A program made the position numbers and the translations under genes. The notes below the pieces were generated by a model that was given only the letters and a program-made list of their open reading frames with translations, did no database searches and was not told where the DNA came from. A DNA stretch of 64,000 nucleotides from Nocardioides agri (lineage in GTDB: Bacteria > Actinomycetota > Actinomycetes > Propionibacteriales > Nocardioidaceae): positions 3,063,669-3,127,668 of the forward strand of contig NZ_JACEIC010000002.1 of NCBI RefSeq assembly GCF_013778305.1. Reading direction: 5' to 3'. Of this stretch, positions 1-64,000 are shown piece after piece. Position 1 is the stretch's first letter, and each line of letters starts with the position of its first letter.

Positions 1-2
1 AC

Positions 3-62
3 GAGGCCAACGCCCGCCTCGACACCGACAGGGACGGCATCGCCTGCGAGCGCGGTCAGTGA
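3..62 (+). CDS. C-terminal end of an Excalibur calcium-binding-domain protein (5' truncated)
   Basis: Only the last 19 codons lie in the window. They contain DTDRDGIACE, the DxDxDGxxCE loop that closes Excalibur domains, which are usually found on secreted or surface actinobacterial and Bacillus proteins. The TGA stop is at 60-62. The rest of the protein is outside the window, so no further function can be assigned. Confidence 0.6.
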   Translation, partial: EANARLDTDRDGIACERGQ

Positions 63-124
63 AGAGGTAGCGCCGCCGAAGCATGGAATACCCGCTGACG
101 GAGCACACTGAAGAGATGACCGTC

Positions 125-1291
125 ATGATCGAGCCCACCCGTACCGCACCCGCCGGGCTGAGCCCGGAGGACGTGGAGCTCCTCGGCAAGGAGCTCGACG
201 CGATCCGCCAGGAGGTGCTCGACTCGCGCGGCGCGCGCGACGCGGCGTACATCCGGCGTCTGGTGCGCGCGCAACGGCTGATCGAGCTGGGCAGCCGCGC
301 CGTGCTGATGCGCAGCCGGAAGCCCTCGGCGTGGTTGCTCGGGACCGCCGGGCTCACGCTGGCGAAGATCCTCGACAACATGGAGATCGGGCACAACGTC
401 CTGCACGGCCAGTGGGACTGGATGCGCGACCCCAAGATCCACTCCAGCACCTGGGAGTGGGACTACGTCACGCCGGCGGCGCAGTGGAAGCGGGCGCACA
501 ACGACACCCACCACCGCTTCACCAACATCCTCGGCAAGGACAACGACCTCGGCTACGGGATCATGCGGGTCGACGAGGCGCAGGAGTGGAAGCCGCGCCA
601 CCTGGCGCAGCCGGCCTGGAACTTCGTGACCGCGTGCATCTTCGAGTACGGCATCGCGATGTTCGACCTCGACCTCGGCGAGCACATCCGCGACAAGCGC
701 AGCATGACGCCGGAGAAGAAGGCCGAGGTGAAGGTGGCCCTGCGCAAGGCGAGCCGGCAGCTCACCAAGGACTTCGTCATCTACCCGGCGATGTCCGGCC
801 GCAACTGGCGCACGACGCTCGCCGCCAACGCGACCGCCAACCTGGTGCGCAACCTGTGGAGCCACTCGGTGATCATGTGCGGCCACTTCCCCGAGGGCGT
901 GGCGACCTTCGAGCAGGACCAGCTCGACGAGCACGAGACCCGCGGCCAGTGGTACGTGCGCCAGATGCTCGGCTCGGCCAACATCACCGGCCCGCGCACC
1001 CTGCACCTGCTGACCGGCAACCTCTCCCACCAGATCGAGCACCACATCTTCCCCGACCTGCCGAGCAACCGCTACATCGAGATCGCGCCCCGGGTGCGGG
1101 AGGTGTTCGCGACCTTCGAGCTGCCCTACAACGCGCGCTCGATGGTCAAGCAGGTCGGCAGCGCCTGGCACAAGGTGCTGCGGCTCTCGCTGCCCAACGA
1201 CTGGCTGGCCGAGACCAACCGGCGCAACCTCGTGCCGCAGCTGCGAGCCCTCGCGAGCAGCACGCTGCGGCCTGCGGTCGCCACCGCGTAG
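125..1291 (+). CDS. Membrane fatty-acid (acyl-CoA/acyl-lipid) desaturase, DesA3-like
   Basis: Diiron membrane desaturase that would introduce a double bond into acyl chains with an electron-transfer partner. The three histidine boxes are visible: HNVLHG (His90), HNDTHH (His125) and HQIEHH (His302), with hydrophobic stretches between them. The N-terminal segment ELDAIRQEVLDSRG resembles mycobacterial DesA3-type stearoyl desaturases, which supports starting near here; in-frame ATGs at 83 and 116 are alternatives and no strong ribosome-binding site decides. No oxidoreductase partner gene is adjacent. Family assignment is firm; chain length and regiospecificity cannot be read from the sequence. 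Confidence 0.9.
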   Translation: MIEPTRTAPAGLSPEDVELLGKELDAIRQEVLDSRGARDAAYIRRLVRAQRLIELGSRAVLMRSRKPSAWLLGTAGLTLAKILDNMEIGHNVLHGQWDWMRDPKIHSSTWEWDYVTPAAQWKRAHNDTHHRFTNILGKDNDLGYGIMRVDEAQEWKPRHLAQPAWNFVTACIFEYGIAMFDLDLGEHIRDKRSMTPEKKAEVKVALRKASRQLTKDFVIYPAMSGRNWRTTLAANATANLVRNLWSHSVIMCGHFPEGVATFEQDQLDEHETRGQWYVRQMLGSANITGPRTLHLLTGNLSHQIEHHIFPDLPSNRYIEIAPRVREVFATFELPYNARSMVKQVGSAWHKVLRLSLPNDWLAETNRRNLVPQLRALASSTLRPAVATA

Positions 1292-1304
1292 GTCGGCGAC
1301 CGTC

Positions 1305-2135
1305 GTGTGCCGCTGGCTGGCCTACTCCGGCACCCCGGTGCTGCTCGAGGACCTGCTCTTCAAGCCGCAGAACTCGCTGGTGATCCAGAGCAAGCACTCC
1401 CGCCTCGGCGCGACGACGGTCAACGGCGACGGCTTCGGCGTCGGGTGGTACGCCGAGGGCGCTCGGCCGGGCGTCTACCGCAGCACCGAGCCGGCCTGGA
1501 ACGACAGCAACCTCCGCGAGCTGTCCGCGATGGCGCGCTCGCGCCGGGTCTTCGCCCACATCCGGGCCTCGACGGGCACCGCGGTCCAGCAGTCCAACTG
1601 CCACCCCTTCCGTCAGGGCGACTGGCTGTGGATGCACAACGGGGCCATCGCCGATTTCTCGGTCATCAAGCGCGATCTCGCGCTCGCGGTCGACCCCGCG
1701 CTCTACGCCGACATCGCAGGGTCGACGGACTCCGAGATGCTGTTCTTCCTGGCGCTGACCCTCGGCCTGCACGACGACCCGACGGGGGCGGTCGCCCGGG
1801 CCGTCGGTCTCGTCGAGGAGGTCGCCGGCCGCCACGGCATCGCCGACCCGGTGCAGATGACCGTCGCGACCACCGACGGCGAGACCACCTGGGCCTTCCG
1901 GTACGCCACCGCCGGCAGCGCGAGGTCGCTCTTCCACAGCACGGACGTCGCGACGCTGCGGGCGCAGTACCCCGACAACCCGCAGCTGCACGACCTGTCC
2001 GACGACGCGCGGCTGATCGTGTCCGAGCCGCTCGGCGACCTCCAGGGCGCGTGGCGCGAGGTCCCGGAGTCGTCGTACGTCGTGGTGCGCGGCGCCAGCG
2101 AGGAGCTGGGCTCGTTCGTGCCGACGGCGCCGTAG
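1305..2135 (+). CDS. Class II glutamine amidotransferase (YafJ/EgtC-like)
   Basis: N-terminal nucleophile (Ntn) amidohydrolase of the glutamine amidotransferase class II family. The GTG start is immediately followed by Cys2, the expected nucleophile (MCRWLAYSG), and the motifs NGDGFGVGWY and the HIRASTGT/NCHPF substrate-pocket segments follow. Being a stand-alone glutaminase-type domain of 276 residues, it resembles YafJ or EgtC, the ergothioneine-pathway amidohydrolase. No other ergothioneine genes flank it, so I keep the general name. It lies 13 bp after the desaturase and converges on the MerR gene with a 3-bp gap. Confidence 0.85.
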   Translation: MCRWLAYSGTPVLLEDLLFKPQNSLVIQSKHSRLGATTVNGDGFGVGWYAEGARPGVYRSTEPAWNDSNLRELSAMARSRRVFAHIRASTGTAVQQSNCHPFRQGDWLWMHNGAIADFSVIKRDLALAVDPALYADIAGSTDSEMLFFLALTLGLHDDPTGAVARAVGLVEEVAGRHGIADPVQMTVATTDGETTWAFRYATAGSARSLFHSTDVATLRAQYPDNPQLHDLSDDARLIVSEPLGDLQGAWREVPESSYVVVRGASEELGSFVPTAP

Positions 2136-2138
2136 TCC

Positions 2139-2420
2139 TCAGCGCGCGCGCAGACGCGCGACCTGCGCCTCGAGGCTGCGCACCCGGTCCTCCAGCGCGA
2201 GCACGTGGGCGATGCCGGCGAGGTTGAGCCCGGCGGCGAGCAGGTCGCGGATGCGGTGCAGGCGGTCGATGTCGTCGGCGCTGTAGAGGCGGGTGCCCCC
2301 GGAGGTGCGGTCCGGCTCGAGGAGACCGCGGCGTTCGTAGACGCGCAGGTTCTGGACCTCCATCGACACCATCTCGGCGGCGACGGAGATCGCGAAGACT
2401 CCTCGGCTTCGTTCGGGCAC
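2139..2420 (-). CDS. MerR-family regulator, HspR-like
   Basis: Small 93-residue MerR-type DNA-binding protein: a winged helix-turn-helix at residues 10-75 ([28 protein letters not shown]) followed by a short coiled-coil helix. The segments [15 protein letters not shown] and [11 protein letters not shown] resemble HspR, the heat-shock repressor of actinobacteria. It is divergent from an hsp20 gene, the partner expected for an HspR-like regulator. No metal- or ligand-binding C-terminal domain is present. The GTG start is taken because it follows the divergent intergenic region; no clear Shine-Dalgarno is seen. Confidence 0.8.
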
Positions 2421-2455
2421 GGGGTTGATCTTGCCTCATGTTGGAGATATAAAAA

Positions 2456-2477
2456 ACCTGTAACCAACGTTATAGGT
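2456..2477. promoter_or_regulatory. Candidate operator between merR-like and hsp20 genes
   Basis: Imperfect palindrome with arms ACCTGTAAC (2456-2464) and GTTATAGGT (2469-2477) around CAAC, matching at 8 of 9 positions. It lies in the 105-bp divergent gap, inside the only A/T-rich stretch of the region. It is not the classical HAIR element (CTTGAGT-N7-ACTCAAG). It is plausibly the binding site of the HspR-like regulator, but this is inference from symmetry and position only. Confidence 0.45.
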
Positions 2478-2525
2478 ACGGACCCGCTCCACGGGCCCCC
2501 GGCACCAGAACCAGGAGGACAACTG

Positions 2526-2951
2526 ATGTTGCTGCGCACCACCGATCCGTTCCGCGACTTCGACCGGCTCACCCAGCAGATCTTCGGCACCACCAACCGT
2601 CCCGCTGTGATGCCGATGGATGCGTGGCGCGAGGGCGAGCGCTTCGTCATCGAGTTCGACCTGCCCGGTGTGGCCAAGGACAGCATCGACCTCGACGTCG
2701 AGCGCAACGTGCTCACCGTCCGCGCCGAGCGCGTGGCCCGCAACGGCGACTGGGAGGCCCTCGCCTCCGAGCGGCCGCGCGGCGTCTTCAGCCGCCAGCT
2801 CGTCCTGGGCGACAACCTCGACCTCGACCGCATCGAGGCGGCGTACGCCGACGGCGTGCTGCGGCTCGTCGTCCCGGTCGCCGAGAAGGCGAAGCCGCGC
2901 AAGATCCAGGTCAGCGCCGGCACCGAGGAGCGCACGGCGATCGAGGCCTGA
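2526..2951 (+). CDS. Hsp20/alpha-crystallin small heat-shock protein
   Basis: ATP-independent holdase chaperone of 141 residues. The alpha-crystallin domain spans roughly residues 30-130, with the conserved FDLPGV strand and the [12 protein letters not shown] segment corresponding to the family A-x-x-x-G-V-L motif. The ATG has a strong ribosome-binding site, AGGAGGA at 2513-2519. It is divergent from an HspR-like repressor gene and is probably heat- or stress-induced through the intervening palindrome. It is followed by a strong hairpin terminator. Confidence 0.95.
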
Positions 2952-2970
2952 CGCTCACGCAGCGTCACCC

Positions 2971-3000
2971 GAGGGGCCGTCCCGCCCGGGGCGGCCCCTC
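2971..3000. terminator. Hairpin terminator between convergent genes
   Basis: Perfect 9-bp arms GAGGGGCCG (2971-2979) and CGGCCCCTC (2992-3000) with a 12-nt GC-rich loop, 20 bp after the hsp20 stop and upstream of a converging gene end. There is no T-run, as is common in high-GC actinobacteria. Confidence 0.7.
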
Positions 3001-3027
3001 GTCATGCGGCGGGGCGACGACGCCTGC

Positions 3028-3417
3028 TCATCGGCTGACGCGGGCCACGCACACCTGGCCGGTGGCGCGGTGCACGGCCCGGAACGTGAACGTGTCGGTG
3101 CCGCCGGCGTTCGCCGTACGGCGCTCGACGTCGAACGAGCCGCTGCGGCCGCCGGTGACGGACCGGCCGCGGTCGACGACCGTGCCGTCGTGACGCAGCG
3201 TCCAGTGCCACGTCTGGCCGGTGCGGTTGCTGTCGACCTCGGCCCCGACCTCCAGGCGACCGTCGTCGGGACCGGCCTTGATCTTCCAGGTCGCCGAGCC
3301 CGAGCAGGAGCCGGTGCGCACGCGGTCGTCGTCCCCGGCGTGCGCAGGGGCGGTGCCCAGGAGCGCCAGCGCCGGGAGGGTCAGCAGGGTCGCGGTGGTG
3401 ATCGTGAGGGTCTTCAT
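3028..3417 (-). CDS. Small secreted protein of unknown function
   Basis: A 129-residue protein with a clear Sec signal peptide (basic MKTL start, hydrophobic core to about residue 22, cleavage after the AHA motif). The mature part has two cysteines (one in GSCSGS, one in QVCVARVSR near the C-terminus) that could form a disulfide, and alternating beta-like segments (TWKIKAGP, WHWTLRHDG, FTFRAV). I do not recognise a family. The start chosen gives the signal peptide; an upstream in-frame extension to 3501 would bury it. Confidence 0.6.
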   Translation of the reverse strand: MKTLTITTATLLTLPALALLGTAPAHAGDDDRVRTGSCSGSATWKIKAGPDDGRLEVGAEVDSNRTGQTWHWTLRHDGTVVDRGRSVTGGRSGSFDVERRTANAGGTDTFTFRAVHRATGQVCVARVSR

Positions 3418-3543
3418 GTCGTCACCGTGCCCGCGCTGGATGAGGTGCAGGTGAGGGACGCGTGAGAGCGCCCTCATGGGTACCGACGCGGGCTCGGCCA
3501 CCGCTGAGCCCGCCGCCGAAAGGGGCCTGCGTCGTGGTCGCGA

Positions 3544-4416
3544 TCAGCGCCGCGGCGGGCGCGGGAACAGCTTCGGGACCCGGGTGACGACGTCGGCGTA
3601 CGCCGGCCGGCGCTCGAGGCTGCGCTCCTCCATCATCGGGATGCTGACGAAGAGGAAGAGCAGCAGCATCGCGACGGCGCCGACGAAGATCCACCACCAG
3701 TACTCGGGGAAGCCGGCCAGCCCGAAGAGGGCCAGGGCGAACCAGAAGGTGATCTCGCCGAGGTAGTTGGGGTGACGGCTCCACGCCCAGACGCCCCGGT
3801 CCATGACCTGGCCGGGCCGCTTGGTGCGCGCGAAGCGGTGCATCTGGGTGTCGGCGACCAGCTCGAGGAGGACGGCGCCGAGGCCGACGGCCACAGCGAG
3901 GTAGTCGAGCCAGCCGACGTCGCGGCCGACGCGGGTGGTGACGACGTAGACCGGCACCAGGCCGAGGAAGACCTGCAGCGTCGGGACCAGGTGGATGCCG
4001 AACAGGTCGGCGACCAGCTCCATGCGGCCGGCGCGCTCGCGCACCATCGGGTAGCGCCAGTCCTCGTGGTGCATCCCGGGGAAGGTGTGGACCCAGTTCG
4101 CGGTGAGCCGCACCGCCCAGACCGTGATCACGCCGATCACCAGCCACGAGCGGGCCTGGTTGACGTCGGGGGTGGACTCCGACCACCAGTAGAGCGCCAG
4201 CAGCGGCGGGATGACGCTCCAGTACGCGTCGTAGAACGACGAGTTGCGGTGCAGGCGGCTGAAGGCGAAGACCACCAGGGTCGCGAGGACGTCGGCGACC
4301 AGCGCGTCCAGCCAGAGGTACGACGAGTCGGGACCGGCGTACAGCCACGCGGCTCCGACGGCGATGGCGACGACGTACGCGAGGGCGACGTGCGCCAGCG
4401 AGGCGGCTCTGCTCAC
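3544..4416 (-). CDS. DUF1295 / steroid-5-alpha-reductase-like membrane protein
   Basis: A 290-residue polytopic membrane protein with about seven hydrophobic segments. The hallmark C-terminal segment WAWSRHPNYLGEITFWF of the DUF1295 (steroid 5-alpha-reductase, C-terminal) family is present, along with FHRNSSFYDAYW-type and HHEDWRYPMVRER motifs. Relatives reduce double bonds or methylate lipophilic substrates, but the substrate is unknown. The GTG start at 4416 was chosen because the first transmembrane helix follows directly and the next gene on the strand ends only 11 bp upstream. Confidence 0.8.
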   Translation of the reverse strand: MSRAASLAHVALAYVVAIAVGAAWLYAGPDSSYLWLDALVADVLATLVVFAFSRLHRNSSFYDAYWSVIPPLLALYWWSESTPDVNQARSWLVIGVITVWAVRLTANWVHTFPGMHHEDWRYPMVRERAGRMELVADLFGIHLVPTLQVFLGLVPVYVVTTRVGRDVGWLDYLAVAVGLGAVLLELVADTQMHRFARTKRPGQVMDRGVWAWSRHPNYLGEITFWFALALFGLAGFPEYWWWIFVGAVAMLLLFLFVSIPMMEERSLERRPAYADVVTRVPKLFPRPPRR

Positions 4417-4427
4417 GGCGCCGGACG

Positions 4428-5360
4428 CTACTGGGTGGGCGCCAGCACCGCCTCCAGGCTCGCCGACACCTCGTCGAGGACTGGGCCCGCGACTGTCGGG
4501 TCCGCGGGCAAGGCGTCGAGGCGGTGCCGCGCGTTGCGCGCGGCGTCCCGGAGCGCGATCGCGCGAGCCCGGCCGGCATCGTCGGCCGCCTCGTCGGCCA
4601 GCCTGGTGAGCCGGTCCTCGGTGGCGGTGATCCGCGCAGCGCTGCTCGCGGTCCAGGCGGCCGCGCCGGTGCGCAGCTGCGGCACCAGCTGCCTCGAGAG
4701 CCAGGCCAGGTCGGCCTCGCCCTTGGCGATGCCCTGCTGCCAGGCGGTCCGGCGGCGGGTGCGCATCACCAGCGGGATCGCGATCGCGCCCGCGATGACG
4801 GCGGCGGCGAGCAGCCACCAGAGCCACGCCGGCATGCCCGCGTCCTCCTCCGCCGTGTCTGACTCCGTCGGCGTCGGCGTCGGCGTGGGCGACTCGGCGG
4901 CGGTCTCGGACGGGGTCTCCGCGGGGGTCGGCGAGGGGGTCTCCGTGGGAGTCGCGCTCGGCGTGGGCGACTCCGTCGGCGGCTGCGACGGGGTGGGGGT
5001 GACGGTCGCGGTCGCCGTGGCAGTGTCGGTGGCGGTGGCGGTCGCGGTGACCGTCGTCGTCGCGGTGGGTCGCGGGCTGCGGGTCGGGCGGGGCTTGGGG
5101 GTGCCGGAGTCGATCGGGGCGTCGCTCGAGGGGGGCGCCTCGGTCGGGGTCGGCGCCTCGGTCGCGGTCGGCGTCTCGCTCGGCGTCGCCTCCGGCGTGT
5201 CGGTCGCCTCCGGCTCGGCCGTGGGCTGCATGACCGTCGGGGACAACGTGACCGAGCGGGTCGGTGTCGGCAGCTGCGAGACGCGCTCGCCGTCGCCGCT
5301 GCACCCGGCGAGCGCGAGCGTCGTGAGCAGGGCCAGCGCGGGGACCGCGGCACGGATCAT
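4428..5360 (-). CDS. Lipoprotein/membrane protein with long Pro-Thr-Ser-rich stalk
   Basis: A 310-residue protein with a lipoprotein signal (LALAGC lipobox near residue 19), a roughly 150-residue low-complexity stalk of P, T, S, A and E, then a single transmembrane helix (about AWLWWLLAAAVIAGAIAIPLVM) and a basic, helical cytoplasmic C-terminal domain of about 110 residues. The combination of a lipidated N-terminus and a second membrane anchor is unusual. The stalk DNA is repetitive (GTCGGCGTC/GCGGTC units). No enzymatic motif is seen. ATG 5360 is used because it starts the signal sequence. Confidence 0.65.
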   Translation of the reverse strand: MIRAAVPALALLTTLALAGCSGDGERVSQLPTPTRSVTLSPTVMQPTAEPEATDTPEATPSETPTATEAPTPTEAPPSSDAPIDSGTPKPRPTRSPRPTATTTVTATATATDTATATATVTPTPSQPPTESPTPSATPTETPSPTPAETPSETAAESPTPTPTPTESDTAEEDAGMPAWLWWLLAAAVIAGAIAIPLVMRTRRRTAWQQGIAKGEADLAWLSRQLVPQLRTGAAAWTASSAARITATEDRLTRLADEAADDAGRARAIALRDAARNARHRLDALPADPTVAGPVLDEVSASLEAVLAPTQ

Positions 5361-5429
5361 GGCCGGGACGCTAGCGGCGCAGCGCACGCTCCGACCTCGC
5401 CCGAAAAGGGCGGTCGGGCTCCGTCCCGG

Positions 5430-5828
5430 TCAGGCCAGGTCGATCTCGCACCAGACCGTCTTGCCGTGCGCGTGCGGCTCGGCCCCCCACCGGGAGGCGA
5501 GCGCAGCGACCAGCAGCAGCCCGCGGCCGCGCTCGCTGAGCTCGTCGGCGGTGTCCGCGATCGGCCTGGGGGTGGGGAGGACCGGGCTCGGGTCGGCGAC
5601 CGCGATGCGGATGGCGTCGGCCCTGACGTAGGCGTCCAGCAGCGCGGGACCGCCGCCGTGCTCGATCGCGTTGCTCGCGAGCTCGGTCGCGAGCAACACC
5701 GCGGTGTCCCGCGTGTCTGCGTCCACGTCGGCTCTGTCGAGCAGCTGCCGCACGGTGCCGCGCGCGAGCCGGCACGACTCTGCGGACGATGCGAGCGGCA
5801 CTCGCGTCGACGGTCCGGACAGGCCCAT
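5430..5828 (-). CDS. Anti-sigma-factor-like ATP-binding protein (HATPase_c_2)
   Basis: A 132-residue GHKL-fold protein of the RsbW/SpoIIAB-like single-domain type. The N-box is LATELASNAIEHGG and the G1/G2-type segment is ELSERGRGLLLVAAL; the C-terminus carries the GKTVWCEIDLA strand. In actinobacteria these proteins act as anti-sigma or anti-anti-sigma kinases in partner-switching networks. No sigma factor or STAS-domain partner is adjacent, so the target is unknown. Confidence 0.8.
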   Translation of the reverse strand: MGLSGPSTRVPLASSAESCRLARGTVRQLLDRADVDADTRDTAVLLATELASNAIEHGGGPALLDAYVRADAIRIAVADPSPVLPTPRPIADTADELSERGRGLLLVAALASRWGAEPHAHGKTVWCEIDLA

Positions 5829-5933
5829 CGTCTCAACTCCACTCCTGCCGGGAATCCGCCCGACACCTGGGGTCTTCCCGGTGAGGTGGTCGGGAAACAA
5901 AGGTGTGTCGCATTCCTCAGACCGGGGCGGCGC

Positions 5934-5939
5934 TAGATT
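5934..5939 (+). promoter_or_regulatory. Candidate leaderless -10 box of the SBF transporter
   Basis: TAGATT lies 6 nt before GTG 5946, so transcription would begin at or next to the start codon. No Shine-Dalgarno sequence precedes this GTG. Confidence 0.5.
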
Positions 5940-5945
5940 CCGAGC

Positions 5946-6914
5946 GTGATCGATCCCCTCGCCGTCCTGGCCACGGACATCGACCAGCTGAGCATCGAGC
6001 TCGGCGACGGCCTCCAGCTCGGGGTGAAGGCGATCGTCGCGCTGTTCCTCTTCGGCATCGCGCTGGACACCGACCTCAGCGACTTCCGCGCAGTCGCCCG
6101 CCGGCCCTGGGTGATCGTGGGCGGCCTGGTGGCGCAGTACGCCGTCGTGCCGGCGCTCACGGTCCTGCTCACGCTCGCGCTCGACGTGCGGGGCTCGGTC
6201 GCGATCGGGATGATCCTCGTGGTCTGCTGCCCGGCGGGAAACCTGTCGAACCTGCTCACCCACCGAGCGCGCGGCGACGTCGCGCTCTCGGTCTCCCTCA
6301 CCGCGGTCTCCACGCTCGTCTCGATCGTCGTGACACCCCTCGCGGTCGCGTTCTGGTGCGGCTTCAACCCCGCCGCCGACGACCTGCTGCGCGACGTCCG
6401 GATCGACCCGTGGGACATGCTCGGCGAGGCGGTGCTGCTGATCGCGGTGCCCTTCGCGCTGGGCCTGCTGATCGCCTGGCGCCGTCCCGCGGTCTCGGCG
6501 AAGGCGCGCAAGGTCGTCGAGCCGGCGGCGCTCGGCCTGCTCCTGCTGCTGGTCATCGGCGGGATGGCGGGGCAGCTGGGCACCTTCCTCACCTACATCG
6601 GGGTCGTCGCGGTGGCGGTCGTCAGCCAGAACGCGATGTCGCTCGGCGTCGGCTACGCGACCGCGCGGGCCAGCAGGCTGCCGGAGGCCGGCGTGCGCGC
6701 GATGACGCTCGAGCTCGGGCTGCGCAACACCGGGCTGGCGATGGTGCTCGCGCTGGCGTTCTTCGGCGACCTCGGCGGGGTCGCGTTCGTGGCCGCGATG
6801 TGGGGACTGTGGGACATCGTCACCGGGCTCACGCTGGCGACCTGGTGGCGCCGCCGTCCGCCTGCTGACCGGACCAGCGCCGCGCCCACGAGCGACGTCG
6901 CACCGGCGGGCTGA
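5946..6914 (+). CDS. Bile acid:sodium symporter (SBF/BASS) family transporter
   Basis: A 322-residue inner-membrane protein with about ten hydrophobic segments in the SBF (PF01758) arrangement. The diagnostic core CCPAGNLSNLLTHRARGDV followed by ALSVSLTAVSTLVS matches the family sodium/substrate-binding crossover region. Relatives transport organic anions, pantoate or bile acids with sodium; the substrate cannot be inferred from context. The GTG start is supported by a -10-like TAGATT 6 nt upstream, implying a leaderless mRNA. Confidence 0.9.
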   Translation: MIDPLAVLATDIDQLSIELGDGLQLGVKAIVALFLFGIALDTDLSDFRAVARRPWVIVGGLVAQYAVVPALTVLLTLALDVRGSVAIGMILVVCCPAGNLSNLLTHRARGDVALSVSLTAVSTLVSIVVTPLAVAFWCGFNPAADDLLRDVRIDPWDMLGEAVLLIAVPFALGLLIAWRRPAVSAKARKVVEPAALGLLLLLVIGGMAGQLGTFLTYIGVVAVAVVSQNAMSLGVGYATARASRLPEAGVRAMTLELGLRNTGLAMVLALAFFGDLGGVAFVAAMWGLWDIVTGLTLATWWRRRPPADRTSAAPTSDVAPAG

Positions 6915-6987
6915 CCCGACAGGTCCGGACATCCGGACCACCCGGCCCGACAGCGAAAGCACAACCAGGATCACGAGCGCCGCAACG

Positions 6988-7253
6988 GTGACGACGGCCA
7001 CCGCCGAGGTCTCGACCGGCAACAACGACGCCTCGGCCGCGGCCGACGTGGGGCCGGCACCCGTCGTCGTCGGTGGCGACGAGCCGCCGCCTCCGGCGGG
7101 TGGCGCCGGTGTCGGCCCGCCCGGGGTGCTGCCCGCCACCGGCGCGAGCCAGACCACCAGCGAGCTCGTCGTCCTCGGGCTCACCCTCGTCGCGCTGGGC
7201 GGACTCCTGATCCTGCTCGCCGCCCGGGGGGGCGCCGCCGGCGGGGCGACTGA
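6988..7253 (+). pseudogene. LPXTG sorting-signal remnant or frameshifted small surface protein
   Basis: The frame opening at GTG 6988 encodes a Pro/Gly/Ala-rich stretch, then LPATG (7129-7143), a hydrophobic segment ending LLILLAARGG, and reads on without stop. If the run of seven G at 7226-7232 had one more G, the frame would continue as four arginines, Gly, Asp and a TGA at 7251-7253, exactly the charged tail expected of a sortase substrate. The N-terminus has no signal peptide. It is therefore either a broken gene, a homopolymer sequencing error, or a slippage-controlled gene. Coordinates follow the restored frame. Confidence 0.4.
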
Positions 7254-7436
7254 AGCCGAGCGGTCGCTGACGTTTCACCCGAAAGTAGGCTCCTGCGCCG
7301 CAGGATCTGGCGGGGTGCCTCATGTTTTCGCAAGGGTCTTTACACGTCCGAAATTGCGTGATGTGGTGCCGCGGGTGGGCATCGAGGCCCACGTCGGCGG
7401 CCGTTCGGGGCGCCGTACAACTCTCGGAGGAATACG
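7254..7436 (+). promoter_or_regulatory. Leader/promoter region of the M6 protease
   Basis: This 183-bp stretch is unusually A/T-rich in its second half (TTTTCG, TTTACA, GAAATTGCG between about 7325 and 7365). A short hairpin TCCTGC/GCAGGA with a 3-nt loop lies near 7290. It holds the GGAGG ribosome-binding site at 7426. The promoter elements cannot be fixed by eye. Confidence 0.3.
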
Positions 7437-9740
7437 TTGAAGCGACGCATCTCGGGCGTCCTTGGCGCGGCCGCGAGCCTCACGCTCGCGGCCGTCGTCA
7501 TGCCAGGATCGGCGACGGCCACCCCGTCCGCCGACCAGGTTCCCGACGCCCAGCAGGTCACCAACCACAAGAGCGACGACCGGCGGGACCCGCTGGAGGC
7601 CAAGCGGCGGGAGCTGAAGGAGAAGGCGGTCGAGCTGGTCGCCACCGGCAAGCGCGACGTCGTGGACCGCGGCGGCTCCAAGGCCGTCAGGATCTCGGAC
7701 GACAAGTGGGTCGAGTACGGCACCCAGGAGACCGCGCAGCTGCTCACCTTCCTGGTCCAGTTCGGCGACACCGTCGACCCGCGCTTCCCGACCGCACCGG
7801 CCGGGCCGGGCGCGGGCGAGATCCCGGAGCCGGGCGCCGACGACAACAGCACGTACTGGAAGCCGGGCTTCGACCGCCAGCACTACCTCGACATGTTCTT
7901 CAACGGCATGCCGGAGCAGGACGGCGAGTCGTTCAAGGACATCTACAACGAGATGTCCAGCGGTCGCTTCGACGTCGAGGGCGACGTCTCCGACTGGGTG
8001 ACGGTCCCCAACAACGAGGCCAGCTACGGCCAGACCGAGAACAACGTCGACATGACGCGCTTCGTCGGTGACAGCGCGACGGCCTGGTACCAGGCACAGA
8101 AGGCCGCCGGCATGAGCGACGCCGACGTCACGGCCTACCTCCAGCAGTACGACATCTGGGACCGCTTCGACCACGACGGCGACGGCGACTTCTCCGAGCC
8201 CGACGGCTACATCGACCACTTCCAGGCGATCCACGCCGGTGAGGGCGAGGAGGCCGGAGCGCCGGAGTGGGCCATCTGGTCGCACCGCTGGTATGTCAAC
8301 CCCAACCGGACCCAGGGCCCGGAGGGCGCCAAGTACGGCGGTGTCCAGATCGGCAACACCGGCCTCTGGATCCGCGACTACACCACCGAGCCGGAGAACG
8401 GCGGCCTCGGCGTCTTCGCGCACGAGTTCGGCCACGACCTCGGCCTGCCGGACTACTACGACACCAAGGGTGGCGAGAACGGCACCGGCTTCTGGAACCT
8501 GATGAGCTCGGGGTCCTGGATGAGCCACGGCGGCGACGCGATCGGCACCACGCCCAACCACATGGGCGCCACCGAGAAGCTCTACCTCGGCTGGCTCGAC
8601 TACGCCCAGGTGGGCGCCGGCCGGCAGGCCGACGTGAAGCTCGGCCCGTCGTACCACGCGACGAGCAACGCCCAGGCCGTGCTGGTGAACCTGCCGCCCG
8701 GCCAGGAGAAGATCGACGTCGGTGGCGCGGCATCCGGGACGAAGTACTTCTACTCCGGCCAGGGCGACAACCGCACCGCCACCGTGACCAGCCCGGCGTT
8801 CACCGTCCCGGCGGGCGGACAGCTCACCGCGAAGGTCAACTACGACATCGAGGCCAACTGGGACTACGCCTACGCGGAGGTCTCGGCCGACGGCGGCAAG
8901 ACGTTCACCCCGGTGCACACCAACCTGTCGACGAGCACCAACCCCAACAACCAGAACGACGGCGAGGGCATCACCGGCGCCAGCGGGGGCAAGTGGGTCG
9001 ACCTGACGGCCGACCTCGCGTCTTACGCCGGTCAGAGCGTCCAGCTGCGCTTCCGGATGTTCAACGACGAGGCGTCGCACGGTCTCGGCTTCAAGGTCGA
9101 CGACATCGCGGTGGGCACCGCCCTGACCACCGGTGTCGAGGACGGTGCGCCGACGTGGACCAAGGACGGCTTCCTCGTCGTCGAGAACGGCAGCTACAAC
9201 AAGCCGTACGTGCACTACTACCTCGCCGAGAACCGCGTCTACGGTGGCTACGACTCGACGCTGAAGAAGGGCCCGTACAACTTCGGCTGGGCGGTCACCA
9301 AGCCCAACAAGGTCGAGCACTTCCCGTACCAGGACGGCCTGCTGGTCTGGTACGCGAACTCCCTCTACTCCGACAACAACACCAGCGAGCACCCGGGCGG
9401 CGGCGAGGCCCTGCCGGTCGACGCTCACGCGAAGGCGCTGGAGTGGAGTGACGGGACCGTCGCGCGCAACCGGATCCAGTCCTACGACGCGACGTTCACG
9501 CTCGACCAGACCGACCCGATCAGCCTGCACCGGGAGGCCGCCACCGCCGGTGGCACCCAGCGCACCACGCTGGTCCAGAGGGCGCAGAACGGCGTGAAGG
9601 TGTTCGACGACACCGACCCGAACGCCTACTACGACGCGTCGAACCCGGGTGGTTCGGTCATCGTGGGTGGCACGGGCACGACGATCCGCATCCTGACGGC
9701 CAACGCCACGAAGGGCGTGATGACGGTCCGCGTGAACTGA
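7437..9740 (+). CDS. Secreted M6-family (immune inhibitor A-like) metalloprotease
   Basis: A 767-residue extracellular zinc protease. It has a signal peptide of about 30 residues (MKRRISG start, cleavage near ATATP), a pro-region, and the catalytic motif HEFGHDLGLPD (His329, Glu330, His333), in the HExxHxxGxxD form of M6 peptidases. After the catalytic domain comes a beta-rich region (about residues 430-560, GGQLTAKVNYDIEANW and WVDLTADLASYAG segments) typical of immune-inhibitor-A accessory domains. The TTG start has a good ribosome-binding site (GGAGG at 7426-7430). Likely role: extracellular protein degradation. It is followed by a 17-bp perfect hairpin. Confidence 0.93.
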   Translation: MKRRISGVLGAAASLTLAAVVMPGSATATPSADQVPDAQQVTNHKSDDRRDPLEAKRRELKEKAVELVATGKRDVVDRGGSKAVRISDDKWVEYGTQETAQLLTFLVQFGDTVDPRFPTAPAGPGAGEIPEPGADDNSTYWKPGFDRQHYLDMFFNGMPEQDGESFKDIYNEMSSGRFDVEGDVSDWVTVPNNEASYGQTENNVDMTRFVGDSATAWYQAQKAAGMSDADVTAYLQQYDIWDRFDHDGDGDFSEPDGYIDHFQAIHAGEGEEAGAPEWAIWSHRWYVNPNRTQGPEGAKYGGVQIGNTGLWIRDYTTEPENGGLGVFAHEFGHDLGLPDYYDTKGGENGTGFWNLMSSGSWMSHGGDAIGTTPNHMGATEKLYLGWLDYAQVGAGRQADVKLGPSYHATSNAQAVLVNLPPGQEKIDVGGAASGTKYFYSGQGDNRTATVTSPAFTVPAGGQLTAKVNYDIEANWDYAYAEVSADGGKTFTPVHTNLSTSTNPNNQNDGEGITGASGGKWVDLTADLASYAGQSVQLRFRMFNDEASHGLGFKVDDIAVGTALTTGVEDGAPTWTKDGFLVVENGSYNKPYVHYYLAENRVYGGYDSTLKKGPYNFGWAVTKPNKVEHFPYQDGLLVWYANSLYSDNNTSEHPGGGEALPVDAHAKALEWSDGTVARNRIQSYDATFTLDQTDPISLHREAATAGGTQRTTLVQRAQNGVKVFDDTDPNAYYDASNPGGSVIVGGTGTTIRILTANATKGVMTVRVN

Positions 9741-9758
9741 TCGTCGCAACGGCACGAC

Positions 9759-9802
9759 CGAGGGGGTCGTGCGCCTGGGAGACCGGGCGCACGACCCCCT
9801 CG
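9759..9802. terminator. Strong bidirectional hairpin terminator
   Basis: Perfect 17-bp arms CGAGGGGGTCGTGCGCC (9759-9775) and its complement (9786-9802) around a 10-nt loop, midway between the convergent protease and MFS genes. There is no T-run. Its position suggests it serves both genes. Confidence 0.85.
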
Positions 9803-9878
9803 TCGTGGGCACGGGCTCAGCGTCAGCGCGAACGGCGGTCCCGCCAGGCACCGGCGCGGAGACGGCTCGTGTGAGTAC

Positions 9879-11330
9879 TCAGGCCTGGACGTGCTCCGGG
9901 TGCTCGGCCTCCCACTCGGCCTGCGGTCCGGGCACGACGTGCGTGCTGGCCCGCACGACCGGCACCAGGATCGCGACGACCGTGGCGGCGGTGGCGGTGA
10001 TGGCCAGCAGCAGGAAGCCGTGGGAGTAGCCGGACTCGACCGGGAGGCCGGTCGGCTGCAGCTCGCTGGTGACCACCGTGGCGAGCAGGGCGGAGCCGAT
10101 CGCACCGCCGACCGTGCGGATGTTGGTGTTCATGCCGCTCGCGACGCCGGTCTGCGACTGCGGGACGGCGGCGACGACGAGGTTCGACATCGCGGCGAAC
10201 GCGAGCCCGAAGGCGAGACCGAGGAAGAGCGTCTCGACGACGATCATCCAGAGCTCGTCGTGGGCGAACGCGATGCCGAACATGCCGATCGCGGTCAGCG
10301 CGGCGCCGACCACGAGGAGCGCCTTGGAGCCGACGCGCGTCGCGAGCCGGCCGGCTGCGACGCCGCCGATGAAGCTGGCGACGGTCTGGGGGAGCAGCAG
10401 GAGGCCGGACTGGGTGACGGTCGCGCCGAAGCCGTAGCCGGCGGCCTCCGGGGTCTGCAGGAACTGCGGCACGAAGGCGAACATCGAGTACATGCCCATG
10501 CCGAACAGCAGGGCGACGAGGTTGACGGTCCAGACGGTCGGGATCCGCATCATCCGCATGTCGACCAGCGGCTGGTCGCTGCGCGCCTCGGCGACCACCC
10601 AGACGGGCAGCAGCACGGCGGCAGCCACGAAGAGGCCGATGATCTCCGGAGAGGCCCAGCCCCAGTGGTGGCCCTGGCTCACCGCGACCAGCAGCGCGAC
10701 CAGCCACCCGGAGAGCAGCAGCGCGGTGCCGATGTTGATCCGGCCCGGCGTGCGCTCCGGGGACTCCGGCACCCAGATCGCTGCGCCGATCGCGGCCAAC
10801 GTCGTGATGATCATCGGGATCCAGAACAGCCAGTGGTAGCTCAGCGCCTCGACGAGCGGGCCGGCGATCACGAGGCCGACACCACCGCCGACGGCGAGCA
10901 GCGCCGCCGACGTGCCGATCGCGGAGGCGACCTTCTCGCGCGGGAACTCGTCGCGGATGATGCCGAAGGTCAGCGGCAGCACGCCGCCGCCGATGCCCTG
11001 GATCGCGCGGGCCGCGATCATCACGCCGACGGTCGAGGCGACCGCGGCGAGCAGTGAGCCGACGGCCAACGCGGCGAGCGCCACGACGAGCATCCGCTCC
11101 TTGCCGACCTTGTCGCCGACACGGCCGATGATCGGGGTGAAGACGGAGGCGGAGACGAGGTAGGCGGTGAGCACCCACGTCACGGTCGCCTGGTCGGTGC
11201 CGAGTGCGGCCTGGATGGTCGGGAGCACCGGGTTGACCATCGACTGGAGCAGGGAGAAGGAGGCCACCCCTACGCAGAGCACCAGGAAGGTGACGCGATA
11301 GTCGGTACGGCGCGCGAGGGGGTCGGTCAT
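9879..11330 (-). CDS. MFS multidrug efflux transporter (DHA2-like)
   Basis: A 483-residue major-facilitator protein with about 12-14 hydrophobic segments. The motif-A region reads GRVGDKVGKER after helix 2, and motif C-like GxxxGP (GGGVGLVIAGPLVEAL) is present in helix 5, the antiporter signature. The substrate is unknown. ATG 11330 is chosen because the sequence before it is poorly hydrophobic and lies in the promoter region; an upstream ATG at 11381 would add 17 residues. Confidence 0.88.
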   Translation of the reverse strand: MTDPLARRTDYRVTFLVLCVGVASFSLLQSMVNPVLPTIQAALGTDQATVTWVLTAYLVSASVFTPIIGRVGDKVGKERMLVVALAALAVGSLLAAVASTVGVMIAARAIQGIGGGVLPLTFGIIRDEFPREKVASAIGTSAALLAVGGGVGLVIAGPLVEALSYHWLFWIPMIITTLAAIGAAIWVPESPERTPGRINIGTALLLSGWLVALLVAVSQGHHWGWASPEIIGLFVAAAVLLPVWVVAEARSDQPLVDMRMMRIPTVWTVNLVALLFGMGMYSMFAFVPQFLQTPEAAGYGFGATVTQSGLLLLPQTVASFIGGVAAGRLATRVGSKALLVVGAALTAIGMFGIAFAHDELWMIVVETLFLGLAFGLAFAAMSNLVVAAVPQSQTGVASGMNTNIRTVGGAIGSALLATVVTSELQPTGLPVESGYSHGFLLLAITATAATVVAILVPVVRASTHVVPGPQAEWEAEHPEHVQA

Positions 11331-11419
11331 GCTTCGCCCAACCTCGTCCCGGACTGGTTGATTCCGGCAACCGTCGAGCAATCGGTGTGAGGAGGCTCGC
11401 GTCGTAGCCTGGGCCGGCG

Positions 11420-12550
11420 ATGTCCACTGCCCCGCTCTGCCACCACTTCGACGCCGGCCGCTGCCGCTCGTGCAGCTGGCTCGGCCTGCCCTACGACGTG
11501 CAGCTGCTGGACAAGCAGCGCCAGGTCGAGACGCTGCTGGCGGCCCACGACGTGGCCTGGCTGTCGCCGGTCGCGAGCCCGCAGCTCGGCTTCCGCAACA
11601 AGGCCAAGATGGTCGTGCACGGGACCGCCGACGACCCGACGCTCGGCATCCTCAACCCGGCCGGCAGCGGGGTCGACCTGCGCGACTGCCCCCTGCACAC
11701 GCCAGGGATCCGGGCGGCGCTGCCGGTGCTCGCCGACTTCGTCACGACCGCCCGGGTGACGCCGTACGACGTGCCGGCGCGGCGCGGCGAGCTCAAGCAC
11801 CTGCTGGTGACCGAGTCGCCGGACGGGGAGCTGATGGTGCGGTGGGTGCTGCGCTCGCAGGAGCCGGTGACCCGGATCCAGAAGCACCTCCCGGCGCTGC
11901 GTGCGGCGCTGCCGGCGCTGGCGGTCGCGTCGGTCAACCTCCAGCCCGAGCACAAGGCGATCCTCGAGGGCGACCGGGAGATCCTGCTGACCGAGCAGGA
12001 GACGCTGACGATGCGGGTCGCCGGGCTCGACCTGCACCTGCGCCCGCAGAGCTTCTTCCAGACCAACACCGCGATGGCCGCCGAGCTCTACGAGCGCGCC
12101 CGCGCCTGGGTGTCCGAGGTCGGGCCGGGGAGCGTCTGGGACCTCTACTGCGGGGTCGGCGGCTTCGCGCTCGCGCTCGCCGGGCCGGCCGTCGACGTCA
12201 TCGGGGTCGAGGTGAGCACCGAGGCGGTCGCCTCCGCGACGCTGAGCGCGCGGGAGGCCGGCGTGGACGCCACCTTCGTGGCCGGCGACGCGACGGCGTA
12301 CGCCGTGGCCGCCGCGGCACCGCCGGACCTCGTGGTGGTGAACCCGCCGCGGCGCGGCATCGGCGCCGAGCTGGCGGGCTGGCTCGAGACGTCCGGCGTC
12401 CAGCGCGTCCTCTACTCCAGCTGCAACGCGCAGACGCTCGCGACCGACCTGGCCGCGATGCCGAGCCTGCGGCCGGTGCGTGGGCAGCTGCTCGACATGT
12501 TCCCCAACACCGGGCACTACGAGGTGCTGACGCTGCTGGAGCGGCGATGA
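11420..12550 (+). CDS. rlmC: 23S rRNA (uracil-C5)-methyltransferase, RlmC/RumB type
   Basis: A 376-residue SAM-dependent rRNA methyltransferase. The N-terminal iron-sulfur cysteines C7, C15 and C18 (CHHFDAGRCRSC) are present without a TRAM domain, as in RlmC. The motif SFFQTN, the SAM site DLYCGVGGFALALA and the catalytic Cys335 in YSSCN follow. It would methylate U747 (E. coli numbering) of 23S rRNA; actinobacterial family members may have broader specificity. The stop overlaps the start of the TraR/DksA-like gene (ATGA), so the two are translationally coupled. A TAGCCT box lies 9 nt before the ATG. Confidence 0.92.
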   Translation: MSTAPLCHHFDAGRCRSCSWLGLPYDVQLLDKQRQVETLLAAHDVAWLSPVASPQLGFRNKAKMVVHGTADDPTLGILNPAGSGVDLRDCPLHTPGIRAALPVLADFVTTARVTPYDVPARRGELKHLLVTESPDGELMVRWVLRSQEPVTRIQKHLPALRAALPALAVASVNLQPEHKAILEGDREILLTEQETLTMRVAGLDLHLRPQSFFQTNTAMAAELYERARAWVSEVGPGSVWDLYCGVGGFALALAGPAVDVIGVEVSTEAVASATLSAREAGVDATFVAGDATAYAVAAAAPPDLVVVNPPRRGIGAELAGWLETSGVQRVLYSSCNAQTLATDLAAMPSLRPVRGQLLDMFPNTGHYEVLTLLERR

Positions 12551-12900
12551 CCGACGCCCGCGAGCTGCTGGCCGACGAGCGCCGCCGCACCCTGCGGCGG
12601 CTGGCCGACCTGCGCGGCGACTACCAGGGCTTCGTCGAGGCGTCGAACGACAGCAACGCTGACGACGAGCACGACCCGGAGGGCGCCACCATCGCCTTCG
12701 AGCGCTCCCAGGTGGGCGCCCTGGTGCAGCAGGCCGAGGAGCACCTGCGCGCGATCGACGCGGCGCAGGCCCGCCTCGACGAGGGCAGGTACGGCGTGTG
12801 CGTGGTGTGCGGCAAGCCGATCCCGGCCGAGCGGCTGGAGGTGCGGCCGACGGCGGCGACCTGCGTGGCCTGCGCTCAGTCGCGCAGCCGGCCGGTCTGA
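12547..12900 (+). CDS. TraR/DksA-type C4 zinc-finger protein
   Basis: A 117-residue protein with an N-terminal helical region and a C-terminal C4 zinc finger, CVVC...CVAC with 17 residues between the pairs, of the DksA/TraR family. DksA proteins bind the RNA polymerase secondary channel, but the actinobacterial short forms are poorly characterised. The acidic stretch DSNADDEHDPEGATIAFERSQ resembles the E/D-rich coiled-coil tip segment. Its start overlaps the rlmC stop, and its last 25 bp overlap the converging response-regulator gene. Confidence 0.85.
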   Translation: MTDARELLADERRRTLRRLADLRGDYQGFVEASNDSNADDEHDPEGATIAFERSQVGALVQQAEEHLRAIDAAQARLDEGRYGVCVVCGKPIPAERLEVRPTAATCVACAQSRSRPV

Positions 12901-13529
12901 TAGGCCCACATCGCGATCTCGACACGGTTGCGGGCACCGAGCTTGGTGAGCAGCGCCGCGACGTGGGTCTTCACCGTGGTGATCCCGATGAAGAGCTCCG
13001 CGCCGATCTCGGCGTTGGTGCGTCCGCGGGCGACCAGGCCGAGCACCTGCTCCTCGCGCTCGGTCAGCGGCTCACGGGGCTGGCTGGGCGCGAGCGGGAG
13101 GCTGTCGGCGAAGGTCGAGAGCAGTCGCCGGGTGACGCCCGGGGCGATCAGAGCGTCGCCTGCCGCGGCCGCGTGCACGGCCTGCACGAGCAGCTCGGGG
13201 CCGGCGTCCTTGAGCAGGAAGCCGCGCGCACCGGCGCGCAGCGCGCCGAGGACGTACTCGTCGAGGTCGAAGGTCGTGATGACGACGACGGCCACCGGGT
13301 CGGCGATGCCGGGCCCGGCCACTCTGCGGGTGACCTCGATCCCGTCGTACCCGGGCATCCGGATGTCGACGAGCAGCACGTCCGGCCGGACGTCGGCGAC
13401 GGTCGCGACGGTGGACGGGCCGTCGGCCGCCTGGCCGACCACGTCGATGCCGTCCTGGGCGCCGAGGATCATCGCCAGGCCTGTGCGCACCAGGTCCTGG
13501 TCGTCGGCGACGACCACGCGGATGCTCAT
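12876..13529 (-). CDS. LuxR/NarL-family response regulator
   Basis: A 217-residue two-component regulator. The receiver domain (residues 3-120) has acidic D9/D10, the phospho-acceptor Asp55 (LLVDIRMPG), a Thr in VITTFD and Lys in LLKD. The C-terminal helix-turn-helix begins LTEREEQVLGLVARGRTNAEI, the GerE/LuxR signature. The ATG overlaps the kinase stop (ATGA), giving a coupled operon. The 3' end overlaps the converging TraR-like gene by 25 bp. The target genes are unknown. Confidence 0.93.
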   Translation of the reverse strand: MSIRVVVADDQDLVRTGLAMILGAQDGIDVVGQAADGPSTVATVADVRPDVLLVDIRMPGYDGIEVTRRVAGPGIADPVAVVVITTFDLDEYVLGALRAGARGFLLKDAGPELLVQAVHAAAAGDALIAPGVTRRLLSTFADSLPLAPSQPREPLTEREEQVLGLVARGRTNAEIGAELFIGITTVKTHVAALLTKLGARNRVEIAMWAYQTGRLRD

Positions 13530-14674
13530 GCGCCGGACCGCAGTGGCAGCTCGGCAGCGACCAGCCAGCCGCCGCCCTCGGCCGGACCGGCGGCCAGCGT
13601 GCCGCCGAGCATCTCGGCGCGCTCGGTCATGCCGACGATGCCGTAGCCGGGCTGCCAGAGGGGATCCGCGGTCCCGTCGTCGCGCACCCGGACCCGGGCG
13701 TGGTCGGGCTCGACGGTCACGTCGATCTCGATGCGGGTCGCCTCGCGCGCGTGCCGGCGGGCGTTGGTCAGCGACTCCTGGGCGAGCCGGAAGACCGCCT
13801 GGTCGACGGTCGCCGGCAGCGCCGAGGCGTCGCCGTCGACATGGACGACGACGGCCGGCCGGCCGTCCGGCTGGGCGAGCGAGGAGAGCGCGGCGACGCC
13901 GCCGACCGGGGCGTACTCGGCGGGGGTCCCGGCGCGCAGCACCCCGACCATCGCCCGCATCTGGGCGAGCGTCCGCGACGCCTCGTCCTCGATCGAGGCG
14001 AGCGCCTCGAGCGCGACCGCGGGGTCCCGGGCGCCGACGGTGCGGCCCATCTGGGCCTGCACCGCGATCGCCGAGACGTGGTGGGCGACCACGTCGTGCA
14101 GGTCGCGCGCGAGGCCGACCCGCTCCTCGCTGCGGATCTGCTCGAGCTGGCGCCGGTTGGCGGTCGTGCGGTAGCGCAGGATCGCGCCCGACCCGGCCGC
14201 GAGGGCGAGCACGGCGTACCCGCCGATCACGTCGCCGAGCGTGCTGGGCGTGGTGACGATCGACGTGGTGGCGACGGCCATCACGACCGCGAGACCGATC
14301 ACGACCTCGCGGCCGGAGCCCCACCGAGTCACGGCGTACACGAGGACGAGGAAGTAGAGCATCGAGGCGAGCCCCACCTCCTGGCGACCGAACCACACGG
14401 CCACCAGCTGGACCACGGTCACCACCCCGAACCCGACGACGATCATCGCGAGGGGGTGGGTACGCCGCCACAGCAGCGTCGGCGTCAGGCCGATCGCGAG
14501 CACCATCGCGAACGGACGCCACGGCACGTCGGGCGCGAGGATGCCCTCGAGCAGCGCGGCGATCGAGAACCCGGCGACCAGGACCCAGTCGCGCCAGACC
14601 CGGGCCGGGGCGTCGTCGGGCCGCGGCTCGCGCCACAGCGCGCGCCACGACTCCCTCATCCCCGGTCCGGCCAC
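13526..14674 (-). CDS. Sensor histidine kinase (HisKA_3 type)
   Basis: A 382-residue membrane kinase, partner of the downstream LuxR-type regulator. Five to six transmembrane helices occupy residues 30-165, followed by the HisKA_3 dimerisation motif with His193 (ARDLHDVVAHHVSAI), an N-box-like FRLAQESLTNARRHA, and the G-box GYGIVGMTERA. There is no extracellular sensor domain, so sensing is probably intramembrane, as in DesK- or LiaS-like kinases. The GTG start is favoured because TAGGCT lies exactly 6 nt upstream; ATG 14659 is an alternative. Confidence 0.93.
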   Translation of the reverse strand: MAGPGMRESWRALWREPRPDDAPARVWRDWVLVAGFSIAALLEGILAPDVPWRPFAMVLAIGLTPTLLWRRTHPLAMIVVGFGVVTVVQLVAVWFGRQEVGLASMLYFLVLVYAVTRWGSGREVVIGLAVVMAVATTSIVTTPSTLGDVIGGYAVLALAAGSGAILRYRTTANRRQLEQIRSEERVGLARDLHDVVAHHVSAIAVQAQMGRTVGARDPAVALEALASIEDEASRTLAQMRAMVGVLRAGTPAEYAPVGGVAALSSLAQPDGRPAVVVHVDGDASALPATVDQAVFRLAQESLTNARRHAREATRIEIDVTVEPDHARVRVRDDGTADPLWQPGYGIVGMTERAEMLGGTLAAGPAEGGGWLVAAELPLRSGA

Positions 14675-14680
14675 GTGCCC

Positions 14681-14686
14681 AGCCTA
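14681..14686 (-). promoter_or_regulatory. Candidate leaderless -10 box of the two-component operon
   Basis: TAGGCT on the minus strand lies 6 nt before the GTG start of the sensor kinase. No Shine-Dalgarno is present, and the box supports the GTG over the internal ATG. Confidence 0.5.
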
Positions 14687-14805
14687 GGGAGCGGGCGCCC
14701 GCGGCGTACCGGCCGAAAGGAGGACTCGCGCACCCTCCGGACGGCGGAGCAGGTGCGGCCCCGACGCCGATGCGGCCGCGGGTCGCCGGCCGGGAGCGTG
14801 GTGGC

Positions 14806-16950
14806 ATGTCCCGACTCCTCTACCGCTGGGGCCGCTGGTCGGCCCGCCGCCCGTGGGTCGCGATCGCCGCCTGGCTGGCAGCGACCGTGATCGTGGTCGT
14901 CGCCTCCGCCTCCTTCGGCAAGGCGCTCGCCGACACCAATGCCGCTCCCGGCACCGACTCCCAGGCCGCCGCGGACCTGCTCGCCCGCACCGGCGCCGAC
15001 GGCATCACGGCGTACGTCGTGGCGCGTCCGGCCGCCGGCGCCGCCGTGGAGGAGGCCGCGCTCGACCGGCTCGGCAGCGAGCTCGCCGACCTGCCGCACG
15101 TGCTCGGCGTCAGCGAGCGGACTTCGGCCGACGGCGGCACGGCCGTGCTCACGCTCGCCTATCCGCCGGTCGAGGACCTCTCGGTCGACGACCTCGCCGC
15201 CCTCGAGGCCACCCTCGACGACGTCCGCGACGACGGCGCCTGGCGGGTCGAGGGTGGTGGCGACCTCTACTTCAACTTCGGTGGGCCGGAGTCCAACGTC
15301 GGCGAGCTGCTCGGCATCGTGGTCGCGCTCGTGGTGCTGGTGATCGCGTTCGGGTCGCTGCTCGCGGCCGGCCTGCCGATCGCGATCGCCCTGCTCGGCC
15401 TGCTCCTCGGCGCCAGTGCGCTCCCCCTGGTCGCGTACCTCGTCGACGTGCCCGTGTGGGCCACGGCGATGGCGGCGATGGTCGGCCTCGGGGTCGGCAT
15501 CGACTACGCGCTCTTCCTGCTCACCCGCTACCGCGAGCACCTCGACCTCGGCATGACCGTGCCCGAGGCGGTCGGCCGAGCCGTCGCCACCGCCGGGCAG
15601 GCGGTGCTCTTCGCCGGAGGGATCGTGGTGCTGGCGATCCTCGGGCTGGTCGTGGCCGGCCTGCCGTTCGTCACCGCAGGCGGGATCGGCATCGCCGTCG
15701 TCGTGCTGGTGATGGTGCTCGCGGCCCTCACGCTGCTGCCCGCCCTGCTCGGTCTGGCCGGGCGCCGGCTCGCCGGGAGGTCCCGCTTCGCACATCGGTC
15801 CGCATCGTCGGTGGCCCGCTGGAAGCGCTGGGGCGGGCACGTCACCCGCCACGCCCCGGCGTACGCCGCGGGCGGCGCGCTGCTGCTGGTCGCCCTCGCG
15901 CTGCCGGTGCTGGGTATGCGGCTCGGCCTGCCCGACCAGGGCAGCTATCCCGAGTCCAGCACCGAGCGCCGCGCCTACGACCTCGTCGCCGACGCGTTCG
16001 GGCCGGGCGCCACCGGGCCGCTGGTGGTCGCGGTCTCGCCGGCGGCCGCGGCCGACCGGGTCGGGAACGCGCTGCGCGAGGACGCCGGCATCGCCGACGT
16101 CGCCGAGCCGCAGGACTTCCCGGACGCCGACGTGGCCGTGCTCGTGGCCGAGGCGACCACCGCGCCCCAGGACGCGACGACCCGCACCACCGTCGAACGC
16201 CTGCGCTCGGAGGTCATCCCGGCCGTCGCCGACGGAGCGTCGGTGCACGTCGGCGGGTACACCGCGACCATCGACGACCTCGGCGCGCGGGTGGCCGACC
16301 GGCTGCCGTGGTTCGTGCTCGCGGTGGTCCTGCTGTCGTTCGTGCTGCTGGTCGTGGTGTTCCGCTCGGTGCTGGTGCCGCTCAAGGCGGCGCTGCTCAA
16401 CCTGCTGAGCGTCGGTGCGGCGTACGGCGTGATCGTGATGGTCTTCCAGTGGGGCTGGGGGGCGGACCTGATCGGGCTGGAGTCGACGATCCCGGTGATC
16501 TCCTTCATCCCGCTCTTCATGTTCGCGATCCTCTTCGGGCTCTCGATGGACTACGAGGTGTTCCTGCTGTCGCGGATCCGCGAGGAGTACCTGCGCACCG
16601 GCGACGCCGACGGCGCCGTCGTGCACGGCATCGGCGTCACCGCCCGGACGATCTCGTCGGCGGCGGCGATCATGGTCGCGGTCTTCGCCGGCTTCGTGCT
16701 CGGCGCGGACCCGATCCTCAAGATGCTCGGCCTCGGCCTGGCGACCGCGGTGCTGCTGGACGCGACCGTCGTGCGGCTGGTGCTGGTGCCGGCCGCGATG
16801 AAGCTGCTGGGCCGGGCCGCATGGTGGCTGCCGTCGTGGCTGGACCGGGCGCTGCCGGTGCTCGACGTGGAGCCGTCGGTGGGCGCCGCTGTCCCCGCTT
16901 CATCAAGGGATGTGGGCGAAGCTGCGGGTCGGCCGGCCTTCATCCCTTGA
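14806..16950 (+). CDS. MMPL/RND-family transporter
   Basis: A 714-residue transporter with two homologous halves: a first helix at residues 20-40, a periplasmic loop to about 170, helices to about 330, then a second repeat beginning near residue 355. The MMPL signatures GVGIDYALFLLTRYREHL and FGLSMDYEVFLLSRIREEYL (residues about 230 and 580) carry the paired Asp-Tyr of proton-coupled members. Relatives export lipids or drugs. The last ~25 residues are encoded inside an inverted-repeat element and are probably not conserved. It is divergent from the sensor kinase, so it may be a target of that system. Confidence 0.9.
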   Translation: MSRLLYRWGRWSARRPWVAIAAWLAATVIVVVASASFGKALADTNAAPGTDSQAAADLLARTGADGITAYVVARPAAGAAVEEAALDRLGSELADLPHVLGVSERTSADGGTAVLTLAYPPVEDLSVDDLAALEATLDDVRDDGAWRVEGGGDLYFNFGGPESNVGELLGIVVALVVLVIAFGSLLAAGLPIAIALLGLLLGASALPLVAYLVDVPVWATAMAAMVGLGVGIDYALFLLTRYREHLDLGMTVPEAVGRAVATAGQAVLFAGGIVVLAILGLVVAGLPFVTAGGIGIAVVVLVMVLAALTLLPALLGLAGRRLAGRSRFAHRSASSVARWKRWGGHVTRHAPAYAAGGALLLVALALPVLGMRLGLPDQGSYPESSTERRAYDLVADAFGPGATGPLVVAVSPAAAADRVGNALREDAGIADVAEPQDFPDADVAVLVAEATTAPQDATTRTTVERLRSEVIPAVADGASVHVGGYTATIDDLGARVADRLPWFVLAVVLLSFVLLVVVFRSVLVPLKAALLNLLSVGAAYGVIVMVFQWGWGADLIGLESTIPVISFIPLFMFAILFGLSMDYEVFLLSRIREEYLRTGDADGAVVHGIGVTARTISSAAAIMVAVFAGFVLGADPILKMLGLGLATAVLLDATVVRLVLVPAAMKLLGRAAWWLPSWLDRALPVLDVEPSVGAAVPASSRDVGEAAGRPAFIP

Positions 16951-17014
16951 TGGAACCGCGCTTCCCCGGGCGAGCTCGGTGAGGGAAGCGCGGCTCCACC
17001 TGCATCCCGTGATG
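16901..17014. repeat. Cluster of inverted repeats at the end of the MMPL gene
   Basis: Three related 12-mers occur: CATCAAGGGATG (16901-16912), its exact complement CATCCCTTGATG (16941-16952) and the near copy CATCCCGTGATG (17003-17014). Between the last two lies a second perfect hairpin, CCGCGCTTCCC (16956-16966) with GGGAAGCGCGG (16983-16993). The first pair spans the MMPL stop codon. The structure could be a terminator pair for the convergent genes or a REP-like palindromic element. Confidence 0.7.
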
Positions 17015-17062
17015 AAACGCCCGGGGGCGCAGCCGGCGGCGCAGGCGGGGGGCGGGCCGCCG

Positions 17063-17401
17063 CTACGTCCGCTTCGGCGGCAACGACGCCGCGTGCTCCA
17101 GCCCGATCGCCGCCCACCGCTCCACGGATTCGTACGACGTGAGGGCGTCGGGCTCGACGCGCAGCCAGCCGGTCATCGCCCGGTGCTGCATGACGAACTC
17201 GTTGGCGCCGGGCTCGCCGAGCAGCTGCTCGGTGCGCTCGGGCGGGACGCGGAGCAGCAGGCCGCCCTTGCTGGCCGCGGCCACCGCCATGTTGCCGTTG
17301 ACCAGGAACGCGAGCCCGCCGAACATCTTGGTCTCGCTCAGTCCTGGCGTGCCGGCCGCGATCGCGCGGAGCTGACCGGCGAGCTCCTCGTCGTACGCCA
17401 T
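17063..17401 (-). CDS. TfoX N-terminal-domain protein
   Basis: A 112-residue single-domain protein of the TfoX/Sxy N-terminal family. The recognisable core is SETKMFGGLAFLVNGNMAVAA and the GWLRVEP end. In gamma-proteobacteria the domain belongs to competence regulators; in actinobacteria stand-alone copies have no known role. It is divergent from the methyltransferase gene, whose start follows 43 bp away. Confidence 0.85.
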   Translation of the reverse strand: MAYDEELAGQLRAIAAGTPGLSETKMFGGLAFLVNGNMAVAAASKGGLLLRVPPERTEQLLGEPGANEFVMQHRAMTGWLRVEPDALTSYESVERWAAIGLEHAASLPPKRT

Positions 17402-17444
17402 GAACTCGATTGTGCTGCACGCGGTCGAGGAGGAACCTCGGAAC

Positions 17445-18302
17445 ATGAGCGAGGGCGGGTTCACGCTGGGGTCCGCGTTCCAGCCGGGCACGACCGGCGA
17501 CGAGGCGGTCGCGACGATGGTGACCGTGCTCGACGAGCAGGACGCGGCGCCGTCGATCGAGCGGTTGCGGGTCTGGGCGCTCGACGCGGGCGCGGTGGAC
17601 GCGGGGGAGACGTGCGTCGACGTGGGCAGCGGCACCGGCACGATGACCCGGCGGCTCGCGCAGCTGGTCGGACCGACCGGGCAGGTGCTCGGGATCGAGC
17701 CGAACGCCGAGATGCGCCGGGTCGCGGCCGACCGGGCGGCGTCCGCGGGCGTGGCGGCGACCTTCCAGGAGGGGCTGGCCACCGCGCTCCCGCTGCCGGA
17801 CGCCAGCGTCGACGTCGTGTGGTGCGAGCGGGTGCTCCAGCACCTGCCGGACGCCCAGGCCGCGCTGCACGAGATGGCGCGGGTGCTGCGGCCCGGCGGT
17901 CGGGCGCTGGTGCTCGACTCCGACCACGAGTCGCGGGTGCAGTCCGACATCGACCCCGCCGTCGGGCGCGCCATGCTCGAGGCCTTCATGCGTCAGGTCG
18001 CCAACCCGCGCGCCGCGCGCAGTATCCCGCGCCAGGCCATCACCGCCGGGCTGACGGTCGACCCGGACGTCGGGTCCACCGCGCTGGTCGCCCCGCAGCA
18101 CCAGCTGATGAGCTCGCACCTCGCCCGGCTCGCCGCCGAGCAGGCGGTCGCCGACGGCACGATCACCCGCGAGCAGGCCGATGAGGCGCTGGCCGCGCTG
18201 ACCACGGCGGCCCGGCAGGGCTGGGCGTTCTCGGCGGTCACGATCTTCGGGTTCGTCTGCCGCAAGCCGGTATCTGGCAGGGAGGAGGACGCTCTTGACT
18301 GA
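17445..18302 (+). CDS. SAM-dependent class I methyltransferase
   Basis: A 285-residue Rossmann-fold methyltransferase. Motif I is VDVGSGTGTMTRRLA, with acidic motif II (GIEPN), and the LPLPDASVDVVWCERVLQHLPD and RVLRPGGRALVLD segments typical of UbiE/COQ5-like small-molecule methyltransferases. ATG 17445 is chosen because a strong AGGAGGAA (17428-17435) precedes it; an upstream in-frame ATG at 17400 overlaps the divergent gene start. The substrate is unknown. The stop overlaps the start of the next tiny gene. Confidence 0.85.
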   Translation: MSEGGFTLGSAFQPGTTGDEAVATMVTVLDEQDAAPSIERLRVWALDAGAVDAGETCVDVGSGTGTMTRRLAQLVGPTGQVLGIEPNAEMRRVAADRAASAGVAATFQEGLATALPLPDASVDVVWCERVLQHLPDAQAALHEMARVLRPGGRALVLDSDHESRVQSDIDPAVGRAMLEAFMRQVANPRAARSIPRQAITAGLTVDPDVGSTALVAPQHQLMSSHLARLAAEQAVADGTITREQADEALAALTTAARQGWAFSAVTIFGFVCRKPVSGREEDALD

Positions 18303-18444
18303 CATGGACACCCACCGCGAGGCGCGCCGCACCTGGCGCTCCCTCACCCCCGCGGAGAAGCAGCTCCGTCTCGGCGCGCTGCGCCGCAGCCAGCAGCAGC
18401 AGCTCGCCCGCGACGCCCGGGCCCTCCTGCTCACCCGCGGCTGA
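18295..18444 (+). CDS. Tiny basic protein, paralogue of the gene at 41852
   Basis: A 49-residue arginine/glutamine-rich protein. The TTG start sits 6 nt after a strong GGAGG (18284-18288), and the gene overlaps the methyltransferase stop, so it is probably co-translated; ATG 18304 is too far from the ribosome-binding site. The pattern R-x-x-W-R-S-L-x-P-x-E-K-Q-x-R-L-x-A-L-R followed by QQQQ is shared, position by position, with the 47-residue protein at 41852-41995. It is predicted to be one or two amphipathic helices. I do not recognise a named family. Confidence 0.65.
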   Translation: MTDMDTHREARRTWRSLTPAEKQLRLGALRRSQQQQLARDARALLLTRG

Positions 18445-18462
18445 CCTGACAGACTCGCTGCC

Positions 18463-19464
18463 ATGGAGCAGCGCACCCTGATCACTGACGGCCGCGGCAC
18501 CCGACGGGAGGTCTCCGTCGTCGGGCTCGGCACCTGGCAGCTCGGCGCCGACTGGGGCGAGGTCTCGGAGTCCGACGCCCTCGCCGTGCTCGAGACCGCC
18601 GTGGAGGCCGGCGTCACCTTCCTCGACACCGCCGACGTGTACGGCGACGGGCGCAGCGAGCAGGTGATCGGCACGTTCCTCAAGTCCCACGAGGGCATCA
18701 CGGTGGCCACCAAGCTCGGCCGCCGCGCGGATCAGCTGCCGGAGAACTACTCGCTCGACAACTTCCGCGCCTGGACCGACCGCTCGCGGCGCAACCTCGG
18801 CGTCGACACCCTCGACCTCGTGCAGCTGCACTGCCCGCCGAGCGCGACCATCGACGACGACGCGACCTACGACGCCCTCGACACGCTGGTCGACGAGGGC
18901 GTGATCGCGGCGTACGGCGTCAGTGTCGAGACCTGCGACCAGGCGCTGTCGGCGATCAGCCGGCCGCACGTGGCGTCGATCCAGATCATCCTCAACGCGT
19001 TCCGGCTCAAGCCGCTCGACGCGGTGCTGCCCGCGGCCGCCGAGGCCGGGGTCGGCATCATCGCGCGGGTGCCGCTCGCGTCGGGACTGCTGTCGGGCAA
19101 GTACACCGAGGCGACGACGTTCGCCGCCGACGACCACCGCACCTACAACCGCCACGGCGAGGCGTTCGACGTGGGGGAGACGTTCTCGGGCGTCGACTAC
19201 GCGACGGGGGTGCGGGCGGCGCAGGAGTTCGCTGCACTCGTCGACCGGGTGGGGCCGACCGGGCTGAGCCCGGCCGAGGTCGCGCTCGCGTGGGTGTGGC
19301 AGCAGCCCGGCGTGACGACGGTGATCCCGGGTGCGCGCAACGTGCAGCAGGCCCGGGCCAACGCCGCCGCCGGCGACGCCGACCCGCTGCCGGCCGCGCT
19401 GCTCGAGGGCGTCACCGCGATCTACGACGAGCACTTCCGGGCCGCGATCCACGGCCGCTGGTAG
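18463..19464 (+). CDS. Aldo/keto reductase
   Basis: A 333-residue NADPH-dependent TIM-barrel oxidoreductase. The catalytic tetrad is visible: Asp in FLDTADVYG, Tyr59-type in VYG, Lys in VATKLG and His in VQLHCP. The C-terminal cofactor-binding segment VTTVIPGARNVQQARANAAA is typical of the AKR11/12-like group. A CAGACT box 7 nt before the ATG may be a leaderless promoter. The substrate is not inferable. It converges with a 3-bp gap on the small gene at 19468. Confidence 0.92.
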   Translation: MEQRTLITDGRGTRREVSVVGLGTWQLGADWGEVSESDALAVLETAVEAGVTFLDTADVYGDGRSEQVIGTFLKSHEGITVATKLGRRADQLPENYSLDNFRAWTDRSRRNLGVDTLDLVQLHCPPSATIDDDATYDALDTLVDEGVIAAYGVSVETCDQALSAISRPHVASIQIILNAFRLKPLDAVLPAAAEAGVGIIARVPLASGLLSGKYTEATTFAADDHRTYNRHGEAFDVGETFSGVDYATGVRAAQEFAALVDRVGPTGLSPAEVALAWVWQQPGVTTVIPGARNVQQARANAAAGDADPLPAALLEGVTAIYDEHFRAAIHGRW

Positions 19465-19467
19465 GGC

Positions 19468-19626
19468 TCAGGCGAGCAGGCGGCGCAGGCGCGCGGCCTG
19501 CTCGAAGCGGCGCCGGCGCTGGCGCAGTCCGCGGGTGCGGCCGGCGCGCTGCTGGCGGGCGGTGGTGGCGTGCTCGGTGAGCATCAGGGCGACGATCGGG
19601 TCGGGGATGGTGATCAGCTCGGTCAT
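19468..19626 (-). CDS. Small basic protein of unknown function
   Basis: A 52-codon reading frame beginning MTELITIPDPIVALML, followed by a very arginine/glutamine-rich C-terminal half (RQRRRRFEQAARLRRLLA). The hydrophobic N-terminal segment and clean fit in the gap 3 bp from the aldo/keto reductase stop argue for a real gene. It is too short for homology-free proof, and the Arg-rich half could be a by-product of high GC. Confidence 0.45.
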   Translation of the reverse strand: MTELITIPDPIVALMLTEHATTARQQRAGRTRGLRQRRRRFEQAARLRRLLA

Positions 19627-19754
19627 GACGCCCACGGTGCGCGTCTGAGGTAGCCGGGCACATCCGGCGATCGCCTTAGATGCGGCCGCCGGGGCGGGTA
19701 GGCACCGGAAAGTGCGTACTGGTCAGCGCGAGCGGTACGTCGTGTCATGAGCCC

Positions 19755-20600
19755 ATGACACCTTCCGACTCAGCCGGTCCCGGCACGGTCGTCACCCGGG
19801 TGACGGGCGCGGTCATGCCGGTGAACTCCTACCTCGTCGACTGCGGCCCGGGCGTGGTCGTCGTCGACGCCCAGCTCTGCGTGAGCGACGCGGCCGCCGT
19901 GCGTGCCGCCGTGGAGGCGTCGGGCAAGCCACTGCTCGCCGTGCTGCTCACCCATCCGCACCCCGACCACTACGCCGGCGCCGAGGTCCTGACCCGCGGG
20001 CTCGACGTGCCCGTGGTGGCCACGCGGGCCGTGGCCGACGTCGTCGCCGCCGACGACGGCGAGAAGCAGGCGGTCGTCGGCCCGATGATGGGCGACGAGT
20101 GGCCGGCCTCCCGCCGCTTCCCGGACCAGATCGTGGCCGACGACGCCACCCTCACCTGGGGCGAGCAGCACTTCACCGTGGCGTCGTGGGGCGCGGCCGA
20201 GTCGCACGCCGACACCACCTGGTCGCTGGCCGACGGCACCGTCTTCGCCGGCGACCTCGTCTACGACGCCGAGCACGCCTACCTCGCCGACGGCCACGGT
20301 GAGCGCTGGCTTCGGGTCCTCGACCGGTTCGCGGCCACCCTCGACCCCGGCGCGCGGCTGCTGCCCGGGCACGGCGCCGGCGGCGGTCCGGAGCTGGTCG
20401 ACCGGCAGGCGGCCTACGTGCGCACGTTCCTCGACGCCGTGTCCGCCGCCCTCGACGACGACCCGGTTGCGCGGGAGCAGCGGGTCCTGGACGCCGTACG
20501 ACCGTTGGCCCGCAGCGACGGGCTGCTGTTCCTGGCCCGGCTGAGCATCGAGCCGACGGTGGGCGTCATGCGCGACCATGGAGGCGAGCGATCCGCGTGA
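19755..20600 (+). CDS. Metallo-beta-lactamase-fold hydrolase
   Basis: A 281-residue MBL-fold protein. The metal-binding motif is THPHPDHYAG (His67, His69, Asp71, His72); further ligands are plausible in AAESHADTTW, FAGDLVYD and LLPGHGAG. The layout resembles glyoxalase II-like or quorum-quenching-like small-molecule hydrolases; no substrate is implied by the neighbours. It is 21 bp ahead of an HxlR regulator and probably in one operon with it and the following hydrolase. Confidence 0.88.
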   Translation: MTPSDSAGPGTVVTRVTGAVMPVNSYLVDCGPGVVVVDAQLCVSDAAAVRAAVEASGKPLLAVLLTHPHPDHYAGAEVLTRGLDVPVVATRAVADVVAADDGEKQAVVGPMMGDEWPASRRFPDQIVADDATLTWGEQHFTVASWGAAESHADTTWSLADGTVFAGDLVYDAEHAYLADGHGERWLRVLDRFAATLDPGARLLPGHGAGGGPELVDRQAAYVRTFLDAVSAALDDDPVAREQRVLDAVRPLARSDGLLFLARLSIEPTVGVMRDHGGERSA

Positions 20601-20621
20601 GCCCGACCCGAGGAGGCACCC

Positions 20622-20984
20622 GTGGCCGAGGATCCCGAGTACCTGTGCCCCGTCGACGTGCCGCTGCACCACCTCGGGGGCAAGTGGAAGCTGATCGTCT
20701 GCTTCTACCTGCTGCAGCGGCCGTGCCGAAATGGCGAGCTGCGGCGGCTGATCCCCCAGGTGCGGCAGAAGATGCTGACCCAGCAGCTCCGCGAGCTCGA
20801 GGCGTCCGGCCTGGTGCAGCGGGAGGTCTTCGACCAGGTGCCGCCGAAGGTGGTCTACTCGATCGTCGACAAGGAGCGTGCCGCCCTGGAGGCGGTCGTC
20901 TACCCGCTGTGCGAGTGGGGCATCGACCGGGTCGGCCGGCACGGCGGCCGCATCCTGACCACCACCCTCCCGACCGACTTCTGA
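20622..20984 (+). CDS. HxlR-family transcriptional regulator
   Basis: A 120-residue winged-helix regulator. The conserved cysteine near the N-terminus (YLCPVD), GGKWKLIVCFYL helix, RNGELRRLIPQVRQKMLTQQLRELEASGLV recognition segment and PPKVVYSIVDKE wing match the HxlR/DUF24 group. Several family members sense electrophiles or oxidants through that cysteine. It sits between the MBL protein and the hydrolase, which it probably controls. Confidence 0.9.
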   Translation: MAEDPEYLCPVDVPLHHLGGKWKLIVCFYLLQRPCRNGELRRLIPQVRQKMLTQQLRELEASGLVQREVFDQVPPKVVYSIVDKERAALEAVVYPLCEWGIDRVGRHGGRILTTTLPTDF

Positions 20985-20993
20985 GGACCGTCC

Positions 20994-21857
20994 ATGAGTG
21001 TTGACATCGCCCTGACCACACCCGACGGCGTCCGCCTGGCCGCCGTGCTGCGACCCGGCCGCGGGGACGGACCCCGTCCCGCGGTCGCCCTCACCGGGCC
21101 GTTCACCGGGGTGAAGGAGCAGGTGCTCGCGACGTACGCCGAGGGCCTCGCCGCGCGCGGCGTGACCACGCTCGCCTTCGACCACCGCAACTTCGGCGCG
21201 AGCGGTGGCACGCCCCGGCAGCACGAGGACCCGGGCGGCAAGCTGACCGACCTCCAGACCGCGGTCTCCGCCCTCCTCGACCGCGACGACGTCACCCGCG
21301 TCGGGCTGCTCGGCATCTGCCTCGGGGCGGGGTACGCGCTCAAGGCTGCGGCGTTCGACGGACGGGTGGAGGCGCTGGTCACGGTCGCTGGTGCCTACAA
21401 CAGCCCCCAGGCCATGCAGGCGGGCTTCGGCGCCGAGGCCTACCGGAGCAAGCTCGCGGAGCTGCTCGCCGCCGCCGGCACCACGATCCCGGCGGTCGCT
21501 CGGACCGGTCCTGCGGCGATGCCGGGCGAGGAGCCGTTCGCCTACTACGGCACCGAGCGCGGCGCCGTGCCCGGCTGGCGCAACGAGGTGACCACCGCCT
21601 CGATCCACGCCCTGCTCACCCTCGACGCCGCCATCGGCGCCGACTTCCTGGCCGGGACGCCGTTCCGGATCGTCCACGGCACCCGCGACGACTACTGCTC
21701 CCCGGAGGCCGCCCAGGCCGTCTACGACCGCGTCGAGGGACCGCGTGACCTCATCTGGCTCGAGACGACCGACCACATCGACCTCTACGACCGGCCGGCG
21801 TACGTGGAGCCCGCCCTGGACGCGTGCGCCGACTGGTTCCATCGTCATCTCAGCTGA
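20994..21857 (+). CDS. Alpha/beta hydrolase with Cys-type nucleophile elbow
   Basis: A 287-residue alpha/beta hydrolase. The nucleophile elbow reads GICLGAG, with cysteine where serine is usual, as in dienelactone hydrolases; the acid is likely in GTRDDYCSP and the base His in ETTDHIDLYD. The N-terminus resembles the DLH/peptidase S15-like family. Its start follows the HxlR stop by 9 bp, so the two are probably co-transcribed. Confidence 0.85.
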   Translation: MSVDIALTTPDGVRLAAVLRPGRGDGPRPAVALTGPFTGVKEQVLATYAEGLAARGVTTLAFDHRNFGASGGTPRQHEDPGGKLTDLQTAVSALLDRDDVTRVGLLGICLGAGYALKAAAFDGRVEALVTVAGAYNSPQAMQAGFGAEAYRSKLAELLAAAGTTIPAVARTGPAAMPGEEPFAYYGTERGAVPGWRNEVTTASIHALLTLDAAIGADFLAGTPFRIVHGTRDDYCSPEAAQAVYDRVEGPRDLIWLETTDHIDLYDRPAYVEPALDACADWFHRHLS

Positions 21858-21860
21858 GTA

Positions 21861-21889
21861 TTGGATACCCCTTGGGGGTATGTTAGCGT
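21861..21889 (+). promoter_or_regulatory. CsoR-type copper operator embedded in the copA promoter
   Basis: A perfect palindrome with arms ATACCCC (21865-21871) and GGGGTAT (21875-21881) around TTG matches the core of known CsoR operators. It overlaps a -35-like TTGGAT (21861-21866) and fills the 17-bp spacer before the -10 TAGCGT (21884-21889), which is 7 nt from ATG 21897. CsoR binding would block the promoter until copper releases it. No csoR gene lies nearby. Confidence 0.8.
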
Positions 21890-21896
21890 CGATGTC

Positions 21897-24800
21897 ATGA
21901 CCACCTCGCCGGCGCTGTCCGAGTCGACCCTCGACATCGAGGGGATGACCTGCGCGTCGTGCGTCAACCGGGTCCAGAAGGCGCTCAACCGGGTCGACGG
22001 TGTCGTGGACGCGTCGGTGAACCTCGCGACCGAGACCGCCTCCGTCACCTACGACCCGGCCGCGGTCGGGCCCGCCGACCTGAGCGCGGCCGTCGAGAGG
22101 GCGGGGTACGCCGGACGGGTGCGCCAGCCGGTCGCGCCGACGCCCGACGAGCCGGACCCGATCGCCGCGCTCGACGCCCGCCGGGACACCGAGATCGCCA
22201 CGCTGCGCCGGCGGTGGCAGGTCGCCCTCGTGGCGGGACTCGCGCTGATGGGCGTGATGTACCTCCCGCTCCACGTCGACACCATGGACTGGCTGATGCC
22301 GCTGCTCCTGGTCGTCGCCACCACCGTGCTCTTCTGGGCCGGGCAGGACATCTACCGCCAGGCCTGGGTGAACCTCCGGCACCGGACGACGAGCATGGAC
22401 ACGCTCGTCGCGCTCGGGACCGGCGTGGCCTGGGCCTACAGCGCGTTCGTGACGCTGTGGCCGGGGCTGGCCGAGCGGTGGGGGCTGCCGTTGCACCTCT
22501 ACTTCGAGACGGCGCTGATCGTGGTCGCGCTGATCCTCATGGGCCGGTGGCTGGAGCTGAAGGCCAAGAAGCGCACGGCCTCCTCGCTGCGCGCCCTCGG
22601 CGACCTCGCGCCGACGACCGCGCGCGTCGCGCGTGGTGACACCGAGGTCGACCTGCCGCTCGCCGAGGTCGCCGTCGGCGACCTGGTGCGGGTGCGTCCC
22701 GGCGAGAAGCTGCCGGTCGACGGCGTCGTCGTCGAGGGCCGGTCCGCGGTCGACGAGGCGATGCTCACCGGCGAGAGCGTGCCGGTGGAGAAGGCCGTCG
22801 GCGACGCGGTGATCGGGGCGACCGTCAACACGACCGGCACCCTCGTCGTCCGCACCACCGCCGTCGGCGCCGACAGCACGCTGGCTCAGATCGTGCGGCT
22901 GGTCGAGGAGGCACAGGCGTCCGCGCCACCGATCCAGCGGCTGGCCGACCGGGTGTCCGCGGTGTTCGTGCCCGCGGTGCTGGTGGTCGCGCTGCTGACG
23001 TTCCTGGCCTGGCTCGCCTTCGGCCCGGACGGCGATCGCCTCACGCTCGCGATCGGTACGACGGTCGCGGTGCTGATCATCGCCTGCCCGTGCGCGCTCG
23101 GGCTGGCCACGCCGACGGCCGTGATGGTCGGCACCGGGCGGGCCGCGGAGATGGGCATCCTCATCGGCGACGGCGCCGCGCTGGAGACGGCCCGGCGGCT
23201 GACCGCGGTCGTGCTCGACAAGACCGGCACGATCACCCAGGGGCGGCCCGACGTCCGCACGGTCGAGGCCGTCGAGACCGTCGGCGACGCCGACGCGCTG
23301 CTCGCCCTCGTGGCCGCTGCCGAGGTCGGCAGCGAGCACCCGGTGGGGGAGGCCGTGGTCCGGGCCGCGCGCGAGCGTGGCCTGGTGGTGCCGCCGGCCA
23401 CCGACTTCGACTCGGTGCCCGGGCACGGGGTGGTCGCCACGGTCGACGGCCGCCGGGTCCTGGCCGGGAACTCCGCCCACCTCGCGGCCCACGGCGTCGT
23501 CGCCGCCGGCGCCGGGATCCTGGTGGCGGTCGACGGCGCGTACGCCGGCCGGATCGAGGTCGCCGACACCGTGAAGCCGACGTCGGCCGCGGCGGTCCGG
23601 GCACTGCGCGACCTCGGGCTCGAGGTCTGGATGGTCACCGGCGACGACGCGGCGACCGCTCGGCGGGTGGCCGGCGAGGTCGGCATCGAGCACGTGCTGG
23701 CCGGCGTACGACCGGCCGACAAGGCCGCCCGGGTCGCCGATCTGCAGGCCGCCGGCCACGTGGTCGCGATGGTCGGCGACGGCGTCAACGACGCCCCCGC
23801 GCTGGCGACGGCCGACCTCGGCATCGCGATCGGCACCGGCACGGACGTGGCGGTCGCCGCGTCCGACGTCACGCTGGTCGGCGGCGACCTCGGTGGCGTG
23901 GCCTCCGCGATCGACCTGTCGCGGCGCACGGTGGCGACGATCAAGCAGGGGCTCGCGTGGGCCTTCGCCTACAACGTGCTGCTGATCCCGGTCGCCGCCG
24001 GCGCGCTCTACTGGTGGGACGGCCTGCTGCTCGACCCGGTGCTGGCCGGGGCCGCGATGGCGATGAGCTCGGTGAGCGTGGTGACCAACGCGCTGCGACT
24101 GCGGCGTCCGAGCCGCGGGAGGGTCGCGGACTCGGCGTACCTCGTCGGCATCGCCGCCCTGGCGCTGCTGGTCGGCGCCGGGTTCACCTGGCTGAGCCGC
24201 ACCGACCAGGCCGAGCGCGGCATGAACGGTCTGCTGTCCTTCCAGGAGGACATGGGCATGCCGATGCACCCGCAGATGTCGGTGATGGAGCAGACCGAGA
24301 TCCCGCCGATGTCGGCCGACGACGCCGGGCTGACCTTCGGGTACGACGTGCCGGCCGACGTCGCGCCGGGCGAGGCGACGACCGTGACGATCACGGTCGA
24401 CGGCGCCTCCCGCCTGGTGAAGACGCACGAGGCGTGGATGCACCTGATCGTGACGCGCGCCGACCTCGGCACGTTCGCGCACCTGCACCCGGAGCCCACC
24501 GACGAGGAGGATGTGTTCGAGGTGCCGGTCACCTTCCCGACCGCGGGCGACTACACGCTGCACGCGGAGGTGCGGGAGCAGGGCCAGCTGGCCGACGTGC
24601 TCGACGAGACGACGGTGCCGGTCGCGGGCACCGCCCCCGCTCCGGTCGCGGTGCCGGTCGGTGACGTCCGCTCGGCGACCGTCGACGGGGTGACGGTGTC
24701 GCTGGAGGGCGAGGCGCGGGTCGGTGGGACGAGCGACCTGACCCTGCGCACACCCGAGGGCCTGCAGCCCTACCTCGGCGCCGCCGGGCACGTCGTGGTG

Positions 24801-25013
24801 ATGCGCGCCGACGGTGCCGACTTCCAGCACCGGCACGCCGAGACCTTCGACGGCCGGGGCCGGCCGGTGCCGGCGCTGCCGGGCACCACGTTCGGGCCCG
24901 AGCTCGACCTGCACGTGCGCTTCGACGACGCCGCCGCCTACCGGCTCTGGGTGCAGCTGCGGCTCGCCGACGGGTCGGTGGTCACCGCGCCGTTCGTGGT
25001 GCACGCGGGTTAG
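21897..25013 (+). CDS. copA: Copper-translocating P1B-type ATPase with fused extracytoplasmic C-terminal domain
   Basis: A 1038-residue copper exporter. In order: heavy-metal-associated domain with GMTCASC (Cys19, Cys22); transmembrane helices; phosphatase TGES; ion-binding ACPCALG (Cys397, Cys399); phosphorylation Asp441 in DKTGT; HP motif [18 protein letters not shown]. This core ends near residue 742. An extra helix (about 748-765) then a Met/His-rich linker ([12 protein letters not shown]) and about 250 residues with two beta-rich units follow, containing FAHLHPEP and FQHRHAE and resembling YtkA-like copper-associated domains. The fusion suggests metal hand-off outside the membrane. The start follows the CsoR operator. 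Confidence 0.93.
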
Positions 25014-25016
25014 GGT
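25011..25016 (+). promoter_or_regulatory. Candidate leaderless -10 box overlapping the copA stop codon
   Basis: TAGGGT begins with the TAG stop of copA and lies 7 nt before ATG 25024, so the downstream gene may also be transcribed on its own. Confidence 0.4.
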
Positions 25017-25023
25017 GGTGGCG

Positions 25024-25446
25024 ATGAGCGACGTGGATTACTGCGATCTGTGTGACCTTCCGAAGAGCACGTGCATCCACGGCAACCCGCCGCCACCACC
25101 GCCGACAGCGGTGAAGCGGGCGGCGCCGCGGGTGCCCGGGACTCGTCGTACCGCCGCTGCTCCGCCGGCACCGCCGCGCGTCGTCAACACGAAGTGGACG
25201 CCGCCGGTGGCCTTCGAGCCGGTGATCCTCGAGGTGCTCGACGAGCACGGCGGCCAGATGGAGCAGGACGACGTCTACGTCGCCCTCGAGGAGGTCATGG
25301 CCGACCGGCTCAAGCCGGCCGACCACGAGACCACCCCCGAGGGCGAGCTGCGCTGGCGCTACGCCGCTCGCAAGGCCCGGCAGACCCTGATCGCCGACGG
25401 GCGGATGACCAAGGGCAAGCCGGGCGTCTGGGCACTCGCCGACTGA
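25024..25446 (+). CDS. Conserved protein: zinc-ribbon-like N-terminus and Mrr_N-like winged helix
   Basis: A 140-residue protein. Residues 7-19 contain CDLCDLPKSTCIH, a possible zinc knuckle. A Pro/Ala/Arg-rich linker follows, then a C-terminal domain (about 60-140; FEPVILEVLDEHGGQ, RWRYAARKARQTLIADG, GVWAL) that resembles the Mrr N-terminal winged helix. Such a layout suggests nucleic-acid binding. It lies 10 bp after copA, but a role in copper handling is not implied by the sequence. Confidence 0.7.
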   Translation: MSDVDYCDLCDLPKSTCIHGNPPPPPPTAVKRAAPRVPGTRRTAAAPPAPPRVVNTKWTPPVAFEPVILEVLDEHGGQMEQDDVYVALEEVMADRLKPADHETTPEGELRWRYAARKARQTLIADGRMTKGKPGVWALAD

Positions 25447-25520
25447 GCTGCCGCTCGCCTCTCGTCCGTCGAAATCGTCGGTCCGCGAACCGATCGGCCC
25501 CCTCGGTGGCACAGTGAAGC

Positions 25521-26069
25521 GTGACCGACCACCAGGGGCCTGCGGAGGCGAGTGACCGGGCGTTGCTCGCCCGGATCGCGGAGGACGACCGCGGTGCGCT
25601 GCACGAGCTCTTCGTGCGGCACCAGCCGTGGCTGGCCGCCCGCGTCCGGCAGCGCTGCGCCGACCCCGCGATCGTCGCCGAGGTCGTCAACGACACCTTC
25701 CTGGTGGTGTGGGAGAAGCCCGGCAGGTACGCCGGGGACGGCGAGGTGGCGGCCTGGCTGTGGGGCATCGCGATCCGCACCCTGCTCCACCGGCTGCGGC
25801 CGCGGAAGTCGGTGCTGGAGCGGCTGACCGCCCTGCGCCACGACCACGCCACCGCGTCCGCCGAGGAGGCGGTGCTCCTCTCGGTCGAGCACACCGACGT
25901 CGGCCAGGCGCTGCAGCGGCTCTCGCCCGAGCTCGTGGCCGTCGTGCAGGCGACCGTGATCGACGGGCTGTCGACCCGCGAGGCCGCTGCCCTGCTCGGG
26001 ATCCCGAGCGGCACCGTCAAGAGCCGGATGAGCCGGGCCCGCTCCGAGCTGAGGGAGGCGCTGCTGTGA
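25521..26069 (+). CDS. ECF-family RNA polymerase sigma factor
   Basis: A 182-residue group IV sigma factor. Region 2 (about residues 15-85; FVRHQPWLAARVRQRC, DTFLVVWEKPGRY, VAAWLWGIAIRTL) and region 4 (about 120-175; ALQRLSPELVAVVQATVIDGLSTREAAALLGIPSGTVKSRMSRA) are both complete. The stop overlaps the anti-sigma start by 4 bp (GTGA). It leads a six-gene coupled operon with ABC-transporter genes, which are probably part of its regulon. Confidence 0.95.
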   Translation: MTDHQGPAEASDRALLARIAEDDRGALHELFVRHQPWLAARVRQRCADPAIVAEVVNDTFLVVWEKPGRYAGDGEVAAWLWGIAIRTLLHRLRPRKSVLERLTALRHDHATASAEEAVLLSVEHTDVGQALQRLSPELVAVVQATVIDGLSTREAAALLGIPSGTVKSRMSRARSELREALL

Positions 26070-26899
26070 GCACCCACCACACCGCGTGGCACGCGGACGA
26101 CGAGGACCTGACGACGTACCTGGACGGCGGTACGCCGGCGGTGCTGGCCGCGTCGCTCGAGACCCACGTCCTCGGCTGCCCCGCATGCCGGGCGCGGCTC
26201 GCGACGCTGAGCAGCGCCGACGAGCGGGAGCTCGCCTGGGCGCGGCTCGCCGACGCCGTCGACCGGCCGTCGCGCTCCCCGTGGATCGTGCGTTCCGCGA
26301 TCGCCACGCCGGTGATGGTGCAGGCGGCCGCGGTCGCCCTGCTGCTGGTCGGCCTGGTGCCGCTGGTCGCTGCGACCGCCTTCGGGGGGCGGGGACTCGT
26401 CACGCTCCTGGTGGCGGCGCCGCTCGCACCAGTCGCCGCCGTCGCCCTGGCCTATCGGGACGGCTCCGACCCCAGCGGCGAGCTCGCCCTCGCGGCGCCG
26501 ACCGCCGGCCTGCGCATCGTCGCCCTCCGGGCGCTGCTGGTCGCCGCGATCGCGATGCCCGTGGCCGCCGGGGTGCTGCTCGGTGTCGACCAGTGGCTCG
26601 GCGACGTGCCGGTGCGGCTCGCCTTCGCGTGGTGCCTGCCCGGTCTCGCGCTGGCCGCGGTGGTGCTGCTGGCCGGCACCACCCGTCTCGACCCCGCTCA
26701 CGTGGCCGTCGCCGCCAGCGCCGGGTGGGCGCTGCTCGTCGGCCTGATCGTCTTCGCGCACCGGTCGGTGCGCCCGGAGCTCTTCACCGACGCGATCGGC
26801 GGACCCGCTGTGCAGGCCGCCGCCCTGGCGGTCGCGGTCGGCGCGACCGTGATGACCGTCGTACGGCGCGACGCCGTCGCCTACCGGAGGACCACATGA
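26066..26899 (+). CDS. Zinc-finger anti-sigma factor with six transmembrane helices
   Basis: A 277-residue membrane protein. The N-terminal cytoplasmic domain has the zinc-binding anti-sigma pattern H-x3-C-x2-C (HVLGCPAC, about residue 34), followed by six hydrophobic helices from about residue 85 to 270. Most anti-sigma factors of this class have a single helix, so the polytopic part may be a sensor or couple to the ABC transporter encoded next. It is translationally coupled to the sigma gene and to the ATPase gene (ATGA). Confidence 0.85.
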   Translation: MSTHHTAWHADDEDLTTYLDGGTPAVLAASLETHVLGCPACRARLATLSSADERELAWARLADAVDRPSRSPWIVRSAIATPVMVQAAAVALLLVGLVPLVAATAFGGRGLVTLLVAAPLAPVAAVALAYRDGSDPSGELALAAPTAGLRIVALRALLVAAIAMPVAAGVLLGVDQWLGDVPVRLAFAWCLPGLALAAVVLLAGTTRLDPAHVAVAASAGWALLVGLIVFAHRSVRPELFTDAIGGPAVQAAALAVAVGATVMTVVRRDAVAYRRTT

Positions 26900-27726
26900 T
26901 CGAGACCACCGCCCTCACCAAGGCGTTCGGCCGCACCCGCGCGGTCGACGAGGTGACCCTGTCCACCGGCCGGGGCGTGATCGGGTTGCTGGGCCCGAAC
27001 GGCGCCGGCAAGACCACGCTGCTGCGGATGGCGGCCACCGTGCTCGCCCCCGACGCCGGCGAGCTCCGGCTCCTCGGGCTCGACCCGAGCCGGGCCGGCG
27101 AGCGGGTCGAGATCCGCCGCCGCCTCGGCTACCTGCCGCAGAGCCCCGGTCTCTACCCGGGCTTCACCCCCTACGACATGGTCGACTACGTCGCCGTGCT
27201 CAAGGAGCACACCGACCGCGCGTGGCGACGCCAGGAGGCGCGCCGGGTGCTGGAGGCCGTCGAGCTCACCGACGTCATGCACAAGAAGATCCGCTCGCTC
27301 TCCGGCGGCATGCGGCAGCGGGTCGCGCTCGCCTGCGCGATGGTCGGCGACCCGGACCTGCTCGTGCTCGACGAGCCCGCCAACGGACTCGACCCCGACC
27401 AGCGGCTGCGGCTGCGCTCCCTCCTGTCGACCTCGTCCACGGTGCTGATGTCGACCCACAACATCTCCGAGGTTTCCGCGCTCTGCCAGCGCGTCTACGT
27501 CATGTTCGACGGCCGGATCCGCTTCACCGGCACGCCGGCCGACCTCGCGGGGCTCGCGGTCGGCCGGGTGTGGGAGGACGACCGCCAGGACCCGGACGCG
27601 ATCCGCAGCTGGCTCACCTCCACCGGCACCTACCGCCACCTCGGTCACCCGCCCAGCGGCGCCCAGGTCGTCGACCCGACCCTGGACGACGGCTACCTGC
27701 TGCTCGCCCGCAAGGAGCACACCTGA
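26896..27726 (+). CDS. ABC transporter ATP-binding protein
   Basis: A 276-residue nucleotide-binding subunit. Walker A GPNGAGKT (33-40), Q-loop YLPQSPG, signature LSGGM, Walker B LLVLDEP and the H-loop STHN are intact. Overall it resembles exporter-type ATPases (CcmA/NatA group). Its start overlaps the anti-sigma stop and its stop overlaps the next membrane gene. The two following membrane proteins are the likely permease. Confidence 0.93.
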   Translation: MIETTALTKAFGRTRAVDEVTLSTGRGVIGLLGPNGAGKTTLLRMAATVLAPDAGELRLLGLDPSRAGERVEIRRRLGYLPQSPGLYPGFTPYDMVDYVAVLKEHTDRAWRRQEARRVLEAVELTDVMHKKIRSLSGGMRQRVALACAMVGDPDLLVLDEPANGLDPDQRLRLRSLLSTSSTVLMSTHNISEVSALCQRVYVMFDGRIRFTGTPADLAGLAVGRVWEDDRQDPDAIRSWLTSTGTYRHLGHPPSGAQVVDPTLDDGYLLLARKEHT

Positions 27727-28145
27727 TGGCCGCCTGGTTGTGGCCGACGGTCCGCTCGATCAGCTGGGCGCCGTTGGCCGGGGTCTCGGCCTGCCTCCTG
27801 GCGGTCACCCTCGTGACGGACAACTGGAACGCGGGCCTCGTCGGGATCGCCGCGGCCGCCGTCGCAGGGGCGCAGGTCGCCGGCCTGCACGACCCGGCAG
27901 CGGCGCTGCTCTCGGCGCTGCCGACCTCCGCCGCCGTACGCCGGGCGCGCCGGCTCGCGCTGCTGGTCCCGGTCGCCCTCGGGGTGTGGCTGGCGACCGT
28001 CGACGGGTCGCTGCTCGGTCTGCTCGCGCTCACCGTTGTGGGTGTCGCCGTGTCGGTGCACGCGGGGGTGCCGGCCGGCGTCGCCGTACCTCTCCTCTGG
28101 GCGATCTTCGCCTGGTCCGCCGGATTCGAATGGGATCTCCGATGA
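27726..28145 (+). CDS. Small integral membrane protein of the ABC operon
   Basis: A 139-residue hydrophobic protein with four to five predicted helices and no soluble domain. It begins within the ATPase stop codon (TGATG) and its stop overlaps the next gene, so its synthesis is coupled to both. It is likely a small permease subunit or accessory. I recognise no named family. Confidence 0.7.
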   Translation: MAAWLWPTVRSISWAPLAGVSACLLAVTLVTDNWNAGLVGIAAAAVAGAQVAGLHDPAAALLSALPTSAAVRRARRLALLVPVALGVWLATVDGSLLGLLALTVVGVAVSVHAGVPAGVAVPLLWAIFAWSAGFEWDLR

Positions 28146-28999
28146 CGACTGCTACGCACGAGCTGGCCCGGATGGAGGCGCGGCTGATGCTGCGCCATCC
28201 GGCGCCCTGGACAGGCGCCGTCCTCTCGGCGCTGATGGCCTGGAACATCTGGGACGAGGACTGGTCCGGCGAGCGCTACCAGATGCTCATCGCCTCCGTG
28301 ACGCCGCTGCTGCTGGGGATCTCGCTGGCCAGCGTGTCGGCGTTCGGCCGCGAGCTGGTGCCGGTGGCCGACGCGGCCCCGATGGACCGGTCCCGCCGGT
28401 CGGTGGCCCGGCTGGTCGGAGCACTGCCACTGGTGGGTGTCGCCGCGGTGCTCATCGCGGGCGTCTTCATCTGGCTGCGCGCCATCGGCGGTCTCACGCT
28501 CGGCGACGAGCCAGGGCGGACGGTGCACGCGCACCACACGCTGCCCGAGATGCTCCAGCCGGTGCTGCTCGCGGTCCTGGCGGTCGCGATCGGCGCGGCC
28601 ATGGTCCACGTCCTGCGCCGACGCCTGGCCGCCTCGATCCTGCTGGCCCTCGGGTGGTTCCTGCTCGGGCCGACCTACTGGATCTTCAACGGGCCCGTCC
28701 TGACGTTCTTCAGCCCGGTGCAGGTGCAGCCGATGACCGTCGACATCGGTCCGCCGGAGACGGATCCGTCGACCTTCCCGGCGGGCTGGCTGCTCACCGG
28801 TCCGGGGCCGTACCAGGACTACTGGGGCCGGGTCGTGGTGTCGCCGGCCATGGCGGCCTGGCACGACGTCTACCTGGTCGGCGTCATCGCGCTCGCCGTG
28901 GCGGTCGCGGTCCCCGGTCGGCTGCGCCGTCCGCTCGTCGCCCTCGGCGTGGTGCTCGTGGCCGCCGGTGTCGTGATGCAGAAGGTGGTGGCACCGTGA
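28142..28999 (+). CDS. ABC transporter permease-like membrane protein
   Basis: A 285-residue membrane protein with about six helices and an extracytoplasmic loop (around residues 190-225, QPMTVDIGPPETDP) before the last two helices. It starts inside the stop codon of the small membrane gene. By position it is the main permease for the ATPase at 26896. The family is not recognisable beyond ABC-2-like exporter permeases. Confidence 0.75.
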   Translation: MTTATHELARMEARLMLRHPAPWTGAVLSALMAWNIWDEDWSGERYQMLIASVTPLLLGISLASVSAFGRELVPVADAAPMDRSRRSVARLVGALPLVGVAAVLIAGVFIWLRAIGGLTLGDEPGRTVHAHHTLPEMLQPVLLAVLAVAIGAAMVHVLRRRLAASILLALGWFLLGPTYWIFNGPVLTFFSPVQVQPMTVDIGPPETDPSTFPAGWLLTGPGPYQDYWGRVVVSPAMAAWHDVYLVGVIALAVAVAVPGRLRRPLVALGVVLVAAGVVMQKVVAP

Positions 29000-29946
29000 A
29001 GCGCTTGTTCGCGGCCGCAGTGGCGGCCCTGGCGCTGACCGGCTGCAGCGCGCCGTACGACGACGACGGCGAGTACGGCGCGGCGGGCTCGCTGGCCGGT
29101 GCGGCCGCACCCGAGGAGGACGCGACTCCCGTCGTGGTCGACACCGACCTCGCCGGCGACGACCTCGTGGCGCTGGCCTACCTGCTGCGCCGTCCCGACG
29201 TGCGCGTCGTCGCGGTGACCGTTGCCGGCACCGGACTGGTCGGCTGCGACCCCGGCGTGGACCTGGTCGCCGACCTCGTGCACGCGCTGGGGGAGGGCTT
29301 CGTGCCGGTCGCCTGCGGACGCGAGGAGCCCGCGCGGGAGTGGCCGGCGGCGTGGGTCGAGACCGCCGAGGCCGCACCCGGGCTGCCGCGCCTGGACACC
29401 ACGTTCCGGCCCGCGTCCGAGCCGGCGCCGCTGCTGCTCGCCGAGCTGGCGATGTCCTACCCCGAGCTCGACGTGGTCGCACTGGGGCCGCTGACGAACC
29501 TCGCCGACCTCGCCGAGCGCTGGCCGGACGACTACGCGCGGCTGGGCGGGATCCACGTCATGGGCGGCGCGGTGGACGTGCCGGCGATCGACGGCGTCGC
29601 CGAGTGGAACGCCGCGGCCGATCCGGCGGCGTTCGCCGCGGTGCTCGCGGGACGGGTCCCGGTCACCGTGGTGCCCGACGACCCGATCCCGTCGGGCACG
29701 CCCGAGGAGCTCGTCGTCGGCGTGGTCGGAGCGATCGCGACGGCTGCTGGAGACGTCCCGAAGCGGTGGGACCTCGCGACCGCCGCTGCGTTCGTCGAGC
29801 CGGGGCTGGCCGAGACCCGGCGGGGCACCTGGACGGTCGACGACACCGGCCGCCTGACCCGCACCGGCCCCGGCCGCACCACGGTCGTCACCGCCCTCGA
29901 CGAGGCCGGGCTGAACGCGTCGTACGCGAGCGACTTCTCGGGGTAG
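28996..29946 (+). CDS. Nucleoside-hydrolase-family lipoprotein
   Basis: A 316-residue protein with a lipoprotein signal (LALTGC, Cys at 17) and an inosine-uridine nucleoside hydrolase-type core: the calcium-binding motif reads DTDLAGDD in place of the usual DTDPGIDD, with ALGPLTNLA and HVMGGAV following and WNAAADPAAFAAVL later. Asp residues for the metal are retained. An exported, membrane-anchored version coupled to an ABC operon suggests scavenging or sensing of extracellular nucleosides. GTG 28996 overlaps the preceding stop; the gene abuts the converging gene at 29947 with no gap. Confidence 0.85.
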   Translation: MKRLFAAAVAALALTGCSAPYDDDGEYGAAGSLAGAAAPEEDATPVVVDTDLAGDDLVALAYLLRRPDVRVVAVTVAGTGLVGCDPGVDLVADLVHALGEGFVPVACGREEPAREWPAAWVETAEAAPGLPRLDTTFRPASEPAPLLLAELAMSYPELDVVALGPLTNLADLAERWPDDYARLGGIHVMGGAVDVPAIDGVAEWNAAADPAAFAAVLAGRVPVTVVPDDPIPSGTPEELVVGVVGAIATAAGDVPKRWDLATAAAFVEPGLAETRRGTWTVDDTGRLTRTGPGRTTVVTALDEAGLNASYASDFSG

Positions 29947-30579
29947 TCAGGGCACGACGGAGGCGCCGGCGGGGAGCGGCTGGCGGCCGGTGAGCGCGAG
30001 CACGACGTCGACGCCGTGCCCCTGGCGCAGGGCGCTGGCGGACGCGAGGGCGAGCGTGTCGGCGAGCGCCTCGGCGGGCGGGGTGAAGTCCAGGCCGGTC
30101 GCACGGGCGATGTCGAGGCAGTGGACGGTGAGCTCGAAGGTGCGGGTCGGCAGGTAGTCGCTCACCCGCATCCCGCCGGCCGCCGTGTCGACCACCGGGT
30201 CCTCGCCCTCGAGCAGGTCGAGCGCGGCCTCCGCGTCGCCGCGGGCCGCGCGCAGGGCCGCGATCGGGTCCTCGCCGAGCGCGATGCCGGCCTCGATGCC
30301 GCGCAGGTGCACGGCGTCGCGGGCGGTGCCGTGCGTCATCCGGCTGACCAGCGCGAAGTAGTCGGCCGCGTCCTCGGCCGCGATCTCCTCCGCGCGGGTG
30401 TCGAGGTAGGTCACGACCGTCACCAGCGACCGGCCGGTGTGGCCGATCAGCGACCGCAGGTCCCACGAGCCCAGCCCGGGCTCGGCGTACCGCTCCAGCG
30501 GCACCCGCTCGGCGAGGTCGAGGAACGCCGACGCGGCCTCGGCGTACGTCGCGCGGGCGGTCTCGAGGCTGCTGTCCAT
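29947..30579 (-). CDS. Mycothiol-dependent maleylpyruvate isomerase-like (MDMPI/DinB-fold) protein
   Basis: A 210-residue four-helix-bundle protein of the actinobacterial maleylpyruvate isomerase N-terminal family. The motif GSWDLRSLIGHTGRSL near residue 40 has the His that binds metal, and THGTARDAVHLRG and RTFELTVHCLDIARATG supply the other likely ligands. Members use mycothiol or have unknown thiol-related roles. ATG 30579 gives the standard length. Confidence 0.8.
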   Translation of the reverse strand: MDSSLETARATYAEAASAFLDLAERVPLERYAEPGLGSWDLRSLIGHTGRSLVTVVTYLDTRAEEIAAEDAADYFALVSRMTHGTARDAVHLRGIEAGIALGEDPIAALRAARGDAEAALDLLEGEDPVVDTAAGGMRVSDYLPTRTFELTVHCLDIARATGLDFTPPAEALADTLALASASALRQGHGVDVVLALTGRQPLPAGASVVP

Positions 30580-30665
30580 CGGTCCATTGTGACGGCGCCC
30601 GGGAGGCGAAGGTAAAGGATCTCGCCGCGGAGGTGTGTCCGGCGTCACAGGTGGGTACGACGGTT

Positions 30666-30679
30666 TGTAACCGGTTACA
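30666..30679. promoter_or_regulatory. LacI-type operator upstream of the glycan-utilisation regulator
   Basis: TGTAACCGGTTACA is a perfect 14-bp palindrome with the central CG typical of LacI-family sites. It lies 29 bp before ATG 30708, suggesting autoregulation of the regulator and its downstream operon. Confidence 0.75.
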
Positions 30680-30707
30680 CGAGCACCACTCGGGAGGTGA
30701 CGACCGG

Positions 30708-31691
30708 ATGCGAGCCACGATCCGCGATGTCGCCCGCGAGGCGGGCGTCTCGATCGCCACCGTCTCGCGCGTGCTGCGCGACTCGACGGCGGTCCGCCCC
30801 ACGACGCGCGATCGGGTGCTGGCGGCCGCGGACGAGCTCGAGTTCGTGCCCAGCGCGCTGGGCCGCCAGCTCGCCGAGCGCCGCCATGCCGCCAACGGCA
30901 TCGTCTTCCCCGACCTCTCCGGCCCCTACTACGCCGAGGTCGTGCTCGGCTACGAGTCGGTGGCCGCGGAGCTCGGCCGCTCGGTCCTCATCCTCTCGAC
31001 CCGCGACCGCCCCGACGCCGAGTCCGCCGTGCAGGCGATGGCCGAGCGCTGCGACGGCCTGGTCGTGCTGGGCCGCACCGTCCCCGACGCCGCCGTCGAG
31101 CGGCTCGTGGTTCGCGGCGCGCACGTCGTCATGGTCGCCCGGCCACCCGTGGGCGGCGCCGACTCCGTCAACGCCCGCAACCGCCAGGGCGCCCGCGCCC
31201 TCACCGAGCACCTCCTGGATCTCGACGTCCGCCGCCTCGTCTTCGTCGGGGACCCCTCGACCTCCCCCGACGTGGCCGAGCGACTGCGCGGGATCCAGGA
31301 GGCCCTACCTGCCGACGCCGACCTGCAGCTCCACCACGTCGACTCGCTCGACGAGGAATGCGGAGCGCACGTCGTCGGCGACTACCTCACCCGCGCGCTG
31401 CCCGACGCCTTCGTCTGCGCCAACGACGAGCTCGCGCTCGGCATGCTCGGCCGGCTCAGCGCCGCCGGCGTCGACCTGCCCGGCCGGGTCAAGGTCGCCG
31501 GGTGGGACGACGTGATGGCCGCCCGGTACGCCGGCCTCACGACCGTCCGGCAGCCGATGCGCGAGCTCGGCGCCACCGCCGCCCGGCTCCTGGACGAGCT
31601 GATCAGCGGCTCCCGCTCCCACCCCACCCACGAGCTGCTACCGACGCAGCTCGTGGTCCGCAGCACCACTCTCGGAAAGGTTGCACCATGA
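30708..31691 (+). CDS. LacI-family transcriptional regulator
   Basis: A 327-residue regulator. The N-terminal helix-turn-helix IRDVAREAGVSIATVSRVLRDS and hinge helix ALGRQLAER are typical, followed by a periplasmic-binding-protein-like effector domain (IVFPDLSGPYYAEVVLGYE; AFVCANDELALGML; WDDVMAARYAGLTTVRQP). ATG 30708 has a good ribosome-binding site (GGGAGGTGA). The gene overlaps the downstream solute-binding protein start (ATGA), so it is part of the transport operon it presumably controls. Confidence 0.94.
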   Translation: MRATIRDVAREAGVSIATVSRVLRDSTAVRPTTRDRVLAAADELEFVPSALGRQLAERRHAANGIVFPDLSGPYYAEVVLGYESVAAELGRSVLILSTRDRPDAESAVQAMAERCDGLVVLGRTVPDAAVERLVVRGAHVVMVARPPVGGADSVNARNRQGARALTEHLLDLDVRRLVFVGDPSTSPDVAERLRGIQEALPADADLQLHHVDSLDEECGAHVVGDYLTRALPDAFVCANDELALGMLGRLSAAGVDLPGRVKVAGWDDVMAARYAGLTTVRQPMRELGATAARLLDELISGSRSHPTHELLPTQLVVRSTTLGKVAP

Positions 31692-32968
31692 ACGTCAGGA
31701 CCACCGCCATCGCCGGGCTCGCCGTCGCGAGCCTCGTGCTGACCGCTTGCGGCCGTGAGGACGACTCCGGGGCCGGAGGGGAGGCGCAGGGCGACGCGGT
31801 CGCGGAGGGCAAGGCCTCCGGCACCGTCGAGGTCTGGGCGATGGGCACCGAGGGCGAGAAGCTCGGTGACTTCGTCTCGGAGTTCGAGGACGCCAACCCC
31901 GACGCCGACGTCAAGGTCACCGCGGTGCCCTGGGAGGCCGCGCACGACAAGATCTCCAACGCCATCGCGGCCGGCGAGACGCCCGACGTCAGCCTGATCG
32001 GCACCACGTGGATGGGCGAGTTCGCCGCGGCCGACGGGCTGATGCCGACCCCGCAGGACCTCGTCGACGAGGGCGACTTCTTCCCCGGCGCCTGGGGGTC
32101 GACGGAGGTCGGCGGCACGTCGTACGGCGTCCCCTGGTACGTCGAGACCCGCGTGCTCTTCTACCGCACCGACCTGGCGAAGAAGGCCGGCTGGGACAAG
32201 GCGCCGACCAGCTGGGACGAGCTCAAGCAGTTCGCCAAGGACATGGAGAGCAAGGGCGGCGCGGAGTACGGCCTCAACCTGCAGCCCGGCCAGACCGGCT
32301 CGTGGCAGAGTTACCTGCCCTTCGGCTGGTCCAACGGCGCGACGCTGACCAACGACGACGGGACGGAGTACACGATCGACTCGCCCGAGATGGCCGAGGC
32401 GCTCGACTACTACACCTCCTACTTCGACGAGGACCTGTCGCTGACCCGCACGCTCGACCCCGGTGAGCTCGAGGACGGCTTCGCCAAGGGCACGTTCGGC
32501 TCGTTCATCTCGGGCCCGTGGCACACCGGCCTGGTGGAGGACGCGGGCCTCGACGAGAGCAAGTACGCCGTGGCGCCGCTGCCCGGGCCCGATGGCGGCA
32601 TGGGCACGTCGTTCGTCGGCGGCGGTGACCTCGCGGTCTTCAAGGACGCCCAGAACCCCGACGCCGCCTGGAAGCTCGTGCAGTGGCTCAGCGAGCCCGA
32701 CGTCCAGCAGGAGTGGTACGACGAGATCGGCGACCTGCCGGCCGTGCAGGCCTCCTGGGACACCGGCGAGCTGGCCGACGACCCGCAGCTGCAGGTGTTC
32801 GGCGAGCAGCTGACCTCGGCGCAGTCGCCCCCGTCCGTGCCGACGTGGGAGCAGGTCGCGGCCAGCATCGACTCGGTCGTCGAGAAGGCGTCCAAGGGCG
32901 ACCTGTCCGGCGAGGACGCGGTCAAGCAGATGCAGTCCGAGGCGCAGTCGATCGGCACCGGGCTCTGA
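31688..32968 (+). CDS. ABC sugar-transporter solute-binding lipoprotein
   Basis: A 426-residue family 1 extracellular solute-binding protein. It has a lipobox VLTAC (Cys21), then lobes typical of oligosaccharide binders (GTVEVWAMGTEGEKL; GVPWYVETRVLFYRTDL; GSFISGPW; AAWKLVQWLSEPDVQQEWY). It is expected to bind an oligosaccharide and deliver it to the two permeases. It starts inside the lacI stop codon, with AAAGG upstream. Confidence 0.94.
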   Translation: MNVRTTAIAGLAVASLVLTACGREDDSGAGGEAQGDAVAEGKASGTVEVWAMGTEGEKLGDFVSEFEDANPDADVKVTAVPWEAAHDKISNAIAAGETPDVSLIGTTWMGEFAAADGLMPTPQDLVDEGDFFPGAWGSTEVGGTSYGVPWYVETRVLFYRTDLAKKAGWDKAPTSWDELKQFAKDMESKGGAEYGLNLQPGQTGSWQSYLPFGWSNGATLTNDDGTEYTIDSPEMAEALDYYTSYFDEDLSLTRTLDPGELEDGFAKGTFGSFISGPWHTGLVEDAGLDESKYAVAPLPGPDGGMGTSFVGGGDLAVFKDAQNPDAAWKLVQWLSEPDVQQEWYDEIGDLPAVQASWDTGELADDPQLQVFGEQLTSAQSPPSVPTWEQVAASIDSVVEKASKGDLSGEDAVKQMQSEAQSIGTGL

Positions 32969-32970
32969 CG

Positions 32971-33927
32971 ATGTCCACCGTCAAGCACGCTGCTCCCGCA
33001 CCGGTGGCCACCCCGCCGGTGCGGGAGGCCCGGCGCTCAGGTCCGCGCGACCCCGCCAAGCGCGCGCAGGCGGTCGCCGGCTGGATCCTCGCCTCGCCGT
33101 TCGTCGTGGTGTTCCTGGTGTTCACGGCCGGCCCGGTGCTCGCGAGCCTCGGGATGAGCTTCACCGACATCCGCAGCACCGACATGCGCTCGCCGTTCGC
33201 GGTGGCCTTCGTCGGCGTCTCCAACTACGCCGACCTGCTGCAGGACCCGGTCTTCCGCAAGGTCACCGTCAACACCCTGCTCTACCTGGTGCTCGGGGTG
33301 CCGCTCACGATGGCGGTGGCGATGCTCGTCGCGGTCGGGCTCAACAGCATCAGCCGCTTCCGCGGCTTCTTCCGGGTCGCGTTCTACCTGCCGGTCGTGA
33401 CCAGCATCGTCGCGGTCTCCGTGGTGTGGAAGTACATCTACCGCGAGGAGGGCGGCCTCCTCAACGCGGTCCTCGGCTGGGTCGGCATCGACGGCCCCGG
33501 CTGGCTCGACTCGACCAGCCTCGCGCTGCCCTCCCTGGTGGTGATGGCGGTGTGGCGCAACTTCGGCACGCTGATGATCATCTTCCTCGCCGGCCTGCAG
33601 ACCGTGCCGCGCGAGCACCTCGAGGCGGCGGAGGTCGACGGCGCCAGCGCGTGGGGGCGGTTCCGCCACATCACGCTGCCGGCGATGCGGCCGGTGCTGC
33701 TCTTCGGCGCGGTCATCACCGGCATCGGCTACCTCCAGTTCTTCGAGGAGGCGTTCGTGATGACCAAGGGCGGTCCGCTCGACGCGACCCGGTCGGTCAC
33801 CTTCTACACCTACGACCAGTTCAGCTTCGGCAACTACGGGTACGCCGCGGCCGCGAGCTACCTGCTCTTCCTGGCCATCGTGGTGCTGACCGCCATCCAG
33901 TTCCGGCTGCTCCGGGAGCGTGACTGA
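32971..33927 (+). CDS. ABC sugar-transporter permease, MalF/UgpA type
   Basis: A 318-residue inner-membrane permease with six helices and the EAA loop EAAEVDGASAWGRFRHITLP near residue 217, which contacts the ATPase. It starts 2 bp after the solute-binding gene. No ATPase is encoded in the locus; actinobacterial oligosaccharide importers usually share an unlinked MsiK-type ATPase. Confidence 0.94.
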   Translation: MSTVKHAAPAPVATPPVREARRSGPRDPAKRAQAVAGWILASPFVVVFLVFTAGPVLASLGMSFTDIRSTDMRSPFAVAFVGVSNYADLLQDPVFRKVTVNTLLYLVLGVPLTMAVAMLVAVGLNSISRFRGFFRVAFYLPVVTSIVAVSVVWKYIYREEGGLLNAVLGWVGIDGPGWLDSTSLALPSLVVMAVWRNFGTLMIIFLAGLQTVPREHLEAAEVDGASAWGRFRHITLPAMRPVLLFGAVITGIGYLQFFEEAFVMTKGGPLDATRSVTFYTYDQFSFGNYGYAAAASYLLFLAIVVLTAIQFRLLRERD

Positions 33928-33928
33928 C

Positions 33929-34753
33929 ATGCAGGACCAGGTCCGCACCCCCCGCTGGCTCTACGCGGTCCTCGCCGGTGGGCTGGTGCTCGTCGTCATC
34001 CCGTTCGTCTGGATGCTGGTGTCCTCGATCAAGCCCGAGGCCGAGGTCCGAGCGGTCCCGCCCACCTGGTTGCCCCAGACGGTGACCGCCGACAACTACG
34101 ACACGCTCTTCACCAAGCTCGACTTCCCGACGTACTTCCTCAACTCCGTGATCGTCGCGCTCGCGATCACCGTGGGCAACGTCGTGTTCTGCTCGATGCT
34201 CGGATACGCGCTCGCGAAGCTGGAGTTCCCCGGCAAGCGGGTGCTCTTCGTGCTCGTGCTGGGCACGCTGATGGTGCCGGGCGTCGTGACGTTCGTGCCG
34301 CTCTTCGTGCTCACGACCAACCTCGGCCTCACCAACACGCTGCCCGGCATGATCCTGCCGTTCCTGGCGGGGCCCTTCGGCGTCTTCCTCATCCGGCAGT
34401 ACGTCCTCGGCCTGCCCGACGAGCTGATCCAGGCCGCCCGCGTCGACGGCGCCGGCGAGCTGACGATCTTCGCCCGCGTGATCATGCCGCTGTGCGGCCC
34501 GGCGCTGGCGACGCTCGGCGTGCTCACCTTCCTCACGTCCTGGAACAACTTCCTCTGGCCGCTGGTCGTCGCCACCTCGGAGGACAAGTACACGCTGCCG
34601 GTGGCGCTCGCGCTGTACGCCGTCGGCCAGAACGCCACGCAGTACGGCCTGCTGCTCGCGGGCTCGGTCGTCGTGGTCGTCCCCGTCCTGCTCGTCTTCC
34701 TGCTCCTGCAGCGCTACGTCGTGCAGGGCATCGCCATGACTGGCATCAAGTAA
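33929..34753 (+). CDS. ABC sugar-transporter permease, MalG type
   Basis: A 274-residue partner permease with six helices and an EAA loop QAARVDGAGELTIFARVIMP. ATG 33929 has GGGAG 10 nt upstream and follows the previous stop by 1 bp; GTG 33920 is an alternative with poor spacing. It forms the heterodimeric channel with the preceding protein. Confidence 0.94.
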   Translation: MQDQVRTPRWLYAVLAGGLVLVVIPFVWMLVSSIKPEAEVRAVPPTWLPQTVTADNYDTLFTKLDFPTYFLNSVIVALAITVGNVVFCSMLGYALAKLEFPGKRVLFVLVLGTLMVPGVVTFVPLFVLTTNLGLTNTLPGMILPFLAGPFGVFLIRQYVLGLPDELIQAARVDGAGELTIFARVIMPLCGPALATLGVLTFLTSWNNFLWPLVVATSEDKYTLPVALALYAVGQNATQYGLLLAGSVVVVVPVLLVFLLLQRYVVQGIAMTGIK

Positions 34754-34764
34754 GGAGATCCCCC

Positions 34765-36324
34765 ATGCGCAACTCGGTGCGCGTCCTCGTCATCGCGCTC
34801 GGCCTCGCTCTCGGGCTCGGCAACCCCACACCAGGAGAGGCCGGTCGGCCGCAGCTGGAGAAGGAGCGGCACGGTCACGTGCTCGAGCGGTACGCCGCCG
34901 ACACGTGGCGGTCGGTGGCCGCCATGGTCGACCCGCGGACCGGTCTCCCGGCGGACAACGTCGGCGGCGACCTGGCCGCCGGCAGCCGCTCGGCGTTCAC
35001 CTCCCCCACCAACATCGGCGCCTACCTCTGGAGCACGGTCGCGGCCCGCGACGTGGGGCTCCTCCACCGGCGCGAGGCGCACCAGCGCCTAGCGCAGACG
35101 CTGGCGACCGTCGCCACGCTCGAGCGACACGACGCGTCGGGCATGTTCTACAACTGGTACAGCCCGACCACCGGCGAGAAGCTGCGGGCCTTCCCCGACA
35201 GCGGCGACCGGATCAAGCCGTTCCTGTCCAGCGTCGACAACGGATGGCTCGCGACCGCGCTGCTGCTGGTCTCGCGCGCCGACCCGTCGCTGAAGCGGCA
35301 GGCCGACGCGATCCGCACCGGCATGGACTTCGGCTGCTACTACAACCCGGCCGAGGGCAACGGCGGACCGACGCCCGGAGGCCAGATCCGCGGCGGCTTC
35401 TGGGACGAGGACCCGGCCGAGGCCGCCGCGGTGCGCGGTGACTACTGCGGCATGGGCACCGACGTCTGGTACACCGGCCACCACTACGGAGCCTTCAACA
35501 CCGAGCCGCGCATCGCCTCCTACCTCGGCATCGCGGCCGGCCAGATCCCGGCCAAGCACTACTTCGGGACGTTCCGCACCTTCCCCGACACCTGCGACTG
35601 GTCGTGGACCGAGACCAAGCCGGTCGGGGCGTGGCGCACCTACACCGCCGACGGTGAGCCGATGCAGGTCTTCGAGGGCGCGCTGCCCTACCGCGGCCAG
35701 CACCTCGTGCCGACCTGGGGCGGCAGCATGTTCGAGGCCCTCATGGTGCCGCTCTTCGTCCCCGAGGAGCAGTGGGGGCCGCGGTCGTGGGGCGTCAACC
35801 ACCCGGCATACGTGCGCGGCCAGATCGAGCACGGGCTCGACGAGGCAGGCTACGGCTACTGGGGCTTCTCGCCGTCCAACAACCCGGCCGGCGGATACCG
35901 CGAGTACGGCGTCGACCAGCTCGGCCTCGATGGCGCGGGCTACACCAGCGACCAGGAGCGCACGACCGTCGACCAGCCCTACGAGGGCTGCCGCGCGGGC
36001 TCGCCGCCCCCCACGACGTACGGCGACGGCGTGGTGACGCCGCACGCGTCCTTCCTCGCCCTGCGCTACGCGCCGAGGGCGGCCCTGGCCAACCTCGCGA
36101 ACATCGCCCGCGACTTCGACGCGTACGGCAAGGGCGGCTTCTACGACGCGGTGGCCGTCCGCAGCGGCCAGGTGTCGCAGCGCTACCTCGCGCTCGACCA
36201 GGGCATGGTCATGGCGGCGCTCGGCAACGCCCTGGCCCACGACGACATGCGCCGCTACGTCGCGCGCGGCGCGATGCGGCACCAGCTCGAGCCGCTGATG
36301 GCGCAGGAGGTCTTCACCCGATGA
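34765..36324 (+). CDS. Secreted glycoside hydrolase of the glucoamylase/GH144-like (PF10091) type
   Basis: A 519-residue protein with an N-terminal signal (MRNSVRVLVIALGLALGLG, cleavage near GEA) and an (alpha/alpha)6-barrel-like body. The C-terminal region DGVVTPHASFLALRYAPRAAL, GKGGFYDAVAV and QRYLALDQGMVMAALGNAL matches the PF10091 signature seen in GH144 endo-beta-1,2-glucanases and relatives. Ribosome-binding site AAGGAGAT at 34752-34759. Its coupling to a sugar ABC importer and GH39 gene suggests it releases oligosaccharides for import. The glycan itself is not known, and assignment to a GH family is inference. Confidence 0.75.
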   Translation: MRNSVRVLVIALGLALGLGNPTPGEAGRPQLEKERHGHVLERYAADTWRSVAAMVDPRTGLPADNVGGDLAAGSRSAFTSPTNIGAYLWSTVAARDVGLLHRREAHQRLAQTLATVATLERHDASGMFYNWYSPTTGEKLRAFPDSGDRIKPFLSSVDNGWLATALLLVSRADPSLKRQADAIRTGMDFGCYYNPAEGNGGPTPGGQIRGGFWDEDPAEAAAVRGDYCGMGTDVWYTGHHYGAFNTEPRIASYLGIAAGQIPAKHYFGTFRTFPDTCDWSWTETKPVGAWRTYTADGEPMQVFEGALPYRGQHLVPTWGGSMFEALMVPLFVPEEQWGPRSWGVNHPAYVRGQIEHGLDEAGYGYWGFSPSNNPAGGYREYGVDQLGLDGAGYTSDQERTTVDQPYEGCRAGSPPPTTYGDGVVTPHASFLALRYAPRAALANLANIARDFDAYGKGGFYDAVAVRSGQVSQRYLALDQGMVMAALGNALAHDDMRRYVARGAMRHQLEPLMAQEVFTR

Positions 36325-38168
36325 CGGACGCGCAGCGCGATGCCAGGGCCGACTGGGAGTCACGGATCGGTCTGCGGACCGGCGTCGCCTTCGCCGGCAA
36401 CGCCCCCGAGCTCCCGCCGCCCGACGGGCTGGTCGCCGTCCCCGGCGGGTCGCAGGTGACGCTGGACTGGAAGCCGGTCGACGGCGCCGTGGGCTACCAG
36501 GTGCACGTCGCCGACGGACCGCGCGGACCGTGGGCGGAGCTCGACCACGCCGGCCGCGACGTGCTCGCGGTGCCGCACCCGCCGTACGTCGACACGACGG
36601 GGGAGCCAGGCGCGGAGCGGTGGTACGCCGTCGCGTCGCTCTCCGACGTGTACGTCGTGGGGGAGCTGTCGGAGCCGGTCTCCGCGGTGCCGCTGGCGAC
36701 GGCGGGGCCGGTCGTCCTCGACGTCGACGCGGCCTCCGACCTGGGGGAGCTGGACCGGCCGTGGCGGCCGATGATCGGCGCCGAGCACCTCTCCCACGCG
36801 CTGTCGACCGACACGACCGGCGGCCGGGTCGTCGGCGAGGAGCTGTCGTCGGCGCTGCGCGCCGCGCACGACGAGCTCGGCGTCACGCACGTCCGCGCCC
36901 ACGCGATCCTCTGCGACGACCTCGCGGTCTACCGCGAGCCCGACGGCCCTGACGGGGACCCGGTCCACGACTTCTCGGGCGTGGACCGGGTCTTCGACCA
37001 CGTCCGGTCGCTGGGCCTCTACCCGGTCGTGGAGCTCTCCTTCATGCCGCACGACCTGGCCTCGGACCCGTCGAAGACGGTCTTCGAGTACGGCGCGATC
37101 GTCTCGCCGCCCAGGGACTGGGGCCGCTGGCACGACCTGGTCCGAGACCTCACCGCCCATCTCGTGGAGCGCTACGGCGACGAGGTCGTCGAGCGCTGGT
37201 CCTTCGAGGTGTGGAACGAGGCCAACCTCGAGGTCTTCTGGTCCGGCACGCCCGAGGAGTACCTCCAGCTCTACGACGTGACGGTCGCCGCGGTGCGCTC
37301 CGTCGACGACCGGCTGGTCGTCGGCGGCCCGTCGTCGGCGGCGGCGGGCTGGGTCGAGGAGCTGCTCGCGCACGCCGAGGAGGCCGACGTGCCGGTCGAC
37401 TTCGTGTCGACGCACACCTACGGCTCGCCGCCGCTCGACTTCCGCCCGACGCTCGCGCGCTACGGCCGGGCGGGCACCCCGATCTGGTGGACGGAGTGGG
37501 GCGTCACGCCGACCCACTTCAACGAGGTCAGCGACGCGGTCTTCGCGGGCACGTTCCTGCTGCGCGGCATGGCCTCCTCGATGGGCCGGATCGAGGCGCT
37601 GTCCTACTGGGTGGTCTCCGACCACTTCGAGGAGCTCGGCCGACCGCCGGCCCTGCTGCACGGGGGATTCGGGCTCCGGACCGTCGGCGAGCTGCGCAAG
37701 CCGCGATGGTGGGCGCTGGCCATGCTGGAGCGGCTCGGTGCACGCCGGCTGGCGGTGACGCTGACCGGTGACGGGGGCGGATCCCTGGTCGAGGCGCTCG
37801 CGGCCGCATCGGGCTCGGAGACGACCGTGCTGCTCTGGAACCTCACGCTCGACCAGACGAAGGCGGCCGGATCCGACGCGCTGGCCCGGTCGGTCGAGGT
37901 CCGGGTGAGCGGCCTCGCTGCGGGCACGACGTACACCCTGCGGCACGAGCGGGTCGACCAGCACCACTCCAACGTCGCCGCGGCGTGGGATCGGCTGCGG
38001 GAGGACGGCCAGGACTGGCCGGACGAGGAGCAGTGGGTGCAGCTGCGGGCCGCCGACCGGCTCGACCACGCCGAGCCGGAGCGCGAGGTCACCGCCGACG
38101 GCAGCGGCGTCGTCACCGTCGAGGTGGAGCTGCCGATGCCGGCGATGAGCCTGCTGACGCTGTCCTGA
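36321..38168 (+). CDS. Intracellular GH39-like glycoside hydrolase with N-terminal fibronectin-type domain
   Basis: A 615-residue enzyme without a signal peptide. Residues about 30-125 form a fibronectin III-like domain; the TIM barrel (about 145-480) shows GH39/clan A catalytic motifs: acid/base Glu300 in WNEANLE and nucleophile Glu392 in WWTEWG, with a C-terminal beta domain. GH39 members are xylosidases, iduronidases and others. Its start overlaps the preceding secreted hydrolase (ATGA), so imported oligosaccharides are probably cleaved by it inside the cell. Confidence 0.85.
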   Translation: MTDAQRDARADWESRIGLRTGVAFAGNAPELPPPDGLVAVPGGSQVTLDWKPVDGAVGYQVHVADGPRGPWAELDHAGRDVLAVPHPPYVDTTGEPGAERWYAVASLSDVYVVGELSEPVSAVPLATAGPVVLDVDAASDLGELDRPWRPMIGAEHLSHALSTDTTGGRVVGEELSSALRAAHDELGVTHVRAHAILCDDLAVYREPDGPDGDPVHDFSGVDRVFDHVRSLGLYPVVELSFMPHDLASDPSKTVFEYGAIVSPPRDWGRWHDLVRDLTAHLVERYGDEVVERWSFEVWNEANLEVFWSGTPEEYLQLYDVTVAAVRSVDDRLVVGGPSSAAAGWVEELLAHAEEADVPVDFVSTHTYGSPPLDFRPTLARYGRAGTPIWWTEWGVTPTHFNEVSDAVFAGTFLLRGMASSMGRIEALSYWVVSDHFEELGRPPALLHGGFGLRTVGELRKPRWWALAMLERLGARRLAVTLTGDGGGSLVEALAAASGSETTVLLWNLTLDQTKAAGSDALARSVEVRVSGLAAGTTYTLRHERVDQHHSNVAAAWDRLREDGQDWPDEEQWVQLRAADRLDHAEPEREVTADGSGVVTVEVELPMPAMSLLTLS

Positions 38169-38266
38169 CCGGACCACCCCGCGAGGGTTTTGGGCGTTTC
38201 GGTCGAAGCGGGGGTGCCGCTGGTCCTAGCCTCGAGTGTCTGCCCACTCCGACGTGAGGACACCCC

Positions 38267-38806
38267 ATGACCGAGAGCAACGACCCCACCGGCTCCGCTC
38301 CGGAACCGGCCGCGGCTCCGCCGCCGCCCGCGCCGGAGGCCGGCACTCCCGCGCCGCCGCCGGCACCGTACTCCGCACCGCCCGCGGCCCCGGTCCCCAC
38401 CGCTGCCGCGCCGCTCGCGCCGATGGCCGGGCCGGCCGACGGCCCGATCGGGCAGGTGCGCAGCACCGGGACCTGCGTGCTGCTGACGATCGTGACGCTC
38501 GGCTTCTACACCTGGTACTGGTGGTACAAGACGCACGACGAGATGAAGCAGCACACCGGCAACGGGCTGGGTGGTCCGGTCGCGCTGATCCTCGCGATCT
38601 TCGTTGGCATCGTGATGCCCTTCTTCAGCTCGAGCGAGGTCGGCCAGCTCTACGAGCGCAAGGGCCGGCCCAAGCCGGTCAGCGGCACCACCGGGCTGTG
38701 GTACCTCCTGCTCGGATGGTTCTTCTTCGTCGGCGCGATCGTGTGGTTCGTCAAGACCAACGGCGCGCTCAACGAGTACTGGCGCTCGCAGGGCGCCCAG
38801 GGCTGA
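38267..38806 (+). CDS. DUF4234 membrane protein with Pro/Ala-rich N-terminus
   Basis: A 179-residue protein: a low-complexity Pro/Ala-rich N-terminal half (residues 8-55) and a membrane domain with about three helices. GFYTWYWWYKTHDEMKQHTG matches the DUF4234 core, and the end NGALNEYWRSQG is characteristic. Function is unknown. A long hairpin follows the stop. Confidence 0.8.
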   Translation: MTESNDPTGSAPEPAAAPPPPAPEAGTPAPPPAPYSAPPAAPVPTAAAPLAPMAGPADGPIGQVRSTGTCVLLTIVTLGFYTWYWWYKTHDEMKQHTGNGLGGPVALILAIFVGIVMPFFSSSEVGQLYERKGRPKPVSGTTGLWYLLLGWFFFVGAIVWFVKTNGALNEYWRSQGAQG

Positions 38807-38813
38807 TCCCGGT

Positions 38814-38853
38814 TTGGCCATGCGGGGTCCGGGTACGGGCCCCGCATGGCCAA
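38814..38853. terminator. Hairpin that contains the start codon of the next gene
   Basis: Arms TTGGCCATGCGGGG (38814-38827) and CCCCGCATGGCCAA (38840-38853) are perfect over 14 bp with a 12-nt loop. It follows the DUF4234 stop and its second arm holds ATG 38846 of the glucoamylase gene. It looks like a terminator for the upstream gene overlapping the downstream translation start. Confidence 0.6.
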
Positions 38854-40972
38854 CCGTCTGCTCGGGGCGGTCGCGGCCGCCACCGCCGCCACCCTCGCCG
38901 TCGCCCTCCTGCCCTCCGCGGGAGGGTCCGCGCCCGCGCCCGACCGGGGCGCGAAGTCCACCTGGACCGAGGCGGACAAGTCCGGCTTCGGCACCGCCCG
39001 CGACCGCGGCAGCAACGTCTGGTTCACGCTGCAGCAGGGCCGGGTCAGCGAGGTGTTCTACCCCGACCTGTCGACGCCCAGCGTGCGCTCGCTGGACCTC
39101 GTGGTCGTCGGCGACGGCTTCGTGGACCGGCCGTCGGGCACGGCGGAGGTGAGCCGCCCCGACCCGGCCAGCCTGCGCTACACGATCACCCACGAGCGTG
39201 CCGGCCGCTACCGGCTCACCCAGGAGATCGTCACCGACCCCCGGCACGACTCGCTCGTCGTGCGCGCCGACCTGGTGCCGCTCGACGGCGGCGACTACCG
39301 GCTGTACGCCGTGCACGACCCGGCGCTCGGCAACGACGGCATGGACGACCGGGCCCGCAGCCGGCCGCACGCGCTGGTCGCGACCGACGGCGACCTGGCG
39401 ACGGCGCTGGTGTCCAGGCCGGCGCTCCGGTCGACGACGAGCGGCCTCGCCGGCCGGCCGTCCGACCCGCTGCGCGACCTCGACGCCGGGCGCACGGCTG
39501 CCGGCCCCGGCAACGTCCGCCAGGCCGCCGAGCTGCCGCCCCGGGTGACGATCGCCCTCGGCTTCGGCCGGTCGGTCGCCGGCGCGCTCGGCCAGGCCCG
39601 TCGGACGGTGCGGACGGACTGGGCGACGACGCGCACGGCGTACGACCGTGGCTGGAACCGCTACGTCGAGGCGCTGCGCCCGCTGCCGTCCAGCGCCTCG
39701 GACATCCAGGACGAGTACCTCGCCTCGGCGCTGGTGCTCGCGGCGGCCGAGGACAAGCTGCACCCGGGCGCGTTCGTCGCCTCGCCGTCCGCGCCGTGGG
39801 TGTGGGGTGACGAGGTCAAGGACCTCTCGTCCCCGTCGGGCGCCTACCACCTGGTGTGGTCGCGCGACCTCTACGCGTTCGGCACGGCGCTGTGGGCGAT
39901 GGGCGACCGGGCGGCCGCGCGGCGCGCGGTCGACTGGCTCTTCGGCACCCAGCAGAAGCCCGACGGCTCGTTCCCCCAGAACTCCGACGTCGCGGGCACG
40001 CCGGTCTGGGGCAACCTCCAGCTCGACGAGGTCGCGTTCCCGATCGTCCTGGCCCGGCTCGTGGGCAAGCGCGATGCGGCCACCTGGCGCGGCGTGCGCA
40101 AGGCCGCGGAGTTCCTGGTGGGCTTCCGCTACGACGAGGAGGACCGCGCGGCGCCGTACACGCCCCAGGAGCGGTGGGAGAACCAGTCCGGCTACTCGCC
40201 GAGCTCGATCGCGGCCGAGGTCGCCGGGCTCGTGGCGGCGGCCGACCTCGCGCGGGCGCGGGGTCACCGCGACCTGGCCCGGACCTGGCTCGCGACCGCC
40301 GACCGGTGGCAGGCGAAGGTGAAGCGCTGGACGGTGACGACCAACGGCCCGCTCTCGGACCAGCCTTACTTCCTGCGGCTCACCAAGGACGGGCGCCCGA
40401 ACAGCGGGATGAAGTACGCGATGGGCGACGGCGGTCCGATGCAGATCGACCAGCGCCGGGTCGTGGACCCGAGCTTCCTCGACCTGGTGCGGCTCGGTCT
40501 CGTGCGGCCGGGCGACCCGGTCGTGCGCAACACGCTGTCGGTCGTCGACGACGAGCTGCGGGTGGACACCCCGAACGGACCGTTCTGGCGGCGCTTCAGC
40601 CACGACGGGTACGGCGAGACGCGCGCCGGCGGGGAGTGGGTCATCACCGACCCCGGGGCCAACCGCACCCTGGGCCGCGGGTGGCCGATCCTGACCGGGG
40701 AGCGCGGGGAGTACGCCGTCGCGGCGGGCGCGGACGGTGCGCCGTACCTGCGCGCGATGGCGGCGGCCGCCGGTCCGGCCGGGATGCTCTCCGAGCAGGT
40801 CTGGGACGGTCGGCCGCCGACCGGCTCGCCGTGCTGCCCGGCCGGTGAGGGCACCCGCGCCGCGACGCCGCTGGTGTGGTCGCACGCGCAGCTGGTGCGG
40901 CTCGCCTGGACGATCCAGGAGGGCCACCCGGTCGACCAGCAGGCGGTCGTCGCGGACCGGTACCTGCGCTAG
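38846..40972 (+). CDS. Secreted GH15 glucoamylase/glucodextranase-like enzyme
   Basis: A 708-residue exo-acting glucan hydrolase with a signal peptide (MANRLLGAV to about residue 28). The N-terminal beta-sandwich (about 35-270, glucodextranase N-like, FYPDLSTPSVRSLDLVV) precedes an (alpha/alpha)6 barrel with the GH15 general-acid motif RWENQSGYSPSS (Glu445) and late segment ATPLVWSHAQLVRLA. It is expected to release glucose from alpha-glucans or dextran-like substrates. Its stop shares the palindrome CTAG with the stop of the opposing gene. Confidence 0.9.
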   Translation: MANRLLGAVAAATAATLAVALLPSAGGSAPAPDRGAKSTWTEADKSGFGTARDRGSNVWFTLQQGRVSEVFYPDLSTPSVRSLDLVVVGDGFVDRPSGTAEVSRPDPASLRYTITHERAGRYRLTQEIVTDPRHDSLVVRADLVPLDGGDYRLYAVHDPALGNDGMDDRARSRPHALVATDGDLATALVSRPALRSTTSGLAGRPSDPLRDLDAGRTAAGPGNVRQAAELPPRVTIALGFGRSVAGALGQARRTVRTDWATTRTAYDRGWNRYVEALRPLPSSASDIQDEYLASALVLAAAEDKLHPGAFVASPSAPWVWGDEVKDLSSPSGAYHLVWSRDLYAFGTALWAMGDRAAARRAVDWLFGTQQKPDGSFPQNSDVAGTPVWGNLQLDEVAFPIVLARLVGKRDAATWRGVRKAAEFLVGFRYDEEDRAAPYTPQERWENQSGYSPSSIAAEVAGLVAAADLARARGHRDLARTWLATADRWQAKVKRWTVTTNGPLSDQPYFLRLTKDGRPNSGMKYAMGDGGPMQIDQRRVVDPSFLDLVRLGLVRPGDPVVRNTLSVVDDELRVDTPNGPFWRRFSHDGYGETRAGGEWVITDPGANRTLGRGWPILTGERGEYAVAAGADGAPYLRAMAAAAGPAGMLSEQVWDGRPPTGSPCCPAGEGTRAATPLVWSHAQLVRLAWTIQEGHPVDQQAVVADRYLR

Positions 40973-41586
40973 ACCCGCACCTCGATCTCGTCGCCGAGGC
41001 GCGCGCCGCCGAGGAGGTCGAGGTCGTCGCCGCTCCAGAAGCGGCCGGGGTCGTAGTAGTTGGTCGGGCGCTCGGTGCTCAGCAGGCCCATGGCCTTGTA
41101 GGTCGCCGCCACCACCTCGGCGCAGTAGGTGAGCTCGGCGGACGCCGCGCGGCGTACCCGCCCCTGCGCCCAGCGCCCGACGAGCTTGGCCGTCGACGGG
41201 AACGGCGTGCCGTCGAGGCGGGCGATGGTCTTGAGGACGGCGTCCTCCATCTCCTTGGTGACCGTCGCGTCGAGCTGGCGCAGCCAGGCCCGCTGCCCGT
41301 AGCGGCCGGTCCACTGGTCGACCGCCTCGCGCAGGTCGTGGAGCTGGACGCCGCGGTGGTGGCTGTCGCTCCACACGTCGCGCAGCCCCTTCCCGAGCTC
41401 GGCGTGCCACATCAGCGGCGGGAGGTCGTCGAGCACGACGGCCATGCCGACGTGGTTGACCGGCGCATTGGTGACGACCCGGATAGCGTGGTCCGCGGCG
41501 GACTGGCCGCGGAAGAGCCACAGGTCGCCGGTGCGGGTCAGCTCGACCGCCTCGTCGAGGGTCAGCCCGCTCGTCGGATACGTCAT
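40969..41586 (-). CDS. Permuted papain-like (YaeF/YiiX, C92-type) amidase/peptidase-like protein
   Basis: A 205-residue NlpC/P60-superfamily protein of permuted type. His45 in VNHVGMAVVLDD precedes Cys155 in LTYCAEVVAATYKAMG, the His-then-Cys order of the permuted members; the N-terminal GDLWLFRGQS strand is also typical. Relatives act on lipids, amides or peptides; no signal peptide is seen. It overlaps the converging glucoamylase gene by 4 bp (CTAG). Confidence 0.75.
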   Translation of the reverse strand: MTYPTSGLTLDEAVELTRTGDLWLFRGQSAADHAIRVVTNAPVNHVGMAVVLDDLPPLMWHAELGKGLRDVWSDSHHRGVQLHDLREAVDQWTGRYGQRAWLRQLDATVTKEMEDAVLKTIARLDGTPFPSTAKLVGRWAQGRVRRAASAELTYCAEVVAATYKAMGLLSTERPTNYYDPGRFWSGDDLDLLGGARLGDEIEVRV

Positions 41587-41596
41587 GGAGGTCCTC

Positions 41597-41758
41597 GTGA
41601 AGCTCTGGAAGGTGCTCGGCCTGGCCGGCCTGGCGGGCGTCGCCGCCTCGGGGGCCATCATTGCGCGCGACCAGCGGCAGCGGGCGCAGCTCACGCCGGA
41701 GCAGGTGCGCGACAAGCTGCACGAGCGGCTCGCGCAGTCCCCTCCCGACCCGGACTGA
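41597..41758 (+). CDS. Small membrane-anchored protein
   Basis: A 53-residue protein: one N-terminal hydrophobic helix (about VLGLAGLAGVAASGAIIA) then a charged helix (TPEQVRDKLHERLAQ). GTG 41597 is chosen because GGAGG (41587-41591) is 5 nt upstream; an ATG at 41585 lacks one. It is divergent from the C92-like gene, whose start lies 10 bp away. Function unknown; similar DRQRAQLTPEQVRDKL-type small proteins occur in actinobacteria. Confidence 0.65.
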   Translation: MKLWKVLGLAGLAGVAASGAIIARDQRQRAQLTPEQVRDKLHERLAQSPPDPD

Positions 41759-41851
41759 CCTCTCCCAGTCGGCTCCCAGCCACCCTCCAGCGGGGGCGCG
41801 CACGATGGGCGTGCTCGCCAAGGTGGCGGGCTGCCCACGAGAGGAAGAGCC

Positions 41852-41995
41852 ATGCGCAACCAGATGATCGAGCGGCGCCAGGCCTGGCGTGCCCTGTCGA
41901 GCCAGGACAAGCAGGAGCGGCTGCAGGCGGTCCGCCAGCAGCAGCAGAGACAGATCCAGTTCGAGATGCTCCGGATGTCGGCGCACGTCCGGTGA
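41852..41995 (+). CDS. Tiny basic protein, paralogue of the gene at 18295
   Basis: A 47-residue Arg/Gln-rich protein with a good ribosome-binding site (GAGGAAGAG at 41841-41849). It aligns without gaps over 25 residues to the 18295-18444 product: R-x-x-W-R-A-L-S-x-x-D-K-Q-x-R-L-x-A-V-R-QQQQ. It is probably an amphipathic helix-turn-helix. It is followed by the three-hairpin block. Function unknown. Confidence 0.65.
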   Translation: MRNQMIERRQAWRALSSQDKQERLQAVRQQQQRQIQFEMLRMSAHVR

Positions 41996-42007
41996 CGCCG
42001 CGCGCCG

Positions 42008-42071
42008 AGGGCCCGGGGCGTCGTACGAGGTGGTCGCTCCGGCGGCCGGTTGGTACGACGTCCCGGGCCCT
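42008..42071. repeat. Long inverted repeat I (18 of 19 bp)
   Basis: Arms AGGGCCCGGGGCGTCGTAC (42008-42026) and GTACGACGTCCCGGGCCCT (42053-42071) pair at 18 of 19 positions around a 26-nt loop, 13 bp after the stop of the tiny gene. It is a candidate terminator or the first of three hairpins in the block. Confidence 0.75.
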
Positions 42072-42111
42072 GCTGCTGTGTGGCCTCGCTGGGGCGTGTG
42101 GACGCCGCCGC

Positions 42112-42159
42112 GGACGTCATACGGTCGGTGTGTCCCCGTGCTCGAACCGTATGACGTCC
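42112..42159. repeat. Inverted repeat II (14 bp perfect)
   Basis: Arms GGACGTCATACGGT (42112-42125) and ACCGTATGACGTCC (42146-42159) are exact complements around a 20-nt loop. Confidence 0.75.
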
Positions 42160-42177
42160 TCGTGGTGGCTGCGTCGC

Positions 42178-42228
42178 ACCTGACCTGACGGTCGTGATCT
42201 CGCCGGTTCGGCGACGCTCAGGTCAGGT
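42178..42228. repeat. Inverted repeat III (11 bp perfect, nested small hairpin)
   Basis: Arms ACCTGACCTGA (42178-42188) and TCAGGTCAGGT (42218-42228) are exact complements; the loop itself holds CGCCG/CGGCG. It lies between the block above and the end of the converging acyl-CoA dehydrogenase gene (42261). The remainder of 41996-42260 shows no coding potential that I can support. Confidence 0.7.
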
Positions 42229-42260
42229 ACGACGGGGCTCAGACGCGGACGCGAGTGTCG

Positions 42261-43406
42261 CTACGGCAGCGGGTCGACCTCGTCGTACCCGCTCACGTTC
42301 GCGGCCAGCAGCCCCAGGTGGTGGTTGCCGTCGCCGAGCAGGTGGTCGAGCGCGGTGAGCCGGCTGGTGTAGGAGCCGATGGAGTACTCGGCCGTCATGC
42401 CGATGCCGCCGTGCAGCTGGATCGCCTCCTGGCCGATGTGCCGGCCGGCCCGGCTGACGCCGAGCGAGGCGCGGGCGGCCGCGACCGCGGCGTCCTCGCC
42501 GCCCTGCGAGTCGAGCACCATCGAGGCCCAGGTCGCCAGGCTGCGCGCCTGCTCGAGCGAGACGTACATGTCGGCGGCCCGGAAGGTGAGCGCCTGGAAG
42601 GTGTTGAGCGGTACGCCGAACTGCTTGCGGCTCTTGAGGTAGGCCGCGGTGGTCTCGAGCGAGAACTCCATCGCGCCCACGGCCTCGTTGCAGGCCGCGA
42701 TCCGCGCGATGTCGAGCACCCGGGCGATGATCCCGCTGCGGTCGCCCGCCTCGTCGCCGAGGAGGTCGGCAGGGGTGTCGGCGAACGTCACCTTCGCGGC
42801 GCGGCCGCCGTCGTGGGTGCGGTAGCCGTCACGGGTCAGGCCCGGCGCCTCGGCGGTCACCACGAAGAGCCCGGTGCCGCCGTCGGGGAGCGCGGCGGAG
42901 ACGATCAGCAGGTCGGCGCGCGCCCCGCCGAGCACCGGCTCCTTGACGCCGGCGAGCGTCCAGCCGTCGTCGCTCTGCGTCGCGGTCACCGCCGATGCGG
43001 TCGGCTGCCAGCGCGAGCCCGGCTCGGCGTGCGCGAACGCGAGCACCGACGCACCGGAGGACAGGTCGCCGAGCAGCCCGACCTTCTGCTCGTCCGAGCC
43101 GGCCGCGGCGACCAGGCCACCGGCGAGCACCACGGACGTCAGGAACGGCTCGGGCGCGAGCACGCGACCGAGCTCCTGGGCGACGATGCCGATCTCGACG
43201 GCGCCGGCGCCCATGCCGCCGTGCTCCTCGTCGAACGGCAGCCCGAGGATGCCCATCTCGGCGAGCTGGGTCCACACCTTCTCGCTGAAGCCGGGGTCCT
43301 CGGCGACGGTCCGCCGCCGGGACTCGAAGTCGGAGTAGGCCCTGCCGACCAGGCCGCGGACGGCCTCGCGCAGCGCCTGCTGCTCCTCGTCGTAGTTGAA
43401 GTCCAT
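42261..43406 (-). CDS. Acyl-CoA dehydrogenase, second subunit of an adjacent pair
   Basis: A 381-residue flavin-dependent dehydrogenase. N-terminal helical domain, middle beta domain and C-terminal helices are complete; the C-terminal segment reads LHGGIGMTAEYSIG. The position equivalent to the catalytic Glu of medium-chain enzymes is not an obvious YEG motif. It lies 12 bp after its partner, with ribosome-binding site GAGGAGG. Mycobacterial sterol-catabolic enzymes encoded by such adjacent pairs are alpha2beta2 heterotetramers, a reasonable model here. Confidence 0.9.
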   Translation of the reverse strand: MDFNYDEEQQALREAVRGLVGRAYSDFESRRRTVAEDPGFSEKVWTQLAEMGILGLPFDEEHGGMGAGAVEIGIVAQELGRVLAPEPFLTSVVLAGGLVAAAGSDEQKVGLLGDLSSGASVLAFAHAEPGSRWQPTASAVTATQSDDGWTLAGVKEPVLGGARADLLIVSAALPDGGTGLFVVTAEAPGLTRDGYRTHDGGRAAKVTFADTPADLLGDEAGDRSGIIARVLDIARIAACNEAVGAMEFSLETTAAYLKSRKQFGVPLNTFQALTFRAADMYVSLEQARSLATWASMVLDSQGGEDAAVAAARASLGVSRAGRHIGQEAIQLHGGIGMTAEYSIGSYTSRLTALDHLLGDGNHHLGLLAANVSGYDEVDPLP

Positions 43407-43418
43407 CTCGGAGCCTCC

Positions 43419-44594
43419 TCAGAGTCCCAGGATCGTGCGGGCGATGATCTGGCGCTGCACCTCGTTGGAGCCGCCGTAGATCGATGCCTTGCGGAAGTTG
43501 AGGTACGTCGGGGTCGCGCGGCGCGTCCACCAGGGCAGGTCGGAGTCGTCGCCGGCGCCGCTGGCGATCGAGGCCGGGCCGGCCAGGTCGACGGTCAGCT
43601 CGGTGACCGCCTGCTGCAGCTCGGAGCCCTTGAGCTTGAGCACCGACGACGCCGGGTGCGGCTTGCCGTCGGCGGAGTGCGCGACCACGCGCAGCGCGGT
43701 GAGCTCGAGGGCGAGGAGCTCGTTCTCGAGCTCGACGATGCGGGTGGAGACCAGCGGGTCGTCGAGCAGCGTGGTGCCCTCACCCGTGGAGATCGTGGCG
43801 GCCCACTCCTTGGCCTGCGCGAGCGCGCGCTTGGTGGCGCCCACGGGGGCGACGCCGACGCGCTCGTTGCCGAGCAGGAACTTCGCGTAGTCCCAGGCGC
43901 GGTCCTCCTCGCCGACGAGGTTCTCGACCGGCACGCGGACGTCGGTGAACCACACCTCGTTGACCTCGTGGCCGCCGTCGATCAGCTCGATCGGGCGGAC
44001 CTCGACGCCGGGGGAGGTCATGTCGATGAGCAGCATCGAGATGCCCGCCTGCTTCTTCACCTCCGGGTTGGTGCGCACGAGCGTGAAGATCCAGTCGCCG
44101 TACTGACCGAGCGTCGTCCAGGTCTTCTGGCCGTTGACGACGTACTCGTCGCCGTCGCGGACCGCGCGGGTCTTCAGCGACGCGAGGTCGGAGCCGGCGT
44201 CGGGCTCGGAGAAGCCCTGCGACCACCAGATGTCGAGGTTGGCGGTCTTGGCGAGGAAGCGCTCCTTGAGCTCCTGGGAGCCGAACGCCGCGATCACCGG
44301 GCCGATCATCGAGGCGTTGAAGGCGAGCGGCTGCGGGACGAACGCGCGCTGCATCTCCTCGTGCCAGATGTGCCGGCGCAGCGGGCTCCAGTCCTGGCCA
44401 CCCCACTCGACCGGCCAGTTCGGCACGGCCAGCCCGGCGGCGTTGAGGATCTGCATGCTCTCCACGAACTGCTCGCGGGTCAGCTCGCGTCGCTCGGCGA
44501 CGGCGTCGCGGATCTCCTGCGGGATCTTCGTGGTGAAGAACTCCCGCATCTGGTCGCGGAACTCGGCGTCCTCCGCCGACAGCGCCAGCTGCAT
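43419..44594 (-). CDS. Acyl-CoA dehydrogenase, first subunit of an adjacent pair
   Basis: A 391-residue acyl-CoA dehydrogenase. The FAD/substrate segment GFSEPDAGSDLASLKTRA and the C-terminal YGGSNEVQRQIIARTILGL are typical of FadE-type enzymes; the MCAD catalytic Glu position reads Gly (YGGSNE). AGGAGG precedes the ATG. With the downstream gene it probably forms one enzyme in fatty-acid or sterol side-chain beta-oxidation. No other beta-oxidation gene is adjacent. Confidence 0.92.
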   Translation of the reverse strand: MQLALSAEDAEFRDQMREFFTTKIPQEIRDAVAERRELTREQFVESMQILNAAGLAVPNWPVEWGGQDWSPLRRHIWHEEMQRAFVPQPLAFNASMIGPVIAAFGSQELKERFLAKTANLDIWWSQGFSEPDAGSDLASLKTRAVRDGDEYVVNGQKTWTTLGQYGDWIFTLVRTNPEVKKQAGISMLLIDMTSPGVEVRPIELIDGGHEVNEVWFTDVRVPVENLVGEEDRAWDYAKFLLGNERVGVAPVGATKRALAQAKEWAATISTGEGTTLLDDPLVSTRIVELENELLALELTALRVVAHSADGKPHPASSVLKLKGSELQQAVTELTVDLAGPASIASGAGDDSDLPWWTRRATPTYLNFRKASIYGGSNEVQRQIIARTILGL

Positions 44595-44697
44595 CGATGT
44601 ACCTCCTGGGTCGTACCGGGACTCCTCACATCATGCCGCAATCACAAAGCGACCGCTCAGTAGGTTCGGGCCGGATGAACGGATGGGGGAAGTTTGG

Positions 44698-44717
44698 GAA
44701 ACCGGACGGCCGGTTTC
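44698..44717. promoter_or_regulatory. Candidate operator in the 44.6-44.8 kb divergent gap
   Basis: GAAACCGG (44698-44705) and CCGGTTTC (44710-44717) form a perfect 8-4-8 palindrome, 14 bp before a TAGCCT (44731-44736) that could be a -10. It is a candidate binding site for the divergent acyl-CoA dehydrogenase and secreted-protein genes. Nothing else is evident in the 176-bp gap except a TAGGTT at 44661. Confidence 0.4.
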
Positions 44718-44770
44718 GCGGGATCCGACGTAGCCTGAGGACCGGGGCAGTTCTCGGGACGAGGAAAGGG

Positions 44771-46015
44771 TTGAGGATCGCAGTGCGACGGGGAGTGGTG
44801 GTGACGGCCACGGCGCTTGCCGCGATGGCCGCCGGGACGCTTCCGGGAGCCACCGCCGCCGGCGACGCGACCGTGACCGTGCGCGGGTTCGACCTCGCCG
44901 GCCTCGCCCAGACCCGCCTCAACGTCGTCGGCTGCGCGAGCGTGTTCAGTCGCTCGGGCCAGCCGCCGCGACCGGCGATCGGCGTGGTGCCGGGCGGCCC
45001 CGCCGGCAAGCGCAGCCTGGCGCTCACCACGGTCGCCGGCGACGCGGCCGGGCCGATCAGCTATGCGTCGGCCGTGGCCGCCGCTCCGCCCGCTGCGATG
45101 TCGGTGCGCGCCGAGCTGCCGACCACCGGCGTCGGGTACGTCGGCTACCAGGCCCCTGCCGACGCCGGCACCAACCGGATGTGGGTCGGCCGCACCGACC
45201 TCTCCGTCCCGGGCGGCGCCTGGACGGACGTCAGCCTCGCCGATGCCGCGTTCACCTGGGTCCAGTACGACATGGGCACCCGCCAGCAGCTCGCCGGACC
45301 CGTCGCGGCCACCCCGGTCGCGGCCTTCACCGCGTCGCAGGGTGGTGATGGCTACGGCTTCTACGCGCTCGGCTTCGGCTGCGAGGGTCGCGAGTTCAAC
45401 ACCGACGCCTGGCACATCGGCAGCACCACCTACGACTTCGAGGGGTACGCCGCGGCCGTCGCCGGCGGCGAGGACGTCACGATCGCGCCCGGCGGGTCGG
45501 CGACCCTGTCGGCACAGGTCAGCAGCGACGGTCCCGCGCCGCGGCTCGTGCTGGAGGCGAAGAACTCCGACGGCGACTGGGGAGCGGCCCCCGACCAGCC
45601 GCGGCCCGGGGCGACCTCGGTGCAGGTGTCGCCCGACGCGGACACGACGTACCGCTGGAAGATCTACAGCACCCCGATGGTCGAGGCGGTGAAGGGCCAG
45701 GACCACACGGAGCCCTTCACGGTCACCGTCGCGGCGCCCGACCCCACGACCGACCCCACGACCGAGTCGCAAGCGCCCGACCGTCAGCCCGCGGAGCAGC
45801 AGGCGAAGCAGCAGCCGAAGCAGGAGGCGAAGGCCCCGGCCGCGCCCGCACCGGCGGCGGCCAGCCCCACCGAGGCTGCCGCCGATCCGGAGCCACCCGC
45901 CCCGGCGGCGAGCGAGGCCCCCGCACCGGCCGAGACGGCGCCGGCGCCGGCCGGGAACACGCAGCCCACCGAGGCCACGCCGTCGACCGACCCGTCGGAG
46001 ACGCCCGCCGGGTAA
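44771..46015 (+). CDS. Secreted protein with Pro/Ala/Thr-rich C-terminal tail
   Basis: A 414-residue exported protein: signal peptide (VRRGVVVTATALAAMAAGTL, cleavage near ATAA), a beta-rich globular region to about residue 215, an Ig-like segment, then about 100 residues of Pro/Ala/Glu/Gln/Thr low complexity at the C-terminus. No sortase motif or membrane anchor. The TTG start follows GAGGAAAGGG; ATG 44675, which has TAGGTT 8 nt upstream, is an alternative that adds a long N-terminus. No family recognised. Confidence 0.6.
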   Translation: MRIAVRRGVVVTATALAAMAAGTLPGATAAGDATVTVRGFDLAGLAQTRLNVVGCASVFSRSGQPPRPAIGVVPGGPAGKRSLALTTVAGDAAGPISYASAVAAAPPAAMSVRAELPTTGVGYVGYQAPADAGTNRMWVGRTDLSVPGGAWTDVSLADAAFTWVQYDMGTRQQLAGPVAATPVAAFTASQGGDGYGFYALGFGCEGREFNTDAWHIGSTTYDFEGYAAAVAGGEDVTIAPGGSATLSAQVSSDGPAPRLVLEAKNSDGDWGAAPDQPRPGATSVQVSPDADTTYRWKIYSTPMVEAVKGQDHTEPFTVTVAAPDPTTDPTTESQAPDRQPAEQQAKQQPKQEAKAPAAPAPAAASPTEAAADPEPPAPAASEAPAPAETAPAPAGNTQPTEATPSTDPSETPAG

Positions 46016-46018
46016 CGT
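46013..46018 (+). promoter_or_regulatory. Leaderless -10 box of gntK overlapping the preceding stop
   Basis: TAACGT starts with the TAA stop of the secreted-protein gene and lies 7 nt before ATG 46026. Confidence 0.5.
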
Positions 46019-46025
46019 GCCGAGC

Positions 46026-46526
46026 ATGCGTCCCCTCGTGGTGATGGGTGTCTCGGGCTCGGGCAAGTCGACGGTCGGCGCCGCACTGGCGCAGCGGCTG
46101 CGCGTGCCGTTCGAGGACGCCGACGACCTCCATCCCTCCGCCAACATCGCCAAGATGAGCCGCGGTGAGCCGCTCGACGACCACGACCGCTTCCCGTGGC
46201 TCGCGCTCGTCGGGGAGTGGCTCGCCGTGCACGAGGACGGCGGGGTGATGAGCTGCTCCGCCCTCAAGCGGAAGTACCGCGACCAGATCCGCGGGGTGGC
46301 GCCGAACGTGCGGTTCCTCCTGCTCCACGGCACCCCGGAGGTGATCGCGGCCCGGCAGGCGGCGCGGCCCGGCCACTTCATGCCCGCGTCGCTCCTCAGC
46401 TCGCAGTTCGCGACGCTCGAGCCGCTCGAGCCCGACGAGGACGGCGTCGTCCTCGACGTCGACCAGAGTGTCGATGCGATCGTGCAGGGGTACGTGGACC
46501 TCATGTCACGCAACGAGGACCGCTGA
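46026..46526 (+). CDS. gntK: Gluconate kinase
   Basis: A 166-residue P-loop kinase phosphorylating gluconate to 6-phosphogluconate. The P-loop is GVSGSGKST (8-16), followed by DADDLHPSANIAKMSRGEPLDDHDRFPWL, the gluconate-binding signature, and the family motif CSALKRKYRDQIRG. It is directly coupled to a GntP-type permease gene (TGATG), so the pair imports and phosphorylates gluconate for the pentose phosphate or Entner-Doudoroff routes. Confidence 0.95.
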   Translation: MRPLVVMGVSGSGKSTVGAALAQRLRVPFEDADDLHPSANIAKMSRGEPLDDHDRFPWLALVGEWLAVHEDGGVMSCSALKRKYRDQIRGVAPNVRFLLLHGTPEVIAARQAARPGHFMPASLLSSQFATLEPLEPDEDGVVLDVDQSVDAIVQGYVDLMSRNEDR

Positions 46527-47890
46527 TGGACGTCGTCGAGCCGGTTGCGGCCGGCTGGCAGCTGATCACCGCCGCTCTCGCCGGCATCGCCCTGATCGTC
46601 GTGCTGATCACGGTGGTGAAGGTCCACCCGTTCCTCGCGCTCATCCTCGGTGGCCTCACCGTCGGCGTCGTGGCGGGCGAGAATCTCGGCGGCGACGACG
46701 GCGTGCTGGTCTCCTTCACGCTCGGGTTCGGCACGACCGCGGCCGGCGTCGGCGCGCTGATCGCGCTGGGCGCGATGTTCGCGAAGCTGCTCGCCGACTC
46801 CGGCGGCGCCGACCAGATCGTCGACACGATCGTCGGGCGGGCATCCCGGCGCATGCTCCCCTGGGCGATGGCCGCCGTCGGCGCGATCATCGGCCTGCCG
46901 ATGTTCTTCGAGATCGGCCTCGTGCTGCTGATGCCGGTGATCTACCTCGTCTCGAGGCGGGCGCAGATCTCGCTGATCACCGTCGGCATCCCGGCGCTCG
47001 CCGGCCTCTCCGCCATGCACGGCTTCGTGCCACCGCACCCGGGCCCGGTCACCGCGATCGACTACCTCGGCGCCGACCTCGGCGTCACCCTCGCGCTCGG
47101 CATCCTGGTCGCGATCCCGACGATCATCGTCGCGGGGCCGCTCTTCGGCTCCCTCGCCGGCCGGTGGGTGGTCCTCGAGGCGCCCGCCACGTGGGACACC
47201 CAGGAGCGCGAGCAGAGCGCGCGCCCGTCGTTCGGGGTCACGATCGCGACCGTGCTGCTTCCGGTCGTGCTCATGCTCGGCAAGGCCGTGGCCGACATCG
47301 TCATCGACGACGAGGACAACACGGTCCAGCAGGTCTTCGACGTGATCGGCAACCCCTTCGTGGCGCTGCTGATCTCGGTGCTGGTCGCGATGCTGACCTT
47401 CGGCGTGGGCACCGGCATGGACCGTCAGACGATCTCCGACACGGTCGGCAGCTCTCTCGGTCCGATCGCGGCCATCCTGCTGATCGTCGCCGCGGGTGGC
47501 GGATTCAAGCAGGTGCTCGTCGACACCGGCATCGGCACGCTGCTCGCCGACTGGGCGACGGGCGCGAACGTGTCGGTGCTGCTTCTCGCCTGGGTGATCG
47601 CGGTGCTGATCCGCCTGGCCACCGGCTCCGCGACGGTCGCGACGATCACCGCGAGCTCGCTGATGGTCAGCCTGGTCCAGGGCATGTCGACCGGCGAGAC
47701 CTCGCTCGTCGTGCTCGCGGTGGGCGCCGGCTCGCTCTTCTTCTCGCACGTCAACGACGCTGGCTTCTGGCTGGTCAAGGAGTACTTCGGCATGACGGTC
47801 GGCCAGACCATCAAGACGTGGTCGCTGATGGAGACCGTGCTCTCCGTGACCGGTCTGGTCGTGGTGCTGATCCTCGGGATCTTCATCTAG
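46526..47890 (+). CDS. GntP-family gluconate:H+ symporter
   Basis: A 454-residue permease with about 12-14 helices. Family segments LPMFFEIGLVLLMPVIY, GFVPPHPGPVTAI and FFSHVNDAGFWLVKEYFGMTV are all present. It begins in the gntK stop codon, which assigns gluconate or a related acid as the substrate. Confidence 0.95.
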   Translation: MDVVEPVAAGWQLITAALAGIALIVVLITVVKVHPFLALILGGLTVGVVAGENLGGDDGVLVSFTLGFGTTAAGVGALIALGAMFAKLLADSGGADQIVDTIVGRASRRMLPWAMAAVGAIIGLPMFFEIGLVLLMPVIYLVSRRAQISLITVGIPALAGLSAMHGFVPPHPGPVTAIDYLGADLGVTLALGILVAIPTIIVAGPLFGSLAGRWVVLEAPATWDTQEREQSARPSFGVTIATVLLPVVLMLGKAVADIVIDDEDNTVQQVFDVIGNPFVALLISVLVAMLTFGVGTGMDRQTISDTVGSSLGPIAAILLIVAAGGGFKQVLVDTGIGTLLADWATGANVSVLLLAWVIAVLIRLATGSATVATITASSLMVSLVQGMSTGETSLVVLAVGAGSLFFSHVNDAGFWLVKEYFGMTVGQTIKTWSLMETVLSVTGLVVVLILGIFI

Positions 47891-47906
47891 CGACCGCCGG
47901 AGCCAC

Positions 47907-47912
47907 TAGCGT
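47907..47912 (+). promoter_or_regulatory. Candidate leaderless -10 box
   Basis: TAGCGT lies 7 nt before GTG 47920 in the 29-bp gap after the gluconate permease gene. Confidence 0.5.
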
Positions 47913-47919
47913 GCGACGG

Positions 47920-48717
47920 GTGAGCACGCCGGACCGGCGAGCCCGGGACAGGGACCGCGACGCAGCGATCGAGCTGGTCGAGGCGGCCTGCGCTGCTGGA
48001 CGGATCGTCGAGATGGACCGGGACCTGCGGGTGGCGGAGCTGCGCCGGGCCGGGACGATGGCGGAGATCGAGGTCCACACCCGCGACCTGCGGCCGGCGG
48101 CGTCCGACGAGGATCGCTACCCGACCCTCGCCGAGGTCTCGGCGCGCAGCGGGAAGCTGCCCAAGGCGGTGTGGGTCATCCCGTTGGTGGCCGTGCTCGT
48201 GGTCGCCGCCTCCATCGTGGGCGCCCTGGTCGCGTTCACCGACGTCTCCCAGACGGCCAGGGAGGCGACCGGGCTCGACGGCGACCCGTCGGCGGACGTC
48301 CTCAGCGTCGACGGGTACGCCGACCTGGTGGCCGCCGTCGAGGAGCAGAGCGGCGGCACCGAGGCGTTCGACGCCGTGCTCTACCCCGAGTACGCCGTCG
48401 TGTCGCTGCCCGTCGACGCCCGGACCCAGCGCTACCGGTCGTGGTACTGGGACGGCAGCGCGCTGGCCACGTCCAGCCAGGGCACCGCGTCCTCGCCGCG
48501 CTTCGACCTGGCCGCCGTCGACCCGGCCGTCCTGGTCGACCTGGTCGAGCAGGTGCAGGGTCTGGTCGAGGACCCGGCGTCCTGGTACGTGATCGTCCGG
48601 GCTCCCGACGACGGCGGCGCGATGATCTGGGCCTACGCGAGCAACGAGTTCGCCGAGACGGCGTACCTCGGCGCGAGGCCGGACGGCACGATCACCTACG
48701 ACTCGACGAAGCAGTGA
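47920..48717 (+). CDS. DUF1707-type N-terminal domain membrane protein
   Basis: A 265-residue protein. The N-terminal 60 residues (RDRDAAIELVEAACAAGRI, DRDLRVAELRRAGTMAEIEVHTRDL) match the DUF1707 short helical domain. One transmembrane helix (about residues 85-107, WVIPLVAVLVVAASIVGALVAF) and an extracytoplasmic domain follow. Function unknown; comparable actinobacterial proteins are annotated only by DUF. Stop codons of this and the converging gene are 1 bp apart. Confidence 0.7.
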   Translation: MSTPDRRARDRDRDAAIELVEAACAAGRIVEMDRDLRVAELRRAGTMAEIEVHTRDLRPAASDEDRYPTLAEVSARSGKLPKAVWVIPLVAVLVVAASIVGALVAFTDVSQTAREATGLDGDPSADVLSVDGYADLVAAVEEQSGGTEAFDAVLYPEYAVVSLPVDARTQRYRSWYWDGSALATSSQGTASSPRFDLAAVDPAVLVDLVEQVQGLVEDPASWYVIVRAPDDGGAMIWAYASNEFAETAYLGARPDGTITYDSTKQ

Positions 48718-48718
48718 G

Positions 48719-49384
48719 TCAGGACAGGTCGTAGAGGTAGCGCGCGGTCGGCACCAGGTCGAGGTCGCGGTCGGCGCCGATCCGGCCGACGCTCTCCATC
48801 AGCACGCCGACCCGGCGGCCGAGGTCGGCGTCGTCGCCGCCGCTGCCGTAGAAGGCGTGCATGTCGGTGACCGCCTCGATCGGGAAGTGCTCCTCGACGA
48901 TGCCGTCCACGACCGGCGCGCTCTCGGTCACCGGCCGCTCGACGATGTTCTGCACGTAGCCGAAGGTGGCCTGGGTCCGGATCCCCACCGCGGTGTGCTC
49001 GGTCATCCAGCGGCGCAGCCACTCCGCCCGGTCGAGCTCGGCGGGCCGGCGCAGCACCGCCATGTTGGCGAGCCCGTCGGCGCGGCGGCCGTCCCAGTGC
49101 TCCGGCGGGTCGAGGCGGCGCCGCTCGTCCACGGCGTACCCCGCCACCCGGCCGACGTCGGCGAGCACCGCGGCGACCGGTCCGGGGTCGGTGTCCCAGA
49201 CGCTGACGAAACCACCGATCGGGTCGGCGAGGTGGTCGATGCGCATCGCCGCCTCGACCAGCTCGTCGGGGACGTTGACCTGCAGGCGTCGTACGCCGGC
49301 GGCGGCGAGCCGCTCGTGCAGCACGCCGTCGCGGAGTCGCGTCGGGAGCTCGTCACCCCAGAGCGCGAAGATCACCTTGCTCAC
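48719..49384 (-). CDS. EthD-like ferredoxin-fold protein
   Basis: A 221-residue protein with two EthD-type dimeric ferredoxin-like halves; the second carries [38 protein letters not shown]. Members act in degradation pathways or as small monooxygenase-like proteins; no substrate is evident. GTG 49384 has TACGGT 8 nt upstream, consistent with its own leaderless promoter even though glgA ends only 26 bp away. Confidence 0.75.
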
Positions 49385-49410
49385 GAGGCCACACCGTAGG
49401 GCATCCGCGT

Positions 49411-50598
49411 TCAGAGCACCGACCGGTAGACCTCGACGGTCCGCTCGGCGATCGCCGCCCACGAGAAGGCCGCGATCGCCCGCTCGCGGCCGGCCCGGCC
49501 CATCGTCGCGGCGCGGTCGGGATCGGTGACGACCTCGGTGAGCGCCGCCGCGAAGTCGGCGACGTAGCGGTCGGGGTCGAGCGGGGTGCCGGTGCCGTCG
49601 CCGGCCTGCTCGATCGGCACGAGGAGGCCGGTCTCGCCGGGGACGACCACCTCGGGGATGCCGCCGGTGGCGGTCGCGACGACCGCCGTCTCGCACGCCA
49701 TGGCCTCGAGGTTGACGATCCCCAGCGGCTCGTAGATCGACGGGCACGCGAACGCCGTGGCAGTGGTCAGCAGCGCGGTGACGTCCGCGCGCGGCAGCAT
49801 CTCCGGGATCCAGACCACGCCGCTGCGGGTCGCGCGCAGGCCGTCGACGAGCGCCTCGACCTCCGCCATGATCTCCGGGGTGTCCGGCGCGCCGGCGCAG
49901 AGCACGATCTGCACGTCGGCGGGCAGTGCGGCGCAGGCGCGCAGGAAGAGCGGCAGCCCCTTCTGCCGGGTGATCCGGCCGACGAAGACCACCGACGGCC
50001 GGTCGGGGTCGACGCCCAGCTCACGCACCCGGTCCGGGTCGCGGCGGGGCGCCCAGTCATCGGTGTCGATGCCGTTGTGCACGACGTGCACCCGCGCCGG
50101 GTCGACGGCCGGGTAGGACGCCAGGACGTCGTCGCGCATCGCCGCCGAGACGGCGATGACGGCGGCGGCCGACTCGTACGCCGTGCGCTCGGCCCACGAC
50201 GACACGGCGTACCCGCCGCCGAGCTGCTCGGCCTTCCACGGCCGCAGCGGCTCGAGCGAGTGCGCGCTGACCACGTGCGGGACGCCGTACATCAGGGAGG
50301 CGAGGTGCCCGGCGAGGTTGGCGTACCAGGTGTGCGAGTGCACGAGCTCGGTGCCGGCGCAGCCGTCGGCGATCGCCAGGTCGACACCGAGGGTGCGCAG
50401 TGCGGCGTTGGCGCCCGCGAGCTCGGCGAGGTCGGCGTACGACGCGGTCAGGGGCTCGTCACGCAGCGCGCCGAACGCATGCACGTGCGCCTCGACGTCC
50501 GACCGGGCGCGCAGGGCCCGCACGAGCTCGGCGACGTGGACACCGGCGCCTCCGTAGACCTCAGGTGGGTACTCCTTGGACAGGACGTCGACTCGCAC
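49411..50598 (-). CDS. glgA: ADP-glucose-dependent glycosyltransferase GlgA/GlgM
   Basis: A 395-residue GT4/GT5-like enzyme ([72 protein letters not shown]). In actinobacteria this protein, usually called GlgA, forms alpha-maltose-1-phosphate from ADP-glucose and glucose-1-phosphate, feeding glycogen synthesis through GlgE. Its divergent partner glgC supplies ADP-glucose. The GTG start is fixed by a TAGGTT 7 nt upstream. Confidence 0.93.
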
Positions 50599-50605
50599 GC
50601 TCCCG

Positions 50606-50630
50606 AACCTACTCGTCTGCCCACTAGGTT
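50606..50630. promoter_or_regulatory. Mirror-symmetric divergent glgA/glgC leaderless promoter
   Basis: The 39-bp glgA-glgC gap carries TAGGTT on each strand (minus 50611-50606, plus 50625-50630), each exactly 7 nt before its start codon (GTG 50598, ATG 50638). The two boxes are exact inverted copies 13 bp apart, so the plus -35 region must overlap the minus -10. The two promoters therefore probably cannot fire independently. Confidence 0.65.
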
Positions 50631-50637
50631 GGTCACC

Positions 50638-51885
50638 ATGGCGCTCAGCTCCAGGAAGAAGGTCCTCGCGATCGTGCTTGCGGGCGGCGAGGGCAAGCGC
50701 CTGATGCCGCTGACGGCGGATCGCGCCAAGCCGGCCGTGCCGTTCGCCGGGATCTACCGGCTCATCGACTTCGCGCTGTCGAACGTCGTGAACTCCGGCT
50801 ACCTCAAGATCGTCGTCCTCACGCAGTACAAGTCGCACAGCCTCGACAAGCACGTCACCCAGACCTGGCGGATGTCGACGATGCTCGGCAACTACGTCGC
50901 GCCGGTGCCGGCCCAGCAACGGGTCGGCAAGCACTGGTACCTGGGCAGCGGCGATGCGATCTACCAGTCGCTCAACCTGCTCCGCGACGAGCGACCCGAC
51001 ATCGTGGTCGTCGTCGGCGCCGACCACGTCTACCGCATGGACTTCTCCCAGATGGTGCAGGCCCACGCCGACAGCGGCGCGGCGTGCACGGTCGCGGCGA
51101 TCCGGCAGCCGATCGAGATGGCCGACCAGTTCGGCGTCATCGACGTGCACCCCGACGACCCGGGCAAGATCCGGGAGTTCCTCGAGAAGCCGAGGAACCC
51201 CGTCGGCCTTCCCGACAGCCCGGGCGAGGTGCTCGCCTCGATGGGCAACTACGTCTTCGACGCCGACGCCCTCGTCGAGGCGGTCACCCGCGACGCGACG
51301 GAGATCGGCTCCAAGCACGACATGGGCGGCGACATCGTGCCGGCGTTCGTGCGCCGCCAGCAGGCGGGCGTCTACGACTTCAAGGACAACGACGTGCCGG
51401 GCTCGACCGGCCGCGACCGCGACTACTGGCGCGACGTCGGGACGCTCGGCTCCTACTTCGCCGCGCACATGGACGTGGTCTCCCCGCTGCCGATCTTCAA
51501 CCTCTACAACTTCGAGTGGCCGCTCTACACGTCGTACGGTCCGCAGCCCCCGGCCAAGCTGGTGCAGGGCGCGGCCGGCGAGAAGGCCCGGGTCGACGAG
51601 GCCGTCCTCTCGCCCGGGGTGCTGGTGACCGGCGGCAAGGTGAAGCGGTCGGTGCTCTCGCCGGCGGTCCGGGTCGACGCCGGGGCCGAGGTCGTCGGCG
51701 CGGTGCTGATGAACGGCGTCCACGTCGGCCCCGGCGCGATCGTCCGCAACGCGATCATCGACAAGAACGTCGTCGTCCCGCCCGGCGCCCGCCTCGGCGT
51801 CGACCCGGAGGAGGACCGGGCGCGCGGGTTCGTGGTCGAGGACGGCCTCACGGTGCTCGGGAAGGACCAGTTCTTCCGGGCGTAG
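50638..51885 (+). CDS. glgC: Glucose-1-phosphate adenylyltransferase
   Basis: A 415-residue ADP-glucose pyrophosphorylase. Nucleotide-binding [34 protein letters not shown] catalytic motif, FLEKP and the C-terminal left-handed beta-helix ([22 protein letters not shown]) are all intact. It makes ADP-glucose for glycogen and trehalose-linked alpha-glucan synthesis. Translation starts 7 nt after TAGGTT with no Shine-Dalgarno. Confidence 0.96.
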
Positions 51886-51890
51886 GAATG

Positions 51891-52502
51891 TCAGTCGCCG
51901 ACCGGCAGGACGAGGCCAGCGGCGCGGGCGGCGTCGGCGTACGCCGTGGCGAGCGACGCGGCCGTCTCGTGGGCGTTGAGCCCGCTGGGGTTCGGCACCA
52001 CCCACAGCTCGGCACCCGCGAGCGGTTCCGGCTGCCGGCCCAGCGCGGCCCGACGCACGCCGAACGCGGTGCGGTACGCCGTGATCCCGGCGACCGCGAC
52101 CACCCGCGGCGAGGTGCGCCCGACCGTCGCCAGCAGCTCCTCGCCCCCGGCCCGGAGCTCGGCGTCACTCAGCTCCGAGGCGCGCGCGGTGGCCCGGCGC
52201 ACCAGGTTGGTGATGCCGATGCCACGGCCGCGGAGGCGGGCGCGGTCGGCGTCGTCCATGCCGTCCGACGGGCTGATCGGCTCGGTGATGATGCCGGCGC
52301 GCAGGAGCGCGGGGTAGAAGCGGTTGGCCGGGTGTGCGAAGTGCGTCTGGGTCGCCGCCGTCCACAGACCGGGGTTGATGCCCACGAAGAGCAGCCGCAG
52401 CGGCGGGTCGCCGGGTCCGGGCAGCAGGTCGGGGACCTCCGCGTCGCGGAAGGTCTCGAGCTCGGCACGGGTGAAGCGGGCCACGGGCGGCAAGCCTGCC
52501 AT
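51891..52502 (-). CDS. mug: G/U mismatch-specific DNA glycosylase
   Basis: A 203-residue family-2 uracil-DNA glycosylase. Motif 1 is LLFVGINPGLWTAATQTHFAHPANRFYP and motif 2 is VVPNPSGLNAHET, the Mug signatures. It removes uracil or 3,N4-ethenocytosine from mismatches. It converges with glgC with a 5-bp gap and is divergent from the lipoprotein gene. Confidence 0.93.
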   Translation of the reverse strand: MAGLPPVARFTRAELETFRDAEVPDLLPGPGDPPLRLLFVGINPGLWTAATQTHFAHPANRFYPALLRAGIITEPISPSDGMDDADRARLRGRGIGITNLVRRATARASELSDAELRAGGEELLATVGRTSPRVVAVAGITAYRTAFGVRRAALGRQPEPLAGAELWVVPNPSGLNAHETAASLATAYADAARAAGLVLPVGD

Positions 52503-52540
52503 GCGTGGAACCCACGACCGGCGGCTACCGTCCGATCACC

Positions 52541-53011
52541 ATGCGACGAACACTCGGGATCCTGGTGCTGCTGCTCGGCCTGGCCGGCTGCGGCGATGGC
52601 GAGCCGTCGCGCGGCGACGTCCAGACGGACCCCACGCCGGAGATCACCCAGGTGGACCTGCTGACGGGCACCGCGGCCGGCGGCTCGGTCACGAGCACAG
52701 CGACGGTGCTGCCGGACGACGCGGCCGTGCAGGACTACGCCGCGCAGTTCCGCAACGACGAGCTCGGCGGCGAGGTCGTCGCGGCCGCGGACGACGCGGA
52801 CGTGCCCGACGGGCAGCAGCTCGCGGCTGCTGTGGTCGCGGTCGGGTGCGAGGTGCCGACCGACGTCGAGGGGACCTACGACGGCGGAGCGGTGCAGGTC
52901 AGCGCGACCGTGCCGCGCTCGGACAGGCAGTGCCTCGCGCCGATCACGTCCGTGGCGCTGATGCTGGTGCCCGACTGGATCAGTGGCGCGCCGCAGGCGG
53001 GCGGTAGATGA
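52541..53011 (+). CDS. Lipoprotein of unknown function
   Basis: A 156-residue protein with lipobox GLAGC (Cys18) and an otherwise unknown beta-rich mature part. TACCGT lies 9 nt before the ATG. The last 32 bp overlap the converging phosphodiester-glycosidase gene. I recognise no family. Confidence 0.55.
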   Translation: MRRTLGILVLLLGLAGCGDGEPSRGDVQTDPTPEITQVDLLTGTAAGGSVTSTATVLPDDAAVQDYAAQFRNDELGGEVVAAADDADVPDGQQLAAAVVAVGCEVPTDVEGTYDGGAVQVSATVPRSDRQCLAPITSVALMLVPDWISGAPQAGGR

Positions 53012-54221
53012 CCTCGAGCGCGTTGGTGACCCGGCGCTCCGAGCCGTCCGACGGCGAGTTGAGCACCGTGCTGACGCCGCCCGGGGGAGTGCCGACCATG
53101 GTCGACGAGCCACCGCCGTCGAAGTTGAGCGCCTCGTCGGCACCGAGGTCGATCATGAGGTTGGCGAGGTCGACCATCGTGTAGCCGCTGCTCGACTCGC
53201 TGCGGCCGTCGATGACCACCATCAGCACGAGGCCGGTGTCGTGGTCGATGCCGATCGCGGTCCGCGGGTGCAGCTCCCGGTTGTCGGCGACCTTGACGAC
53301 GCCGTCGTCGACGAGCAGCTTGTTGCCGGTGACCGCGACCTTCGGCTGGCCGTAGAGCCAGGCGCTGGTGCGCACCCGGTCGCCGGGCTTGAGGGCGGCG
53401 AGCTGCCGGGCGCCGACGCCGCGGCCGATCAGCAGCCGACCGGTGACCGGCTTGTCCGCCTTGAGCGCGCGCCGGACCCGCTCGACCTTGCCGCGGTTGA
53501 TCCAGACCGCCCGCACGCCCTTCTTCTGGCCCTGGGTCATCCGGTAGCCCGCGGTCCTGCCCCAGGCGCGGGTGTAGAGGCCGACGCTGTCGGCCGGGAC
53601 GGAGGGCTGGTTGAGCCCGGTGACCGCGATCTCGGGGTGGTTGAGGATCTTGACGGTCATCGGCAGCTCGCCGATCTGCGGCCGGCCCTGCTTGTCCAGG
53701 TAGAACGCGGAGTTCCAGCCCGAGCTGCGACCGTGGAGCAGGCCGCGCTGCCGGTCCTGGCCCAGCCCGAGGGGTGCGCCGGTGCGGCCGATGTCGAAGA
53801 AGTCGGCGTTGACGCCGGCGACCGCGCCGTCGACGGCCAGGATCTCCCGGACGGTCTTGACCCGGCGTACCGAGCCGGCGTCGGCGTAGTCGAGCCGGAC
53901 GCCCGGTGCCTTGGGGTCGATCACCAGCAGGTGGGCCTGCGCCGCGCGGACGGCGTCGATCTGCGTCCAGGTGCTGTAGGTGACGCCGGGGACGACCTGC
54001 CAGCTGGTGCCCTCGATCCGGTAGGACCGGCCGCGCGCGGACACCGGCGGGGCGATCCAGCCGGGCTGGTTGTCGGAGGTGTGCTGCGGGCGGTCGGCGC
54101 CGCTGGCGCTGCGTCCGGACCGGTCGTCGGTCCCGCCGCGGGGGTCGCCCGCGAGAGCCGGTCCGCTCCCTGCGAGGACGCACGCGACCAGCCCTGCCGT
54201 CATCAACACCCGAGCTCGCAC
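52980..54221 (-). CDS. Secreted phosphodiester glycosidase (NAGPA-family) protein
   Basis: A 413-residue protein with a signal peptide (VRARVLMTAGLVACVLAG). The C-terminal half is the NAGPA/PF09992 domain with NADFFDIG, RTAIGID and NFDGGGSSTMV, the family metal/phosphodiester motif. In animals the family uncovers mannose-6-phosphate; bacterial members may act on cell-wall or teichoic-like phosphodiesters. The start is placed at GTG 54221 because TACCCT lies 7 nt upstream. Its 3' end overlaps the converging lipoprotein gene by 32 bp. Confidence 0.85.
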   Translation of the reverse strand: MRARVLMTAGLVACVLAGSGPALAGDPRGGTDDRSGRSASGADRPQHTSDNQPGWIAPPVSARGRSYRIEGTSWQVVPGVTYSTWTQIDAVRAAQAHLLVIDPKAPGVRLDYADAGSVRRVKTVREILAVDGAVAGVNADFFDIGRTGAPLGLGQDRQRGLLHGRSSGWNSAFYLDKQGRPQIGELPMTVKILNHPEIAVTGLNQPSVPADSVGLYTRAWGRTAGYRMTQGQKKGVRAVWINRGKVERVRRALKADKPVTGRLLIGRGVGARQLAALKPGDRVRTSAWLYGQPKVAVTGNKLLVDDGVVKVADNRELHPRTAIGIDHDTGLVLMVVIDGRSESSSGYTMVDLANLMIDLGADEALNFDGGGSSTMVGTPPGGVSTVLNSPSDGSERRVTNALEVIYRPPAARH

Positions 54222-54228
54222 CTGCCCC

Positions 54229-54234
54229 AGGGTA
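54229..54234 (-). promoter_or_regulatory. Candidate leaderless -10 box
   Basis: TACCCT on the minus strand lies 7 nt before GTG 54221. The 70-bp gap to the divergent methyltransferase holds a second box for the other strand. Confidence 0.45.
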
Positions 54235-54278
54235 GGAGGTGCGTGGGCGCGCCCCCCGCAACGGCGCTCGTGTGTCTC

Positions 54279-54284
54279 TAGTCT
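54279..54284 (+). promoter_or_regulatory. Leaderless -10 box of the DNA methyltransferase
   Basis: TAGTCT lies 7 nt before GTG 54292. No Shine-Dalgarno is present. Confidence 0.5.
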
Positions 54285-54291
54285 CAGCGGT

Positions 54292-55476
54292 GTGGGAGAG
54301 CCGTGGAACCTCTTCGTCGAGGGGGACAACCTCGACGTGCTCCCCGCGGTCCCGTCGCTCCTCGGGCGCCCCGTGGACCTGGTCTACATCGACCCGCCCT
54401 ACAACACGGGCAACGACTTCGCCTACCGCGACGACTTCCGGGCGGACGGGTCGCGGCGCAGCCGGCACCAGGCCTGGGTGGCGATGATGCGTCCCCGCCT
54501 CGAGGCGGCGCGCGCCGTGCTCGCCGACACCGGGGCGATCTTCGTGAGCATCGACGACAACGAGGTCGCGCACCTGCGGCTGCTGATGGACGAGGTGTAC
54601 GGCGAGGAGAACCTGCTCGCGCAGGTCGTCGTCAACCTCAACCCCAAGGGGCGCCAGCTCGGCCGAGGCTTCGCCACCAGCCACGAGTACGTCCTCGTCT
54701 ACGCGAAGGACGCCCGGTGCACGCTGCTCGACGCCAGCAGCCCCGACGCCGTCGACGAGCGCGACTTCCCGCTGGTCGCGCCCGACGGACGCCGGCACCG
54801 GCTGCTGCCGCTGCGCAACACCAACAAGAAGTTCAACCCGCTGACGGCGCGCACCCTGCACTTCGCCGTGTGGGGGGACCCCGAGACGGGCCGGGTGAGC
54901 ACGGCGCCGTTCCCCGGCGCCCAGGAGGTCGCGCCGGTCTTCGGCGACGGCACGGCCGCGGTGTGGCGGTGGAGCCGCCCGCTCATCGACCAGCGGCCGG
55001 ACGACCTCGTCTGCCGCGTCGTCAAGGGCAGGACCGGGGAGCGCGTGGACGTCTACCAGCGCGACTGGCTGCTGCGCGACGAGCCGGGCGGCCGGCGCAA
55101 GAAGCTGCGCACGATCTGGCTGGCGGAGGAGATCGGGTCCACCGACACCGCGGTCGCCGAGCTCAAGGAGCTCGTGGGCCACGTCTTCGAGTCTCCGAAG
55201 CCCACCGGCCTCGTCCGCCGCATGCTCGGCACCATGCCCGACGACGCGCTGGTGCTGGACTTCTTCGCCGGCAGCGGCACGACCGGGCACGCGGTCGCGC
55301 TCCAGAACGCCGACGACGGCGGCACCCGCCGCTGCCTCAGCATCAACTCCGCCGAGCCGACCCGCCCCGGGTCCAACGCGCACGCCGCCGGGCTCCGCAC
55401 CGTCGCCGACATCACCCGGGCCCGGCTGCGCGCGGTGGCCGATACGGTCGGCGGCGGCTTCGAGGAGCTCAGCTAG
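54292..55476 (+). CDS. Solitary beta-class (type III Mod-like) DNA adenine methyltransferase
   Basis: A 394-residue N6/N4-methyltransferase. Motif IV is IDPPYNTG (Asp34-Tyr37) and motif I comes later as DFFAGSGTTGHAV (about 323-335), the beta-class order. The N-terminal and central segments (VEGDNLDVLPAV, NPKGRQLGRGFATSHEYVLVYAK) match Mod-like enzymes of type III systems, but it is shorter, and no Res helicase-nuclease gene lies within 8 kb on either side. It is therefore an orphan methylase in this window. Its stop shares CTAG with the converging gene. Confidence 0.9.
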   Translation: MGEPWNLFVEGDNLDVLPAVPSLLGRPVDLVYIDPPYNTGNDFAYRDDFRADGSRRSRHQAWVAMMRPRLEAARAVLADTGAIFVSIDDNEVAHLRLLMDEVYGEENLLAQVVVNLNPKGRQLGRGFATSHEYVLVYAKDARCTLLDASSPDAVDERDFPLVAPDGRRHRLLPLRNTNKKFNPLTARTLHFAVWGDPETGRVSTAPFPGAQEVAPVFGDGTAAVWRWSRPLIDQRPDDLVCRVVKGRTGERVDVYQRDWLLRDEPGGRRKKLRTIWLAEEIGSTDTAVAELKELVGHVFESPKPTGLVRRMLGTMPDDALVLDFFAGSGTTGHAVALQNADDGGTRRCLSINSAEPTRPGSNAHAAGLRTVADITRARLRAVADTVGGGFEELS

Positions 55477-56870
55477 ACGCCGGCCGCCAGCTCCAGCGCG
55501 CTGAGCTCGTCGTCGAGGTGCGTGAGCAGCCGCTGCAGCCGCGGCACCGTGCGCCGGCAGCCGATCAGCCCGAACGACAGGCGCCCGTCGTACGACGTGC
55601 AGGTGATGTTGAGCGCCATCCCGTGGATCGGGATCGAGAGGGGATAGGTGCCGGTGAGCCGTGCGCCGTTCCAGTAGTGCGCGCTGCGCGGGCCGGGCAC
55701 GTTGCTGATCACCAGGTTGTACGGCGGCCGCACGAACCCCTCGACCCGCAGCATCGGCGCCAGGATGGCCGGCGCCTGGCCCAGCGCACTCATCGCGAGG
55801 ATCTGGGTCGGGGTCATCGTGGAGAGCGCCTGCTTGCCGTCGCTCATCGACGCGTGGATGGTGATCAGCCGGTCGACCGGGTCCGCCAGGTCGGTGCCGA
55901 GCTGGCACATCACCGAGCCGACCGCGTTGCCGCCCTCCGTCGACGCCAGGTGCGAGTCCTTCGCGTTGAGGCCGACCGGCACCATCGCGACGAGCGGCGC
56001 GTCGGGGAGCGCGTCGAGCTCGATCAGGTAGGCGCGCACTGCGCCGCTGCACATCGCCAGCACGACGTCGTTGATCGTCGTCCCGGTCGCCTTGCCGATC
56101 GCCCGCAGCCGCTCGATCGGCCAGTCCTGCGCGGCGAAGCGCCGGGAGCCGGTGATCCGCTGGTTGAACATCGTGCGCGGCGCGCGGAGCGAGACCGCGG
56201 AGGTCTCGTTGCGCACGCTGCGCGTCATCGTCCGGGTGAAGGCCGACGGCATGCCGGCGGCCTCGGCGGCGATGCCGAGCGCGGAGCGGACCGTGCGGAC
56301 GGGCAGCTCGGACAGGGGGACGGGCTCCGCCGGCGGGCGCGGGGCCCGGCGGGTCGCGGCGTCCCAGGGCGCCGGCATCCCGGTGCGGGTCGGGTCGGTC
56401 GTCAGCACGCTCTGCAGCAGCCGCATCGCCGAGACGCCGTCGACCAGGGCGTGGTGGGTCTTCGTGTAGAGACCGACCCGGTTGTCGCGCAGCCCCTCGA
56501 TGATCGTCGCCTCCCACAGCGGCCGCTCCCAACCGAGCCGGGTCGCGTGCATGCGCCCCGAGAGCTCGAGGAGCTCGCGGATCCGCCCGGGCTTCGGGAG
56601 TGCGGCGTGCCGGACGTGGTGCTCGATGTCGAACTCGTCGTCCTCGACCCAGACCAGCTGGCCCGCCGTGGTCAGCGACCGGTGGGGCCGCTTGAGGAAG
56701 AGCGGTGCCACCTCGCTGACGTCGCGCATCGACTCGTACATCTCGCGCGCGTAGCCGCGCCCCGCGCCCTCCGGCCTCTCGAAGAGGTGGAGTCCGCCGA
56801 CGTGCATCGGCATGCTGCGGTTCTCGGCGAGCAGGAACCCGGCAGCGGTGGGGTCGATCAGGGAGGCCAC
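55473..56870 (-). CDS. Wax ester synthase/diacylglycerol acyltransferase (WS/DGAT)
   Basis: A 465-residue acyltransferase of the bacterial WS/DGAT family. The active-site motif HHALVDG is at residues 139-145, and PLWEATIIEGL, NDVVLAMCSGA and NLVISNVPGP are typical. It would make triacylglycerols or wax esters from acyl-CoA. The GTG start has only a 5-nt GATAGT upstream box, so start choice is moderate. Its stop overlaps the methyltransferase stop by CTAG. Confidence 0.92.
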   Translation of the reverse strand: MASLIDPTAAGFLLAENRSMPMHVGGLHLFERPEGAGRGYAREMYESMRDVSEVAPLFLKRPHRSLTTAGQLVWVEDDEFDIEHHVRHAALPKPGRIRELLELSGRMHATRLGWERPLWEATIIEGLRDNRVGLYTKTHHALVDGVSAMRLLQSVLTTDPTRTGMPAPWDAATRRAPRPPAEPVPLSELPVRTVRSALGIAAEAAGMPSAFTRTMTRSVRNETSAVSLRAPRTMFNQRITGSRRFAAQDWPIERLRAIGKATGTTINDVVLAMCSGAVRAYLIELDALPDAPLVAMVPVGLNAKDSHLASTEGGNAVGSVMCQLGTDLADPVDRLITIHASMSDGKQALSTMTPTQILAMSALGQAPAILAPMLRVEGFVRPPYNLVISNVPGPRSAHYWNGARLTGTYPLSIPIHGMALNITCTSYDGRLSFGLIGCRRTVPRLQRLLTHLDDELSALELAAGV

Positions 56871-56922
56871 GCTGCACTATCGCCGCTGGTGGCGGTCGCC
56901 ACAACCACCTGGGCTCCCGACG

Positions 56923-58275
56923 TCAGTGTCCGTGCTTCGGACCGTGACCCTTCCCGTGGCCCTTCGCCTTGCCGGGCTTGGCCTTCGCAGGTGCCGGTGC
57001 GGGCTTCGGCTTCGCCTTCGGCGTGGGCGCCGGTGGCGGAGCGGACGTCGTGGCCACGGAGGTGGGGGCCGGAGCCGGAGGCGGCCCGGTCGACACCCGC
57101 AGCACCACGAGCGGGTCGTCGTCGCCGGGGTAGGGGCCCGGGGCCGGGTCCTGGGCCAGCACGCGCCCGGCGGGCGCGGCGTCGTCGACCCGGCGTACGT
57201 CGACCTCGAACCCGGCCGCCCGCAGCTCCTGTCGCGCGGCCGAGAGCCGGTCGCCGCGCACCGACGGCACGGCGAGGTCGGCGGCTGCGGGTGGGGTCGC
57301 CGGGTCGCCGTCGAGCGCGACCGCGACGATCGCGCCGGCGACAAGCAGGACGGCCCCAGCGCACGCCACCGCGATCGCCCGCGGTCGGCGTAGTCGGCGC
57401 GGTCGGTCGTGGGACGGGGCGGGCAGCGGCCCGGTCGCCGGGTCCGTCAGGTGGTCGACGACGGTCCGCGCGTCGGGCCGCCGCGCCGGCTCCTGGTCGA
57501 GCATCGCGCGCACGAGGTTGCGCAGGTCCGCCGGCACGGACCCGGGCAGCGGCGGCGCCCCGTCGGTGACGTGGGCGAGCGCGGTGGCCACGTGGGTCTC
57601 GCGGTCGAAGGGTGAGGAGCCGGTCAGGCACCGGTAGGCGATCACGCCCAGGGCGTAGACGTCGGAGGCGCCGGTGGCGCGTTGGCCGCGGACCTGCTCG
57701 GGGCTCAGGTAGGCGGCGGTGCCGATGATCTCGCCGGTGCGCGTCATCGGATCGACCTCGTCGGAGCGCGCGATGCCGAAGTCGACGATCACCGGTTGCC
57801 CGGTGTCGGGGAGCAGGATGTTGGAGGGCTTCAGGTCGCGGTGCACGATCCCGGCGGCGTGCGCGGCCGCCAGCGCGTCCGCTACCTTCCCCACCAACGA
57901 CCGGACGCGGTCGGCTGGCAGCGGGCCGCTCTCGCGCAGCACCTCCGAGAGCGGACGTCCGGGGACGAGCTGCATGACGACGTACGGCGTCACCCGTCTG
58001 TCGCGCTGCTCCTCGCCGTAGTCGTAGATCGCGACGATCCCCGGGTGCCGCAGGGCGCCGGCGAAGCGTGCCTCCGCCCGGAGCCGGGCGCGCTGGACCT
58101 CGTCCTCGGCGTCGTCCGCGTGGCGATCGGCGTGCAGCAGCTTGATCGCGACGACCCGGTCGAGGACCTCGTCGTGGGCCAGGTGCACGCTGCCCATGCC
58201 GCCGGCGCCGATGCGTTCGAGCAGTCGGTAGCGGCCGGCGAGCAGGGCGGCGTCGTCCGCCAGCGAACCGGTCAT
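56923..58275 (-). CDS. PASTA-domain Ser/Thr protein kinase
   Basis: A 450-residue Hanks-type kinase. Glycine loop GAGGMGSV, Lys45, HRDLKPSN (His145-Asn152), Asp165 in DFG and GTAAYLSPEQ are intact. One helix (about 299-321) leads to a single PASTA domain (about 335-396) outside, then an unusual 50-residue tail of Pro/Ala/Lys ending in HGKGHG and KHGH, very rich in His and Lys. Related kinases respond to cell-wall fragments; the tail might bind metal or polyanions, which is inference. Confidence 0.92.
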   Translation of the reverse strand: MTGSLADDAALLAGRYRLLERIGAGGMGSVHLAHDEVLDRVVAIKLLHADRHADDAEDEVQRARLRAEARFAGALRHPGIVAIYDYGEEQRDRRVTPYVVMQLVPGRPLSEVLRESGPLPADRVRSLVGKVADALAAAHAAGIVHRDLKPSNILLPDTGQPVIVDFGIARSDEVDPMTRTGEIIGTAAYLSPEQVRGQRATGASDVYALGVIAYRCLTGSSPFDRETHVATALAHVTDGAPPLPGSVPADLRNLVRAMLDQEPARRPDARTVVDHLTDPATGPLPAPSHDRPRRLRRPRAIAVACAGAVLLVAGAIVAVALDGDPATPPAAADLAVPSVRGDRLSAARQELRAAGFEVDVRRVDDAAPAGRVLAQDPAPGPYPGDDDPLVVLRVSTGPPPAPAPTSVATTSAPPPAPTPKAKPKPAPAPAKAKPGKAKGHGKGHGPKHGH

Positions 58276-58334
58276 GGGCTTCCGTTACCCGGCGGGTGGC
58301 CTCGCGAACCTCACCCCCATGGCAGGATCGCAGC

Positions 58335-59444
58335 GTGGAGGCGGGACCGCTCGACCGGATGTGGAGCCTGGGCCGCACCTCCGCGCGGGCACGGGTCACC
58401 CGCTGGCGCTCGAAGTGGTGGCACATCGGCCAGTGCGCGATCGCGGCCGGCGTGGCGTGGTTCGTCGCCGCGGACCTCTTCGGCCACCCGATGCCGTTCT
58501 TCGCGCCGGTCGCCGCGGTCGTCTCCCTCGGCACGTCGTACGGCCAGCGGCTGCGCCGGGTCGTCGAGGTGACGATCGGGGTCGCCGTCGGCGTGTTCCT
58601 GGCCGACCTGCTCGTGGTGGTGCTGGGCTCGGGCGGCTGGCAGATCGCGTTGATCGTCGCGCTGGCGATGTCGGCGGCGCTGCTGCTCGACGGCGGCCAG
58701 CTGCTCGTCACCCAGGCGGCCGTGCAGTCGATCGTGGTGGCCGCCCTGGTCCCCGACCCCGGCGCGGCCTTCACCCGCTGGTCCGACGCGGTGATCGGCG
58801 GCGCGGTGGCGCTGGTCGCGGCCACCGTGGTGCCGGCGGCGCCACTGCGCCGGCCGCGCGAGCAGGCGGCCGTCGTGGTGCGCAAGATCGCCGCGCTGCT
58901 GCGCGCCGCGGCCACGGTCATGGTCGACGGCGAGGCCCAGCCGGCCCTCGACCTCCTGGCCGACGCCCGCTCCACCGACTACCTGATCCGCGAGCTCCAG
59001 GACGCCGCCGCCGAGGGCCTGTCCGTGGTGACCTCGTCGCCGTTCCGGATCCGGCACCGCGGTGACGTGCGGTCGATGTACGAGCTGGTGGAGCCGCTCG
59101 ACCGGGCGCTGCGGAGCACCCGGGTGCTGGTGCGCCAGACCGCCGTCGCCGCCTACTTCCGGCGGCCCATCCCGCGGGCGTACGCCGAGCTCACGTCCGG
59201 CCTCGCCGACGCGGTCGACCTCGCCGCCGCCGAGCTCGCCGCCGACCGGATGGCCTCGGCCGCGCGGCCGGCGCTGCTCGAGATCGGCGAGGCGACCGGA
59301 CGGGTCGCGCGCAGCGAGATCCTGGCCGCCGAGGCCGTGCTCGCCCAGCTGCGGTCGGTCGTCGTCGACCTGCTCATGGTCTCCGGCCTCGACCAGCTCG
59401 AGGCGACCGACGCGCTGCCCCCGCCGAGGTCGATCGAACCGTGA
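58335..59444 (+). CDS. FUSC/aromatic acid exporter-like membrane protein
   Basis: A 369-residue protein with about six N-terminal helices (residues 40-170; AGVAWFVAADLF, FFAPVAAVVSLGTSYGQRLRR) and a C-terminal helical cytoplasmic domain. The GTSYGQRLRRVVEVTIGVAVGV segment is the FUSC/ArAE signature. It may export aromatic acids or similar compounds. The GTG start has CAGGAT 6 nt upstream. The following polymerase gene overlaps it by 4 bp (GTGA). Confidence 0.82.
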   Translation: MEAGPLDRMWSLGRTSARARVTRWRSKWWHIGQCAIAAGVAWFVAADLFGHPMPFFAPVAAVVSLGTSYGQRLRRVVEVTIGVAVGVFLADLLVVVLGSGGWQIALIVALAMSAALLLDGGQLLVTQAAVQSIVVAALVPDPGAAFTRWSDAVIGGAVALVAATVVPAAPLRRPREQAAVVVRKIAALLRAAATVMVDGEAQPALDLLADARSTDYLIRELQDAAAEGLSVVTSSPFRIRHRGDVRSMYELVEPLDRALRSTRVLVRQTAVAAYFRRPIPRAYAELTSGLADAVDLAAAELAADRMASAARPALLEIGEATGRVARSEILAAEAVLAQLRSVVVDLLMVSGLDQLEATDALPPPRSIEP

Positions 59445-60520
59445 GCCGGCCCGACCAGCCCTGGATCCTGCACGTCGACCTCGACCAGTTCCTCGCCGCC
59501 GTCGAGGTGCTCCGTCGCCCGGAGCTCGCGGGGCTGCCGGTCGTCGTCGGCGGTCGCGGCGACCCGACCGAGCGCGGGGTCGTCTCGACGGCGTCGTACG
59601 AGGCGCGTGCGTTCGGCGTCGGCTCCGGCATGCCGCTGCGGATCGCGGCCCGCAAGTGCCCGGACGCGGTGTTCCTGCCGGTCGACAGGGACGCCTACGA
59701 CGAGGCGTCCGCCCAGGTCATGGCGGCACTGCGCGGACTCGAGTGGGGCGGCGTGCCGGTGGTGCTGGAGGTGCTCGGCTGGGACGAGGCGTTCCTCGCC
59801 GCAGGGGAGGGGCACGGCGACCTCGGCGACCCGGCGGCGTTCGCCGTGCACCTGCGTGCCGCGGTGCTCGAGGCCACCGACCTCCACTGCTCGGTCGGCA
59901 TCGGCGACACCAAGCTCCGCGCCAAGATCGCCACCGACCTCGGCAAGCCACGCGGGGTCTACGTCCTGACGGCCGAGAACTGGTTCGAGGTCATGGGCGA
60001 CCGGCCGACGACCGCGCTGTGGGGGATCGGCGCCAAGACCGGCAAGAAGCTGGCCGCGCTCGGCATCGACACCGTCGCGCAGCTCGCAGCGGCCGACGCG
60101 CGGGTGCTCGCCGCGGAGCTCGGGCCGACGATGGGGCCCTGGTACCACCGGCTCGGCCGCGGCGCCGACACCAGCCCGGTCGACGCGACCCCGTGGGTGC
60201 CGCGGGCGCACGGACGCGAGGAGACCTTCCAGCAGGACCTCGACGACCCGGCCGAGGTCGCCGCCGCCGTACGCCGGCTCACGCGCCGCGTGGTCGACGA
60301 CATCGATCGCGAGGGCCGGCCGGCTGCGCGGGTCGGGCTGAAGATCCGGTTCGCGCCGTTCTTCACCTCCAGCCGCAGCCTGACCCTGCCGGCCGCCAGC
60401 AACGACCCGGACCTGCTCGCCGATGCGGCCGTCTCCCTGCTCGAGCGGCTCGACCTGGACCGGCCGGTGCGGCTGCTCGGCGTACGACTGGAGATGGTGC
60501 CGCCCGAGGGCGGCTACTAG
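59441..60520 (+). CDS. dinB: Y-family DNA polymerase, DinB2-type with leucine steric gate
   Basis: A 359-residue translesion polymerase. Metal-binding Asp13 and Asp15 (HVDLDQFLAAVE) and Asp115-Glu116 (GWDEAF) are conserved. The steric-gate position after Phe17 is Leu18 instead of Phe or Tyr, and SxDE is replaced by GWDE. Both features match mycobacterial DinB2, reported to incorporate ribonucleotides. No beta-clamp motif is obvious at the C-terminus. It is coupled to the FUSC gene by a 4-bp overlap and converges on the GCS2 gene at CTAG. Confidence 0.88.
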   Translation: MSRPDQPWILHVDLDQFLAAVEVLRRPELAGLPVVVGGRGDPTERGVVSTASYEARAFGVGSGMPLRIAARKCPDAVFLPVDRDAYDEASAQVMAALRGLEWGGVPVVLEVLGWDEAFLAAGEGHGDLGDPAAFAVHLRAAVLEATDLHCSVGIGDTKLRAKIATDLGKPRGVYVLTAENWFEVMGDRPTTALWGIGAKTGKKLAALGIDTVAQLAAADARVLAAELGPTMGPWYHRLGRGADTSPVDATPWVPRAHGREETFQQDLDDPAEVAAAVRRLTRRVVDDIDREGRPAARVGLKIRFAPFFTSSRSLTLPAASNDPDLLADAAVSLLERLDLDRPVRLLGVRLEMVPPEGGY

Positions 60521-61647
60521 CGCAGGCTGTCGCGCAGCTCGGCGACGACCGCGTCGACGACGGCGACCAGGTCGCCCTCGTGCTCGGCCGCGACCGCCCG
60601 CTGCCGCTGGTAGGAGGCGCCGCGCCGCGGGATGTCGGCGACCGAGGCCAGCTCCGCGGAGCAGCCGAGCCGCTCGGCGACCGGTGCGAGCCGCTCCAGC
60701 AGGTCGGCGAGGTCCTCGGTCACCAGCCGCTCCTCGCTGGCGGCGTTGGTGATGATGATCGCGTCGAGGCCGTAGCGCGCGGCCCGCCACTTGTTCTCCT
60801 GGTGGTGCCAGGGCGGCATGGTGGGCAGCGTCTCCCCGGCGGCGAGCCGGGTGTCGAGGTCCACGACGAGGCAGTGCATCAGGGCGACCAGTGCCGACAG
60901 CTCGCGGAGCGTGGACACGCCGTCGCAGATCCGGTTCTCCAGCGTGCCGAGGTGCGGAGCGGGCCGCACGTCCCAGCGGATCTCGGAGAGCACCTCGATC
61001 ACGCCGGTGGTCAGCTGGTCGTGGGCGAAGGACTCGAACTCGGCCCACTCCGCGAACTGGAAGGGCAGCCCGGCGGTCGGCAGCTGCTGGAACATCAGCG
61101 CCCGGTTGGAGGCGTAGCCGGTGTCCAGCCCGGCCCAGATCGGCGAGGACGCCGACAGCGCCTGCAGGTGCGGGTAGTAGTTGAGCAGCGCGGAGAGGAC
61201 CGGCATCACCCGGCGCTGGTCGGGGAGGCCGACGTGCACGTGCACGCCCCAGATCAGCATCTGCCGGCCCCACCACTGCGTCCGGTTGATCAGCTCCTCG
61301 TAGCGGTGCCCCTCGGTGAGCTGCTGCACGGTCCAGGACGCGAAGGGATGGGTGCCCCCGCCGTACAGGTCGAGGCCGAGGTCGTCGCCGGCGGGCAGCA
61401 CGGCCCCGAGCGTCTCGCTCAGGTCGGCCACCGCCTCGGCGACCGTGTGGCACACGCCGGACACGACCTCGACGGTGTTGCGCAGCAGCTCCTTGTGCAG
61501 CTTGGTGGGGTCGGCCAGCCGGGGCTTGGCGCGCGCGAAGAGATGGTTGGCGTCGTTGCGCAGGTCACGGGTCCCGCGGTCGACGAGAGCGAACTCCCAC
61601 TCCACGCCGAGCGTCGGCTCGGCAGAGCCGTGGAAGTCGATGCGCAC
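60517..61647 (-). CDS. GCS2-family carboxylate-amine (glutamate-cysteine-like) ligase
   Basis: A 376-residue ATP-dependent ligase of the YbdK type. LGVEWEFALVD at the N-terminus, HKELLRNTVEVVSGVC, GTHPFASW and IWGVHVHVG are family motifs. In actinobacteria such proteins are annotated as weak gamma-glutamylcysteine ligases; the real substrate is unproven. The GTG start 61647 is chosen because the conserved N-terminus begins there. Confidence 0.88.
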   Translation of the reverse strand: MRIDFHGSAEPTLGVEWEFALVDRGTRDLRNDANHLFARAKPRLADPTKLHKELLRNTVEVVSGVCHTVAEAVADLSETLGAVLPAGDDLGLDLYGGGTHPFASWTVQQLTEGHRYEELINRTQWWGRQMLIWGVHVHVGLPDQRRVMPVLSALLNYYPHLQALSASSPIWAGLDTGYASNRALMFQQLPTAGLPFQFAEWAEFESFAHDQLTTGVIEVLSEIRWDVRPAPHLGTLENRICDGVSTLRELSALVALMHCLVVDLDTRLAAGETLPTMPPWHHQENKWRAARYGLDAIIITNAASEERLVTEDLADLLERLAPVAERLGCSAELASVADIPRRGASYQRQRAVAAEHEGDLVAVVDAVVAELRDSLR

Positions 61648-61666
61648 GCCCCCAGGGTTCCACAGC

Positions 61667-62206
61667 TCAGCCGCCGGCAATCTCGCCGACCCGGGCGAGC
61701 CAGGCCGCCGCCGCCCCGTCGTACGGCGTCCGCCCGCCGGAGACGGCCGCCTCGACCTGCCGGCACGACGCGAGCGCGGCCTCGACGACCTCGTCCGGGT
61801 AGCCGAAGCGCACCCGGTGGTCGGCGAACTCGTCCTCGTCGTCCACCCACACCCGCCCGGTCGGCCCGCACACCACGTCGAGGTCGAGGTCGACGGCACG
61901 CAGCACCGCGCCGTCCCACCGTGGTGGCGTCGTGATGTCGACGTAGACGCGCACCGGTCCACCCGTGTCGTGGAACGTCGCGAGCCAGCCGCGCGCGGAC
62001 GCCGGTCCGGGCGGCGGGGCGAGGCCGACCTGGGCCGTGGGGGCCACGTAGGTGACGCCCGGGCGGGTCATCACCGTGCTCTGCGGGATCCCCAGCCAGT
62101 CGCCGTGCTCGTCGGTGCCGAGGAAGGTCGCCTCGAACTCCCAGTGCGGCCGGTCGACCCACTTCGACATCACGACGCGTACGGCGGTGCCGGGCGACAG
62201 GCTCAC
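61667..62206 (-). CDS. DUF402 protein
   Basis: A 179-residue FomD/DUF402-like protein. The core WLATFHDTGGPVRVYVDITTPPRWDGAVLRAVDLDLDVV is the family signature. DUF402 members are nucleotidyl-phosphate hydrolases in known cases, but this gene has no pathway context. The GTG start sits just before the conserved region; upstream extension would enter the divergent ThrE-type gene. Confidence 0.82.
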   Translation of the reverse strand: MSLSPGTAVRVVMSKWVDRPHWEFEATFLGTDEHGDWLGIPQSTVMTRPGVTYVAPTAQVGLAPPPGPASARGWLATFHDTGGPVRVYVDITTPPRWDGAVLRAVDLDLDVVCGPTGRVWVDDEDEFADHRVRFGYPDEVVEAALASCRQVEAAVSGGRTPYDGAAAAWLARVGEIAGG

Positions 62207-62243
62207 GTGACCTGTGTACCAGTCGGCTGCCACGATGTGCGGC

Positions 62244-63599
62244 ATGGCGGAGGCGCGCGAGCTCAACCTGACGCTGGACTTCTGCCTGCGGGTCGGCGAG
62301 GTGCTGCTGTCATCCGGCGCGGGCGCCGCCGACGTCACCGCGACCATGCAGGCGCTGGCGTGGCAGCTGGGCGTCAAGAACGTCGAGGTCGACGTGACGT
62401 TCACGTCGCTGGCGATGGGCTTCCAGCCGGACCCCGAGGAGCCGGCGTTCGTGCTGATCCGTCAGGTCAAGCAGCGGGAGATCGACTACGCCGACCTGAC
62501 CGAGGTCGACCACCTGGTCCGCGACGTGCTGCGGGGGGACGCCGACCTCAAGGAGGCACGGCAGCGGCTGGCGCGGATCGTGTCGTCCGGCCACCCGGTG
62601 CCGCGCTGGGCGGCGACCCTCGGCTGGGGCGCGATGTGCGCCGGTGTCGGCCTCCAGTTGGGCGGCGGCCTCGCCGTCGTCGCGATTGCGTTCGTCGCGG
62701 CGGTGGCCATCGACCGGCTGCTGCTGGTGATGGCCCGCCGCCGGCTGCCGTTCTTCTACCGTCAGGTCGCGGGCGGGGCGGTCGCGGCACTGATCGCGGT
62801 CGCCGGTGCGGCCTTCCTCGACGACCTCGACCTGTCGGTGGTCGTCACCGCGAACATCATCATGCTGCTCGCCGGCATCGGGTTCATGGGTGCCCTGCAC
62901 GACGCGCTGTCGGGCTTCTACGTCACCGCCGGGGCCCGGCTCACCGAGGCGCTGCTCGCGACCGCGGGGATCATCGCCGGCGTCAGCGGCGGCCTCCAGG
63001 TCGGCACCGCCTTCGGGGTCGACGTGGGCCGGCTCGAGCCGGGCGCGGTCGCCGACCTCGGGCAGGCGTCGGCGCTGGCGTTCGGTGCGGCGGTCTGTGC
63101 GGCGTCGTTCGGCTTCGCGTCCTACGCCCCGTGGCGGGCGCTGCCGCCGATCGGCCTCATCGCGGCCGTGGCGATCCTGATCAGCCAGTCCGCCGAGGCG
63201 ACGAGCAGCCTGGGGCGGGCGTGGCCGACCGCGGTGGCCGCGTTCTTCGTCGGCCTGGTCAGCTACGGCATCTCGGCGCGCCTCAAGGTGCCGCCCCTGG
63301 TCGTGGTCGTGCCGGCGATCGTCCCGATGCTGCCGGGTCTGTCGATCTACCGCGGCCTCAGCCTGCTCACCGAGGGTCCTGCGGCGACGTCCGAGGGGCT
63401 GCTGGCGATCATCACCGCGGCCGCCGTCGCGCTGGCGCTCGCCGCTGGCGTGATCCTGGGCGAGTACGTCGCGCAGCCGCTGCAGCGCGAGGCGCGCCGC
63501 CTCGAGAGCCGGCTGGCGGGACCGCGGCTCGTCGGCCCCCTCCGGATCCGGCCGCCGAAGCCGAAGCGGGTCAGACGATCGTCGTCCTCGGAGGCATGA
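62244..63599 (+). CDS. Threonine/serine exporter-like (ThrE-family) membrane protein
   Basis: A 451-residue protein: an N-terminal cytoplasmic domain (about 10-115, LSSGAGAADVTATMQALAWQLGV) and about ten helices in two blocks (115-260 and 295-430; the second starts LGQASALAFGAAVCAASFGF), as in ThrE (PF06738 plus PF12821). Start could be ATG 62235 or 62244, neither with a clear ribosome-binding site. The last 29 bp overlap the converging SDR gene. Confidence 0.88.
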   Translation: MAEARELNLTLDFCLRVGEVLLSSGAGAADVTATMQALAWQLGVKNVEVDVTFTSLAMGFQPDPEEPAFVLIRQVKQREIDYADLTEVDHLVRDVLRGDADLKEARQRLARIVSSGHPVPRWAATLGWGAMCAGVGLQLGGGLAVVAIAFVAAVAIDRLLLVMARRRLPFFYRQVAGGAVAALIAVAGAAFLDDLDLSVVVTANIIMLLAGIGFMGALHDALSGFYVTAGARLTEALLATAGIIAGVSGGLQVGTAFGVDVGRLEPGAVADLGQASALAFGAAVCAASFGFASYAPWRALPPIGLIAAVAILISQSAEATSSLGRAWPTAVAAFFVGLVSYGISARLKVPPLVVVVPAIVPMLPGLSIYRGLSLLTEGPAATSEGLLAIITAAAVALALAAGVILGEYVAQPLQREARRLESRLAGPRLVGPLRIRPPKPKRVRRSSSSEA

Positions 63600-64000
63600 C
63601 CTTGCGCGCGCTGCGCGCGACGATGTCCTGGTAGCGCGACCCGGTCAGCTTCGCGAGCTGGTGCACCGCGTGCGCGTCGATGCCGACCAGCACGCGCGCC
63701 TTGTCCTTCTCGACCCCCGCCACGATGATCTCCGCGGCTCGCTCGGGCGTCATCCGGGCCAGCTTCTCGTCGAAGAGCCGCGCGGTCTCGGCCTTGTCCT
63801 CCTTGGCCGACACCCGGGCGTTGCGGGCGATCGCGGTCTTGATGCCGCCCGGGTGCACGACGGTCACCCCGACGCGGTGGCCGGCGACCAGCATCTCCTC
63901 ACGGATCGCCTCGGTCATCCCGCGCACGGCGTACTTGGCGGCGTTGTACATGCTCTGCCCGGGCATCGACACCAGCCCGAACAGCGAGGAGATGTTGACC
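63571..64000 (-). CDS. Short-chain dehydrogenase/reductase (5' end outside window)
   Basis: The C-terminal 142 residues of a classical SDR. The catalytic Ser and YxxxK are visible (VNISSLFG; YNAAKYAVRG), as is VHPGGIKTAIARNA. The N-terminal cofactor site lies beyond the window. It overlaps the ThrE-family gene by 29 bp at the 3' end. Confidence 0.88.
   Translation of the reverse strand, partial: VNISSLFGLVSMPGQSMYNAAKYAVRGMTEAIREEMLVAGHRVGVTVVHPGGIKTAIARNARVSAKEDKAETARLFDEKLARMTPERAAEIIVAGVEKDKARVLVGIDAHAVHQLAKLTGSRYQDIVARSARKVMPPRTTIV

Follow-up and report, generated by a model that had tools for sequence, protein, structure and literature searches.

The window, a stretch of 64,000 nucleotides from Nocardioides agri, holds a run of six forward-strand genes (25521–29946). 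These encode an ECF sigma factor (25521–26069, 182 aa), an anti-sigma factor that combines an N-terminal zinc anti-sigma domain with a six-helix, putatively ABC-2-permease-like domain (26066–26899, 277 aa), an ABC ATPase of exporter type by likeness (26896–27726, 276 aa), a small permease, P4 (27726–28145, 139 aa), a large permease, P5, with a predicted ABC-2 fold (28142–28999, 285 aa), and a lipoprotein of the nucleoside-hydrolase family (28996–29946, 316 aa). The genes overlap at every junction (GTGA, ATGA, TGATG, ATGA and GTGA), and the translationally chained operon described in an earlier note on this DNA was borne out in its coordinates and in all five overlaps.

That note had also proposed looking for conservation of the gene order in related genomes. 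The six genes occurred in the identical order in 22/22 complete related loci, with 4-base overlaps in most, which argues that the operon is more than a chance arrangement; one further related locus (L041) ends with its contig and is outside this count. The family profiles that scored the related loci include many of them, L102, L104, L109 and L111 not being among these, and the P4, P5 and hydrolase profiles were built without L036, L042, L044 and L050. A core of ECF sigma factor, polytopic zinc anti-sigma factor and ABC ATPase was present in order in all 40 further loci inspected, with the ATPase gene in each case the first recognised one to follow the anti-sigma gene, as scored by profiles that include many of these loci (L177–L196 not among them). 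L173 and L174 were excluded from the wide P5 profile and L174 from the wide P4 profile, and alignment A2 was built without the fused L100. Six loci of one other genus have a long reading frame further downstream, which in the one tested (L158) encodes a 5'-nucleotidase. Among the matches listed in a literature search, whose scope did not extend to the 2021 ECF classification, there was no account of this gene composition, and the accessible part of PMC11256431 gave no sign of the six-gene module.

The sigma protein has sigma2 and sigma4 regions only (Sigma70_r2, E = 3.8e-10; r4_2, E = 6.3e-13). Against the NCBIfam SigY model it scored 64.5 bits (cut-off 194), and several other sigma models scored higher. 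The ABC ATPase was recognised by Pfam (E = 7e-30) and reached 129 bits against a lantibiotic-protection model with a cut-off of 309.75. Neither P4 nor P5 gave a Pfam match above cut-off. P4 is 139 aa long here and about 160–201 aa in relatives, the C-terminal part being absent from the window protein. The confident structural model of P5 (pLDDT 88) matched NosY with a Z score of 15.9, all of the 50 structural matches listed were ABC transporters, and the best Foldseek match had an E-value of 1.2e-3 (prob 1.00), so that the model shows an ABC-2 fold for P5. An extra C-terminal helix (residues 262–283) would place the C-terminus outside, and the loop charges are consistent with an N-in, C-out topology. 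The ATPase and P5 resemble exporters, and no binding protein was recognised among the six operon genes.

The zf-HC2 zinc anti-sigma domain of the second protein (residues 14–42; 26105–26191, + strand), with its H-x3-C-x2-C motif, scored above the Pfam cut-off. The domain was matched in 24 of the 27 members of the family at E ≤ 1, and H34, C38 and C41 are invariant in 27/27. A profile of the family matched PDB sequences of ChrR (E = 4.5e-6), DdvA (3.1e-4), 3hug (6.5e-4), which we take to be RslA, and RsiW (0.045). A match at E = 0.015 to part of HmuU, an importer permease, was taken as chance. By its domain the protein appears to be of the class I zinc type, and its gene lies next to that of the sigma factor, of which it is the putative inhibitor. 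The type is common: at E ≤ 1e-8 the profile found it in 69/394 genomes and 26/137 genera of the class.

Six hydrophobic segments were found in the window anti-sigma factor, in agreement with the six helices of the earlier note, and 4–6 in 19 relatives at an equal cut-off. The loop between TM2 and TM3 (residues 130–160; 26453–26545, + strand) has the pattern DP..E.....P....R....R, in a register common with P4, and P145, R150 and R155 are invariant in 27/27; we take this loop to resemble a coupling helix. In comparison with P4 the anti-sigma profile gave an E-value of 0.0013 and a score of 27.9, where 120 shuffles reached at most 19.1. Comparison with P5 was not significant, 7/120 shuffles reaching the real score, and the first, narrow profile comparisons had given E-values of 0.07–0.29. 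The P5 HMM matched the anti-sigma helices in one of the 40 further loci (E = 9e-4). The anti-sigma model was of moderate confidence (pLDDT 71.7, pTM 0.59). With residues 68–276, ABC exporters made up the first 40 of the 50 structural matches listed, and the Z scores (ABCG5 11.7, mycobacterial pump 8k1n 10.2, NosY 10.0; first unrelated match 8.0) lie in the range below about 13 where helical models may share a common arrangement only. The same model gave no Foldseek match at E ≤ 0.001 (best NosY, E = 0.48), and the ABC-2 Pfam models matched 0/27 anti-sigma factors at E ≤ 1. A viral structure library gave nothing at E ≤ 0.001 either. In the anti-sigma factor the loop charges (mean K+R 0.89 in inner loop 4 and 1.84 in outer loop 5) agree less well with six helices than the P5 charges do with the topology of that protein. 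A permease-like fold of the anti-sigma helices is in our view partly shown, by model and profile, and the link between a polytopic anti-sigma factor and the transporter that the earlier note had suggested is plausible.

Alternatively, the helices could be a mere anchor or an independent sensor, with the sigma factor freed by regulated proteolysis and the ABC genes as co-expressed output. Such an arrangement would fit the missing Pfam permease matches and the weak Foldseek values, and PMC8103513 describes proteolysis as the commonest route of release where the anti-sigma factor is membrane-bound. However, an ATPase gene that directly follows among the recognised genes in every further locus, together with the likeness of the helices to permeases in structure and by profile, argues against it, and we consider it unlikely, if a serious competitor.

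The earlier note had also called for a shared promoter upstream of the operon, and a conserved promoter-like motif was found there. A putative autoregulatory ECF promoter (25487–25512, + strand) consists of GAACCG (25487–25492), N11 and CGNNGNCAC (25504–25512), without mismatch at the window operon, and the motif was present with at most one mismatch upstream of the sigma gene in 20/20 loci. Within the window this threshold was reached only by the operon site and around position 2318 (− strand). The stricter form GAACCGWTC-N7-TCGNNGGCAC had one perfect site in its own genome, that of the operon, none with one mismatch and 14 with two; the reversed pattern gave 0 sites. A loose form had 106 sites with at most one mismatch (4 perfect), and its reversed control 45. 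The base make-up of the reversed patterns differs, so these controls were not used as a null. The three perfect loose sites outside the operon apparently all lie inside long reading frames, one of them (L073) being followed by an ATG 31 bases on, and were not counted as sigma targets. The 14 weaker strict sites and the 102 weaker loose ones may include further targets. A wider form, TGAACC-N15-18-CGA[TC], lay no more than 140 bases before the sigma match in 17 of the 40 further loci, and at 150 bases in one more. The sigma factor would presumably read this promoter-like motif, whose short, conserved Nocardioides form is usable as a reporter.

The GAACCG-N11 motif also precedes a divergent SodC-like gene in 10/10 of the related loci seen to have one, and in 3/40 further loci a SodC-like gene heads the operon behind the wider form. 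Together with NosY as the top structural match of P5, this could point to a response to extracytoplasmic redox or copper stress, in which a transporter akin to NosFY maintains exported proteins or supplies their metal, the SodC-like protein is a main output and the hydrolase is incidental. Zinc domains of cytoplasmic anti-sigma factors are often redox sensors, according to PMC7406223. We regard this explanation as improbable, as the window genome has no close SodC-like gene (one 37% match elsewhere, E = 2.6e-5), none was found in the remaining related stretches or in 37/40 further stretches, likeness to NosY is general for ABC-2 proteins, and the metal-type ATPase gene upstream in the window has no motif with at most one mismatch.

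The product of the last gene matched IU_nuc_hydro (PF01156, E = 4.1e-34), and a lipobox-like cysteine, Cys17 (29044–29046, + strand), is invariant in 19/19 sequences, with LPAM_1 below cut-off; an exported lipoprotein with a nucleoside-hydrolase motif had been predicted. The metal or catalytic motif DTDLAGDD (residues 49–56; 29140–29163, + strand) was correctly read; although described as altered in the earlier note, it keeps all four Asp of DxDxxxDD, D49, D51, D55 and D56 are invariant in 19/19, and the family motif is D[TS]D[LF][AG]xDD. Trp258-Asp259 (29767–29772, + strand), likewise invariant in 19/19, aligns with the Trp-Asp of PDB 2c40, presumably at the C-terminal metal Asp position of nucleoside hydrolases. 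E203, N205 and D259 are invariant in 19/19 and aligned in 2c40; we take the first two to be the E and N of the AE(F/W)N motif and D259 to be the metal Asp. These counts are from alignment A1 (19 sequences), which was made without L036 and L044. The catalytic Asp, Glu and Asn are retained in this putative hydrolase.

In one related locus (L036), a single low-coverage MAG contig, P5 continues in frame into the hydrolase, whose signal peptide and lipobox are lost together with the intervening stop. None of the 40 further core loci yielded a hydrolase, four of the stretches ending at or near its place, and it therefore looks like a lineage add-on. Since L102 and L119 moreover carry it with no such module, it is not essential to the switch. 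In one Marmoricola MAG the hydrolase stands by itself, and a hydrolase match in G026/L053 (E = 5.6e-24, no cluster) was counted as a paralogue. Sensing or scavenging of nucleosides from outside the cell, as the earlier note had it, could be argued from the hydrolase family and its catalytic residues, the fusion to P5 and the 5'-nucleotidase of L158, yet is very doubtful, and scavenging or import was rejected as the core role because the ATPase and P5 are exporter-like, and no binding protein was recognised; nor was the hydrolase seen in the 40 further core loci.

The earlier idea of a coupled envelope system is supported, as is the conserved gene order, which thereby passed the refuting check that the earlier note had set, and there is a conserved promoter-like motif before the operon itself. 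We tentatively favor, with a confidence somewhat short of even, a self-regulating, transporter-coupled ECF sigma module with a permease-like anti-sigma factor, in which the state of an exporter frees the sigma factor, a hydrolase acts at the surface and the role is immunity or detoxification. The zinc domain would hold the sigma factor at the membrane, while the ABC-2-permease-like six-helix part would sit in a complex with the ATPase and P4/P5. It would be the exporter's state, working or loading, and not simple proteolysis of a one-helix anchor, that frees the sigma factor. The sigma factor would then activate its own operon and also, in certain relatives, the SodC-like gene. In the Nocardioides-type lineage the lipoprotein may be held outside, beside P5. 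At the cell surface it would probably cleave an N-glycoside that is toxic or serves as a signal, and the pump would move the compound out. The layout would be one of immunity or detoxification as in LanFEG with LanI, the lipoprotein here being an enzyme.

Since the anti-sigma factor resembles a piece of the pump, the pump could control the switch directly. It may be, with a likelihood only slightly lower than that of the favored model, that the anti-sigma factor is itself an ABC transporter subunit, a zinc domain on a permease half, through which the ATP cycle mechanically holds or frees the sigma factor, and that this switch is common in Actinomycetes, with lineages adding surface enzymes. 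An ABC transporter would then control transcription directly, with no kinase, giving a route to sense export load, and the lineage-specific surface enzymes may hint at substrates.

The earlier note's statement that no such system had been described was too strong for the general plan, as there are known operons in which ECF sigma genes stand together with ABC genes. In the sigY-yxlCDEFG operon of Bacillus subtilis, an ECF sigma factor, small membrane anti-sigma proteins and an ABC ATPase and permease are encoded together, and a sigma factor, membrane anti-sigma factor, ATPase and permease are likewise present here. To our knowledge, no protein of that operon joins a zinc anti-sigma domain to a six-helix part, and none is a hydrolase lipoprotein. 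The N-terminal anti-sigma domain is shared with the class I (ZAS) proteins ChrR, DdvA, RslA and RsiW; the C-terminus of the known members is described as a cupin or a single helix, whereas here it is six-helical and apparently permease-like. The ATPase and P5 are like those of ABC-2 exporters (NosFY, ABCA, ABCG, Rv1217c/1218c), with the differences that one permease-like protein bears an anti-sigma domain and that P5 has the extra C-terminal helix. With nucleoside hydrolases (IUNH), among which PDB 2c40 was the nearest profile match, the enzyme of the operon has DxDxxxDD, AEWN and Trp-Asp in common, and it differs in being a lipoprotein, in a DG-containing acidic linker, in two further invariant Cys and in its operon context. 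In lantibiotic immunity, LanFEG and LanI comprise an ABC-2 exporter with two permeases and an immunity lipoprotein. By analogy only, the operon shares an ABC-2 exporter with two permeases plus a lipoprotein, which here is a nucleoside-hydrolase-family enzyme, under the control of an ECF sigma factor.

Re-reading of the sequence confirmed the six genes at 25521-29946 on the plus strand, and all five overlaps between them, where the earlier note had placed them. Domain searches identified gene 1 as an ECF sigma factor with sigma2 and sigma4 regions, gene 3 as an ABC ATPase and gene 6 as an IU_nuc_hydro lipoprotein, with no Pfam match above cut-off for either membrane protein, the small permease P4 or the large permease P5. 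The anti-sigma factor has a zinc domain (H-x3-C-x2-C) and, C-terminal to it, six hydrophobic segments, and a 27-sequence profile of it hit the solved anti-sigma domains of ChrR (4.5e-6), DdvA (3.1e-4), 3hug (6.5e-4), which we take to be RslA, and RsiW (0.045). At 139 aa, compared with about 160-201 aa in relatives, P4 of the window (27726-28145) lacks the C-terminal part and keeps the 4-base overlap with the following gene. Upstream of the operon lie a heavy-metal P-type ATPase (21861-25013) and then a small CxxC protein (25024-25446) with no Pfam match; the C-terminal part of the CxxC gene likewise precedes sigma in another genome (locus L035).

A hydrolase-family match of some kind was found in 56 of 196 genomes of the genus, and at E below 1e-50 in 20/196, own genome included. 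The loci compared first were 19 other Nocardioides loci and one other-family locus found among 394 class genomes. All 18 complete Nocardioides loci (one further locus begins within the ATPase gene) and the other-family locus had the six genes in identical order. Scanning of named genomes gave 28 loci, many being Nocardioides loci already fetched; the new loci L104, L109 and L111 had all six genes, and the exact order, a point raised in the earlier note, was seen in 22/22 complete related loci. Four-base ATGA or GTGA overlaps are usual in relatives. In one otherwise intact cluster (L044) the large permease gene lies in two frames, through a real split or a sequencing error, and in several of loci L038-L050 the opposite strand carries, some kb downstream of the operon, a further ABC ATPase gene with about 37-41% identity to P0003.

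At E<=1e-8 the anti-sigma profile matched 69 of the 394 class genomes (26/137 genera), and 40 further loci, 38 in other genera and two in Nocardioides (L175, L176), were drawn from 39 of these genomes. Sigma, anti-sigma, ATPase was the order of recognised genes in 40/40, with a P5-like permease after them in 33/40 and a P4-like one in 21/40 (the L164 stretch stops inside the ATPase). None of the 40 stretches showed a hydrolase (those of L164, L167, L170 and L186 stop short of its place or near it), and the enzyme therefore looks like a one-lineage addition to this core module. The core reaches beyond the six-gene set, and the title of the earlier note blends a switch of general kind with an enzyme that is local. 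Of the two hydrolase-free Nocardioides cores, L175 (genome G084) is a second copy alongside a six-gene operon and L176 is the sole anti-sigma-profile match at E<=1e-8 in its genome (G103). In L158 a 5'-nucleotidase gene (9602-11404, Pfam) follows the core at a distance of a few kb, and L157, L159, L160, L162 and L163 have one assigned by position only; the six loci belong to one genus, and the placement may be plain synteny.

The membrane part of the anti-sigma factor appears permease-like. With widened profiles its helices matched the small permease at E 0.0013 with a score of 27.9, which 0/120 shuffles reached (maximum 19.1). Small and large permease matched at E 9.5e-5, without shuffle control; anti-sigma against large permease gave no signal, the real score being reached by 7/120 shuffles, and the large-permease HMM matched the anti-sigma helices in 1/40 further loci (L195, E 9e-4). 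The anti-sigma TM2-TM3 loop reads DP..E...P...R...R, and this loop in all three proteins presumably resembles the ABC-2 coupling helix. Using the AlphaFold2 model (pLDDT 71.7, pTM 0.59), Foldseek returned nothing at E<=0.001 (best NosY, 0.48). VIA-align gave ABC exporters in all of the first 40 listed rows, covering residues 68-276, although these are many entries of few proteins and helical models at Z under about 13 are no proof: ABCG5 was best (Z 11.7, rmsd 4.4, 196 residues), followed among others by the mycobacterial pump 8k1n (10.2), NosY (10.0), ABCA1 (9.7) and CcmABCD chain B (8.3), with the first row of another kind at Z 8.0. Because Pfam sees no permease in these helices and the charges of two loops fit a six-helix topology poorly, we use the term permease-like and do not claim family membership.

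The P5 model (pLDDT 88.3, pTM 0.87) matched NosY best (Z 15.9), all 50 listed rows being ABC transporters. The alignments extend to residue 264 at most, and a last helix (262-283) beyond them would put the C-terminus outside; mean K+R counts of the loops agree with this (inner parts 5.2, 2.5, 2.8 and 3.2; outer parts 0.3, 1.2, 1.7 and 0; loop boundaries set by hand from the model). In L036 (= L100), from a Nocardioides MAG contig of about 5.7-fold coverage, P5 and the hydrolase form one continuous reading frame. The stop codon between them is gone, as are the signal peptide and lipobox, and the hydrolase domain is still recognised by Pfam (4.9e-28). This fusion fits a hydrolase acting beside the permease at the outer face.

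The hydrolase probably has enzyme activity. D49, D51, D55, D56, E203, N205, W258 and D259 are invariant in the alignment (19/19), and the invariant D/E/N/W residues align with those of solved nucleoside hydrolases. Its FP..W and Trp-Asp features are also found in 2c40, the best profile match; in purine-specific hydrolases a Trp at this place stacks on the base. Cys84 and Cys107 are invariant in addition to the lipid Cys, and the lipobox is followed by an acidic linker that contains an invariant DG. The enzyme also occurs without the sigma/ABC cluster, as an ortholog in a Marmoricola MAG (L102, 7198-8130) and as a 44% relative in a Chloroflexi MAG (L119, 7839-8933) adjoining clpX/clpP-like genes, named by eye. 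The L102 gene adjoins a RibD-type reductase gene, also named by eye. By tblastn the seven remaining weak loci (L120-L126) had no sigma, anti-sigma or permease match; L124 had a single ABC ATPase match (31%).

A shared motif, which the earlier note suggested looking for, was present before sigma: GAACCG-N11-CGNNGNCAC occurred without mismatch in 13/20 loci and with one in 7/20 (the window, 18 Nocardioides loci and L055). From this position and conservation, we infer that sigma reads it. An opposite-facing second copy precedes a Cu/Zn-SOD-like gene in 8 of the 20, and L109 and L111 add two more such copies with at most one mismatch. The SOD-like gene gave Sod_Cu matches in both loci scanned by Pfam (9.7e-10, 1.2e-8), and its hydrophobic N-terminus, judged by eye, suggests export. 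In 3/40 further loci (L164, L167, L177) a SOD-like gene, preceded by the similar TGAACC...CGACA, stands just before sigma and is read in the same direction. The own genome has one perfect strict site, at the six-gene operon, and no close SOD-like gene (best match 37%).

We favour a role in detoxification or immunity, in which the exporter would drive the sigma switch and the surface hydrolase would work with it. Export as the direction of transport is suggested by family likeness: by sequence, ABCA proteins are the nearest to the ATPase, and LptB, Rv1218c and NosF come lower down. The output may instead concern redox or copper, for which the SOD-like gene and the likeness to NosFY speak, or sigma may be controlled by proteolysis alone. 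The scavenging of nucleosides put forward in the earlier note is the least supported, the transporter being exporter-like by family.

Anti-sigma groups differing in membrane-helix number have already been surveyed (PMC7406223), and ABC transporters are named as neighbours of ECF257, a group given as having no cognate anti-sigma (PMC8999054). A literature search, with the main ECF classification outside its reach, found no account of a permease-like anti-sigma factor or of the six-gene set. The view that no described system has this composition goes too far for the general type of operon, as the sigY operon is a known case of an ECF sigma factor together with ABC genes.
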